IMG/VR virus record: IMGVR_UViG_3300005860_000225
Location: 1-33,478 of that record
Length of the DNA: 33,478 nt
Strand: one strand, 5' to 3'
Source: a virus
A model generated the notes under the pieces. It searched no databases. It worked only from the letters and a program-made list of their open reading frames with translations, and had not been told where the DNA came from. The position numbers and the translations under genes are program-made. This document shows, piece after piece, positions 1 to 33,478 of the stretch. Positions within the stretch are counted from its first letter, which is position 1, and each line of letters starts with the position of its first letter.

Positions 1-7
1 CCTGAGT

Positions 8-1021
8 TTATAGAGGCTTTCCATCCTTACCGGTTGGTATAAAGCTTGAGTATGAGAACGCAATTCTATTGACCTTGAAACCGTTAACCTCTATAGCCGA
101 CCTTAACTCTTCATCATAACCTTCCAGCTCTATCTTATCGACATACTCGATCAGCTCGGGCAGTCGAGGTCTTATCGGGTCTTCTGGAGACATGGTGCCC
201 TTCCCCGTTATCGGCACCTCATAGTATCCTAATACTTTAGGTTGTGGTGCTGGCTCCCTTGACTCGGTCCTTATGAAGATACTTGACCACGCCAGATTCA
301 CTTCATGTCTGAGGAATGCGATGCCCCCTGATGTAATCGCCGTATCAGTAGCACTAAGCCTTAAACTGCCATCCCTATACGCCTCAAGCGTTGAGCCCAC
401 AATCCTGAATTTTAAGAGATATGCATGCACATTTGACAAATCAACCGCTTCCCTTGCCAGAGTTGTGCAAGTCCCTCCAACGAATTTATGTATTGCAAAG
501 TCCCCAGTAGAATATGGCGTGTCGAAGTCTAACACGTAGTAGTTGTTTGTATCCACGAACCTGAATGAGGCATTCCCCTTCGTCCCAACTACGATGTATT
601 CAATGTATCCATTCGTGAAGGTGTATTTTGTAGAGTAAACGCCTTCAGTTGCGCATGCTGCTGAACGGTAGAGGTATAGGCCTCTAGTAGCCCACTTAAC
701 GGTTGGGCTACCAAACACCGTGAAATCATTTGACACGTATCCCTTCACCACGCCCTTGTCCAATACTATAGCGACCCACCCCATCCATGTCTCAACATCG
801 GTTGGGTCTAGGAGGTTTAATGCTGTGGTTCCATCTGGCGAGAACCGTAGCTTCTTTAAATCGCTCCTAAACCATATCCTCCCTGCGGCTAGTGCCGGGT
901 CTGCGGTAAGGCCTTTAAGGGTTATGTAGTCCAGCGATGCCAGCTTAGCAGTCGTTACACTACCGTCCGGGTGGTCTATTGGTGTCTTTAGCCTGTGGTA
1001 ATCTAAGACTATGTCAGGCAT
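8..1021 (-). CDS. Lectin-like (concanavalin A/LamG fold) virion fibre or receptor-binding protein
   Basis: 337 residues and complete: a TAA stop lies at the left edge of the window. The first 70 residues have the look of a fibre N-terminus, with a DHPDGSVTTAKLAS segment followed by LKGLTADPALAAGRIWFRSD, a layout I associate with virus surface proteins. Residues ~105-255 look like a concanavalin A-like jelly roll, with FRFVDTNNYYVLDF, then LKFRIVGSTLEAYRDGSLRL and a final AITSGGIAFLRH strand. The start ATG has a GAGGTGATT ribosome site only three bases upstream, and a TATA-like CTTTTATTATG lies about 28 bases before it. No signal peptide or membrane segment is seen. Sampled lines of this gene are 48-52% G+C, above most sampled lines elsewhere. 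Binding of a host surface glycan is inferred from the fold. Confidence 0.72.
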   Translation of the reverse strand: MPDIVLDYHRLKTPIDHPDGSVTTAKLASLDYITLKGLTADPALAAGRIWFRSDLKKLRFSPDGTTALNLLDPTDVETWMGWVAIVLDKGVVKGYVSNDFTVFGSPTVKWATRGLYLYRSAACATEGVYSTKYTFTNGYIEYIVVGTKGNASFRFVDTNNYYVLDFDTPYSTGDFAIHKFVGGTCTTLAREAVDLSNVHAYLLKFRIVGSTLEAYRDGSLRLSATDTAITSGGIAFLRHEVNLAWSSIFIRTESREPAPQPKVLGYYEVPITGKGTMSPEDPIRPRLPELIEYVDKIELEGYDEELRSAIEVNGFKVNRIAFSYSSFIPTGKDGKPL

Positions 1022-1137
1022 TTAATCACCTCGTGCACGAATCTCATAATAAAAGATTGTGTATGTCATCAACAGAGCACCACTATATCCTTTACATATA
1101 ACTTTTTGTCGGAGACAACAAATAAGGTTAGCTATAG

Positions 1138-1380
1138 TCATAGCTGTATTCCGACGATCCTGAAAAGAAGAAGAAGAATAATTCCAATGCTGAGTCCTAG
1201 ACCGAACTGCGAGAGTTCCTCGTATGCAGTGTCACCCAATTTCCACTCTTGGTCAAGCTCGTAGAGAAGGAATATTAGGAACGAGACAGCTGTCAGTACA
1301 GGGCTTATGATGACGGACATAGATGATAGAAATCCAAAAGCTACGTGAGCAAGATTCTTAATGATTCCTCTCCAATCCAT
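1138..1380 (-). CDS. Small membrane protein, two to three hydrophobic segments
   Basis: 80 residues from the ATG at 1380. Two strong hydrophobic stretches are visible: one around residues 15-40 (SSMSVIISPVLTAVSFLIFL) and one at the C-terminus (GLGLSIGIILLLLFRIVGI). A charged linker, YELDQEWKLGDTAYEEL, joins them. I chose this ATG over upstream starts because a TATA box (minus strand CTTATATATATT, 1397-1408) sits about 25 bases before it, which fits a leaderless transcript. An upstream start would place the promoter inside the gene. No family is recognised. A role in membrane remodelling, egress or the virion envelope is possible but unproven. Confidence 0.6.
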   Translation of the reverse strand: MDWRGIIKNLAHVAFGFLSSMSVIISPVLTAVSFLIFLLYELDQEWKLGDTAYEELSQFGLGLSIGIILLLLFRIVGIQL

Positions 1381-1394
1381 GTTGAGGATCCCCA

Positions 1395-1430
1395 ACAATA
1401 TATATAAGCGAGGAATACTATATAATTTTT
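1395..1430. promoter_or_regulatory. Divergent promoter pair between the membrane protein and the hydrolase operon
   Basis: Minus strand TATA: CTTATATATATT (1397-1408), ~25 bases before ATG 1380, fitting a leaderless start. Plus strand TATA: TACTATATAATT (1417-1428), ~33 bases before ATG 1461. The two boxes are 8 bases apart, so the two promoters may compete. Confidence 0.5.
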
Positions 1431-1460
1431 CTTGGAGCAAACATTAAGAAGGTAACACTC

Positions 1461-1598
1461 ATGAAAGATCCAGGCACATGGAAAAAATTCATGCTTGAGA
1501 ACCCTCCTCCTGAACCAGAAGCAGTAGAGGAGATAGACGACGAATACTATGGCAAAGAGTATGCATACAGGAAGCTTGGATTACTTCCAGAGAGGTGA
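1461..1598 (+). CDS. Hypothetical 45-residue acidic protein
   Basis: A short open frame running from ATG to the TGA at 1596-1598, just before the cysteine-hydrolase-like gene. The protein starts MKDPGTWKKFMLENPPP, has an acidic middle (EAVEEIDDEYYGKE) and ends RKLGLLPER. It lies 35-45 bases downstream of a plausible TATA box (TACTATATAATT, 1417-1428), as expected for the first gene of a two-gene operon. Its last codons contain the GAGGTGAG ribosome site of the next gene, which suggests translational coupling. No family is recognised; it was too short for a 60-codon cutoff. Confidence 0.5.
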   Translation: MKDPGTWKKFMLENPPPEPEAVEEIDDEYYGKEYAYRKLGLLPER

Positions 1599-1603
1599 GA
1601 ATC

Positions 1604-2260
1604 GTGTGTAGGATAGATCGATGGCTAAGAAGAATATTCTACTCTGGTCCCTGCTATCCTTTCTCTGTTACTGAAGATGAGAGAAACTACTTGTTGCAGA
1701 CAAGAGCAAAGCTAGCTAGATGGATCACACTTGCAAATGCAGGAACCTTGGGTCCATCTCTGAAAGACACTCCTGTAGATGTTGCATTAGATATAGCAGA
1801 CATGGCAAACAAGCTGTATGACTGGTATGTCCCACCATTCACCATAGACAGAGTTAGACTGGAAGAAAATGAGCTTAACTCAATAATAAATGACCTGAAC
1901 GCTAAAGGAGGTCTCCAGCAGTGGCTAAGACTCGACGACAAATACTTCTCTGTAGATAGAAGCACTTTTGAAAAGATTATCCAATGGGACTGGACAGATA
2001 CCCGAAAGTATTTGTCAGATACTTTTGACTGCGACAAGTTCGCCATGTACTTTAAGAGCAGAATGGCCATAGACTTCGGGATAAATGCTGTGGGAGTTAT
2101 ATTTGACTACAGTGCCGGACATGCATACAACATTGTAATAATTAAGGATCAGCAAGGAGTAGAGTGGCTCCTATACGAGCCTCAGAATGACAACATCTTC
2201 AAGTACGAGGACAGAGACACAAAAATGTATAAAATGCAGAATTACTATTTGGTTCTCTGA
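1604..2260 (+). CDS. Papain/transglutaminase-like cysteine hydrolase
   Basis: 218 residues. The C-terminal half carries what looks like a Cys-His-Glu/Asp catalytic set: Cys143 in FDCDKFAMYFK, His173 in YSAGHAYNIVII, and Glu192/Asn195 in LLYEPQNDNIF. This order and spacing are typical of the papain-like/transglutaminase-like fold in proteins of phages and archaeal viruses. The N-terminal ~110 residues are helical and unassigned. I chose the GTG at 1604, because the ribosome site GAGGTGAG at 1592-1599 overlaps an alternative GTG at 1595 and is well spaced only from 1604. A T-run at 2264-2270 ends the operon. The substrate is unknown: a host surface protein, a virion precursor, or an amidase or transferase reaction are all possible. 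No signal peptide is visible, so it probably acts in the cytoplasm or as a virion part. Confidence 0.6.
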   Translation: MCRIDRWLRRIFYSGPCYPFSVTEDERNYLLQTRAKLARWITLANAGTLGPSLKDTPVDVALDIADMANKLYDWYVPPFTIDRVRLEENELNSIINDLNAKGGLQQWLRLDDKYFSVDRSTFEKIIQWDWTDTRKYLSDTFDCDKFAMYFKSRMAIDFGINAVGVIFDYSAGHAYNIVIIKDQQGVEWLLYEPQNDNIFKYEDRDTKMYKMQNYYLVL

Positions 2261-2272
2261 ATATTTTTTTGT
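2261..2272 (+). terminator. T-run terminator of the hydrolase operon
   Basis: Seven T at 2264-2270 just after the stop at 2260. Archaeal terminators are usually T-runs without a strong stem. The convergent gene ends at 2276. Confidence 0.45.
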
Positions 2273-2275
2273 TTC

Positions 2276-2515
2276 CTACCTTAGCATGATTAATAGCAAA
2301 TCTATAGCAATAGTTACCAGTATTCCTGCAACAATATACCAAGTCTTGGAGTCTACTTCTTTAATAGATTCTTCCACAGAGTCTATTTTCTTATCGAGGC
2401 TCTGCAAGGTTCTTTCTAATGAGTCTACCCTTGACTCTAATCGTGCTACTCTCTGAAGTAGATCAATCACTATTGGATCATTGCTACTTAGTCTGTGTTC
2501 TCTCTCATTTTCCAC
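2276..2515 (-). CDS. Coiled-coil protein with C-terminal membrane anchor
   Basis: 79 residues. Heptad-like leucine/valine spacing runs from about residue 17 to 50 (LLQRVARLESRVDSLERTLQ and onward), followed by one membrane segment at the C-terminus (WYIVAGILVTIAIDLLLIML). I chose the GTG at 2515 because a GAGGTG ribosome site lies six bases upstream; a TTG at 2563 would add 16 unlikely residues. The gene overlaps the end of the upstream 55-residue membrane protein by 11 bases, so the two are probably made together. The layout, a tail-anchored coiled coil next to a two-span protein, is like phage spanin or hemolysin XhlA-type accessory proteins, but I cannot show homology. Confidence 0.6.
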   Translation of the reverse strand: MENEREHRLSSNDPIVIDLLQRVARLESRVDSLERTLQSLDKKIDSVEESIKEVDSKTWYIVAGILVTIAIDLLLIMLR

Positions 2516-2672
2516 TCGAGACACCTCTCTCGTAGCCGTGCTTATAACCAAAGTAATAGCCAAGAACGGCTGTGATTATTGCTATTGCTTGCTCCGCGTT
2601 GAGTGAGTTGAGTATCAGTGCAATAAATGCTCCCATAACAACTGCTAGAGCGATCACATCTCTAGCTTCCAT
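2505..2672 (-). CDS. 55-residue two-span membrane protein, holin-like
   Basis: A short gene starting at ATG 2672, five bases after a GGGTGAT ribosome site. Residues 5-22 (DVIALAVVMGAFIALIL) and 27-43 (EQAIAIITAVLGYYFGY) are hydrophobic and joined by a short turn; the tail KHGYERGVSSGK is polar and basic. Size, two spans and a charged tail fit small phage holins, but many viral membrane proteins share this look. It overlaps the coiled-coil tail-anchored protein downstream, which supports a joint membrane role. Confidence 0.55.
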   Translation of the reverse strand: MEARDVIALAVVMGAFIALILNSLNAEQAIAIITAVLGYYFGYKHGYERGVSSGK

Positions 2673-2714
2673 AGCTATCACCCATAAATCTCGTGATACT
2701 TGATCTATGTTCGT

Positions 2715-2984
2715 TTATACTGCAGAGCATACATAGTCACCTTGATTTAGAGGTACGAGAAATGTTCCATTGTAGTCTACTAGTGTTCCTCCTGTACAAG
2801 TGGAGTTCTTTGATACAGTATATGTGTATGGTTTGAGTCCTGTTCCATCGAACACTACAGCATTTGTCGAGCACTGCTGGGTTACTGAATTGTATGAGCA
2901 GAAGTAGCCGTCAGCTTTAAACCCGCTTCCAGCGTAGTAGCTAATCAGAGCATCAGCTAAGGCTCCACATGTCGATTTAGCCAT
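2715..2984 (-). CDS. Hypothetical cysteine-containing small protein
   Basis: 89 residues with five cysteines spread along the chain (Cys6, in DGYFCSY, in TQQCS, in NSTCTGG and in DYVCSAV). The composition favours beta structure, with many Thr, Val, Gly and Tyr. Disulfides would suit a protein outside the cell or in the virion of a hyperthermophile, yet no signal peptide is present. The ATG start overlaps the end of the upstream gene by 28 bases. No family is recognised. Confidence 0.5.
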   Translation of the reverse strand: MAKSTCGALADALISYYAGSGFKADGYFCSYNSVTQQCSTNAVVFDGTGLKPYTYTVSKNSTCTGGTLVDYNGTFLVPLNQGDYVCSAV

Positions 2985-3124
2985 TGCTCAACCCTCATGT
3001 TCATTATAATTGCTTCTCTGAGAATTAGAAGCATAAGTGTCTCATAGTATCTCAGTCCCAGCTTCTTCGAGATCTCTGTAGCTTGATCCTTTAGTATCTC
3101 TAGGTCTCTTGCTAAAGACTCCAT
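2957..3124 (-). CDS. Hypothetical 55-residue helical protein
   Basis: Starts at the ATG at 3124, just after the stop of the upstream gene (GGGTTGAT ribosome site overlapping the start region). The sequence is all-helical: LARDLEILKDQATEISKKLG, then YYETLMLLILREAIIMN. This could be a small helix-turn-helix or dimerising helical hairpin, but no motif is diagnostic. The preceding and following genes are on the same strand with overlaps, so it belongs to a small operon. Confidence 0.45.
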   Translation of the reverse strand: MESLARDLEILKDQATEISKKLGLRYYETLMLLILREAIIMNMRVEQWLNRHVEP

Positions 3125-3131
3125 ATCAACC

Positions 3132-3320
3132 CTACTTTGACTCTTCAACTTTATCTACCTCTGTTCCGAATAGATTCTTTGCATGTTCCTTTATGAAACT
3201 TGGTATATCTCTTGCTTTATCTTCTCCCGTCATTACTATGAATGCTCTCCCATCTTCAAGAACTACTCCCACCACTATTGTTGATCCTTTTTTCTCCAGG
3301 ACCTTGAACTTTGCTTTCAT
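3132..3320 (-). CDS. Hypothetical 62-residue protein
   Basis: ATG at 3320 is preceded by GGGTGAGTGAG at good spacing. The N-terminal half looks like a small beta sheet (FKVLEKKGSTIVVGVVLEDG, then RAFIVMTGED) and the C-terminal half is a helix (IPSFIKEHAKNLFGTEVDKV). No known family is recognised. It lies 21 bases downstream of the HxH-repeat fibre gene and is probably cotranscribed with it. Confidence 0.5.
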   Translation of the reverse strand: MKAKFKVLEKKGSTIVVGVVLEDGRAFIVMTGEDKARDIPSFIKEHAKNLFGTEVDKVEESK

Positions 3321-3341
3321 GACTCACTCACCCCATATATT

Positions 3342-4208
3342 TTAAATCCATGCTGGAAGCACTAATATAGTTATGTTCTGGCCAGCGGCTGTAGCACCCG
3401 ATAAAGCGATTCCTATTACTCTGCTTATGCTGGAGCTAATAGAGACACCTGTAAGGAATGTGCCAGTACTTGTTGACACAGAAGTTACAGCAGATCCCGT
3501 AGTCGAGGATACTCCTGTTACAACTGATCCTGTTGTAGGTGTTACTCCAGCAACTACTGTGTTCCCTGATGTTGATGTTATGCCTGTAACTACCGTGGCA
3601 TAAGATTTGGATATTGCTGTTACTACGTATCCAGATGTTGTGCTGTGAGAATGTCTAAGGTAGCCACTAGAGTCTGTAGACCATCCTGTATCTGTTCCTA
3701 TTCCTCTGAGGTATGTTTCTGTTGTTACAGTAGCATCTGAGAGCACGCTTGAGGTCGTGAAATCTCTCTTGTCAACAGAGATGCTCTTTACAAAAGTATC
3801 GGTAGAAGTACTGACTCCTGTTACAAATGTTCCTGTACTTGTACTTACTCCTGTTACAGCAGTACCTGTAGATTGGCTTACGCCATGTGAATGTCCCGTA
3901 TATGCTACAACTCTTCCTGCAGTACTTGTTGAAAAAGTTACTGGGCTTCCCGGATTAATAGAGCCATCAGAAACTACTGTAGCTATGCCAAGAACTAGAA
4001 CATTGACCAATCCACCTGAGCTTGCAGAGCTAAGAGCTACACCTATGACGTTTGGGTATGATGACGATGATGGATACACCTTCCCGTCTGTGTGTAGGCT
4101 TACGACTTGGTTAGCAGTAATTGATGCTCCAGCTGTATATGTTCTTACAAACCCGCTTGGTGCAAGATTAAAGTCCGGAGATGCTCTAGAAGGATGCCAG
4201 AAACTCAT
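3342..4208 (-). CDS. Decoration/fibre protein: DUF2190-like domain with inserted 11-residue Ser/Thr repeats
   Basis: 288 residues. The first ~100 residues have the rhythm of the phage DUF2190/head-decoration fold: AGASITANQVVSLHTDGKVY, PNVIGVALSSASSGGLVNVL, then an alternating-strand segment GSPVTFSTSTAGRVVAYT. The last ~27 residues (SRVIGIALSGATAAGQNITI onward) match the second repeat of that fold, so the domain appears to be split by an insertion at residues ~105-260. The insertion consists of imperfect 11-residue units such as VVTGVSSTTGS and FVTGVSTSTGT. It also holds two HSH motifs (GHSHGVS, LRHSHST); HxH motifs bind iron in T4 long tail fibres. The ATG at 4208 is five bases after AGGTGG. 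A virion surface role is inferred. Confidence 0.62.
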   Translation of the reverse strand: MSFWHPSRASPDFNLAPSGFVRTYTAGASITANQVVSLHTDGKVYPSSSSYPNVIGVALSSASSGGLVNVLVLGIATVVSDGSINPGSPVTFSTSTAGRVVAYTGHSHGVSQSTGTAVTGVSTSTGTFVTGVSTSTDTFVKSISVDKRDFTTSSVLSDATVTTETYLRGIGTDTGWSTDSSGYLRHSHSTTSGYVVTAISKSYATVVTGITSTSGNTVVAGVTPTTGSVVTGVSSTTGSAVTSVSTSTGTFLTGVSISSSISRVIGIALSGATAAGQNITILVLPAWI

Positions 4209-4217
4209 ATATACCAC

Positions 4218-4586
4218 CTATATTGTCTCCATTACTTGGACAATGAACGAATATGGTATCGCTCTCAGTGTTCCTGCTGTCTGTGTAACAGTGATTCTTG
4301 GTTGAGTGTTAGCTGCAAGAGTCGTTGCTGGTATCCTCAGTACAGGTATAGATACAGGACCATTGAATGTCATCTCATCGCTTTTGACTCTGTTTGTTCC
4401 ATCTACTGCAATATAGATTCTTACAACAACAGTATCACCGCTTGCAAGGTTCTGAAGGCTTATCTGGCCCTCAAGTATGAAGTCATCTGACTGAGTGCTC
4501 AAGTTTATAATGTCTGTTTCTGTATTGAGAGCGCTAGGTGTAACTGACCCTTGATACTTTAATTTTTTAGCGATCCTTACTGGCAT
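4218..4586 (-). CDS. Beta-rich structural protein, paralogue of the gene at 7190
   Basis: 122 residues, predicted all-beta. It is clearly related over its full length to the 126-residue protein at 7190-7570. Shared segments include SVTPSALN(T/S)ET, the QSDD turn, LASGD(T/S)VV, YIAVDGTN and the C-terminal TVTQTAGTLR followed by a strand. The conserved turns with variable outer strands suggest a jelly-roll-like virion surface protein. Start ATG has GAGGTAAAA eight bases upstream. It lies between two other probable fibre genes on the same strand. The function is inferred only from fold type and context. Confidence 0.6.
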   Translation of the reverse strand: MPVRIAKKLKYQGSVTPSALNTETDIINLSTQSDDFILEGQISLQNLASGDTVVVRIYIAVDGTNRVKSDEMTFNGPVSIPVLRIPATTLAANTQPRITVTQTAGTLRAIPYSFIVQVMETI

Positions 4587-4593
4587 TTTATTT

Positions 4594-5157
4594 TTACCTC
4601 GACATCTGCACGTAGTAATTTATGGTTATTGAATCTCCTGCATCCCAGTTTAGAGATACACAAGTGAATGTTTTCCTTGCAAGCATTGTTCCACCTGTTG
4701 ATGCATTAAAGATTCCTGCTTCGCATACGTTCGCTGTGCCAGTAAGACCATCAGAGCTTGAAAATGTAGCTGATACTTGAGCAGTATCTCCGCTTATGCT
4801 CGTAGTAGTTTGTGTTATGGTAGCGGCTTTCCTCTTTATCTCCTGGACTAGAGCAGTATCAGTCGCGCTCTCAGTTGTTGTACCTGATCCTATTGCGAGA
4901 TATCCGAACTTAGTGTCTGTAAGACCGCTGAATATCAGCCTTATGATAGATGCTATGCCAGCATTAGTTATGATGTTCCTCAGCCAATAGTAGTCTTGGA
5001 ACGTTCCAGGTGCGCTGGAGAGTATGGGTTCTCCTGGTGGGTCGTCTATTTCCTCTTGCTTAGGACCTATGTATGCTTTGATCTTACCATCTTTGTCTCT
5101 CACTATTACTTCTACCCAACCATCAATCTTGGTTGTATCATGTTTCCCACTAGACAT
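4594..5157 (-). CDS. Phage-type fibre/collar-like structural protein
   Basis: 187 residues from the ATG at 5157, six bases after an AGGTG ribosome site; a GTG nine bases upstream overlaps that site and is less likely. The C-terminal ~120 residues follow a pattern I recognise from many phage and archaeal virus structural proteins: an IAIGSGTTTES-like element (here LAIGSGTTTES), TALVQEIKRKAATITQTTTS, then ANVCEAGIFNASTGGTMLAR and a final AGDSITINYYVQ strand. The N-terminal part starts with a GWVEVIVRDKDGKI strand pair. This is a beta-sandwich type module, usually of unknown exact role. It shares a bidirectional promoter with the plus-strand gene at 5218. Confidence 0.65.
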   Translation of the reverse strand: MSSGKHDTTKIDGWVEVIVRDKDGKIKAYIGPKQEEIDDPPGEPILSSAPGTFQDYYWLRNIITNAGIASIIRLIFSGLTDTKFGYLAIGSGTTTESATDTALVQEIKRKAATITQTTTSISGDTAQVSATFSSSDGLTGTANVCEAGIFNASTGGTMLARKTFTCVSLNWDAGDSITINYYVQMSR

Positions 5158-5187
5158 GTGGAACACCTATTAAGAATATTTGTCTGA

Positions 5188-5206
5188 GCTCGTTTAAATT
5201 TATTTT
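5188..5206. promoter_or_regulatory. Bidirectional promoter between 4594-5157 and 5218-6822
   Basis: The palindromic AAATTTA core is read as GTTTAAATTTATT on plus and AATAAATTTAAAC on minus. It lies ~20-25 bases before ATG 5218 and ~40 before ATG 5157. A symmetric TATA serving both directions is unusual. Confidence 0.5.
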
Positions 5207-5217
5207 GGAGTCGCTAA

Positions 5218-6822
5218 ATGTCATTTACAAGTGCTGCTCTAGCAAAGAATCTCCTGCTAAAGTCCTCAGTTGGAAGAAGATACGTCTCAAACATAAGTGA
5301 CTTAAGCAGAAGTGCCGACTTCATTCGTAGACTTCCGACTAAAAAACTAATAGAAGCATATAGAGGCACAGACAACATAAGTAGAAGACTTACTCTATAT
5401 AAGTCTTTTACAGACACCTCTAGGAATCTTGACTCAATCGCAAGACAAATACAGCTAAGCAAGACTAAAGACTCGAGCAAAGCTCTAGATGCTTTGAGAA
5501 AATCACCATTGAAGGTGCAACTAGATCTAATAAAGGGTATAGATCAAACAGCCTTGATAAAAGCGTATGTGCTTGCAATAAAGGATGTCCAGCTTGGAGA
5601 CTCGTATCCGATAGCAGTAAGAGGCAAGCTTCTTGTCGATTCATTCAGAGTTCTCGATGCATTGAGAAGAAGCATTGGAAAGAGGCTAGCAGATTTATCC
5701 AAGACAGCTGACGTTCTTCTACGCCAAGCAAAATTATACAGGATATTCTCTGATTTATCCATATCTAGCGACAGAATATCGAGGCAGGCTCGATTCTTAA
5801 GATCACCTATAGAAGTATTAAGAACTCTTGACCAGTACACAAGAGTAGCTTCATATATAAGGAGCGTTTCAGATATTTCTAGAAGCTCTGATATCTTAGC
5901 GAAACAGCTGAGATTGTTTAGTCCTTTCCACGACAGTATCAAAGCTTCCGATGCAGCTTCAAGAAAGCTTCAGTCTAAAAGAGATATTGTGGACTACATT
6001 CTTGGAGATTATGCGTTTACATCTCAACTTGTATTCATGAGAAGAATCTATGATTACTCCAAATTGATCGATGCCTTAGCAAAGACAGCTTCATATACAA
6101 GAACAGTAGGAGATTCTGTATTGCTTCAAGAAAAAATTTCGAGAATCGCTGCTCTGATTAGAGCATTCACAGATGCAGCTTCAGTTAAGGAAAGATTCTA
6201 TGAATCAGCATCATTCATCAGAACCATGAGTGATGTCCTGCTTGGAGACTTTTCGCTTATTAAGTCTAGAATTAAAACAATCTCAGACTCTATAGCAATT
6301 TACGATTCAGCTTATAGAAATCTAATGAAGACTCCAATAGATCTAATGAGAGTTCTGGAATCAATAGAGGCATTAAGAACAGCTATGGTAGTACTTAGAG
6401 ATACAATTATGGGTGATTTCCTAGAATATTCTATTACAATCAAGAACATTAGAGAGACTATAGCTGCTAGAGAAATTGTACGTAGAACTCTAACGATGTA
6501 TCCCAAAGAACTCATAAGAGTTTTGGAAGCGACAGAGGCATTTAAGACAGCTTTTGTAACACTAAGAGATTCGGTCATAGGAGTCTTCGATATATCCAAG
6601 TCTCTATCAGCAGGAATAGTTGACCAAGCAGAGGTATCAGATATAGCGACTAAGATAGCGTATATATTGGCAGGAATACCGGTCAGAAGAGTCTATACAT
6701 TTCCACAGAAACTGATAGCTCTAGTAGATACAGTGCAGTCAAGCGATCACAACACTAGAGTTGACTCCTGCAAGAACCTTCTAGAAATGTTTAAGAGAGT
6801 GAGAGACAAATTAAAGCAATAA
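5218..6822 (+). CDS. Repeat-built fibre-like protein (degenerate ~16-residue D/S/R repeats)
   Basis: 534 residues made almost wholly of imperfect short repeats of about 15-20 residues. A typical unit has a hydrophobic-Arg pair, a Ser/Thr-Asp step, then another Asp and Arg, as in FIRTMSDVLLGDFSLIKSR and YIRSVSDISRSSDILAKQL. Archaeal surface proteins with DTVxVSD-type repeats have a similar rhythm. A longer internal duplication is seen between ~379-405 (LMRVLESIEALRTAMVVLRD) and ~435-460 (LIRVLEATEAFKTAFVTLRD). No signal peptide or membrane span is present. The ATG is eight bases after GGAG. A long virion fibre or scaffold is the best guess. Confidence 0.6.
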   Translation: MSFTSAALAKNLLLKSSVGRRYVSNISDLSRSADFIRRLPTKKLIEAYRGTDNISRRLTLYKSFTDTSRNLDSIARQIQLSKTKDSSKALDALRKSPLKVQLDLIKGIDQTALIKAYVLAIKDVQLGDSYPIAVRGKLLVDSFRVLDALRRSIGKRLADLSKTADVLLRQAKLYRIFSDLSISSDRISRQARFLRSPIEVLRTLDQYTRVASYIRSVSDISRSSDILAKQLRLFSPFHDSIKASDAASRKLQSKRDIVDYILGDYAFTSQLVFMRRIYDYSKLIDALAKTASYTRTVGDSVLLQEKISRIAALIRAFTDAASVKERFYESASFIRTMSDVLLGDFSLIKSRIKTISDSIAIYDSAYRNLMKTPIDLMRVLESIEALRTAMVVLRDTIMGDFLEYSITIKNIRETIAAREIVRRTLTMYPKELIRVLEATEAFKTAFVTLRDSVIGVFDISKSLSAGIVDQAEVSDIATKIAYILAGIPVRRVYTFPQKLIALVDTVQSSDHNTRVDSCKNLLEMFKRVRDKLKQ

Positions 6823-6843
6823 ATAAGTGTGGGATGAAGAATT

Positions 6844-7185
6844 ATGAGCTCAATTGATGATCTAATATCCTCTTTGGAAAACATAGTCTCCACTATGAGG
6901 TATGTTAAGCCAGGAGATGAAATCAGAGCAGAAGATATAAATTCGCTGATAAGATACACTAAGACTGCAGTGGAGCTCATAAAAGCGATATATGATTTGT
7001 TTGTATCCAAGACTGGAAAGAAGCTTCCAACTGTGGAGTCATATATCAGCATAGCTGAGATGAGGTCAAGCTACCTTAAGGAAGTCATGAGCCTCGAAGT
7101 CATTTATCCTGACAACTACAATATGGTTATTGACACGCTTAAGCCAATAGAGCTTGCATTAATAGAGATTGAGAAAAATATTTAG
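6844..7185 (+). CDS. Small fibre-associated protein with PGD-type N-terminal motif
   Basis: 113 residues, 21 bases after the repeat-fibre gene and probably in its operon. The N-terminal part VKPGDEIRAEDINSLIRYTK resembles the short PGDxIxAxxxN motif seen at the start of many phage fibre and baseplate-linked proteins. A comparable element, RPGARLSTVWLNAIVDALNE, starts the protein at 7597-8076. The rest is helical (residues 45-113). It could attach or trimerise the upstream fibre protein, but that is inference. Confidence 0.5.
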   Translation: MSSIDDLISSLENIVSTMRYVKPGDEIRAEDINSLIRYTKTAVELIKAIYDLFVSKTGKKLPTVESYISIAEMRSSYLKEVMSLEVIYPDNYNMVIDTLKPIELALIEIEKNI

Positions 7186-7189
7186 GAAT

Positions 7190-7570
7190 CTAGACTGATC
7201 CCATTACTTCAAGAACAAATCCGTAAGGAAAACTTCTAAGTGTCCCTGCTGTCTGAGTAATTGTTACCTTGTACTTCATGCTATTTGCAAGCTGCTTTGA
7301 GTGGAAACGTATGATCGGATCACTGACAGGTCCCGAATAAGACACTGTCGCATATGTTCTGTAGTTTGTTCCATCAACTGCTATGTATTCCTTTATTACA
7401 ACTGAATCGCCTGAAGCAAGGTTCCCTAAGTCTATGTAGCCCTCAACTATGTAGTCGTCAGACTGAGCAGTTATCTCAACTACAGTCGTCTCTGAATTCA
7501 GAGCAGATGGAGTTACCGAGCTTACATACCTAGTCTTTGTAGATATTATTACGGGAATCTGAATCACCAT
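7190..7570 (-). CDS. Beta-rich structural protein, paralogue of the gene at 4218
   Basis: 126 residues, related along its length to the 122-residue protein at 4218-4586 (shared SVTPSALN, AQSDDYIVEG versus TQSDDFILEG, LASGDSVV, EYIAVDGTN, VTITQTAGTLR). The ATG is about 29 bases downstream of a TATA-like GCTTAAATAG (7596-7605) with no ribosome site, so a leaderless transcript is likely. The two copies flank the plus-strand fibre genes at 5218-7185. A virion surface role is inferred, perhaps as two alternative or partner subunits. Confidence 0.6.
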   Translation of the reverse strand: MVIQIPVIISTKTRYVSSVTPSALNSETTVVEITAQSDDYIVEGYIDLGNLASGDSVVIKEYIAVDGTNYRTYATVSYSGPVSDPIIRFHSKQLANSMKYKVTITQTAGTLRSFPYGFVLEVMGSV

Positions 7571-7596
7571 TCAAATATTTTTGTTCTCTCGACTAT

Positions 7597-8076
7597 TTAA
7601 GCTTCTATACAGTAGATTGTTGCTATGGTACCTATGCTCGTGGAATCTTTGTTGCTTGAAGAATCCACCTCTATTTTCTGGACTCCCACACTATCTTTCC
7701 ATAACGTGAATATCTCCATGCTTGAAAGCCAGATCTCCTGCGGAGATGAGGAAGATTTCTCGATATAGCTGGTAGAACTATCACTGAACGTAACAGTAAT
7801 CCTTACTTTGCTCTCCTCTCCATCTTGGAATGGACCTATCCATGTTATCTTTGCACCAACTATAACCCAGAGCCTGTATTGAGGAGGTGTAGCTGATACC
7901 TTGCTTCCATAGGAACCTCCACCTCCTGGCACTGGAGACATGCTAAGAACTCTTGATCGAATCTGAGAGCTGAAAGCTTTATCTGCAAGCTCGTTTAAAG
8001 CATCGACTATTGCATTGAGCCATACAGTAGATAATCTTGCTCCAGGCCTCAAGTATAGCTCGTCGTATCTTCCCAT
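7597..8076 (-). CDS. Probable virion structural protein
   Basis: 159 residues. The start (DELYLRPGARLSTVWLNAIV) has the PG...N pattern of phage fibre or baseplate adaptor N-termini. A glycine-rich hinge PVPGGGGSYGSK at ~68-80 separates it from a beta-rich C-terminal domain (residues 85-159) with WVIVGAKITWIGPF and RITVTFSDSSTSY strands. It lies between structural genes on the same strand. No named family is recognised. Confidence 0.52.
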   Translation of the reverse strand: MGRYDELYLRPGARLSTVWLNAIVDALNELADKAFSSQIRSRVLSMSPVPGGGGSYGSKVSATPPQYRLWVIVGAKITWIGPFQDGEESKVRITVTFSDSSTSYIEKSSSSPQEIWLSSMEIFTLWKDSVGVQKIEVDSSSNKDSTSIGTIATIYCIEA

Positions 8077-8082
8077 AGGCTA

Positions 8083-9393
8083 TCATCCCGAATACATTGC
8101 TATCTGCTTTATTTTTGACGCTGACCTAATAGATGCTCCATATTTCGCTTCCTGTATGGCCTTGTCGAAGAACTTCCCAAGTATGTCTGGATCCAGACCC
8201 TTTGATTCCCACTCCTTGATCCATTGGTTTTTCAGCTCCTCTAGAGTCATTGATCTGTATGAATCGTTGCCCCATCCTCCGTCTCTAGTAAGTCTAGCAT
8301 ATAGTTGCTGAACAGCTACTATGTATAGATTTCTCACATACTTTGGCTGATTCTGAAGCTCTTTTTCTATAGCATTTTTGATGCTATAGTATATTGCTCT
8401 GCTTTGGCCAAACACATCAACGCGTCTGTTCTCATGAGGCTTCTCCATCTCTTCGGGTCTTTGGTAGTTTGCTGCAATTACTGGTGTATATACGAGTCTC
8501 ATTTTCTGCTCTTTTGCTATCGTCTCCGCTATGGCAATGTCTGCTCTCTTTGATGGATCTGGTACATCTGGGACTTCTGGCAATCCTTTCTCGACTATAG
8601 GTGTTATATCTATTCCTAGCCTCTTTGCAAGAAGATCTAGCCAAAGATTACCCATGCTGTAAGCTAGTATTTCTGATGGTGATCCGTCCAGCTTCTCTGT
8701 GGGAATAGACACTTTTTCATCTATTTCTTCTTGAGCAGTGCTCTTATCTGACCACGAGTACTCTGAGAAAGCAGAATTCGTCTTGGCTTTCTCAAATGCA
8801 ACTAGGTATTTGTAAGTCTCATCTACAGTATTATAATCCATTCTTAGGGAATCCACGAATGATCTGAAGATAGATGCAGTGGTTTTTGTGCTTGTACTCC
8901 TCTTGGCTTCTTTGATTGAGGTTGACCTTATGAACTGTCTGACTGGATCAGGATCATAATAGGAGTATCCGTATAGAGTCTTGTCGTAGTAGCCCTTTAC
9001 TACATTTTGTGGGAAAACCTGAATACCGAAGTGAGTTGAAAGATAAGTAAACATATCTGATAGCCATATGCCCATAGACTGATACTTATCTAAACAGTTG
9101 ATTTGATCCACTTCTATAATCTTGCCTTTTGAGAGCTCATCTGTGCTTGGAAGATACACATTGTAGCAGAGATTAAATGTAGAAAGATCACTAAGACTCA
9201 CTCCATAAGTCAGGCTCATGAATATAGATGAGAATACTGAATCGTAGACCGTGAGATCATATGTAAGACTATAGTAGTCGATGTTAGAAAGCATAGTGAT
9301 GAAGTTATCCTCTATTGCTTGCCTGCTCAAAGTATTGTTCCAGTACCTGAACTTTTGTTCCATCAGCTGCTTTGCTATTTCTGATGCAATCAC
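8083..9393 (-). CDS. Hypothetical virion-region protein, 436 residues
   Basis: I do not recognise a family. The protein starts at GTG 9393, sharing a GTGA overlap with the upstream 58-residue gene. The N-terminal ~150 residues are rich in Tyr, Ser and Leu (for example NIDYYSLTYDLTVYDS). A Ser/Thr/Lys-rich stretch SIKEAKRSTSTKTTASIF lies at about 155-172 and a Pro-rich hinge LPEVPDVPDPSKRAD at about 265-280. The C-terminal third is helical and charged. The location next to the giant structural protein suggests a virion or assembly role, for example an end-cap or portal-like part, but nothing in the sequence proves it. Confidence 0.5.
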   Translation of the reverse strand: MIASEIAKQLMEQKFRYWNNTLSRQAIEDNFITMLSNIDYYSLTYDLTVYDSVFSSIFMSLTYGVSLSDLSTFNLCYNVYLPSTDELSKGKIIEVDQINCLDKYQSMGIWLSDMFTYLSTHFGIQVFPQNVVKGYYDKTLYGYSYYDPDPVRQFIRSTSIKEAKRSTSTKTTASIFRSFVDSLRMDYNTVDETYKYLVAFEKAKTNSAFSEYSWSDKSTAQEEIDEKVSIPTEKLDGSPSEILAYSMGNLWLDLLAKRLGIDITPIVEKGLPEVPDVPDPSKRADIAIAETIAKEQKMRLVYTPVIAANYQRPEEMEKPHENRRVDVFGQSRAIYYSIKNAIEKELQNQPKYVRNLYIVAVQQLYARLTRDGGWGNDSYRSMTLEELKNQWIKEWESKGLDPDILGKFFDKAIQEAKYGASIRSASKIKQIAMYSG

Positions 9394-9566
9394 GTCTTCG
9401 TTGCACCTTTCATCCTAGCTAAATCTTCATCCATCTTCTTAAGTAACTCCTCGACTCTCTTTCTGACCTCCTCGAATTCCTTCTTTATCTGTTCTGCTGT
9501 CTGTGCTTGATCACTCTTCCTGGATAACATTTTTTGCCACCATTCTCTTATATTTGGATGCTTCAC
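9390..9566 (-). CDS. 58-residue helical protein
   Basis: A short gene between the giant structural gene and the 436-residue gene. It begins at GTG 9566 (MKHPNIREWWQKMLSRKSD) and ends with a strongly charged helix (EEVRKRVEELLKKMDEDLAR) with coiled-coil spacing. The stop overlaps the next start by four bases (GTGA), as elsewhere in this cluster. An internal ATG (Met13) is an alternative start. The GGAGG nearest the GTG is ~20 bases away, so the start is uncertain. A small chaperone or scaffold is one possibility. Confidence 0.5.
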   Translation of the reverse strand: MKHPNIREWWQKMLSRKSDQAQTAEQIKKEFEEVRKRVEELLKKMDEDLARMKGATKT

Positions 9567-9583
9567 TAATATTTGTTTCTTGC

Positions 9584-12500
9584 TTAGCCTCCTCCGTATC
9601 TCATTGCTCTGTAAGCTGCATATCCTTTTGCTCTGATCTTGATTCCCTCAACTATTACTTCAAGCTCGTTGTTATCTATCAGCCCTATGTCAACAAACTT
9701 CTTGAGAGCATTTCTCACATCCTGCTCTGTCATAGCTCCATACTGATAAGCATATGTCAGCTGTGTCCTGTACCATGCGAAATGTCTCCATAGCCTTCTG
9801 TTCTTCAGTAATGTCTTGTAGTACTCCACCTGTTTGGAGAACTCGCTTAGATTAATGGCATATGTTCTGAACAGGTCCTCAAGAATACTCTCATACTGTG
9901 GCAGATATTGCCCATCTGCTATGAATCCACGGATAGTCGGAATTAAGAGAACTAGAGTCCTGTAGTATCTTCTCAAGTATAGCTCCAGATCAAATATGGT
10001 CAGCTCTCTTTGAGTCCATCCTCCTCTGACCATAAGGTTCTTCACTGTGTCGATGACTTCTTGAGGCACTGCATATCTCGTATACAGAGCTACAAATGCA
10101 TTGACAACTCTACCTGTCTCCGAAGCTATAGTTCTAGCAGAGATATACTTCATCCATAGTTCCTTGTATGTCTGCTCCATTCGTCTCTTTTCCAGTATTT
10201 GCTGCACATAGTTTGCTGGAATCTCAATATATTCGCTCATAGTTGCAAGCTGAGCAAGTGTAGGTATAACTTCTCCTCTTCTTATCTCCTCGCTCAGAAC
10301 ATCTAGCTGTGCTGCAAGATCTCTGATTGCTAGCTCCTCGCTAGTAACTCCTGCGGTATTGAGATACGCTAATGCCTGTTCCTTCAGATCTTTTGGAATC
10401 TCTGCACCATAGAACATTGCTGTTCTTAGAGCCCTATAGTACGAGTTCAGCAAGGCTCTCGCGTCATCTGCTATAGGCCTTATGCTTATGTATTGCTTCC
10501 AAAGATCCTTCCACTGCTCCGTTATTCCTCTTCTTTGTAGAGCCTGCTCTATTAGCTGGTCTGGTATCTTAATGTATTCGCTCAATGATGCAAGAGTTGC
10601 AGGTGTTGGAGACCAGATATGAGCTTCTGATATGAGACTCTCGAGATCAGCTAGTTCCTGTATTAGCTGTATTTCTCTTTTAGTGAATCCATAGCTAATA
10701 GCTCTACTAAGGTATGAATCCCACTCGCTCTTGCTTATGATTCCTTTAACGAAAGCTGACCTAGCCCTGTTCAGAAGCGCTTTGAAGTCAGACTTTATTG
10801 GCTTGAGTTGTATGTATTGCAAATATATGGAGTCAAACGGTGAGGGTATTCTATATGTACTTAAAGCTGTCTTTGCTATCTCTACATCTATATCGAGATA
10901 CTCAGCTAATGTTGCAAGAGTACTTGGAGAGGGTATCAGCTCCTTCTTTACTGCATTGTGTATGACTGAAGACAAGTTTGAGAAGAAAGCTATCTCCTCA
11001 TCGCTAAGTATCTGTATCTCTCTGTCTCCAATTTTGATCTTAGCCATGTTGTCAATAATGGTTTTAAGTGATTCTGGATCAATCCATCCATAGATAACTC
11101 TATAGAATATCCATCCTGATATTCTCGCGATATATCTTCTTATCCAGTTCCTAATGCCTATCTTTCTGGTATTCGCTGCATACTGGACCCAGATAGCAAT
11201 GTAATTCTCATCTAGAGTAGGTATCCAATCTATTCCGCTTATGGCCTTTATGCCATCTCCTATATGCTTGCTTAGGAGCGGATGGAACTCCCTTATAATG
11301 GTGATTCCTTCTTCAGGAGTTATTGCTACTGTTGATATCCCATACACAACTCTATTTACGAGATCTCTTAGTATCATGTTGTATCTGTCGAACAATGCTC
11401 TCATTTGCAGAAGTCTTCTTTCAGCTGGCAACCAGAATACTGGCTTTGGATACACTATTTCTTTGAATGTACCTGTAGCTGTATCTATGTACCCTGTCTT
11501 GAAGTATATCTTTATGAGACCTGACATTAGTTGCTCGGAGACGTCTAGAGTAATGAATCCTCTTCTCAGAGAATCAATAAACCCTGTCCTTAAGAGAGTA
11601 AGCTCGCTTGCTAATACAGCGTGAACCTGTGCAACTGATACCAACGGAGTGACTAACGGGTTGAGACCTCTGCTTATGAGGAATCTAGAAAGGAATCTGG
11701 CATCTAGCTCTATTCTTGGAGTTACTGTAGATGACCTTGTTTCCTCTCCTGTGAGTCTTGCAAAGGAGTTGTAGATTGTCTTGAGGTCAGACATTACATC
11801 CACGTTTGCATCTGAAAGATGCTGGAAGATTCCCCATCTAGTCATCCATCTAAGATCGATTCTTCCAGGAAGCTCTGCCATTAGCTCAACTTGTATAGCT
11901 TTGTCTGTTGGGAAGTTAGGATTCCATGCAACTGGGAAGTAATCATGCCATCTCATATATAGAGATATCATCCTATTTAGAATTTCAGCTCTGTCCGGTC
12001 TCAAAGATATCTCGTATGGAGACAGTGATTTCCATGTATCAGGTATATTGAAGAGTGCTCTCCATTCAGGCTCCTCAAGACTGTCTGAAAGCCATAGAAG
12101 CTTGCTTATACCTCTCCAGTAGAACTCTGCTAGTCTTTCTGGAGGCGGGTATCTGAATGCAAGAAGAGTATATAGGAGACCAATATCTCTGTATAGTCCT
12201 GCTGCTTCATAAATCTTTGTTAGATTAGCGATCATTTCTTTTGCGCTTATTCCTGGAGGTCTCAGAATATCTCTTACCCACATTCTAGCTACTTCAGAGA
12301 GTGATGGAAGCTTCCATGCTCCTGACAGAGGTACTATTCTCTTAATCTGGAACCTATCTATTACTGTAGTGTAAAATTCTGTTGGATCAGCATACCAGAA
12401 TTTAATCACAAAGTCAGAGTAGCCTTTGACCTTCAAGTAGTAGAGAATTCCTTCCATTGCATCATTTATGGTGTTACCCAAGTCTTTTGGAATAGCTTCT

Positions 12501-14389
12501 GCTACTCTTGCTCTTAGCCAGGCTTCATTAATATCATTGAAGCTTGGGAACTCTATGGGTATGTAGTTCCTAAAGTAGTAGTTCCACCACACTGTCAAGT
12601 ATCTTCCGAACCAGATTCCGTATCCTGTCCACAATGCCTTTATATATTCGTCTCCGAATTTTGCTATCTCTTCTCCAAACTGAGCGAGAGCAGATCCAAG
12701 AACTTTTCCTAAGTCAAGCCTTATTGATGCACCAAGCCCTATTGGCTTAAGACTTATCTCTATCTCGTGTGGAGACCTTGCAAGAGAGTATCCTATTCCT
12801 CGTAGTACATATGCTCCAGCTCTCATCTCAGCTGTTGTTAGAAGCGAGAATGCTCCAAAGATTGATAGAGCTACATGAGATAGACCCCATGAAGCAGCGA
12901 AGTTCTTTGCATTCAGGAACGGAGGTGAAGAGAATCCTAGCGAGTTTATGAATTCCTCTGCATATGGAGCTATTACGGAATCTGTTGCCATAATTGCATT
13001 CTTCTGTATACCTATCATCTCTTTTGCCAGATGATATGCGATATTCCTTCCTATGCTTTTGCCTACTTCATACAAGCCTACTAGCTGATCCATGATCCAT
13101 GAGAACACTTTGTTGATGACATTGTAGGCCCAGATACCGAATCTTTGGAGCATATTTGCTATGAATTCTCCTGCTTCAGCAAAAGCATCAAGCATAACAC
13201 TTCCAAAAGTTCTCAGCCCACCCACTATTGCTGATCCTAATCCAAGCATCCCATTCCAGATTGGAGTTATCACATAATTGTGGATCCAGAAAAGCGGATC
13301 TCTTAAGAATGACTCTATTCCTTCAAGGATCTTCTTGATAAACTCTGGCACTGAGGCTAATGATGCTAATGCATTTTTGATAGTCATTGCAGCTGCTTTG
13401 CCTGAACCATATCCTTGACTCAGATTCTGAGCATCGACATTTGATTCAGGAGGATCATCTGCTAGACTCTCAGCGAATCCTTGGAAGAATCCTGCTATTC
13501 TAAAAACAATATCTCCTATAGTTTCAATCTTAGATTTAAGTGCTCCTAGACCGTCTTTTATCCATACGAGTCCCCGTCCAAGTTCATTTCTCAGCTCTGT
13601 AAAAGCTGATACCATAATGCTTGGTATGCTTGATATCGCGTCCCATAGTCTAGACAATCCCTGAGATACAACTTTAAATCCACTCGAGATGGAGTTTCCA
13701 ATAATGTTCAGGAAGTCTGAGAACCTCGATCCCATATCAGAAATGCTTTTGTATACAGTTGTTAATGCACGAAGCAAATCTGATCCAAGAGAACTAATCC
13801 CACCAAGAATATCACTGACTATGCTGGAGATAATGCTTTTCGTAGTATTCGCAAGATTCTCGAGCGAGCCAAGAATGCTTCTCTCTATCCTAGATAGAGC
13901 GTTACCTATAGCATTAAAGAACTCTCTGACACCACTTAGAATTGAGCTTCCAATCGATGATATAGCATTCTTGATATCTCCAATAAGAGATGAAAGAGTG
14001 TTCACTGCACCAGATACTGCATTGGATACCAGATTTGCAACATACGTAAGAGCATCAGCTAAGGCTCCAGGAATGCTTGTGAGAAATGAATAGACTTCTT
14101 GTATAGAAGACTTGATTCGCGATTCAATCGAGCTTATTGCAGAGCCGATCCATGAAGTAGCACTGTGGATTACAACGCTTATGAATTCAGCTATCTGACC
14201 TAATGGGCTCGTAATAGAGAACCCAAAAGATGCTATTTCTTCTAAGTTCAGGTGCTCTACAGCTACTCTGCTTACTTCTCTTGCATCTTGCTCGAATAGA
14301 GATTCTTTTACTTGCTTTTCTGATGATGCAACTTTCAGCGCATCTATAATCTTCCCAAAGTCTATGTTATCCGGACTTATAGGTGTCAT
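9584..14389 (-). CDS. Giant amphipathic-helix and repeat protein, tape-measure/virion-core-like
   Basis: About 1601 residues. Residues ~55-330 are amphipathic helices rich in Ser, Ile, Leu and Gly, as in SSIGSSILSGVREFFNAIGN and LGGISSLGSDLLRALTTVYK, resembling tape-measure or membrane-active proteins. Residues ~380-560 hold hydrophobic segments (AFGAFSLLTTAEMRAGAYVL-like). Residues ~1140-1490 contain three ~110-residue helical repeats, each with a (S/T)xATLAxxxEYxxI start, a QYIxxRPIxxD middle and a GxTxxEL end. The ATG at 14389 follows AGGGG; a TTG at 14401 is possible. The gene overlaps the upstream 92-residue gene. Large proteins of this type occur in spindle-shaped archaeal viruses. A core, tail or genome-delivery role is inferred. 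Confidence 0.6.
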   Translation of the reverse strand: MTPISPDNIDFGKIIDALKVASSEKQVKESLFEQDAREVSRVAVEHLNLEEIASFGFSITSPLGQIAEFISVVIHSATSWIGSAISSIESRIKSSIQEVYSFLTSIPGALADALTYVANLVSNAVSGAVNTLSSLIGDIKNAISSIGSSILSGVREFFNAIGNALSRIERSILGSLENLANTTKSIISSIVSDILGGISSLGSDLLRALTTVYKSISDMGSRFSDFLNIIGNSISSGFKVVSQGLSRLWDAISSIPSIMVSAFTELRNELGRGLVWIKDGLGALKSKIETIGDIVFRIAGFFQGFAESLADDPPESNVDAQNLSQGYGSGKAAAMTIKNALASLASVPEFIKKILEGIESFLRDPLFWIHNYVITPIWNGMLGLGSAIVGGLRTFGSVMLDAFAEAGEFIANMLQRFGIWAYNVINKVFSWIMDQLVGLYEVGKSIGRNIAYHLAKEMIGIQKNAIMATDSVIAPYAEEFINSLGFSSPPFLNAKNFAASWGLSHVALSIFGAFSLLTTAEMRAGAYVLRGIGYSLARSPHEIEISLKPIGLGASIRLDLGKVLGSALAQFGEEIAKFGDEYIKALWTGYGIWFGRYLTVWWNYYFRNYIPIEFPSFNDINEAWLRARVAEAIPKDLGNTINDAMEGILYYLKVKGYSDFVIKFWYADPTEFYTTVIDRFQIKRIVPLSGAWKLPSLSEVARMWVRDILRPPGISAKEMIANLTKIYEAAGLYRDIGLLYTLLAFRYPPPERLAEFYWRGISKLLWLSDSLEEPEWRALFNIPDTWKSLSPYEISLRPDRAEILNRMISLYMRWHDYFPVAWNPNFPTDKAIQVELMAELPGRIDLRWMTRWGIFQHLSDANVDVMSDLKTIYNSFARLTGEETRSSTVTPRIELDARFLSRFLISRGLNPLVTPLVSVAQVHAVLASELTLLRTGFIDSLRRGFITLDVSEQLMSGLIKIYFKTGYIDTATGTFKEIVYPKPVFWLPAERRLLQMRALFDRYNMILRDLVNRVVYGISTVAITPEEGITIIREFHPLLSKHIGDGIKAISGIDWIPTLDENYIAIWVQYAANTRKIGIRNWIRRYIARISGWIFYRVIYGWIDPESLKTIIDNMAKIKIGDREIQILSDEEIAFFSNLSSVIHNAVKKELIPSPSTLATLAEYLDIDVEIAKTALSTYRIPSPFDSIYLQYIQLKPIKSDFKALLNRARSAFVKGIISKSEWDSYLSRAISYGFTKREIQLIQELADLESLISEAHIWSPTPATLASLSEYIKIPDQLIEQALQRRGITEQWKDLWKQYISIRPIADDARALLNSYYRALRTAMFYGAEIPKDLKEQALAYLNTAGVTSEELAIRDLAAQLDVLSEEIRRGEVIPTLAQLATMSEYIEIPANYVQQILEKRRMEQTYKELWMKYISARTIASETGRVVNAFVALYTRYAVPQEVIDTVKNLMVRGGWTQRELTIFDLELYLRRYYRTLVLLIPTIRGFIADGQYLPQYESILEDLFRTYAINLSEFSKQVEYYKTLLKNRRLWRHFAWYRTQLTYAYQYGAMTEQDVRNALKKFVDIGLIDNNELEVIVEGIKIRAKGYAAYRAMRYGGG

Positions 14390-14645
14390 AGGCCCCTGCA
14401 AGGATAATCGCCTTGAACAGAGCTATCTCATTTTTTAGCTTTCTCATGTACTCCTCCTGGCTTCTAGCATAGATTATGAACTGCTTGGATTTCTTCCCGT
14501 AGCATTCAACTACTTGAGATACGAGGTAGATTACTGATCCCGGAACAGGTGTAGTCTTGACAACATTGAACAGACAAACTGTGCATCCATCTACTATCAT
14601 TGATACTCCAGGAAAAACAATGGTTTTTGCTCCAGACTCGCTCAT
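14367..14645 (-). CDS. Hypothetical 92-residue protein
   Basis: Starts at ATG 14645, six bases after GAGGTAAT. The first half looks like a beta sheet (AKTIVFPGVSMIVDGCTVCL, then VPGSVIYLVSQVV) and the second half is a long helix (EEYMRKLKNEIALFKAIILA). Two cysteines near residues 18-21 (CTVC) could bind metal or form a disulfide. It overlaps the start of the giant protein gene by ~20 bases, so the two are probably translationally coupled. No family is recognised. Confidence 0.5.
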   Translation of the reverse strand: MSESGAKTIVFPGVSMIVDGCTVCLFNVVKTTPVPGSVIYLVSQVVECYGKKSKQFIIYARSQEEYMRKLKNEIALFKAIILAGAYDTYKSG

Positions 14646-14649
14646 ATAA

Positions 14650-14937
14650 TTACCTCTGGAGCTTTCTGCTTACTTTCACGATTCTTCTTACTGTTCTAGT
14701 TACATCTAGGCATGACTCTCTGAGATCCCTTAGATCAGGATTCTTCTTAATGTCCTCTTCCCCTATCTCGATGCATGCTAACCCAAGCTCGCTTGCCTTT
14801 GCGAATAGCTCTGTTAGAAGTTTTATCAGTTCCTCTAGCTCAGGACTCATCTGTGCTTGAGAAGGTACTTGAGCTCCAACAGGTGGAGGAGTCTGAATTG
14901 GTATCTGGACATTAGGTAGAGTTTTCTCTTCGTCCAT
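14650..14937 (-). CDS. Hypothetical 95-residue protein with Pro-rich N-terminus
   Basis: ATG at 14937 is preceded by GAGGTGGAAGT. The first ~30 residues are Pro/Gln-rich and probably unfolded (PNVQIPIQTPPPVGAQVPSQ). The rest is helical (SPELEELIKLLTELFAKASE, then RESCLDVTRTVRRIVKVSRK). Two cysteines are present. It ends four bases before the next start. Likely a virion-assembly accessory protein from context only. Confidence 0.5.
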   Translation of the reverse strand: MDEEKTLPNVQIPIQTPPPVGAQVPSQAQMSPELEELIKLLTELFAKASELGLACIEIGEEDIKKNPDLRDLRESCLDVTRTVRRIVKVSRKLQR

Positions 14938-14959
14938 ACTTCCACCTCAAACTCTATTA

Positions 14960-16045
14960 TTAGATCTTCGCCTTTAAATATATTCCTATCGCGCTTTGAT
15001 CTGTTCTAGGATTAACTATGTCTAGAATGTTTCTGATCTTCGAGTACGTTGGATATAGCTCGAACTTTCTTGCTCTGATGATAGCAGCTTCCTCATATTC
15101 TTTCTTCCTTCTCGTGATCTCATCTTTTGCTTGAATTATTATGTCAGCGTATTCTTCAGGATCATACAAATGCAGCTCGAATAGTATTCCAGAAGCTTCC
15201 TCGTAGAGCTTCTTTCCACGTATTGGAACTCTGAAAGAGGATTCTGAAGATGTTATCTCTGATAGAGGCTTATAGTTACCATGAACGACAGGCTTACCGC
15301 TAGCTAGAGCTTCAAGAACCGGAAGACCGAAGCCTTCTATTAGACTGAACTGTGAATATAGATCGAACATTCCGTAAAGAGTCTTTATGGATTCTTCTGA
15401 GAGAGATCCGAATCTATTTAGAAACATAACATTATCGAGATCCCTATAGAATTTCTCTGCTCCATCTCTTGACACAACTATGAATTTGATCTTTGGGTCT
15501 TTCTTCCCTACTATTCTCGCTACTCGAGATGCATAGTCATGCCCTTTTCTTCTGTGATCACTTGCTATATAGCCTACAATAAAGGTATCTTCACCTATTC
15601 CAAGCTTGCTTCTTGCTCTTGCTCCCAACGTAGGAGCATCCTTATATTGCGAAGTATCTATTCCATGGTAGACAACATCAATTACTCTGTACCCTGCTGC
15701 AACTAGCTTTTCTTTTGTGTATTCAGAGTTCGCTACGAAATCCACCTCTCTTCTGACCCAGTCAAATGCTTCAGGATTTCTCACGTAGCCTTCAATAGTT
15801 CCGTAGTATATTGTTTTCTTTCCTAAGCTAGACATTCTGTATGCTAAATAGAGATACTGGGAGCATGTAGCTAGATCTACAGGCATGACTATGATTCCTG
15901 CTTCAGCTCCAAGGATTGTGCCTATGTCTAGGGGTTCATATGCAAGGATTGGTTCATCGTTCATCTGCTCCAGAACTTTGGCTATGTCATAAGCTACCTT
16001 CTTGAGGCTCACTCCGATCTTACTGGTAAACAGAGCGATTCTCAT
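14960..16045 (-). CDS. GT4-type glycosyltransferase
   Basis: 361 residues, the usual size for a single-polypeptide GT-B retaining enzyme of family GT4. Landmarks: an N-terminal Rossmann half with MPVDLATC and the DFVANSEYTKEKLV segment at ~102-115; VVYHGID at 124-130; a nucleotide-sugar half starting at GYIASDHRRKGHD (158-170); and the family's E-x7-E motif in FSLIEGFGLPVLEALASGKP (Glu237, Glu245). Donor and acceptor cannot be read from sequence. Position inside the structural cluster suggests glycosylation of virion proteins. Because the window also hints at modified cytosine, sugar transfer to DNA is a weaker alternative. Start ATG follows AAGGGAT. Confidence 0.85.
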   Translation of the reverse strand: MRIALFTSKIGVSLKKVAYDIAKVLEQMNDEPILAYEPLDIGTILGAEAGIIVMPVDLATCSQYLYLAYRMSSLGKKTIYYGTIEGYVRNPEAFDWVRREVDFVANSEYTKEKLVAAGYRVIDVVYHGIDTSQYKDAPTLGARARSKLGIGEDTFIVGYIASDHRRKGHDYASRVARIVGKKDPKIKFIVVSRDGAEKFYRDLDNVMFLNRFGSLSEESIKTLYGMFDLYSQFSLIEGFGLPVLEALASGKPVVHGNYKPLSEITSSESSFRVPIRGKKLYEEASGILFELHLYDPEEYADIIIQAKDEITRRKKEYEEAAIIRARKFELYPTYSKIRNILDIVNPRTDQSAIGIYLKAKI

Positions 16046-16060
16046 TGGATTATCCCTTGC

Positions 16061-16417
16061 CTAGAATAGTTTCAGTCTTCTTTCTTCCTCTTTCTGCTCT
16101 TCTTCTGTTAATGCAATTGCTCTATACGGGCTTACTGATCTCATAGCTTCCTCCTGGATCATTCTTACCAATGTATCTTTGCAAGCATCTCTAAATGGGA
16201 TACCCATCTGATCCTCAAAAGCCTTTATTTCAGCGATATGGGCTCCCTGAATAAGAGAGCATATTTTTTCTGCTGTCATCTCTAATTGTTCGAGACTATA
16301 CTTCCCTGTAATGAAGCCCTTAGCTCCAGCCTGTATCGAAAGTCTTACTCTTGCAAGCTCTGATGCTGATAGGATTCTATATAGAAAGGACATGATGTCT
16401 GGATACGAGGAGCTCAT
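16061..16417 (-). CDS. Hypothetical 118-residue helical protein
   Basis: The start ATG overlaps the stop of the upstream 46-residue gene (ATGA at 16414-16417). The protein is helical throughout, with MSFLYRILSASELARVRLSI, a central QLEMTAEKICSLIQGAHIAE and a charged C-terminus ending EERRLKLF. No family is recognised. It sits in the minus-strand morphogenesis run upstream of the glycosyltransferase. Confidence 0.5.
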   Translation of the reverse strand: MSSSYPDIMSFLYRILSASELARVRLSIQAGAKGFITGKYSLEQLEMTAEKICSLIQGAHIAEIKAFEDQMGIPFRDACKDTLVRMIQEEAMRSVSPYRAIALTEEEQKEEERRLKLF

Positions 16418-16554
16418 GTTTTCATCTCCTCTTCTAAAATTTTTACTACGGCTCTTAATATTAGTTCCTCTACTGTAAGCTTCTGAGCTTCAGCCCTTCT
16501 TCTCAATGCCTCTGCAACTACTTTTGGAAGCACTAGTGTTATCTCTTCGCTCAT
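16414..16554 (-). CDS. 46-residue ribbon-helix-helix-like DNA-binding protein
   Basis: A short gene starting at ATG 16554, five bases after GAGGTGTAG. The protein begins SEEITLVLPKVVAEALRRRA and continues QKLTVEELILRAVVKIL. That is one beta strand followed by two helices, the size and order of a minimal MetJ/Arc-type ribbon-helix-helix repressor. It overlaps the downstream gene by four bases. Its place directly upstream of the morphogenesis genes would suit an autoregulator, but no operator can be assigned with certainty. Confidence 0.6.
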   Translation of the reverse strand: MSEEITLVLPKVVAEALRRRAEAQKLTVEELILRAVVKILEEEMKT

Positions 16555-16559
16555 TGCTT

Positions 16560-17018
16560 CTACACCTCTCCTTCTTCATATACTGTTTCTTCATCTAGTT
16601 CTTCCATCTGCTTTTTCTCGCTGTATTTCTCGACTATTGCTTCTATCTCTCTTGCAACTCTCTCTTGATCCCTATCTAGCTTAGCCATCTTGTATAGCTG
16701 CCTCAAGTTCTTCTTAATCACTAATGGGTCCACGTCTTCGAGAGATACCCTGATATTCATCTCATATACAAGATTACCAAAGTATCTGGAGTATGTTGTC
16801 CTGATCTTTAATCCTGCTATATCAAGCTTCGTGAGATACCAGTTGCTCCATATTAGAATTGAGTGCATTCTTCTCATGATTATTGCTCTGATAAGCCTGA
16901 GTATCTCTCTTGTCTCTTCTGCCCCAAAGACCTCTTTAAGCTTGCTTACAAAATCTGCTTCAAGTGATCCGGGAAGTATCTGTATCTGCTTCTGCTGATC
17001 CTTCTGAAGTTCATTCAT
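16560..17018 (-). CDS. Hypothetical 152-residue protein, first gene of the minus-strand morphogenesis run
   Basis: Starts at ATG 17018. A TATA-like TCAAATATATG lies about 25 bases upstream, so the mRNA may be leaderless. The central part contains a possible beta hairpin (DIAGLKIRTTYSRYFGNLVY) and the C-terminus is a charged helix ending in a very acidic tail (EELDEETVYEEGEV). The protein faces the capsid-like gene across a 126-base divergent promoter region. No family is recognised. Confidence 0.5.
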   Translation of the reverse strand: MNELQKDQQKQIQILPGSLEADFVSKLKEVFGAEETREILRLIRAIIMRRMHSILIWSNWYLTKLDIAGLKIRTTYSRYFGNLVYEMNIRVSLEDVDPLVIKKNLRQLYKMAKLDRDQERVAREIEAIVEKYSEKKQMEELDEETVYEEGEV

Positions 17019-17106
17019 TTAATCTTTCCACCACATATATTTGATAGTGAGAGCTAGAATATATTGGTTTCGTGATTCGAGTTATCAGAAACTTATTAGC
17101 CACGAA

Positions 17107-17140
17107 GAAATAATTATACATTGAACCCAAAATAGGGTGA
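17107..17140 (+). promoter_or_regulatory. Promoter and ribosome site of the capsid-like genes
   Basis: GAAATAATTATA holds a BRE-like GAAA and the TATA box TAATTATA (17111-17118). GGGTGA (17135-17140) is four bases before ATG 17145. The region is the divergent border between the capsid unit and the minus-strand morphogenesis run. Confidence 0.55.
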
Positions 17141-17144
17141 GAAA

Positions 17145-17513
17145 ATGGGAAAACTCGTAAAGTATGCAGATGATATGCTACAAGCATTCGTGGGTAAGAC
17201 AGCACCAGACAGAGTCGGCACAAGATACGAAGCAGTAAAGGAACTAGCAATAGCTAAGTACTCAGTAAAAGGGCTAAACGCTAGGACAATAATTGAGCTT
17301 GTTCGTGGAATACTCAGTGATCTAGGCGTTCCAGTAGGCAAATGGGGAATCCACATAGCATTCGGACTGAAACTGTGGAAGATGGCTCAAGCGTATGCAG
17401 GTGCTCCTCCACCAGCAATAGTGGAAGGCTTCATCACAGAGTTTACGCTAAAGGGCGGTGATCCAGCAATTCTAACGAAGATAGCAAATATAGTTGCATA
17501 TACAGCTAAATAA
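17145..17513 (+). CDS. Major capsid protein candidate 1 (bicaudavirus-like four-helix protein)
   Basis: 122 residues, mostly helical. Its C-terminal half (LSDLGVPVGKWGIHIAFGLK at ~60-80, then a Pro/Ala loop and IVEGFITEF...ILTKIANIVAYTA) has the same pattern as the next protein and as my recollection of bicaudavirus ATV/STSV capsid proteins, which carry a YGI-G--RAIYQGYGLKIARAL segment. That comparison is from memory and needs an alignment. The gene has a clear promoter (TAATTATA, 17111-17118) and a GGGTGA site four bases before ATG. Its pairing with a same-size paralogue fits virus families with two capsid subunits. Confidence 0.6.
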   Translation: MGKLVKYADDMLQAFVGKTAPDRVGTRYEAVKELAIAKYSVKGLNARTIIELVRGILSDLGVPVGKWGIHIAFGLKLWKMAQAYAGAPPPAIVEGFITEFTLKGGDPAILTKIANIVAYTAK

Positions 17514-17525
17514 GAGGTGAGATAG

Positions 17526-17894
17526 ATGCCCACATCCTATCTGGATCAATTCAACAAATACAAACTCAAATACAGCGGTGCTAACGTAACAGCAGTGCTC
17601 ACAGCTATAAAGGACACAGTAATGGTTCCAAGGTTCCAGGTAGCGACTCAGCTAATAGTCCAGGATAGAGAAAAAGTAAGACAGATACTAGAGGAGAATG
17701 GAGTTCCGCCAGGTCTGCATGGTATCTACTACGCGTTCGGCTTTGCTCTGAGCTCTGCTAAGTTCAGCCATACTGGAGCGACTCTTCAGACAATAGCCTC
17801 AGCTCTGAAAGCTAGATTCGCAGGAATGGGTGCAGACACAACGATACTAAATGCTATCGCTGCTGCTCTGACAGGATACGCTCCATACTACTAG
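17526..17894 (+). CDS. Major capsid protein candidate 2, paralogue of candidate 1
   Basis: 122 residues, 12 bases after its paralogue with a strong GAGGTGAG ribosome site. Shared layout: an N-terminal helix region (YLDQFNKYKLKYSGANVTAV), then ILEENGVPPGLHGIYYAFGF corresponding to ILSDLGVPVGKWGIHIAFGL in candidate 1, and a C-terminal helix pair (DTTILNAIAAALTGYAPYY). The YYAFG segment is the part most like bicaudavirus capsid proteins as I remember them. A T-run at 17929-17936 ends the two-gene unit. High expression is suggested by ribosome sites and a dedicated terminator. Confidence 0.62.
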   Translation: MPTSYLDQFNKYKLKYSGANVTAVLTAIKDTVMVPRFQVATQLIVQDREKVRQILEENGVPPGLHGIYYAFGFALSSAKFSHTGATLQTIASALKARFAGMGADTTILNAIAAALTGYAPYY

Positions 17895-17924
17895 CAGTAA
17901 AAAATAGCTGTAGTCTAAATCAAA

Positions 17925-17938
17925 TTAATTTTTTTTCC
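17925..17938 (+). terminator. T-run terminator after the capsid-like genes
   Basis: Eight T at 17929-17936, ~35 bases after the stop of the second capsid-like gene and before the end of the convergent primase gene at 17981. Confidence 0.5.
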
Positions 17939-17980
17939 TTACTTCTCAGTTCCACTCTTACTTCGTGGAAAGAATTATTG

Positions 17981-20242
17981 TTATCCAGCAGGCTTTAGTT
18001 TATCCTTGATGCTCTCCATGAACTTGGTGTACTCTTGAGCAATCTTCTCTAGGTCAATCTTTATTTGTTTCTCTTCGATGCTTCTTAACCTATAGACTGT
18101 TTGACCCTGATCCTTGTACTTCACTGCTAGCCCAGACTTTACCAGCTTCTCGAGATACTCCTCTGCTAGTGCTTGAGGTATATCCAGACTCTCTGCAACA
18201 TACTGTGATGTTAAGCTTGGTGATGATTCTTGGAGTTTCTTTAGTGCATTGTATATAGTGAAGAGAAAGACATCTATATTCGTGAGCATTGCTCTAAGGA
18301 TATTCTTTGAGAGATCTATTGCTGTCTTCACATCTTCTGGAGATGCAATAACAACTTTCTCTCCGCTAATCTCGTAGAGTCTTCCCCTGACCTTAGCAAT
18401 GGATCCAATTAGAAGGAACAGCTTCTCGATATCTCTCCTGACTCTTGGATACTGTGAGTACTCGAACAGCGACTCAGCCAAGTACTTTGCTCCAGGAATT
18501 ACTATCTTGGTATTGCTTCTTAAAGCTTTTGACAGCTGCCTTATTTGCTGAAGCTTCTTTTCATCTATCTGAGGCTTGGATAAGTCATATTGATAAGCCT
18601 TATAGAGAAGCACTTTCTTTGTCTGCTCGGGAGAGATGTCTGGAGCAAGTATCCAGACTCTGCTTTCAATGTCTGCAGGGATATCCACATCTATGGTTGT
18701 CATCACTACTGAGTCAACTCTGATCTTCTTTTCAATGGTCTTTTTCTCTGTGGGGTCAACCACTAGTATTCTCAGTTCCTTATCACTCATTGCAAGCTTT
18801 ATGTCCATTGCCAATCCTTCACCTTTGATCTCTTCCAAGAGATCTTTTGGTGCTTCTTTGAGATAGAGTATTGGTATATAGTCTTTATTCATCCATCTCA
18901 AGAACTTCTTGGTTGCTCCAGAGACTATCTCAACCTCGTCTTCAGGGAACAGCTTAAGCACAGACTCAACCATTGTTGTCTTTCCACTACTAGGTGGACC
19001 TTTGACAATTATATTTTGCTTTTCTAGTAACAGAAGATATAGCAAGAGCTTGTTCTCCTCTTCTCCCACAACAAGTGCATCAAGGATACTCTTAACTTCA
19101 TCGAGCAAATCTTTATTCTCTGCTGCCTTAAGTGTTCTGAGCTCGAGTATTTTCCTTGATATCTCCTCCTCTATTCTTTTCTTTTCGAGAGGACACTTAT
19201 AGCACTTTAATGGAAGCATTGCCTCTCTGAAATACTCCCTTATCTCCGAGCAGTTCCAAACAGGTCCCTGGCCATTGTTCAGCTGATACACTCCTCTTTT
19301 CCAGCCTAGGACTTCGCTCTTCCTAAGACTATGACCTATTTTCTGCCTTTCAGCGAAAAGCTCTGCTATTGTTTCGAACCCGTCCATTGACCCGTTATGA
19401 TCGTAGTAATACGCTATAGCCAAGAACTTGGATGCTCCAAGCCTTCTTTTTCCTGGAGGAAGCGGAGTTGATAGCAGTGTCCTTATGCATGGCAACTGTA
19501 AGTAAACTATTCCCTCCTTCTTTTCATCAGTGCTCTGAAATTTCTTTTCTTCTATGTCCAATATTTCATCTATATACTTTAGAGCAAATGAGACTTCCGA
19601 GCTCTTAGATATCCTTGGTATGATTATCAGCGGGTTCTCTGACTCATGCAGAATATCTTCTATGCTCATGCTAAGAGATCTAACGATTATTGCTGCTCTT
19701 TTTGTCTCTGGATGAATTGTGTAGGGTATCCTTGCGAGTCTTCTTATGTCTCCAACTACCTTCTTGTCAAGGTATTTAAGTTTTGTTTTCTTTTCGCTCT
19801 CGAATCTCGATACTAGCAGCGATACTAGACGCGATATTGCTTCTTTGGGATGCTTTAGCTGAGTTTCAGGAAAGAAAATGTACAGATGGAATCCTTTTTT
19901 GCCTGAAAACACTATCACAGGCTCTATTTTTATTGACTGAAGGAATTGTGCAAATGACTTGACCTCTATCCAGCAGTCCTCTATTGAGCCTTCCTCTGCA
20001 TCAAAATCAAGGAATATCCTGTCTATTATTGGCTCCTTGAAATTGTTGTCCCTAAACTTATATACAGCTATATAGCAGTGCTTGTTTTCTCTCGTGCACT
20101 GGAGTATGAACTCGAATAGCTCATTGAGATCTTTGAGCATCTTTCTTGTCGGATCACCGGCTTCTCTTGGAAACGTATACAGCAGTCCATACAGCTCATC
20201 CAGCCTCTTGCTTATGTCTTGAGAGCTCGTCTTTCCCGACAT
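17981..20242 (-). CDS. Primase-helicase: PriS-like AEP + PriL-like Fe-S domain + AAA+ ATPase + winged helix
   Basis: 753 residues. An archaeo-eukaryotic primase core fills ~55-210: motif I LDFD (Asp79, Asp81), motif II SGKKGFH (Ser113, His119) and a third-motif region GDIRRLARIPYTIHP (~164-177). Next comes a domain with four cysteines at 252, 331, 347 and 350 (x78, x15, x2 spacing), like the Fe-S domain of PriL. A P-loop GPPSSGKT (415-422) starts a AAA+ module with a following ILYLKE element. A winged helix lies near 675-720. Fused PriS-PriL is known from Thermococcus plasmid pTN2; adding the ATPase makes a self-contained primase-helicase. The ATG follows GGGGAT and overlaps the upstream gene by 47 bases. 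Confidence 0.82.
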   Translation of the reverse strand: MSGKTSSQDISKRLDELYGLLYTFPREAGDPTRKMLKDLNELFEFILQCTRENKHCYIAVYKFRDNNFKEPIIDRIFLDFDAEEGSIEDCWIEVKSFAQFLQSIKIEPVIVFSGKKGFHLYIFFPETQLKHPKEAISRLVSLLVSRFESEKKTKLKYLDKKVVGDIRRLARIPYTIHPETKRAAIIVRSLSMSIEDILHESENPLIIIPRISKSSEVSFALKYIDEILDIEEKKFQSTDEKKEGIVYLQLPCIRTLLSTPLPPGKRRLGASKFLAIAYYYDHNGSMDGFETIAELFAERQKIGHSLRKSEVLGWKRGVYQLNNGQGPVWNCSEIREYFREAMLPLKCYKCPLEKKRIEEEISRKILELRTLKAAENKDLLDEVKSILDALVVGEEENKLLLYLLLLEKQNIIVKGPPSSGKTTMVESVLKLFPEDEVEIVSGATKKFLRWMNKDYIPILYLKEAPKDLLEEIKGEGLAMDIKLAMSDKELRILVVDPTEKKTIEKKIRVDSVVMTTIDVDIPADIESRVWILAPDISPEQTKKVLLYKAYQYDLSKPQIDEKKLQQIRQLSKALRSNTKIVIPGAKYLAESLFEYSQYPRVRRDIEKLFLLIGSIAKVRGRLYEISGEKVVIASPEDVKTAIDLSKNILRAMLTNIDVFLFTIYNALKKLQESSPSLTSQYVAESLDIPQALAEEYLEKLVKSGLAVKYKDQGQTVYRLRSIEEKQIKIDLEKIAQEYTKFMESIKDKLKPAG

Positions 20243-21308
20243 ATCCCCAGTCCCTCACAAGATATAGAGAGATCTCCTCTTTGCTTAGATAAGGCCATAC
20301 ATACCTGACTATTCTTCTCTCGTCTGGATCTTTTCCCGGAAGTATTAGGAGTATGTGCTTGAGATTGTACATCAGTGATGATCCACCATAGGGTTTGTAC
20401 GGATCATAGGGATTGATTGGAGACTTACCTACATGGTGAGTTATGAATATCGGTATCTCTAGCATTGTAGATATCTCCTCTAGTCTTGCGAACATACCGT
20501 TTATGAGAGCTGCCCTTGCAGGAAGATTCTGTGATCCGCTTCCAAAAACTCTCTTTATTGGCATTGTAAATGAGTCTATAGCCATTGCTGATATATCTAG
20601 GAACTGAGCCATCTTTAATGCAGGTGTCTCTTCTACAGATGAAGTGAACATTACTGTTGCTTCCATCTTTTTCTCTTTGACTTCCAAGCTTATGCTCATA
20701 CCTAGAAAGCTCATCAGAGACTCCAGTGTCCTCAGCTGGATGAACTCTACTCTTGCATCTTGACCAAATCTCTTGGTGAATATTGATTCGCTTCTGGATA
20801 TTGCTTCTGTAGTGTAGAATCCTTCTGTGTCCACATAGAGTCCTGGCTTCTTTGTATCAGCTGATATCTTGTAGAGCATCTGAGAGACAAACATTGTCTT
20901 GCCTACTTTGCTGGGACCTATGATTCCAATGATCCCTGATGGCATGGGTGCTAACTCATCTAGTTCCTTTATTCCAGAACTATAAGTCTTCGGTACAGGT
21001 GGTTTCTGATGTATGAGCGATTCCAATAGCTTGGTACTTGTAGCAGGATCTGCTTTGAGCAAAGTTGCAATTATGTGTTTGCAGATCTTGTGTCTATAAG
21101 TAAAGTCTGGACATGTGCATGAGTAAGAGCCATCTGAAGAGATTCTTACAATGTATTCTCCTACTTCCGAGACAATGGAGTCTTTCTGTGTTCTCAGCTT
21201 TACTTTGTCTATCAAAGATATAGCTCCACTTAGTCTCTCATAGCTTGTTATTCCTTTCCTAGATAGGAGTAAGAGCATAGCCATTACAGACGAGGATTCA
21301 TTTCCCAT
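20196..21308 (-). CDS. RadA/RadB-like recombinase ATPase with N-terminal SWIM zinc finger
   Basis: 370 residues. A SWIM zinc-binding motif (CTCPDFTYRHKICKH; Cys64, Cys66, Cys76, His78) precedes a RecA-fold core. Walker A is GPSKVGKT (131-138) and Walker B is the strand AMAIDSF (Asp245). The segment FITHHVGKSPINPYDPYKPY (~288-307) matches the L2-side region of RadA/RadB/KaiC-type ATPases. I chose the ATG at 21308 because the AAGGTGA site is five bases before it. SWIM fusions to RadA are known in archaea, but this order with a primase downstream suggests a role in recombination-linked viral replication. It overlaps both neighbours, so it belongs to the replication operon. Confidence 0.8.
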   Translation of the reverse strand: MGNESSSVMAMLLLLSRKGITSYERLSGAISLIDKVKLRTQKDSIVSEVGEYIVRISSDGSYSCTCPDFTYRHKICKHIIATLLKADPATSTKLLESLIHQKPPVPKTYSSGIKELDELAPMPSGIIGIIGPSKVGKTMFVSQMLYKISADTKKPGLYVDTEGFYTTEAISRSESIFTKRFGQDARVEFIQLRTLESLMSFLGMSISLEVKEKKMEATVMFTSSVEETPALKMAQFLDISAMAIDSFTMPIKRVFGSGSQNLPARAALINGMFARLEEISTMLEIPIFITHHVGKSPINPYDPYKPYGGSSLMYNLKHILLILPGKDPDERRIVRYVWPYLSKEEISLYLVRDWGYVGKDELSRHKQEAG

Positions 21309-21957
21309 GCTCATCACCTTGAGTAGAGATCACTTTCGATGGACAAAAGTCTTGGAAATTGCAATACTTGCACTCCCATTTATATCTGGGTATGCTTTGA
21401 AAGCTTACTAGTTGAGCTATTGTCCGAGGATCCATTTTTGTCTTGACGCTGAAGCTTTTTATTCCAGACGGAGAGATGTATAAGAGGATTCCTTCTTCGC
21501 TTTTGCATATAGTCAGGTATATCTGCATTCTCTCTATATGATGCTCTCTCTGAACAGGGAACTCTGAGTACTTGACATCAAGCAATGTTCCAGTCCTGAC
21601 ATTTATGTAGTCGGGGCTACCTGCTATCACGTAGTTTTGGAACTCCATGACGCAAGGCTCTTTTACTTTTTCGAACTCGAGCGACTTGAGATAGTTTTCT
21701 AATCCGTTTTCGACTATCTCTCCGATCATTACTGAAGGTTTGAATGAGGTTTCCAGATCCTTTTCTGGAAGCAATTCTGCATATGCTCTCTTCAGTGGGC
21801 ATTGTGTAAGCTCGTGAGCAAAGTATACTGGCTTCTTGTATTTCTCTGTCAGTTCATTTCGACTTAGCTCTCTGTTTATGCGGTATCTGAATATCATGCT
21901 CTTGCTTATCTTGTCTGCCAACTGAATAGAAAGCAGGCTACTTGACAACCTTATCAC
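21298..21957 (-). CDS. Cas4/RecB-like PD-(D/E)XK nuclease with four-cysteine cluster
   Basis: 219 residues. Nuclease motifs: GSPDY (Asp116), LLDVKYS (Asp127, Lys129) and a MQIY helix (Gln145-Tyr147, the QxxxY of RecB-type nucleases). Cys53 with Cys196, Cys199 and Cys205 (CKYCNFQDFC) form the Fe-S ligand set of Cas4-like proteins. There is no cas gene or CRISPR array here, so DNA-end processing in replication or recombination is the likely role, as for Cas4-like nucleases of other archaeal viruses. Start is GTG 21957; a TTG at 21948 better spaced from GGTGAT is possible. Confidence 0.8.
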   Translation of the reverse strand: MIRLSSSLLSIQLADKISKSMIFRYRINRELSRNELTEKYKKPVYFAHELTQCPLKRAYAELLPEKDLETSFKPSVMIGEIVENGLENYLKSLEFEKVKEPCVMEFQNYVIAGSPDYINVRTGTLLDVKYSEFPVQREHHIERMQIYLTICKSEEGILLYISPSGIKSFSVKTKMDPRTIAQLVSFQSIPRYKWECKYCNFQDFCPSKVISTQGDEHGK

Positions 21958-22567
21958 CCTGAAGCTTGAATCCTAGCTCCTGTATGAACTTCTCATCCAC
22001 ACTTATGTTGAGCTTCTTTACCTTGTTCAAGTAATAGTCTATGTCCTTGAGTGTTGCAAACCCATATATTGCTATCATCGCTTCTATAAACTTAGATATC
22101 TCCTCCTTGCTCATAGTTGGAGGAGTCTCAGACACAGGTCCAGGCTCCTTCTTTTCAGATTTCTCCTGCTCAGTGCTATGAGTTATTCCTTGTTGTGTGC
22201 TTTGGCCTATGATTCTGGATGCTTCTTCGCTTGAGAGATATCCTACTTTCCATCTTTTTACAGTCTTCCCGCTTTTTGTGGATGCTGATCCAAGATACTT
22301 GAGCAAAAGATAGTCCCCTATTTGTGCTCCAGTAGACTCTAGAATCCTGTATAGTGCAGCATTCACAGGAAGCCTGTATTGCAGATCATCCTCGAGATTT
22401 ATCACAATATAGATTTTTGTTCCGGGTCTCCACGGATTCTCGATGATATCTGCTATCCTTACTATTGCTTCTCCATTTTCCTCTAGCTCGAGCCTCGGTG
22501 GTAGGCCTCCTTCTTTCATTCGTGCTTCTAAAGCTTCTTTTAAGGCTTTGAGATAGGATTTCTCCAT
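21938..22567 (-). CDS. Possible OB-fold single-strand DNA-binding protein with C-terminal helical domain
   Basis: 209 residues. Residues ~25-125 are beta-rich and contain GTKIYIVINLEDDLQYRLPV, then GDYLLLKYLGSASTKSGKTV and RWKVGYLS. This strand order with a basic loop is what I see in phage OB-fold DNA-binding proteins. A Gln/Glu/Pro-rich linker (~130-165) follows, then a ~45-residue helical C-terminal domain. ATG follows GAGGTGTCC. It precedes the nuclease, RadA-like protein and primase in one operon, which would fit an SSB, but no diagnostic motif is present. Confidence 0.5.
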   Translation of the reverse strand: MEKSYLKALKEALEARMKEGGLPPRLELEENGEAIVRIADIIENPWRPGTKIYIVINLEDDLQYRLPVNAALYRILESTGAQIGDYLLLKYLGSASTKSGKTVKRWKVGYLSSEEASRIIGQSTQQGITHSTEQEKSEKKEPGPVSETPPTMSKEEISKFIEAMIAIYGFATLKDIDYYLNKVKKLNISVDEKFIQELGFKLQGDKVVK

Positions 22568-22590
22568 AGTGAGGACACCTCACAAATAAG

Positions 22591-22791
22591 TTATGTAGCT
22601 ACCTTTTCTTTCTCGAGTAGTCTCTGAACTTCTTCGTGAGGTATTCTCAGCCTGCCACTTGGAAGAATTACTGGAACTATCCAGCCTTTCTTTATCCATC
22701 TGTAAATGGTCATTCTTGAGACCTTTAGTATTTTGCAAGCCTCTTCTACTGTATAGAGCCGAGAGTCCTGCTTCTTATAGTATTTGCTCAT
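22591..22791 (-). CDS. Excisionase/MerR-type helix-turn-helix regulator
   Basis: 66 residues. The whole protein matches the small HTH_17/excisionase layout: LYTVEEACKILKVSRMTIYR (helix-turn-helix), a WIKKGWIVPVILPSGRLRI wing and a C-terminal IPHEEVQRLLEKEK helix. No integrase or recombinase is present in the window, so a regulator role is more likely than excision. It is the first gene of the minus-strand replication operon, and its promoter element is duplicated in front of the divergent nucleotide operon, so it is a candidate switch for both. Confidence 0.82.
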   Translation of the reverse strand: MSKYYKKQDSRLYTVEEACKILKVSRMTIYRWIKKGWIVPVILPSGRLRIPHEEVQRLLEKEKVAT

Positions 22792-22808
22792 GGTACTTCT
22801 CCTATACT

Positions 22809-22897
22809 CTAATGGGTATCACCTATTAATAAATGTTTCCTTTTGTTGACAATCGTACTCAGAGAGATACTTTTATTAACAAGTGATATCCTATTAG
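22809..22897. promoter_or_regulatory. Paired, inverted promoter/operator elements of the replication and nucleotide operons
   Basis: The minus-strand element (22833-22809) reads TTTATTAATAGGTGATACCC plus ATTAG. The plus-strand element (22872-22897) reads TTTATTAACAAGTGATATCC plus TATTAG. They share TTTATTAAyArGTGATAyCC, so each direction has a TATA with the same box immediately downstream. A common factor, perhaps the HTH protein at 22591, would control both operons. Confidence 0.6.
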
Positions 22898-22913
22898 ACA
22901 TAGGGATAGACTT

Positions 22914-23309
22914 ATGGTAAATATCATCCAAGTAAGTGTGGATCCTAAAGAGCTTGAAGTTAAGGATAAACTTGAAGCAATGTTTGAACTTAATAAAAGG
23001 TACTTAGAATCACTAAAAGAGCCTCTATCTATACCTCTAGACTCAAAAGCAGGACAGGAGAAGCTTCGAAAACTCTTCTGGTATATGATTGAGGAACTTT
23101 TTGAAGCAGTGAATGCTTTGAAGAATGACAGGGACTGGGTGAGAACAGAATACGAGCTTGATCTTTGGAGAATCTATGACGAGATAGCTGATGCGTTAGG
23201 GTTCTTCATAACTATTTGCAGATACTTGAATCTCGATCCAAACAAGCTCTATGAGATCTACTTGAGGAAATGGAAAGTAAACCTATTCAGAGTAAACTCC
23301 CAGTACTGA
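22914..23309 (+). CDS. All-alpha NTP pyrophosphatase, dimeric dUTPase/dCTPase-like
   Basis: 131 residues. The motif EELFE (Glu60, Glu61, Glu64) and YDEIADALGFFI (Glu90, Asp93) form the metal-binding ExxE/ExxD set of all-alpha NTP pyrophosphatases. The C-terminal YEIYLRKWKVNLFR fits the YxxKxxxNxxR tail of dimeric dUTPases, a family that includes phage T4 dCTPase/dUTPase. It hydrolyses dUTP and/or dCTP to the monophosphate and pyrophosphate in the cytoplasm. It heads the operon with the thymidylate synthase homologue, which uses a dNMP, so supply of substrate to that enzyme is the likely job. Substrate choice cannot be read from sequence. Confidence 0.78.
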   Translation: MVNIIQVSVDPKELEVKDKLEAMFELNKRYLESLKEPLSIPLDSKAGQEKLRKLFWYMIEELFEAVNALKNDRDWVRTEYELDLWRIYDEIADALGFFITICRYLNLDPNKLYEIYLRKWKVNLFRVNSQY

Positions 23310-23319
23310 GGTGATCTAG

Positions 23320-24027
23320 GTGAGAATATACTCCAGCATGAAGGATCTCTTCTCAGAGACAGTTAGAGAGGTCTTTGCTAGAGGTCAGATAACTTTCGAT
23401 CCAACAGTTCAGGGAGTAAAAGTTCCTAGAGAAGAATATGAGATGAGGGAGCTCATAGGCTACGCATACAAGCTGACTGGCTGGGAAGACATGAAAGAAG
23501 CACTAGACTGGTGGAAAACTAAGTTCGAGAAAAAATTCGTAAGCTACGATACAGCTAAGAAGTGGGCAGAGGAGATGATGAAGCCGCTAAATCCAGACAC
23601 GTGGTGGAAGGGTGTTATGGACGAGTACTGGGCAAAGTTCTCAATCTATGGCAAAGTTGGAAGATTCGAATATACCTATGGAGAGAGAATCTATCCATAC
23701 CTTCACCTACTGATAGAAGACATAAAGAGAAACCCTCAAGGAAGAGGACACTTCATCAGTGTATGGTATCCTCATGACACTAGTGTAACTTGGCGTAGGC
23801 CTTGCACTATTGGATACCAGTTCATCTGGAGAGAGCCTAAAGGGTACATAATCATCTATCAGAGAAGCTGCGACTTAGTAAACTTCTTCCCTCTAGATGT
23901 AGCTAAAGCAATAATCTTTGCAGAGAGAGTTCTTGAGTTAGCAGGCTTGAAGCTGACTCATCTAGTCCATTTCATTGGATCATTGCACGCATATAGGGTT
24001 GATGTTCCTAAAGATCTTCAGTGGTGA
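23320..24027 (+). CDS. Thymidylate-synthase-fold enzyme with Asp at the dUMP/dCMP specificity site; probable dCMP (hydroxy)methylase
   Basis: 235 residues, ThyA family. The N-terminal part has YGERIYPYLHLLIEDIKRNP, aligned with YGxQWR...DQL. Catalytic Cys162 lies in RRPCTIGYQF, followed by YQRSCD (Arg182, Ser183, Asp185). From Cys162 the spacing to Arg182 (+20), the specificity position 193 (+31), His223 (+61) and Tyr225 (+63) equals that from E. coli Cys146 to Arg166, Asn177, His207 and Tyr209, with no gaps. Position 193 is Asp, not Asn. In T4 dCMP hydroxymethylase this residue is Asp, and Asn-to-Asp is known to switch thymidylate synthase towards dCMP. The GTG start sits three bases after a perfect GAGGTGATC. 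Confidence 0.85.
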   Translation: MRIYSSMKDLFSETVREVFARGQITFDPTVQGVKVPREEYEMRELIGYAYKLTGWEDMKEALDWWKTKFEKKFVSYDTAKKWAEEMMKPLNPDTWWKGVMDEYWAKFSIYGKVGRFEYTYGERIYPYLHLLIEDIKRNPQGRGHFISVWYPHDTSVTWRRPCTIGYQFIWREPKGYIIIYQRSCDLVNFFPLDVAKAIIFAERVLELAGLKLTHLVHFIGSLHAYRVDVPKDLQW

Positions 24028-24038
24028 TAAACACTGCC

Positions 24039-24764
24039 ATGGATCTCAGAGACACATATCTCTACCTTGTAAGGAGATCAGCTCAAGGAGAGAATTGTGG
24101 ACTTAAGAACATATGCATCACGAACATTGATCCAGCAATTGAGAGAATTCCTGAAATAGAGCCTTTCTCATATATCCTGATAGATAGGAAGGCTGATTCA
24201 ATCTTTAACCACTACTATAGACCTTATCTGGATTCAATAAAGCGTGGAGACATTGTAAGGCTTCCAAGAGAGACGTGTGTGGAGTCAGTAAGGTTTGATG
24301 GATCTCTAAACATCACTTTTCGTAGAGCAAGGCTGTTCCCAACGATCTACATTGACTTCCTTGTCATCGAAAAACTGGCAAGAGATCTTGGAGCTAATAA
24401 AGTAAGTCTCTGCTTTGCCAAATTGTCGAATAATGTCACTGCTCCATACTTCAAGGCTGCCATCGATGCTTTAGGAATAAGTGAAGCATGTTTATCCTGT
24501 ATCAGGACAATACAGAGAATGACAAAAATGTATTATGACATAGTGGAGCTGAAATACTTTCCCAGAATGGGGCATTTCTTGAAGCTCGCGGCATTCTACT
24601 TTGCTCATGTCCATAGAATCATCAGCAGGAATGAAGCAAGGCTTCTATATTACTATCTTAGATACAAGAACTCTCTTGACTCTAGAGTAAGAAAGGGTGC
24701 AGATTATGGAGAAGCAATCCATCGTAAAGTCCTATCTCGAATCAGGAGCAATAGTCCTGAGTAG
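24039..24764 (+). CDS. Unknown protein between the nucleotide genes and the DNA glycosylase
   Basis: 241 residues from ATG 24039, ten bases after GGTGAT; a GTG at 24021 is an alternative start. I do not recognise a family. The first ~95 residues mix helix and strand (DLRDTYLYLVRRSA, PFSYILIDRKADSI, RGDIVRLPRETC). The middle has a helix-strand IYIDFLVIEKLARDLGANKV and a conserved-looking LCFAKLSNNVTAPYFKAAID. The C-terminus is Tyr/Arg-rich (FYFAHVHRIISRNEARLLYY). Six cysteines are present. Its place in the operon makes a DNA or nucleotide modifying role worth testing, but the sequence does not show one. Confidence 0.6.
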   Translation: MDLRDTYLYLVRRSAQGENCGLKNICITNIDPAIERIPEIEPFSYILIDRKADSIFNHYYRPYLDSIKRGDIVRLPRETCVESVRFDGSLNITFRRARLFPTIYIDFLVIEKLARDLGANKVSLCFAKLSNNVTAPYFKAAIDALGISEACLSCIRTIQRMTKMYYDIVELKYFPRMGHFLKLAAFYFAHVHRIISRNEARLLYYYLRYKNSLDSRVRKGADYGEAIHRKVLSRIRSNSPE

Positions 24765-25299
24765 AGACAACAATAAAAATGCGAGATATGTCGACTTTGT
24801 CAGCAAGCTTCTATTATGTGCTAGATGTCCTCTTAGATCAAATCATCCCTGGCCTGCAAGCGGTAACCTGGATTCAAAGGTGATGATTGTAGGTGAAGCT
24901 CCTTCACCCAATAGATCCAGCTTCGAGAATTTCAGTGAGAAAAGCAGGAATATAGTGGATCTCATGCTAAAGGAGATGAATCTAAGCAGAAAAGATGTAT
25001 ATATTACTAATGCAATAAAGTGCAGCTTTGTAAAGCTCACCAAAGACATGAAGGAGTCTCTTCTGAAAAACTGCATTGATTATCTGATACAGGAAATAGA
25101 TATAGTGCATCCAAAAGTTGTAGTGGCTTTAGGTGGAACAGCTGAGAAGGCTTTGACTCACATAAGGAACAATGTTAGGTCTGACTTTATGCTTATCCAT
25201 TTTCCTCATCCAATGACTGTGGTTTACGGATCAATTAAGCTTGAGACATATCTCGAGCAGGTGAGAAAGAAGTGGACTTTAGTAAGATACTTGATATAG
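24706..25299 (+). CDS. Family 4 uracil-DNA glycosylase-like protein with Fe-S cluster
   Basis: 197 residues. Cys38 and Cys41 (LCARCPL), Cys106 (TNAIKC) and Cys123 (KNCIDY) fit the four ligands of the UDGa [4Fe-4S] cluster, with spacing x2, x64, x16. Motif A is VGEAPSPN (63-66 GEAP) and the motif B region is HFPHPMTVVYG (His165, His168), close to the family's HPS/HPA. The enzyme removes uracil from DNA. I chose ATG 24706 over GTG 24697 because GGGTG is six bases before it. It overlaps both neighbouring genes and lies directly before the polymerase. The GRPFVG segment of typical members is replaced by NFSEKS, so activity should not be taken as given. Confidence 0.8.
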   Translation: MEKQSIVKSYLESGAIVLSRDNNKNARYVDFVSKLLLCARCPLRSNHPWPASGNLDSKVMIVGEAPSPNRSSFENFSEKSRNIVDLMLKEMNLSRKDVYITNAIKCSFVKLTKDMKESLLKNCIDYLIQEIDIVHPKVVVALGGTAEKALTHIRNNVRSDFMLIHFPHPMTVVYGSIKLETYLEQVRKKWTLVRYLI

Positions 25300-27557
25300 A
25301 CTATTTTACTGAGCAGGGAGTAACTAAGCTAAAAATAGTCGAGAAAAGCAAGCCTAAGAGGATAGTTGTAATTACTGAAAAAGTAAGGCCTTACTTTTTC
25401 ATTAGAAAAATCGATATGAACAATGCCTCTAGCGTTATTCAGAGCTCAGCTTTAGTAGAGGATGTGGATGCAGTTACTATTTCAGGAGAGAAGGTTGTCA
25501 AAGTCAGCGTCTCCATACCAAAGCAAGTGAGAGATCTTAGAGACGCCTTAAACTCGATGGGTATACAGACGTATGAGGCTGATCTTCCCTATGTCAGAAG
25601 AGTAATGATAGACAAAGACATAAAAGTTGCGTATCCAGAAAGAATAGCTGCATTCGACATAGAAGTGGATGCAACAAAGGGATTCCCTGATATACAGAAC
25701 CCTGAAGGGAGAATACTTGCAATAAGCATATACGACGGGAATGAAGAAATATTCTTAAGCGAGGACGACGAGATAAAGATGCTGAAGGACTTTAATAAGC
25801 TATTGCCCAACTATGATGTATTCATAGGATGGAACAGCGCTGGATTTGATTATCCTTACCTTGTTAACAGAGCGAAGAAGCTGGGAATAAATATAGACGT
25901 GGAGATGTTTCAGCACATAGATCTCTTTGGTATATACTCAACATATTTCAAGAGAGACATCACTGACTTCAGACTCAAGACAATAGCACTCAAAGTATTA
26001 GGGGATAAAGTTCCTCTTGGAGCTCTTCTTGACTTTGAGAAGCCAGGAGAAATTGCTAAGCTTACAGAGTTCTTCTATAAGGATAAAGACAAACTTAGAC
26101 TATACAATATGGATCAGACAAAATCAGTATGGCATATAGCAGAGCAGACAGGAGTAGTCCAGACATACATCACTCAATGCAGGCTTGCAAATGTTCTTCC
26201 TTGGCATAGAGATTTGAGTGAAAAGATGATCGCTCATAGGAAATACATTTCGTATAACAGAATGATCGAGAACCTCGTATTGAAGAAAGCTCTAGAATCT
26301 AAGCCGAGAATAGTGTTTCCAAGCAAGCAGACTACAGAAGAGGAGTACGAGAACTATGATGAGGACGAGTCAACATATACAGGAGCAGTTGTTTTCGATC
26401 CTTATCCTGGCCTCTGGAGAAACGTTGTTCTTCTTGACTTTGCATCAATGTATCCCAGAGTAATCATGACATTCAATGTATCCTATGACACGTGGACTCC
26501 GAATCCTGGAGAGAATGATATACTAGCTCCGTCAGGAGGATTCATTACTTCTAGAGAGGGCTTCCTTCCTCAAGTTCTGAGAGAGCTTGAACAATACAGA
26601 ACAATTGCAAAGAAACTGGTAGATGCATATCCTCCTGGCTCAATGGAAAGAATACTGTGGAATGCAAGACAGTTTGCATTCAAGCTTCTATTGGTATCAG
26701 CATATGGAGTAGCAGGATTCAAGTACTCGAGACTCTATAGAATAGAGATAGCCGAAAGTATTACTGGATATACAAGAGATGCTATAACCAAAGCAAAAGA
26801 GTTCATTGAATCACAGGGCTGGAGAGTACTTTATGGAGATACAGACTCCCTATTCCTATACAATCCAAGCGTGAACTCGCTCGAGCAAGCTGTGGATAAA
26901 GCAGTACACGAGCTCATACCAACACTTAACAGCTACATCAGGAATTACGTAGTAAATCGATGGAGAGTGCCTCCAGAAAGAGTAGTCATCGAGTTTAAAG
27001 CTGACAGAGTATTCACCAAACTAAAACTCCTATCAGTAAAAAAGAGATACTACGGACTAGTAGGTTGGGAAGAGGAGTTCCTCGAGGAGCCATACATTCT
27101 AATAAAGGGTCTTGAAGCAAGGAGAGGAGACTGGCCCGAGCTTGTAAAAGAAATACAGGCTAAAGTCATAGAGCTATACTTGAAGGAGTCACTTGACGAG
27201 GCTCTAAAGTATGTCGAAGAAATGCGAAACAAAGTAATTAATGGAGAGGTCGATCTGGAGAAGCTAGCAATACGTAAGCATCTATCCAAGAGCATAGACG
27301 AGTACAAGCACAAAGCTCCACACATAGAGGCAGCAAAGATGCTTTTGAGAATGAACTATCCTGTAAGACCTGGTGACAGAATAGAATACATATTCTTAGA
27401 CGATCAAGCAATACCTCTTACTCCAGGACTGAAGCTGACTAAGTCTCAACTAGAAAAGTGGTGGAAGAAGTATGCAGAGCCAGTAGTAGAGAGACTAGAG
27501 ATAGAGATGCCTAGAGCATCACTCTTAGAGTTCATAACTAGAAGGGAGAAGAATTGA
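25272..27557 (+). CDS. polB: Family B DNA polymerase with proofreading exonuclease
   Basis: 761 residues, close to the size of euryarchaeal PolB. Exonuclease motifs: AFDIEVD (Asp129, Glu131) and GWNSAGFDYPYL. The exo III region (LYNMDQTKSVWHI) is less regular than the usual Y-x3-D. Polymerase motifs: A, DFASMYP (Asp389); B, KLLLVSAYG (Lys471), where the usual Asn is Val; C, YGDTDS (Asp523, Asp525); and KKRYYG. There is no long TPR insertion expected of protein-primed polymerases, so it most likely uses the primase encoded at 17981. The GTG start has GGTGAG eight bases upstream. The C-terminus SLLEFI is a weak PCNA-binding look-alike. Confidence 0.92.
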   Translation: MDFSKILDIDYFTEQGVTKLKIVEKSKPKRIVVITEKVRPYFFIRKIDMNNASSVIQSSALVEDVDAVTISGEKVVKVSVSIPKQVRDLRDALNSMGIQTYEADLPYVRRVMIDKDIKVAYPERIAAFDIEVDATKGFPDIQNPEGRILAISIYDGNEEIFLSEDDEIKMLKDFNKLLPNYDVFIGWNSAGFDYPYLVNRAKKLGINIDVEMFQHIDLFGIYSTYFKRDITDFRLKTIALKVLGDKVPLGALLDFEKPGEIAKLTEFFYKDKDKLRLYNMDQTKSVWHIAEQTGVVQTYITQCRLANVLPWHRDLSEKMIAHRKYISYNRMIENLVLKKALESKPRIVFPSKQTTEEEYENYDEDESTYTGAVVFDPYPGLWRNVVLLDFASMYPRVIMTFNVSYDTWTPNPGENDILAPSGGFITSREGFLPQVLRELEQYRTIAKKLVDAYPPGSMERILWNARQFAFKLLLVSAYGVAGFKYSRLYRIEIAESITGYTRDAITKAKEFIESQGWRVLYGDTDSLFLYNPSVNSLEQAVDKAVHELIPTLNSYIRNYVVNRWRVPPERVVIEFKADRVFTKLKLLSVKKRYYGLVGWEEEFLEEPYILIKGLEARRGDWPELVKEIQAKVIELYLKESLDEALKYVEEMRNKVINGEVDLEKLAIRKHLSKSIDEYKHKAPHIEAAKMLLRMNYPVRPGDRIEYIFLDDQAIPLTPGLKLTKSQLEKWWKKYAEPVVERLEIEMPRASLLEFITRREKN

Positions 27558-28204
27558 AGACAGTAATAGTAGACTCTAGAGAATGGGAGACAACTAGAGA
27601 CAGGATAGCTAGGAAGCTAGAGGAGCTTGGATTAAGAATAATTGTGAAGCCTCTAGATATATCCAACTACTTAATCGAGAGAGAAGACAAGACTCTACCT
27701 CTCCAGAGGATATACTACAAGAAGTATCTAGAGATGATAGCTAAGGGAGAAGTATACAACTTAATCTACAAGCTGTCAGGGACAGATGGACTGATACTGG
27801 TGGAGATAGAAGACTTGTCAGAAATAGGAGACAGCATTCCAGCATACGGTAAAGCACTAGAAGTATCTCTAAAGACTGCTCTAAAATATAGAGTTCCAAC
27901 TATCTTGTCCCACGTGTATCTCACTCCAAAGATAATATGCTACCTTGCAACAGAAGACTTATTCGACAGCAAGAAGAAAGAGACCAAGATATATACCAGT
28001 AATCCACGTGAGCTTGCATTAAGCATGCTCATGAGGCTTCCGGGAATTGGACCAAAGACAGCTGCAAGGATTCTTGCAACATTCAGAAGTCTGAGGAATC
28101 TTGCGAATGCTGATATGGATAGCTTGATGAGAGTCGAGCGTCTAGGAAAGGAAAAAGCTAAACTCATATACGAGGTCTTTAATTCATCTCTTGATCAAGA
28201 CTAG
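27554..28204 (+). CDS. XPF/ERCC4-like protein with degenerate nuclease site and tandem HhH
   Basis: 216 residues. The start IVDSRE (Asp7, Arg9, Glu10) matches the first strand motif of XPF/Mus81 nucleases. The later GDY and ERKxxxD motifs of active enzymes are not found: the equivalent region reads ISNYLIERED and LPLQRIYYKKYLEMIAKGEV. The C-terminus is a helix-hairpin-helix pair (LPGIGPKTAARILATF at ~162-177 and VERLGKEKAKLIYEVF at ~194-209), as in crenarchaeal XPF. So it may bind branched DNA without cutting, or pair with a host subunit. Start is TTG sharing TTGA with the polymerase stop, preceded by GGGAGAAG. Confidence 0.68.
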   Translation: MKTVIVDSREWETTRDRIARKLEELGLRIIVKPLDISNYLIEREDKTLPLQRIYYKKYLEMIAKGEVYNLIYKLSGTDGLILVEIEDLSEIGDSIPAYGKALEVSLKTALKYRVPTILSHVYLTPKIICYLATEDLFDSKKKETKIYTSNPRELALSMLMRLPGIGPKTAARILATFRSLRNLANADMDSLMRVERLGKEKAKLIYEVFNSSLDQD

Positions 28205-28235
28205 TGTAGATAGATGCTTTCTTCTAGAGAAAATC

Positions 28236-28460
28236 CTATTTGTGAGTAAAGATGAATACTATTGCAGCAAATGCAAGCATAAGCACTGTGCTTGCAAGAA
28301 TGAGGATGATCGAGTCTCTGAATATTCTGTCTAATCTCTCCTTGCTGTAAGGCTTATCTAGAGTGTAGAGAAGATCTTTAAGAGAATACATAGTGAGGAA
28401 TGAGCATATTGCTATGATTGCTAGAAGTATTGCTAAGACAGAGATTATGGATATTCTCAT
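28236..28460 (-). CDS. Small two-span membrane protein
   Basis: 74 residues. One hydrophobic helix at the N-terminus (IISVLAILLAIIAICSFLTM) and one at the C-terminus (DSIILILASTVLMLAFAAIV) flank a basic, charged loop (YTLDKPYSKERLDRIFRD). No ribosome site is obvious; the start lies five bases after the end of the AbrB-like gene, so it is read from that mRNA. Function unknown; it may be a membrane component made with a regulator. Confidence 0.55.
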   Translation of the reverse strand: MRISIISVLAILLAIIAICSFLTMYSLKDLLYTLDKPYSKERLDRIFRDSIILILASTVLMLAFAAIVFIFTHK

Positions 28461-28465
28461 AGCTG

Positions 28466-28639
28466 CTACACATCAGAGTGAGCAACTATCCTGATTATTG
28501 ACATCTCCACGAAATCTCCATGTCTGAGGCCTAGTGCCTTAACTATCTTGCTTGGAATAGTTACTTCTAGTACGGGTCCTTTCTTCCTGACTCTTGCAAT
28601 AAAGGTCTTAGGCATAGCAATTTTCGTGGATTCATTCAT
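28466..28639 (-). CDS. AbrB/SpoVT-like DNA-binding protein
   Basis: 57 residues from the ATG at 28639, seven bases after GGGTGA. The central segment VRKKGPVLEVTIPSKIVKAL followed by GLRHGDFVEMSII is the swapped-hairpin AbrB domain, common in archaeal viruses. It probably binds DNA as a dimer. Its promoter (ATTTATATA with the GGAAACAT box, 28674-28692) faces the divergent winged-helix gene. An upstream start at 28657 would overlap the ribosome site and is unlikely. Confidence 0.75.
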   Translation of the reverse strand: MNESTKIAMPKTFIARVRKKGPVLEVTIPSKIVKALGLRHGDFVEMSIIRIVAHSDV

Positions 28640-28663
28640 ATATGGATTCACCCACAAAATCCA

Positions 28664-28722
28664 TATGTTTCCTCTTGTATATAAATGTTTCCAAGGTTGT
28701 ATTAAGTGATACGTTTATAAAT
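28664..28722. promoter_or_regulatory. Divergent promoter region of the AbrB-like and winged-helix genes
   Basis: On the minus strand, GGAAACATTTATATACAAG (28692-28674) holds the TATA for the AbrB-like gene, with a second GGAAACATAT at 28672-28663. The plus strand has a TATA-like ACGTTTATAAAT (28711-28722) for the winged-helix gene, preceded by AAGTGATAC (28704-28712), part of the box seen at 22.8 kb. Confidence 0.5.
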
Positions 28723-28758
28723 TAGTGGAACCATTACATTATTCAGGGTGATAACTAT

Positions 28759-29160
28759 ATGAGCAAGAAATCAGAAAGAATGACATTCAGAGAACAAGTA
28801 ATCCTGTTCCTAGAAAGCAACAAGGGACAAAAATTCACTGCAAAAAACATTGCAGATGCTCTAGGTGTGCCTCCAAAAGCAGTGAGAAGAGTTATACGGT
28901 GGCTCAAGCAGCATGCTCCAGAAGCAGTAAAAGTTGCAAGAGAAAAAGGCGAAGTTACAGTGGTGTATCTAGGTTTGCCTAAGAAGCAGGAGGAGCAACA
29001 AGAAACACCAGCTATTCCTGAATATGCTGAGACAGAGATCATTGATGAAAGCAAGTTGGAAGAGGAATACTTAGAGGAAGCAAAGAAGGAGAGGAGTACT
29101 GAAGTAGCAAGGCTTCTAGAGATTCTTGACGAGAGCTACGATACTTTTGAGGATCACTGA
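28759..29160 (+). CDS. Winged-helix DNA-binding protein with acidic C-terminal tail
   Basis: 133 residues. Residues ~5-75 form a winged helix: FREQVILFLESNKGQKFTAK, then NIADALGVPPKAVRRVIRWL (helix-turn-helix) and a GEVTVVYLG wing. The C-terminal ~55 residues are Glu-rich and probably unfolded or coiled (EEEYLEEAKKERS). ATG is six bases after GGGTGATAA, and a TATA-like ACGTTTATAAAT (28711-28722) lies ~37 bases before it. A likely viral transcription regulator; targets unknown. Confidence 0.72.
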   Translation: MSKKSERMTFREQVILFLESNKGQKFTAKNIADALGVPPKAVRRVIRWLKQHAPEAVKVAREKGEVTVVYLGLPKKQEEQQETPAIPEYAETEIIDESKLEEEYLEEAKKERSTEVARLLEILDESYDTFEDH

Positions 29161-29173
29161 TCTCCTATTCATT

Positions 29174-29187
29174 TGTTCTTTTTTCTT
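29174..29187 (+). terminator. T-rich terminator after the winged-helix gene
   Basis: TGTTCTTTTTTCTT follows the stop at 29160 by ~14 bases; the next gene's own TATA box lies downstream. Confidence 0.4.
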
Positions 29188-29225
29188 AGATGTTCCACAA
29201 ATTCTCTACTTTTATCAAAAGGGTA

Positions 29226-29238
29226 AACTTTATATACA
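29226..29238 (+). promoter_or_regulatory. Promoter of the 29.3-30.7 kb operon
   Basis: AAACTTTATATAC holds a BRE-like AAAC and the TATA TTTATATA, ~33-40 bases before the chosen ATG 29271. Confidence 0.5.
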
Positions 29239-29270
29239 TGGAAACACATATAGAATGCATGGGTGTAAGC

Positions 29271-29942
29271 ATGAGCACCACAAAAGCTCAGGAGGAAGAA
29301 AAACCTCCTGACTATCTAATGTGGGTCGGAGGAAAGTACTATACGATACAGAGCTTCATCAGAGAAGCTAGAGAAATGGGTGTAAGTAGAAGAGTCCCAA
29401 TAATACCAGACATAGTCTTCGGTAAAACTAGAATATTCTTCATTTCAGATGTAGACGAGAGCGATCCATGCGTAGAGATAAAGACAGTAAGCCACAAGAA
29501 GAGCATAGACGAGCTAAAGAGATACAGGACATACAGGATAAAGAGGAAGTGTAAGCAAACTCCAAAAGTATTCGGATACTTCATACCAACGGGCATATTA
29601 GTGCCTGGAGAAGTGGGGAAGAATCTATTCGAGAAGTATAGAGATAGACTAGTCCTAGTGCCAGCTACAGCAATATACCTAGTTCCACTAAGAGGCTGTG
29701 GAAGACTAGTGATTGGAGCAAGATACTTAGTAGATGGACAAACACTCAAGGAAATCTACGAAGCTCTAAAGATGGATCCAGATCAGAGAGTAAAAGACTT
29801 AATGATCACTGGCTCAACATTCCAAGAGATCAATCCACCAATACAAGCACAGGGAGTCAAAAGGTTCCGTGGACTCAAGAGAGTAGACGGAGATGCAATA
29901 CTCTCAGGTAAGCCAGTCACAGAATGGTGGGTGGAGGAATGA
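29271..29942 (+). CDS. Hypothetical conserved-looking protein, 223 residues
   Basis: I cannot name a family. The protein starts with a short Glu-rich lead and then LMWVGGKYYTIQSFIREARE and GVSRRVPIIPDIVFGKTRI, a pattern that looks familiar from archaeal viruses without a known function. Strand segments FGYFIPTGILV and ATAIYLVPLRGCG follow, and a long basic C-terminal part GVKRFRGLKRVDGD. A good TATA box (ACTTTATATAC, 29228-29238) lies ~35 bases upstream. Starts at 29259 and further upstream are possible; I took the ATG after GGGTGTAAGC. It is the first gene of a four-gene operon. Confidence 0.58.
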   Translation: MSTTKAQEEEKPPDYLMWVGGKYYTIQSFIREAREMGVSRRVPIIPDIVFGKTRIFFISDVDESDPCVEIKTVSHKKSIDELKRYRTYRIKRKCKQTPKVFGYFIPTGILVPGEVGKNLFEKYRDRLVLVPATAIYLVPLRGCGRLVIGARYLVDGQTLKEIYEALKMDPDQRVKDLMITGSTFQEINPPIQAQGVKRFRGLKRVDGDAILSGKPVTEWWVEE

Positions 29943-30409
29943 CCAAGATCGAGTGGAAGCACATAAAGGTTCCAGACTTTGTACATGAGAAGCTAAAGCA
30001 AATGAGTGCCAGGGAGAAGAGGGCAATATGGCAAGTGGTCTATGATTCATTCACATACTACGAGATGATGAAAAAGAGGCCTCTACTAAAGTCAGCTCTT
30101 CCAACGCTAGACAAGGCATCATGGTATATTGCGAAGCTTTCTCAAGCAGTAACGTGGTATATTGTTACACAGAGCGACGAGAACTACCAGCTAACTGTCA
30201 AGACGGTGTCGGATATAGGATCAAGGCTCGGAGTAAGAATGGACACACTTCTCGGAGCATTGGAGATTTACAGGAATACGAGAAGGAAGACAAGCAAGCA
30301 CAGAGCAATGGTCCTGAAAGCTCTCAAGGAGACAGTTGCATCAATAATACTGAGGATCTCTGAAGAGGAGAAAAAAGAGGAATCGTCAGAGAAAACCAGC
30401 GCAGGGTGA
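29939..30409 (+). CDS. Hypothetical basic helical protein, 156 residues
   Basis: Starts at the ATG at 29939 within an ATGA overlap, preceded by GGTGGAGGA. The sequence WKHIKVPDFVHEKLKQMSAR looks like the ribbon and first helix of a ribbon-helix-helix or similar DNA-binding N-terminus. It is followed by an all-helical body and a Lys/Arg-rich RRKTSKHRAMVLKALKE segment. The tail is Glu/Ser/Lys-rich. It ends where the next gene, a clear ribbon-helix-helix protein, begins. A DNA-linked role is plausible, not shown. Confidence 0.52.
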   Translation: MTKIEWKHIKVPDFVHEKLKQMSAREKRAIWQVVYDSFTYYEMMKKRPLLKSALPTLDKASWYIAKLSQAVTWYIVTQSDENYQLTVKTVSDIGSRLGVRMDTLLGALEIYRNTRRKTSKHRAMVLKALKETVASIILRISEEEKKEESSEKTSAG

Positions 30410-30414
30410 ACACG

Positions 30415-30633
30415 TTGGACAACAATGAAAAATCCATGGACTTTATCGTGACGTTCAAAGCTCCGTACAAGCTAGTAAGCATGATGGATCTTATAGCACA
30501 GCAAATGAGGATGACTAGATCAGAGCTTATTCGAAGAGCAGTTATGTGCTACATTCTTTCAATCAAATATGACGACTTTATGGACAAAGCGAAAGAGGCG
30601 ATCGAGAAATGGCTGAAAGATGCAGAGATATAA
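30415..30633 (+). CDS. Ribbon-helix-helix (CopG-like) regulator
   Basis: 72 residues. MDFIVTFKAPYKLVSMMDLI forms the strand and first helix, and MRMTRSELIRRAVMCYILS is the second helix of a CopG/MetJ-type fold; a helical tail follows. I chose TTG 30415, five bases after GGGTGA; a GTG at 30406 overlaps the ribosome site. It overlaps the stop of the previous gene's region and the next small gene begins inside its end. Confidence 0.7.
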   Translation: MDNNEKSMDFIVTFKAPYKLVSMMDLIAQQMRMTRSELIRRAVMCYILSIKYDDFMDKAKEAIEKWLKDAEI

Positions 30634-30734
30634 GATATGAGGACATCAGAGACAAGGATTTAAGCAGCATGAGCGAGTACGAGTTTGAATGTTCAGCATA
30701 CATCCTATTAAATGCGAGAATACTAGAAGAATAA
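30609..30734 (+). CDS. Hypothetical 41-residue acidic protein
   Basis: Begins at ATG 30609 inside the end of the ribbon-helix-helix gene and ends at TAA 30732-30734, seven bases before the T-run at 30741. The protein (MAERCRDIRYEDIRDKDLSS at the start, then EFECSAYILLNARILEE) has no known family. Its frame is fully open and it ends just before the operon terminator, which is the main support for it being a gene. Confidence 0.4.
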   Translation: MAERCRDIRYEDIRDKDLSSMSEYEFECSAYILLNARILEE

Positions 30735-30740
30735 CAACAA

Positions 30741-30748
30741 TTTTTTTT
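30741..30748 (+). terminator. T-run terminator of the 29.3-30.7 kb operon
   Basis: Eight T seven bases after the last stop codon at 30734. Confidence 0.45.
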
Positions 30749-30836
30749 AGGAACACGTTTTCTAGATCATAAATCTTTTGCATAAGACAGTTGACCAGGT
30801 ATATGTCAAGATCAAAAAATTAATAGAGAATTCAGT

Positions 30837-30887
30837 TAGCCAAAAAACTTTTGGTTCTCTTCTTTCTTCTCTCTTCTCTGTTGGCTA
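30837..30887 (-). terminator. Stem with T-run after the 52-residue RHH gene
   Basis: TAGCCAA (30837-30843) pairs with TTGGCTA (30881-30887); on the minus strand an AGTTTTTTGG run (30840-30849 region) lies at the distal arm. The stem overlaps the stop codon of the gene at 30885. Confidence 0.4.
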
Positions 30888-31043
30888 CAGCTTTATTTCC
30901 CCGTCTATATACTTCTTTATCAGGATCCTGACTACTTCCCGTATGGTTCTGCCATCCTCGTAGCACTTGGTCTTGAATCTCCTGTGCGTGTCGTCATCGA
31001 GCTCCACGAAGAAGTGCTTCATCTGTTGAGCACCCGTATTCAT
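30885..31043 (-). CDS. 52-residue ribbon-helix-helix-like protein
   Basis: A short gene. MKHFFVELDDDTHRRFKTKC gives a strand and first helix, and DGRTIREVVRILIKKYIDGE a second helix, the order of a minimal ribbon-helix-helix regulator. The ATG at 31043 is ~24 bases from the TATA-like part of the promoter repeat (31051-31070), so the transcript is probably leaderless. A stem (30837-30843 with 30881-30887) and a T-run on the minus strand end it. Confidence 0.62.
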   Translation of the reverse strand: MNTGAQQMKHFFVELDDDTHRRFKTKCYEDGRTIREVVRILIKKYIDGEIKL

Positions 31044-31050
31044 ATATATC

Positions 31051-31070
31051 TATCCAAGTATATAAATTTG
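31051..31070 (-). promoter_or_regulatory. Shared promoter element, copy A
   Basis: Plus-strand TATCCAAGTATATAAATTTG; on the minus strand a TATA box followed by TACTTGGATA. It shares TATCCAAGTAT with copies B and C and sits ~24 bases from ATG 31043. Confidence 0.55.
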
Positions 31071-31156
31071 TCCTAGACAATGATCACAGCTACTGGCCAT
31101 GAGTAAATCGAGAAGCTAGATTAGTGCTTCGGTATTGATGATTCAGTGTATATGCA

Positions 31157-31621
31157 TCAAAAAGCCTTTTGCTCTTTTAGCTTACTAATTATTTCCTCCC
31201 CTTCCCCCAGGACCTTTTTCGCTTTCCCTAGCATCAAGCTGATCTCATATTCTCTCAGAGCTCTTTGAACCATTTCTCTGCAGAACTCAGGTTCCTCTCT
31301 TACCTTGTTTACTATTAACGCGTGATATATGGCGTCCAGCAGAGTCTTTTCCTTTAGTATCTTGAGGAAGTAGCTAAGAACTATAGGTTCACTTAAGTGA
31401 ATAACTATTTTTTTAACCTTAGCGTCTTCGAGGTAATCGTCACCTATCAGCTCAATGCCTATGTTTCCTTTTTCCAGCAGTTCCACCGTGACGTTTTGCC
31501 AGAACTTCTTTGGCACCCAGTCCAATATTTTGTAACGCCTGAGGTCATCCCTAAGTCTTTCCTTCCTCTCCTGCATCGCTCTTCTTATCATCTCGAACTT
31601 CCCTTTCGTTCTTTTCACCAC
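31157..31621 (-). CDS. Hypothetical 154-residue protein
   Basis: Starts at GTG 31621, seven bases after a strong GGTAGGAGG site. The N-terminal ~30 residues are very basic (VKRTKGKFEMIRRAMQERKE). A beta strand pair (VTVELLEKGNIGIELIGDD, then VKKIVIHLSEPIVLSYFLKI) is followed by helices to the end. No family is recognised. It carries the 27-base promoter repeat found also before 32334. Confidence 0.5.
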   Translation of the reverse strand: MVKRTKGKFEMIRRAMQERKERLRDDLRRYKILDWVPKKFWQNVTVELLEKGNIGIELIGDDYLEDAKVKKIVIHLSEPIVLSYFLKILKEKTLLDAIYHALIVNKVREEPEFCREMVQRALREYEISLMLGKAKKVLGEGEEIISKLKEQKAF

Positions 31622-31655
31622 TACGTTCCCTCCTACCTTATGCGTATATGGTCAC

Positions 31656-31682
31656 TTACTTATATGTGTATCCAAGTATTTA
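31656..31682 (-). repeat. Shared promoter element, copy B (27-base exact repeat)
   Basis: Identical over 27 bases to 32352-32378; core on plus is TATATGTGTATCCAAGTATT. It lies 35-60 bases before GTG 31621 and on the minus strand contains TAAATACTTGGATA, a TATA with a downstream box. Confidence 0.7.
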
Positions 31683-31791
31683 GGCTTTTCAGTAATTAAG
31701 CATAATTGCAAAAACACCTGTGAACAATTATAAAAAAAATAGGTTAAAGCTTAAAGTAAAGTGTTGTGAAAAAAAGATTTGGTTTTTTGGT

Positions 31792-32334
31792 TTATTCCTC
31801 TTGTTCTTCCTCTTCCTCTTTCTCTTGTTCTTTCTTGTTTATTTTTATAGCTAAGTTATTAACAATCTCTCTTATTGTGTATATGTCTCTTTCTGTCTGC
31901 TCGATCCTCCTAAGATCTGGCAGATATCTTTTTACCTTGCTTATATATATCTCGAGAGTCTCTAGAAACTCTACCATCAATTTGTCATAGTATGCTTGTT
32001 TATCACTAAATTTTTCGTCTAAGCAACTAAATATTGGTCTATTTGCTAAACAATCTTTGCTAATGTCACCTAAATATGCATGAATATTAGGCGTATATAC
32101 ACTTGCTGTTTCATCAATGTTAAACTCTATCTGCAGGTCTGAATACGAATCTTTCTTACCTTTCTGTATTTTTGCTATCCTCTTCATATCGTATATTAGA
32201 TTTACCAATTTTGCATAATATTTGTCAATTTCTTTTGTCTCGTCTTTTGCTATACCTACTATGTCTTCGTATTCTTTTAGTTTACTCGCTATATCTTCTA
32301 TCTTTTCATCTATTGAGTTTTGTGTGTTTTCCAT
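31792..32334 (-). CDS. Hypothetical coiled-coil protein with acidic tail
   Basis: 180 residues, largely helical with coiled-coil-like spacing at both ends (DEKIEDIASKLKEYEDIVGI; then REIVNNLAIKINKKEQEKEE). The C-terminus is a run of Glu. A central, less regular part holds two cysteines (KDCLANRPIFSCL). ATG lies seven bases after AAGGTGT. T-runs on the minus strand after the stop (at ~31771-31777 and 31732-31740) look like terminators. Function unknown. Confidence 0.52.
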   Translation of the reverse strand: MENTQNSIDEKIEDIASKLKEYEDIVGIAKDETKEIDKYYAKLVNLIYDMKRIAKIQKGKKDSYSDLQIEFNIDETASVYTPNIHAYLGDISKDCLANRPIFSCLDEKFSDKQAYYDKLMVEFLETLEIYISKVKRYLPDLRRIEQTERDIYTIREIVNNLAIKINKKEQEKEEEEEQEE

Positions 32335-32351
32335 TTACTTTACACCTTAAT

Positions 32352-32378
32352 TTACTTATATGTGTATCCAAGTATTTA
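32352..32378 (-). repeat. Shared promoter element, copy C (27-base exact repeat)
   Basis: Exact copy of 31656-31682, located 18-44 bases before ATG 32334. Minus strand TTTAAATACTTGGATA is TATA-like. The exact identity across 27 bases, with different flanks, points to a conserved regulatory site rather than gene duplication. Confidence 0.7.
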
Positions 32379-32399
32379 AACATTTAGTTATATATATAT

Positions 32400-32725
32400 C
32401 TGTATTTGCATTTCTGTTGCTGTGTCGTGTGCTTTGTGTTTTGTGTTTGGTTTTTGTGTGTATTTGTGTGAGTGAGAGATAGTATTTGCGTATTTGTGAG
32501 TTAGTAACTGTGCTGTGTATCTGTGCTTCGTGCTGTGTGTGGGAGAGTGGTGGGTCTAAAGTGGGAGAGCGAGAGTGAGAACCGATCCACGGAGCAATAA
32601 GCACGCTTGAAACCTTCATCGCTTGCTCCTGATTCGAGGCGAAAAACTGACAAAAAAATTGGGAAAAGGGTTAGGGTTAAGACAAAAAAAGTGATTGGTT
32701 TCGAAACGAGCCTCTGGTGCTTTCC
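32400..32725. other. G/T-rich non-coding block
   Basis: No convincing gene. From ~32400 to 32580 the plus strand is almost free of A and C runs and rich in TGTGT, TTTGTG and GAGAG. G-runs lie at 32541-32543, 32552-32554, 32563-32565 and again at 32661-32663, 32668-32670 and 32674-32676 (GGGTTAGGGTT). An imperfect stem, GGAGCAA (32591-32597) with TTGCTCC (32623-32629), is present. T-runs on the minus strand (32651-32657, 32683-32689) probably terminate the gene at 32726. It could be an origin-proximal strand-biased region or an untranslated RNA. Confidence 0.4.
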
Positions 32726-33103
32726 TTACTGATCTCCATTTGTCTCGCTCTGCTCTACAAATGGCTGATCCGCGATATCCAGTATTATCTGGTCTCCTGC
32801 ATTGTCCTCTGCGGTGTCTTCACTGCTGGTCCTGTTTTCCTCTACTGTTTCCTGCTGGCTTGGACTATAGATATAGACCACCTGGTTCCCCTTCTTGACC
32901 CACTTGATTCTTGGATCCTTTGCTCTCATCTCTCTCAGGACCTTCCTTATTCTCTTTCCATCCACTCCCATCTCCAGCACGAAGTGCCTGACCTCTATTT
33001 CCTGGTCGGGGTACATTGCTAGTATCTCGTATATTGCTTTCTTCAGGTCCTCCTTAGTTATGGTTCTCTTTGTTGCTCCCTTTGCCTCCATTTCTTCCCA
33101 CAT
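32726..33103 (-). CDS. Winged-helix/HTH-like regulator with acidic C-terminus
   Basis: 125 residues from the ATG at 33103, nine bases after GGGTGA. Residues ~10-70 (TKEDLKKAIYEILAMYPDQE, RHFVLEMGVDGKRIRKVLRE, then KWVKKGNQVVYIY) form a winged helix. The last ~50 residues are Glu/Asp/Gln/Ser-rich and probably disordered. A TATA-like AGTTTATATACC lies about 40 bases before the ATG. A longer open frame upstream runs through this promoter and is unlikely to be real. A regulator of viral genes is the best guess. Confidence 0.65.
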   Translation of the reverse strand: MWEEMEAKGATKRTITKEDLKKAIYEILAMYPDQEIEVRHFVLEMGVDGKRIRKVLREMRAKDPRIKWVKKGNQVVYIYSPSQQETVEENRTSSEDTAEDNAGDQIILDIADQPFVEQSETNGDQ

Positions 33104-33117
33104 GTCCTGTTTCACCC

Positions 33118-33151
33118 ATATACATATATATGTTAACAGGTATATAAACTT
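33118..33151 (-). promoter_or_regulatory. Promoter of the 32726-33103 regulator
   Basis: On the minus strand AGTTTATATACC is TATA-like, followed by TGTTAACATATATATG, an arrangement similar to the copy A element (TATA, ~8 bases, ATATATATG). Confidence 0.45.
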
Positions 33152-33185
33152 AACTCCGTATACAACTATATCGATAATCACTAAC

Positions 33186-33460
33186 GATATGCATGACAGA
33201 TAGATGCCTGATTCAAACAAAGATACATAAAAATGATCCAACAAACAATGCAAAAATCATATATATCAGTGTTGTATGATCAAATGAAACAATGATGTAT
33301 AAGAATCATGCATGACTCAATGTACAACTCATATATAAAAATCCTCTATTCCAACAAGTATCAATGATATATAAAAATCAATCAACCACGAAGATAAAAA
33401 TTAAAGAAAAAATCAAAATCCAACAAACAAACAAAGAAAAAGTCCTGTTCCAATATTCTT
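33186..33460. repeat. A/T-rich block of short repeats at the right end
   Basis: No gene. An imperfect box ATrTATAArAAT recurs near 33224, 33293, 33331 and 33367; two copies are the longer CAATGATGTATAAGAATC and CAATGATATATAAAAATC. ATGCATGAC occurs at 33189-33197 and 33308-33316. CCAACAA occurs near 33238, 33351 and 33421. Plus strand is very A-rich. Fits iterons of a replication origin or a cluster of weak promoters. Confidence 0.45.
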
Positions 33461-33478
33461 GTGATAATATGTATTTAC

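Follow-up and report, generated by a model that had tools for sequence, protein, structure and literature searches.

Probable synthesis of C5-modified dCMP by the products of a pyrophosphatase/thymidylate synthase-like gene pair in a putative archaeal virus

The DNA analyzed here, called the window, spans 33,478 bases, is a single virus record of IMG/VR, and may be a fragment. An operon of six genes on its plus strand (22914-28204), all separated by small gaps or overlaps, begins with genes for a putative all-α NTP pyrophosphatase of the dimeric dUTPase/T4 gp56 dCTPase type (22914-23309, ATG start, 131 aa), a thymidylate synthase (TS)-fold enzyme (23320-24027, GTG start, 235 aa), and an orphan open reading frame (ORF; 24021-24764, GTG start, 247 aa) that overlaps the TS-like gene by 7 nt. 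The ORF list confirmed these three ORFs, all on the plus strand, where the original prediction had placed them, and the proposal that the pyrophosphatase/TS pair has an operon in common with the DNA polymerase was borne out. The remaining genes encode a family-4-like uracil-DNA glycosylase (UDG; 24697-25299; PF03167, 1.2e-22; Arch_udg, 1.1e-21, under its cut-off), a family B DNA polymerase (PolB; 25272-27557; PF00136, 2.3e-55), and, at the operon end, a Hef/XPF-like nuclease (27554-28204; NF010337, 2.1e-15, under its cut-off). Ten bases lie between the pyrophosphatase and TS-like genes, and the predicted GAGGTGATC is present there on the plus strand (23308-23316), with 3 nt between it and the GTG start codon at 23320, a position that fits a Shine-Dalgarno site of the TS-like gene. 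One copy in the window against 0.30 expected is unremarkable, and GAGGTGATC also occurred in 24 of 100 shuffles; the match alone could be due to chance. Codon usage supported all three ORFs as genes, with a good coding signal for the TS-like gene (0.357 bits per codon) and the weakest for the orphan ORF (0.159 bits per codon in frame vs. 0.121 in the best other frame).

A divergent operon opens with a small helix-turn-helix (HTH) protein (22591-22791), followed by a Cas4-like protein, a SWIM zinc finger fused to a RecA-like ATPase (20196-21317), and a primase fused to an AAA-type helicase (17981-20242) with no match in the phage collection. The archaeal-type primase domain, the Hef/XPF-like nuclease, and PolB, whose best named matches are haloviruses at only ∼22% identity, suggest that the virus is probably archaeal, and matches to tape-measure and scaffolding proteins are tailed-virus features. 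Elsewhere in the window, a protein with a ricin-type lectin C-terminal/agglutinin-like domain (1595-2260; PF18022, 1.7e-8), unusual in such a virus, is possibly an attachment protein. A GT4-type glycosyltransferase (14960-16045; phrog_2170, 1.4e-32) lies in the late gene block; it was considered as a 5-hydroxymethylcytosine-DNA transferase and dropped, its nearest solved structures being ordinary sugar transferases. Family-4 UDGs usually carry GEAPG and HPS or HPA type motifs; the UDG of the window carries GEAPSPN and HPMT, scores under the NCBIfam cut-offs, and might be active on 5-substituted uracil.

The pyrophosphatase ORF matches phrog_12184 (nucleotide pyrophosphohydrolase; 9.2e-14), with Pfam dUTPase_2 and PRA-PH matches under cut-off. 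It contains the metal-binding and catalytic pattern ExxE(12-28)ExxD at residue 61 and a C-terminal NxxRxxSxY motif. A profile made from phage cassette pyrophosphatases alone, with the window protein left out, detected both the window protein (4.7e-12) and the T4 dCTPase gp56 (3.1e-8). The metal site and the profile match place the protein among the gp56-like, all-α NTP pyrophosphatases, in line with the dUTPase/dCTPase-like identity originally proposed. dCTP is its presumed substrate, a preference over dUTP not being readable from the sequence.

The TS-like ORF matches PF00303 (5.5e-16, 59 bits against a cut-off of 24.3) and phrog_160 (8.2e-27), has its nucleophile at Cys162, and belongs to the TS fold by these matches, alignments, and phylogeny; among L. 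casei TS entries, its top match is the N229D mutant. The window enzyme was aligned with E. coli TS, T4 gp42, and 90 members of a clade found with an alignment query against the viral contig collection. Single-protein scans of the viral contigs with the TS-like protein, PolB, the orphan ORF, and a tape-measure-like protein gave no matches. Asp193 of the window enzyme occupies the column of E. coli TS N177, and Asp is found there in 90 of 90 clade members. The search pattern for the clade did not cover this column, nor does it force Asp177, since an almost identical pattern also retrieved two DPANN archaeal loci in which this residue is Asn. The TS-like proteins of these two loci (L096:166-867 and L097:899-1603) carry Asp three residues before Cys and so combine a dUMP-type with a hydroxymethylase-type residue. 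The N177D/N229D exchange is a known dUMP-to-dCMP switch of TS, and on phage contigs enriched for modified cytosine, TS mostly has Asp177 and co-occurs with PRA-PH pyrophosphohydrolase domains (PMC8670742). With Asp193 in place of the TS Asn177, dCMP as the likely substrate is well supported, in partial support of the predicted cytosine pathway. Equivalents of Cys146, Arg126, Arg166, Ser167, Asp169, His207, and Tyr209 are kept, and the second phosphate Arg is replaced by Gly143. Since Tyr120, Glu122, and Arg123 had been selected for by the search pattern, their conservation was given no weight. In a phylogenetic tree, the window enzyme branches off first in a 72-member clade, before all TS-like enzymes of the phage cassettes described below; T4 gp42, E. 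coli TS, and an Xp12-like enzyme fall outside this clade. The branch of the window enzyme is long, which makes its exact place unsure, and the enzyme is a deep branch of a widespread, apparently uncharacterized phage clade.

The product of the enzyme is less clearly indicated than its substrate. T4 hydroxymethylase needs Ser94 and Asp145 for water activation, and Ser/Thr two residues before Tyr with Asp/Glu three before Cys has been proposed as the mark of hydroxymethylases (PMC6400193). The window enzyme has Tyr118 for Ser94 and Arg159 for Asp145, and clade-wide the two positions are replaced together, by Tyr or His and an invariant Arg. The catalytic Glu58/Glu60 column, where the alignment is uncertain, holds Lys68 in the window enzyme and His or Glu in its relatives. 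The C-terminal TS tail is absent: after this His, E. coli TS continues for 57 residues and the Xp12-like enzyme for 63, but the window enzyme for 12 (after His223). T4 dCMP hydroxymethylase (dCH) has no tail either. The sequence thus does not fit a canonical ThyA, given Asp193 and the missing folate-closing tail, a T4-type dCMP hydroxymethylase as defined by the published signature, given Tyr118 and Arg159, or an Xp12-type dCMP methylase, expected to join a TS-like tail to Asp177, given the absent tail, which makes methylation less favored. With the signature and the tail missing and Lys in the uncertainly aligned catalytic Glu column, dCMP as substrate is well supported and the product is not; no clade member with a known product was found. 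The originally proposed analogy to T4 dCMP hydroxymethylase fails at the signature and perhaps at the catalytic Glu column, and a hydroxymethyl group is only tentatively favored over methyl or hydroxy.

The pair does occur elsewhere; its absence from other viruses had been named by the original prediction as part of what would refute it. The TS-like enzyme led to 69 dereplicated viral loci, 51 of them with at least 4 kb upstream, and a homologous pyrophosphatase lay within 5 kb on the same strand in 50 of those 51. A companion gene was present in 39 and a kinase in 32 of the 51, the kinase being missed in 19. All pyrophosphatase matches near TS-like genes (69/69) share the strand of the TS-like gene, and kinase-PPase-companion-TS is the commonest gene order (45/88 loci). 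In a reverse search from the window pyrophosphatase, all matches were to phages of Gordonia and mycobacteria; two of these, Muddy and Feastonyeet, were inspected, and both carry the cassette. A genome contig scan gave only five loci, with no close archaeal provirus among them. The pair thus recurs in unrelated viruses, often with a kinase. Shewanella phage Thanatos likewise encodes a dCTP pyrophosphatase, a dCMP hydroxymethylase-like TS, and a dCMP deaminase, and its DNA contains modified cytosine by mass spectrometry (PMC12838424). Some of the loci show further features. An asparagine-synthase-like amidotransferase, perhaps a further tailoring enzyme, lies near R-type TS genes on several contigs lacking a recognized companion (L013:3277-4782, L019:2051-3484, L015:7560-8885, and L018:2335-3717). 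In Rhizobium phage RHph_N34 (L012:5001-5777), pyrophosphatase and kinase genes lie upstream of a TS-like protein in which Asn replaces the pterin Asp and Glu stands three residues ahead of Cys, both as in AfhB, the dCMP hydroxylase of phage HY126.

In the bacterial phages, the companion itself has the TS fold according to its structure model (pLDDT 89), which matches AfhB (Z 13.0), the CMP hydroxymethylase MilA (12.0), and TS (∼10.5). Profile comparison related it to the TS-like family (E 2.3e-5, probability 76), its annotation in one record is pyrimidine hydroxymethylase-like protein, and one Cys, one Arg, and one Asp are kept in 28 of 28 aligned rows. A second, shorter companion-like protein lies downstream of the TS-like gene at two loci (L007:4885-5394 and L035:6840-7388); these two proteins were the top scorers in the companion core test. 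The orphan ORF had no family, phage, or locus match, no relative was found, and its single-sequence fold was unreliable (pLDDT 39). Alignment by eye had raised the idea that it is a TS-fold companion, which the tests did not support: it gave no profile match, and in core-motif alignment with the companion it ranked 12 of 491, with 20 of 300 shuffles equaling it, a signal that was gone with longer cores. The part in the cytosine pathway once suggested for this ORF could not be tied to it.

Among known systems, T4 offers members of both protein families, gp56 (dCTPase/dUTPase) and gp42 (dCMP hydroxymethylase), with the same likely substrates, and gp42 resembles the window enzyme in its dCMP-type Asp, SLH motif, and lack of a TS tail. 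However, the two genes lie apart in T4, the Ser94/Asp145 signature of gp42 is not kept, nor apparently its catalytic Glu, and identity is only ∼20%. The phage cassettes of Muddy, JacoRen57, Almagne, Polewnik, and many IMG/VR contigs likewise have a homologous PPase and TS-like enzyme, whose genes are adjacent in the window, an Arg three residues before Cys (Arg159 before Cys162 in the window enzyme), and a DNA polymerase nearby, but also encode a kinase and a TS-fold companion, neither of which was found in the window. The Xp12-like phage YB23 shows the same pairing of an Asp-type TS with a pyrophosphatase, its Asp177 TS adjoining a pyrophosphatase and a dCMP deaminase, but this TS has a long tail, has Asn three before Cys, and groups with E. 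coli TS. Beside the pyrophosphatase and this TS, YB23 also encodes a protein that by eye resembles HhH-type DNA glycosylases (L098:21739-22221) and possibly repairs deaminated 5-methylcytosine. MilA, which prefers CMP (PMC5175136), and AfhB combine the TS fold with the cytosine-type Asp, as the window enzyme does, and are the best solved-structure matches of the clade profile.

Taken together, we consider it likely, though well short of certain, that the first two genes act together as a nucleotide-pool module making C5-modified dCMP for viral DNA. The pyrophosphatase would cut dCTP, and probably dUTP too, to the monophosphate, removing ordinary dCTP; the TS-fold enzyme would then attach a one-carbon group to dCMP at C5, by way of a reduced pterin and a covalent adduct at Cys162, 5-hydroxymethyl-dCMP being the likeliest product. 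To supply the PolB of this operon, a nucleotide kinase, either of the host or encoded outside the contig, would convert the product back to its triphosphate. As the original prediction had anticipated, no kinase was found on this contig, possibly a fragment, the only match in the kinase search being a P-loop helicase-primase (5.5e-4). Of the self-contained pathway that it envisaged, the dCMP substrate, the gp56-like pyrophosphatase, the operon with PolB, and the recurrence of the pair are supported; the self-containment is not, given the missing kinase and an orphan ORF to which we assign no role.

The UDG in the same operon counts against a C5-modification pathway, since it fits a role of the pyrophosphatase in uracil avoidance, in which a dUTPase, a thymidylate synthase, and the UDG would exclude uracil from viral DNA and leave cytosine unmodified. 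The UDG gene overlaps its operon neighbors, the dUTPase_2 match, weak as it is, points the same way, and archaeal family B polymerases are sensitive to template uracil. Against this stands Asp at the N177 column throughout the clade, and five related loci also have a ThyX-like ORF, which makes the TS-like enzyme dispensable for dTMP there; we regard uracil avoidance as improbable. The same pathway could also end in 5-methyl-dCMP, as in Xp12-type phages. The N229D exchange turns L. casei TS into a dCMP methylase (PMC8670742), YB23, in which both XP12 primers match exactly, has its Asp177 TS next to a MazG-like pyrophosphatase, and Arg159 could not serve as the water-activating acid of T4. The Xp12-like enzyme, however, falls, on long branches, with E. 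coli TS and not with the window clade, and the window enzyme lacks a tail that could shield hydride transfer, which leaves methylation unlikely.

Less probable again is another C5 derivative, for example 5-hydroxy-dCMP made with flavin, as PDB titles describe for AfhB; our literature search found no paper on the AfhB structures. The clade profile matches AfhB (9iqu/9iqc) at 8e-21, as well as MilA and T4 dCH, and the paired replacement of Ser94 and Asp145 across the clade would suit a different chemistry. Yet the structure of AfhB contains FAD and lacks the pterin-binding Asp, which is Asn in AfhB and kept in the window enzyme as the Asp169 equivalent, favoring C5 modification with a pterin, and AfhB has Thr and Glu where the window enzyme has Tyr and Arg. 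We give equally little credence to a degenerate or inactive TS-like enzyme, with the pair a relic or regulatory. Lys68 at the catalytic Glu column, Gly143, and the long branch would agree with decay, but the remaining active-site residues are intact, the coding signal is good, and the gene is among the first of a replication operon. More speculatively, and with a low probability in our estimate, the Arg159 clade could be a separate enzyme type that forms a hetero-oligomer with the TS-fold companion and performs a C5 chemistry on dCMP unlike methylation or T4 hydroxymethylation; the orphan ORF would then be a highly diverged companion and an archaeal pterin the carbon donor.

Synthesis of C5-modified dCMP thus remains the most likely function of this conserved gene pair in a probably archaeal virus. 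The pair is known in kind, and the window enzyme is, by its sequence, a deep variant with an unusual active site. On this reading, cytosine modification would precede replication in a tailed virus that is probably archaeal, and we found no report of this in the literature searched. The large clade of phages to which Mycobacterium phage Muddy belongs, in which a dCMP-type TS is paired with a TS-fold companion, would offer a consistent putative dCMP-modifying cassette in growable isolates.

Follow-up and report, generated by a model that had tools for sequence, protein, structure and literature searches.

Does this virus make a C5-modified cytosine nucleotide for its own DNA? The question is raised by a gene at positions 23320–24027 (plus strand) of IMG/VR record IMGVR_UViG_3300005860_000225, all 33,478 nucleotides of which are called the window here. 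The gene encodes a thymidylate synthase (TS) homologue with aspartate at the site of E. coli ThyA Asn177, and an earlier note on this DNA had proposed that the virus makes 5-methyl- or 5-hydroxymethyl-dCMP. Modified cytosine nucleotides made before replication are known from bacteriophages. In the literature searched, which was thin on Adnaviria, we found cytosine modification described for no adnavirus. The case of DNA modification in an archaeal virus found there is 7-deazaguanine in a halovirus, and 12 Ligamenvirales are only predicted to carry 7-deazaguanine-type genes (PMC6884629).

An Asp-Type Thymidylate Synthase Homologue

The ORF is intact, with a GTG start at 23320 and a TGA stop, and encodes 235 amino acids. 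It scores 59 bits against PF00303 (E 5.5e-16; Pfam gathering cutoff 24.3) and matches the PHROG thymidylate synthase family (E 8e-27). With the cutoff passed and the core catalytic residues present, the protein is by sequence a member of the TS superfamily (PF00303). The exact ThyA spacing claimed in the earlier note holds, as Cys162, Arg182, Asp185, Asp193, His223 and Tyr225 correspond to E. coli ThyA residues 146, 166, 169, 177, 207 and 209, each plus 16. Its central observation holds as well: codon GAT at 23896–23898 (plus strand) places Asp193, the predicted cytosine-selecting residue, at the Asn177 site. The catalytic Cys162 is followed in the alignment by Thr163 at the His147 site (23803–23808, plus strand). 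Three residues N-terminal of this Cys lies Arg159 (23794–23796, plus strand), which is Asp145 in T4 gp42 and Leu in TS. Further dCMP-type features are Thr163 itself, Ser221 at the Asp205 site (as in T4 gp42) and the absence of the C-terminal lid region. Residues 61–88 align poorly, and the register for the equivalent of the catalytic Glu58/Glu60 is unsure; with regard to the Glu60 of T4 type, the family has an invariant Glu44 and a Glu spaced as in TS.

The protein misses the ThyA equivalog cutoffs of NCBIfam (55.5 versus 325 and 52.1 versus 108 bits) and that of the methanogen-type ThyA equivalog (37.8 versus 174.6 bits), and it has Asp193 and Thr163 where ThyA has Asn at 177 and His at 147. 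With the window TS alone as query, the best matches among solved structures are TS entries. The third-ranked solved sequence is the L. casei N229D mutant pair 1njc and 1njd, which carries the same Asn-to-Asp change, with Asp aligned to Asp. Structure prediction, one of the checks named in the earlier note, gave a confident TS fold (AlphaFold2, pLDDT 91), for which the top Foldseek match is MilA, a CMP 5-hydroxymethylase that uses Asp186 for cytosine.

Relatives of the Asp-Type Enzyme

We searched IMG/VR with an alignment of the window TS and three phage homologues, which yielded 464 relatives, of which 80 were kept; the same scan with the window protein alone found none. The resulting family alignment has 84 rows, which comprise 76 distinct sequences and have a median pairwise identity of 38%. 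Invariant over all rows are Asp193, Cys162, Arg182, Ser183, Asp185, His223, Arg142 and Tyr120; the search pattern included PC[TS], which in part favored Cys and the Thr/Ser behind it, and Asp193 lies outside the patterns. All 84 rows have Ser or Thr at the His147 site, and the Asp205 site is Ser or Asn. The residue at the window Arg159 position is Arg in every row, and at the Tyr118 position it is Tyr in 77 and His in seven. Nine canonical TS in the same alignment (eight from phages and one from locus L064) have Asn at 177 in 9/9 and His at 147 in 8/9. T4 gp42, the dCMP hydroxymethylase for which the earlier note had cited an Asp at this site, does align with Asp there, and has Thr after the Cys and a Ser in common with the family.

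Phylogeny, another check that had been named, groups the family with T4 gp42 and AfhB and splits them from canonical TS (maximum likelihood, support 100/95), in a tree with long branches for T4 gp42, AfhB and the window TS, and with only a fragment of AfhB. Two Asp-bearing phage enzymes, those of AXL1 and locus L004, fall on the TS side, which makes more than one origin of the Asp switch probable. The family profile scores T4 gp42 at 54 bits versus 33–37 bits for TS, and against PDB it ranks AfhB (E 5e-21) ahead of every TS entry (5e-17). Because GTDB genomes hold only three loci of this family, it is essentially viral within what was searched.

A Divergent Paralogue in the Overlapping Gene

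The partner gene at 24021–24764 (plus strand) overlaps the Asp-type TS gene by 7 nt. Its protein matched no database family and nothing by BLASTP, and its profile found no sequence match in PDB, where only fold comparison gave matches. Relatives were therefore sought with iterated profiles, MAFFT with far relatives giving the wrong register. The profiles led from the window partner to that of L023, and then to 63 partner proteins in 61 of the 84 loci; each shares the strand of its Asp-type TS, and 53 lie within 600 nt. Aligned by hhalign, the partner family profile matches the TS family at 78% probability, and none of eleven control families exceeds 2.6%. With the window partner as the starting point, the probability is 52%, and the match covers just 39 columns, those around Cys, Arg and Asp. 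Partner residues Cys86, Arg101 and Asp112, conserved in 62/63, 60/63 and 63/63 proteins, correspond to Cys162, Arg182 and Asp193 of the TS. The model of the window partner is good in the core (residues 1–136) and poor in the C-terminal half. All 50 Foldseek matches listed belong to the TS superfamily, AfhB first (E 2.9e-4), at modest TM-scores (0.17–0.44). In a held-out test, the partner was present in two of the three GTDB loci, L088 (E 1e-87) and L089 (E 3e-19). By these profile and fold comparisons the partner, to which we assign no function, is a second TS paralogue, strongly diverged but with Cys, Arg and Asp retained. What is new is this pairing of TS and paralogue, together with its presence in a virus of Adnaviria-like type.

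Several loci vary the arrangement. Two tandem partner copies stand beside the Asp-type TS in a gut phage (L002:3260–5099) and in a Dysosmobacter MAG (L088:3248–5096). At L064:2667–6352, the Asp-type TS lies within 4 kb of DNA that also encodes two TS-like partners and a canonical TS of the Asn type. Both Asp-type TS and partner are found at L089:3809–6411, and because this contig is binned as Pacearchaeota, further archaeal viruses may have the pair.

Loci that lack the partner have other neighbors. An asparagine-synthase-like protein is found in 10 of the 23 partner-less loci and never beside a partner (p 4e-7), and a C5-methyltransferase-like protein in 6/23, again never beside a partner (p 2e-4); both p-values are optimistic, as the loci share ancestry. 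The former are asparagine-synthase/glutamine-amidotransferase-like proteins (phrog_16728, cluster 23; L008:2571–3929 and nine other loci) and are candidates for further base modification. The DNA C5-methyltransferase-like proteins lie beside the Asp-type TS at L008:4729–6000, L029:4892–6001, L033:4787–5980, L043:6742–7932, L065:4478–5689 and L069:4767–6011. In four of the six there is no PC dipeptide, and in the remaining two it occurs only far downstream; they thus seem to lack the usual catalytic Cys motif.

The Virus and the Gene Neighborhood

Two tandem genes resemble capsid genes of filamentous archaeal viruses: 17145–17513 (plus strand) is a weak match to AFV1-like major capsid protein 1 (PDB 3fbl and 5w7g, E 0.02–0.04), and 17526–17894 (plus strand) matches rudivirus-like major capsid protein 2 over nearly its full length (PDB 6wq0, E 3e-4; 3j9x, E 0.002). 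A tblastn comparison with deposited virus records gave no match. Because the two genes resemble rudivirus and AFV1 coat proteins, the virus is, by its SIRV2/AFV1-type major capsid proteins, Adnaviria-like (class Tokiviricetes). Only from these capsid proteins do we infer that it is a virus of hyperthermophilic archaea. The same record that holds the capsid pair (17145–17894) also encodes a family B DNA polymerase (PolB, 25272–27557), a primase-AAA protein, a uracil-DNA glycosylase and a RecA-like SWIM ATPase. To our knowledge this gene content is unusual for a filamentous archaeal virus, and we are not aware of an adnavirus that encodes a PolB. Among deposited records, the PolB is nearest to that of haloarchaeal tailed viruses. 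Taken one at a time, the TS, PolB, capsid, primase and 1605-aa proteins found no relatives among viral contigs, and no close relative of the virus was found. The record may be incomplete, since it shows no terminal repeats and its class is that of a virus fragment or linear. A 34-nt repeat occurs in three copies near the right end (31038–32385), 71–100% identical to the reference copy and spaced 618 and 696 nt.

Directly upstream of the Asp-type TS, 22914–23309 (plus strand) encodes an all-alpha NTP pyrophosphohydrolase, a candidate dCTPase/dUTPase (phrog_12184, E 9e-14; phrog_173, E 4e-8; Pfam PF08761/PF01503 only below cutoff). The T4 dCTPase, gp56, matches the same two PHROG families, and a direct BLASTP comparison of the two proteins gave no match. 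By these profiles the protein is in the superfamily of the T4 dCTPase; its cluster is present in 60/84 loci. Downstream of the partner, the run of overlapping genes includes the uracil-DNA glycosylase (24697–25299, plus strand; PF03167, E 1.2e-22). PolB (plus strand; PF00136, E 2.3e-55) follows, and then an ERCC4-like nuclease with helix-hairpin-helix (27554–28204, plus strand; HHH_5, E 1.6e-12; ERCC4, E 0.0013, below cutoff). No dedicated dNMP kinase, DNA-modifying transferase, flavin reductase or dCMP deaminase was recognized in the window. A group 1 (GT4-like) glycosyltransferase is encoded at 14960–16045 (minus strand; PF00534, E 1.6e-15). A role for it as a DNA sugar transferase is unsupported, the match being an ordinary group 1 match, far from the module and on the opposite strand.

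The Predicted Substrate

Selection for cytosine is the known role of Asp at the 177 site (PMC6400193, PMC5175136, PMC8670742). In the MetaGPA study, made on native phage DNA, Asp177 together with non-His147 marks those TS homologues whose contigs bear physically modified cytosine; 177 and 147 are the top two positions separating TS homologues of cytosine-modified DNA from others, and the former co-occur with PF01503-type pyrophosphohydrolase and dCMP deaminase (PMC8670742). The window TS has both residues (Asp193, Thr163) and a pyrophosphohydrolase of this type, and many of its relatives have a dCMP deaminase neighbor. The residue observation is more informative than the earlier note knew. The MetaGPA class differs in coming from phage metagenomes, in a study that ranked Pfam domains, none of which the adjacent TS paralogue matches, and it has not been reported for adnaviruses in the literature searched. 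MilA, in contrast to the window TS, has Ala176 and Lys133 for ribose (PMC5175136); the window TS has Ser183 and Arg142, each in 84/84 family rows, which point to dCMP over CMP, and hence to deoxyribose.

We predict that the window TS acts on dCMP. Because it belongs to the Asp177/non-His147 class, has a pyrophosphohydrolase directly upstream and has several relatives with a separate thymidylate synthase, the virus probably makes C5-modified dCMP for its own DNA. Among 50 related records, which are fragments, so that gene absences in them are weak evidence, four have a clear ThyX (E below 1e-25), a fifth has a partial ThyX over the cutoff, and one has a second, canonical TS (E 4e-94); in L064 the canonical TS is about 0.9 kb from the Asp-type TS. 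In relatives with their own ThyX or TS, the Asp enzyme would not simply be the dTMP source. At 27/84 loci the Asp-type TS has a dCMP deaminase nearby, which leaves a route there from modified dCMP to a thymidine-type nucleotide.

Which Group May Be Placed on C5

To handle water, the T4 hydroxymethylase depends on Ser94 and on Asp145, which stands three residues ahead of the Cys. The published dCMP hydroxymethylase signature is Asp/Glu three before the Cys and Ser/Thr at T4 position 94 (PMC6400193). The window TS shares with T4 gp42 the Cys, the Asp of the 177 site (Asp193; T4 Asp179), Ser169, Ser-Leu-His-x-Tyr, the missing C-terminal lid and a dCTPase-type enzyme in the pathway. It differs from it in the TS paralogue next door and in having Arg159 for Asp145 and Tyr118 for Ser94, and because of these two residues the family name "dCMP hydroxymethylase" is not supported. 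Thus, from the earlier note, C5-modified dCMP stands as probable and the hydroxymethylase name does not. The residue three before the Cys is Leu in TS, Glu in AfhB (the dCMP hydroxylase of phage HY126; PDB 9iqu, 9iqc), Asn in Stenotrophomonas phage AXL1 and Arg in the family. This Arg matches none of three described chemistries. AfhB is like the window TS in the Asp at the 177 site and the Cys-Thr, and AXL1 in Asp at 177, non-His at 147 and pyrophosphohydrolase and dCMP deaminase neighbors; AXL1 differs in its place on the canonical TS side of the tree and in a dihydrofolate reductase (DHFR) gene near its TS. DHFR is found in 0/50 related records (fragments), which weakly favors a reaction without folate oxidation. 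Hydroxymethyl would be the likeliest single group, at somewhat less than an even chance. Methyl is a less likely candidate, some other group less likely again, and a flavin-dependent, AfhB-like hydroxyl the least likely. Hydroxylation is an option beyond the 5-methyl and 5-hydroxymethyl of the earlier note.

Proposed Pathway and Alternatives

We think it likely, by a fair margin over even odds, that these genes form a viral pathway making a C5-modified cytosine nucleotide ahead of DNA synthesis. By cleaving dCTP, and perhaps also dUTP, the pyrophosphohydrolase would supply the monophosphate. The Asp-type TS would bind dCMP, with Cys162 attacking C6 and Asp193 holding and protonating the cytosine ring while a group is placed on C5. 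The product would be phosphorylated, probably by a host kinase, and built into the genome by the viral PolB. The TS paralogue would act in the same pathway, either in a second step on the nucleotide or as a subunit of a mixed dimer. Homology, residues, conservation, gene order and the kinship of the paralogue are what the analysis shows; the dCMP substrate, the incorporation into DNA and the partner role are what we infer. A more specific and quite tentative version is that the Asp-type TS and its paralogue are one two-component dCMP-modifying enzyme (mixed dimer or successive steps), with an undescribed C5 chemistry marked by Arg at −3, common to bacteriophages and at least one filamentous archaeal virus, whose genome would contain modified cytosine, in Adnaviria perhaps as A-form DNA.

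Several other readings have to be weighed against the proposed pathway. The window TS could be a true T4-type dCMP hydroxymethylase that carries out the same water-based chemistry through other residues, giving viral DNA with 5-hydroxymethylcytosine. The shared Asp, Cys-Thr, Ser-Leu-His-x-Tyr and missing lid, the place of the family on the T4 gp42 side of the tree, the upstream enzyme of the gp56 superfamily and the lack of DHFR in the 50 relatives all suit it, but the Asp145 and Ser94 that T4 needs (PMC6400193) are an invariant Arg159 and a nearly invariant Tyr118, and we hold it to be unlikely though worth serious consideration. If TS chemistry were instead applied to dCMP, the enzyme would be a dCMP methylase and the DNA would carry 5-methylcytosine as in phage Xp12. 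The Asn-to-Asp change alone makes a TS a dCMP methylase, according to work known here through its citation in PMC8670742, the hydroxylation signature is absent from the window TS, and an Asp-type TS occurs in AXL1, which is related to the 5-methylcytosine phage Xp12. Yet AXL1 branches on the TS side, apart from the family, and has the DHFR that is absent from the 50 relatives, which leaves methylation improbable.

A flavin-dependent dCMP hydroxylase like AfhB, yielding 5-hydroxycytosine, appears less probable than any other reading, even though AfhB is the top solved match of both the family profile and the partner's fold: its Glu at −3 is Arg in the window TS, the window sequence alone is closest to TS entries, and no flavin reductase was recognized. 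Finally, the enzyme could be a divergent source of dTMP, either a plain TS despite the Asp or one acting through 5-methyl-dCMP and a deaminase, in a virus with unmodified DNA. Membership in the TS superfamily and the deaminase near the Asp-type TS in 27/84 loci would fit, and the uracil-DNA glycosylase and pyrophosphohydrolase would suit keeping uracil out. Against this stand Asp177 and non-His147 throughout the family, the ThyX or TS that some relatives have of their own, the scores far below the TS equivalog cutoffs and the deaminase not recognized in the window; we regard it as rather improbable.

The conserved pair of TS and TS paralogue, which is without a functional name and is found in about 60 viral loci, would offer a handle on an undescribed step of cytosine modification.
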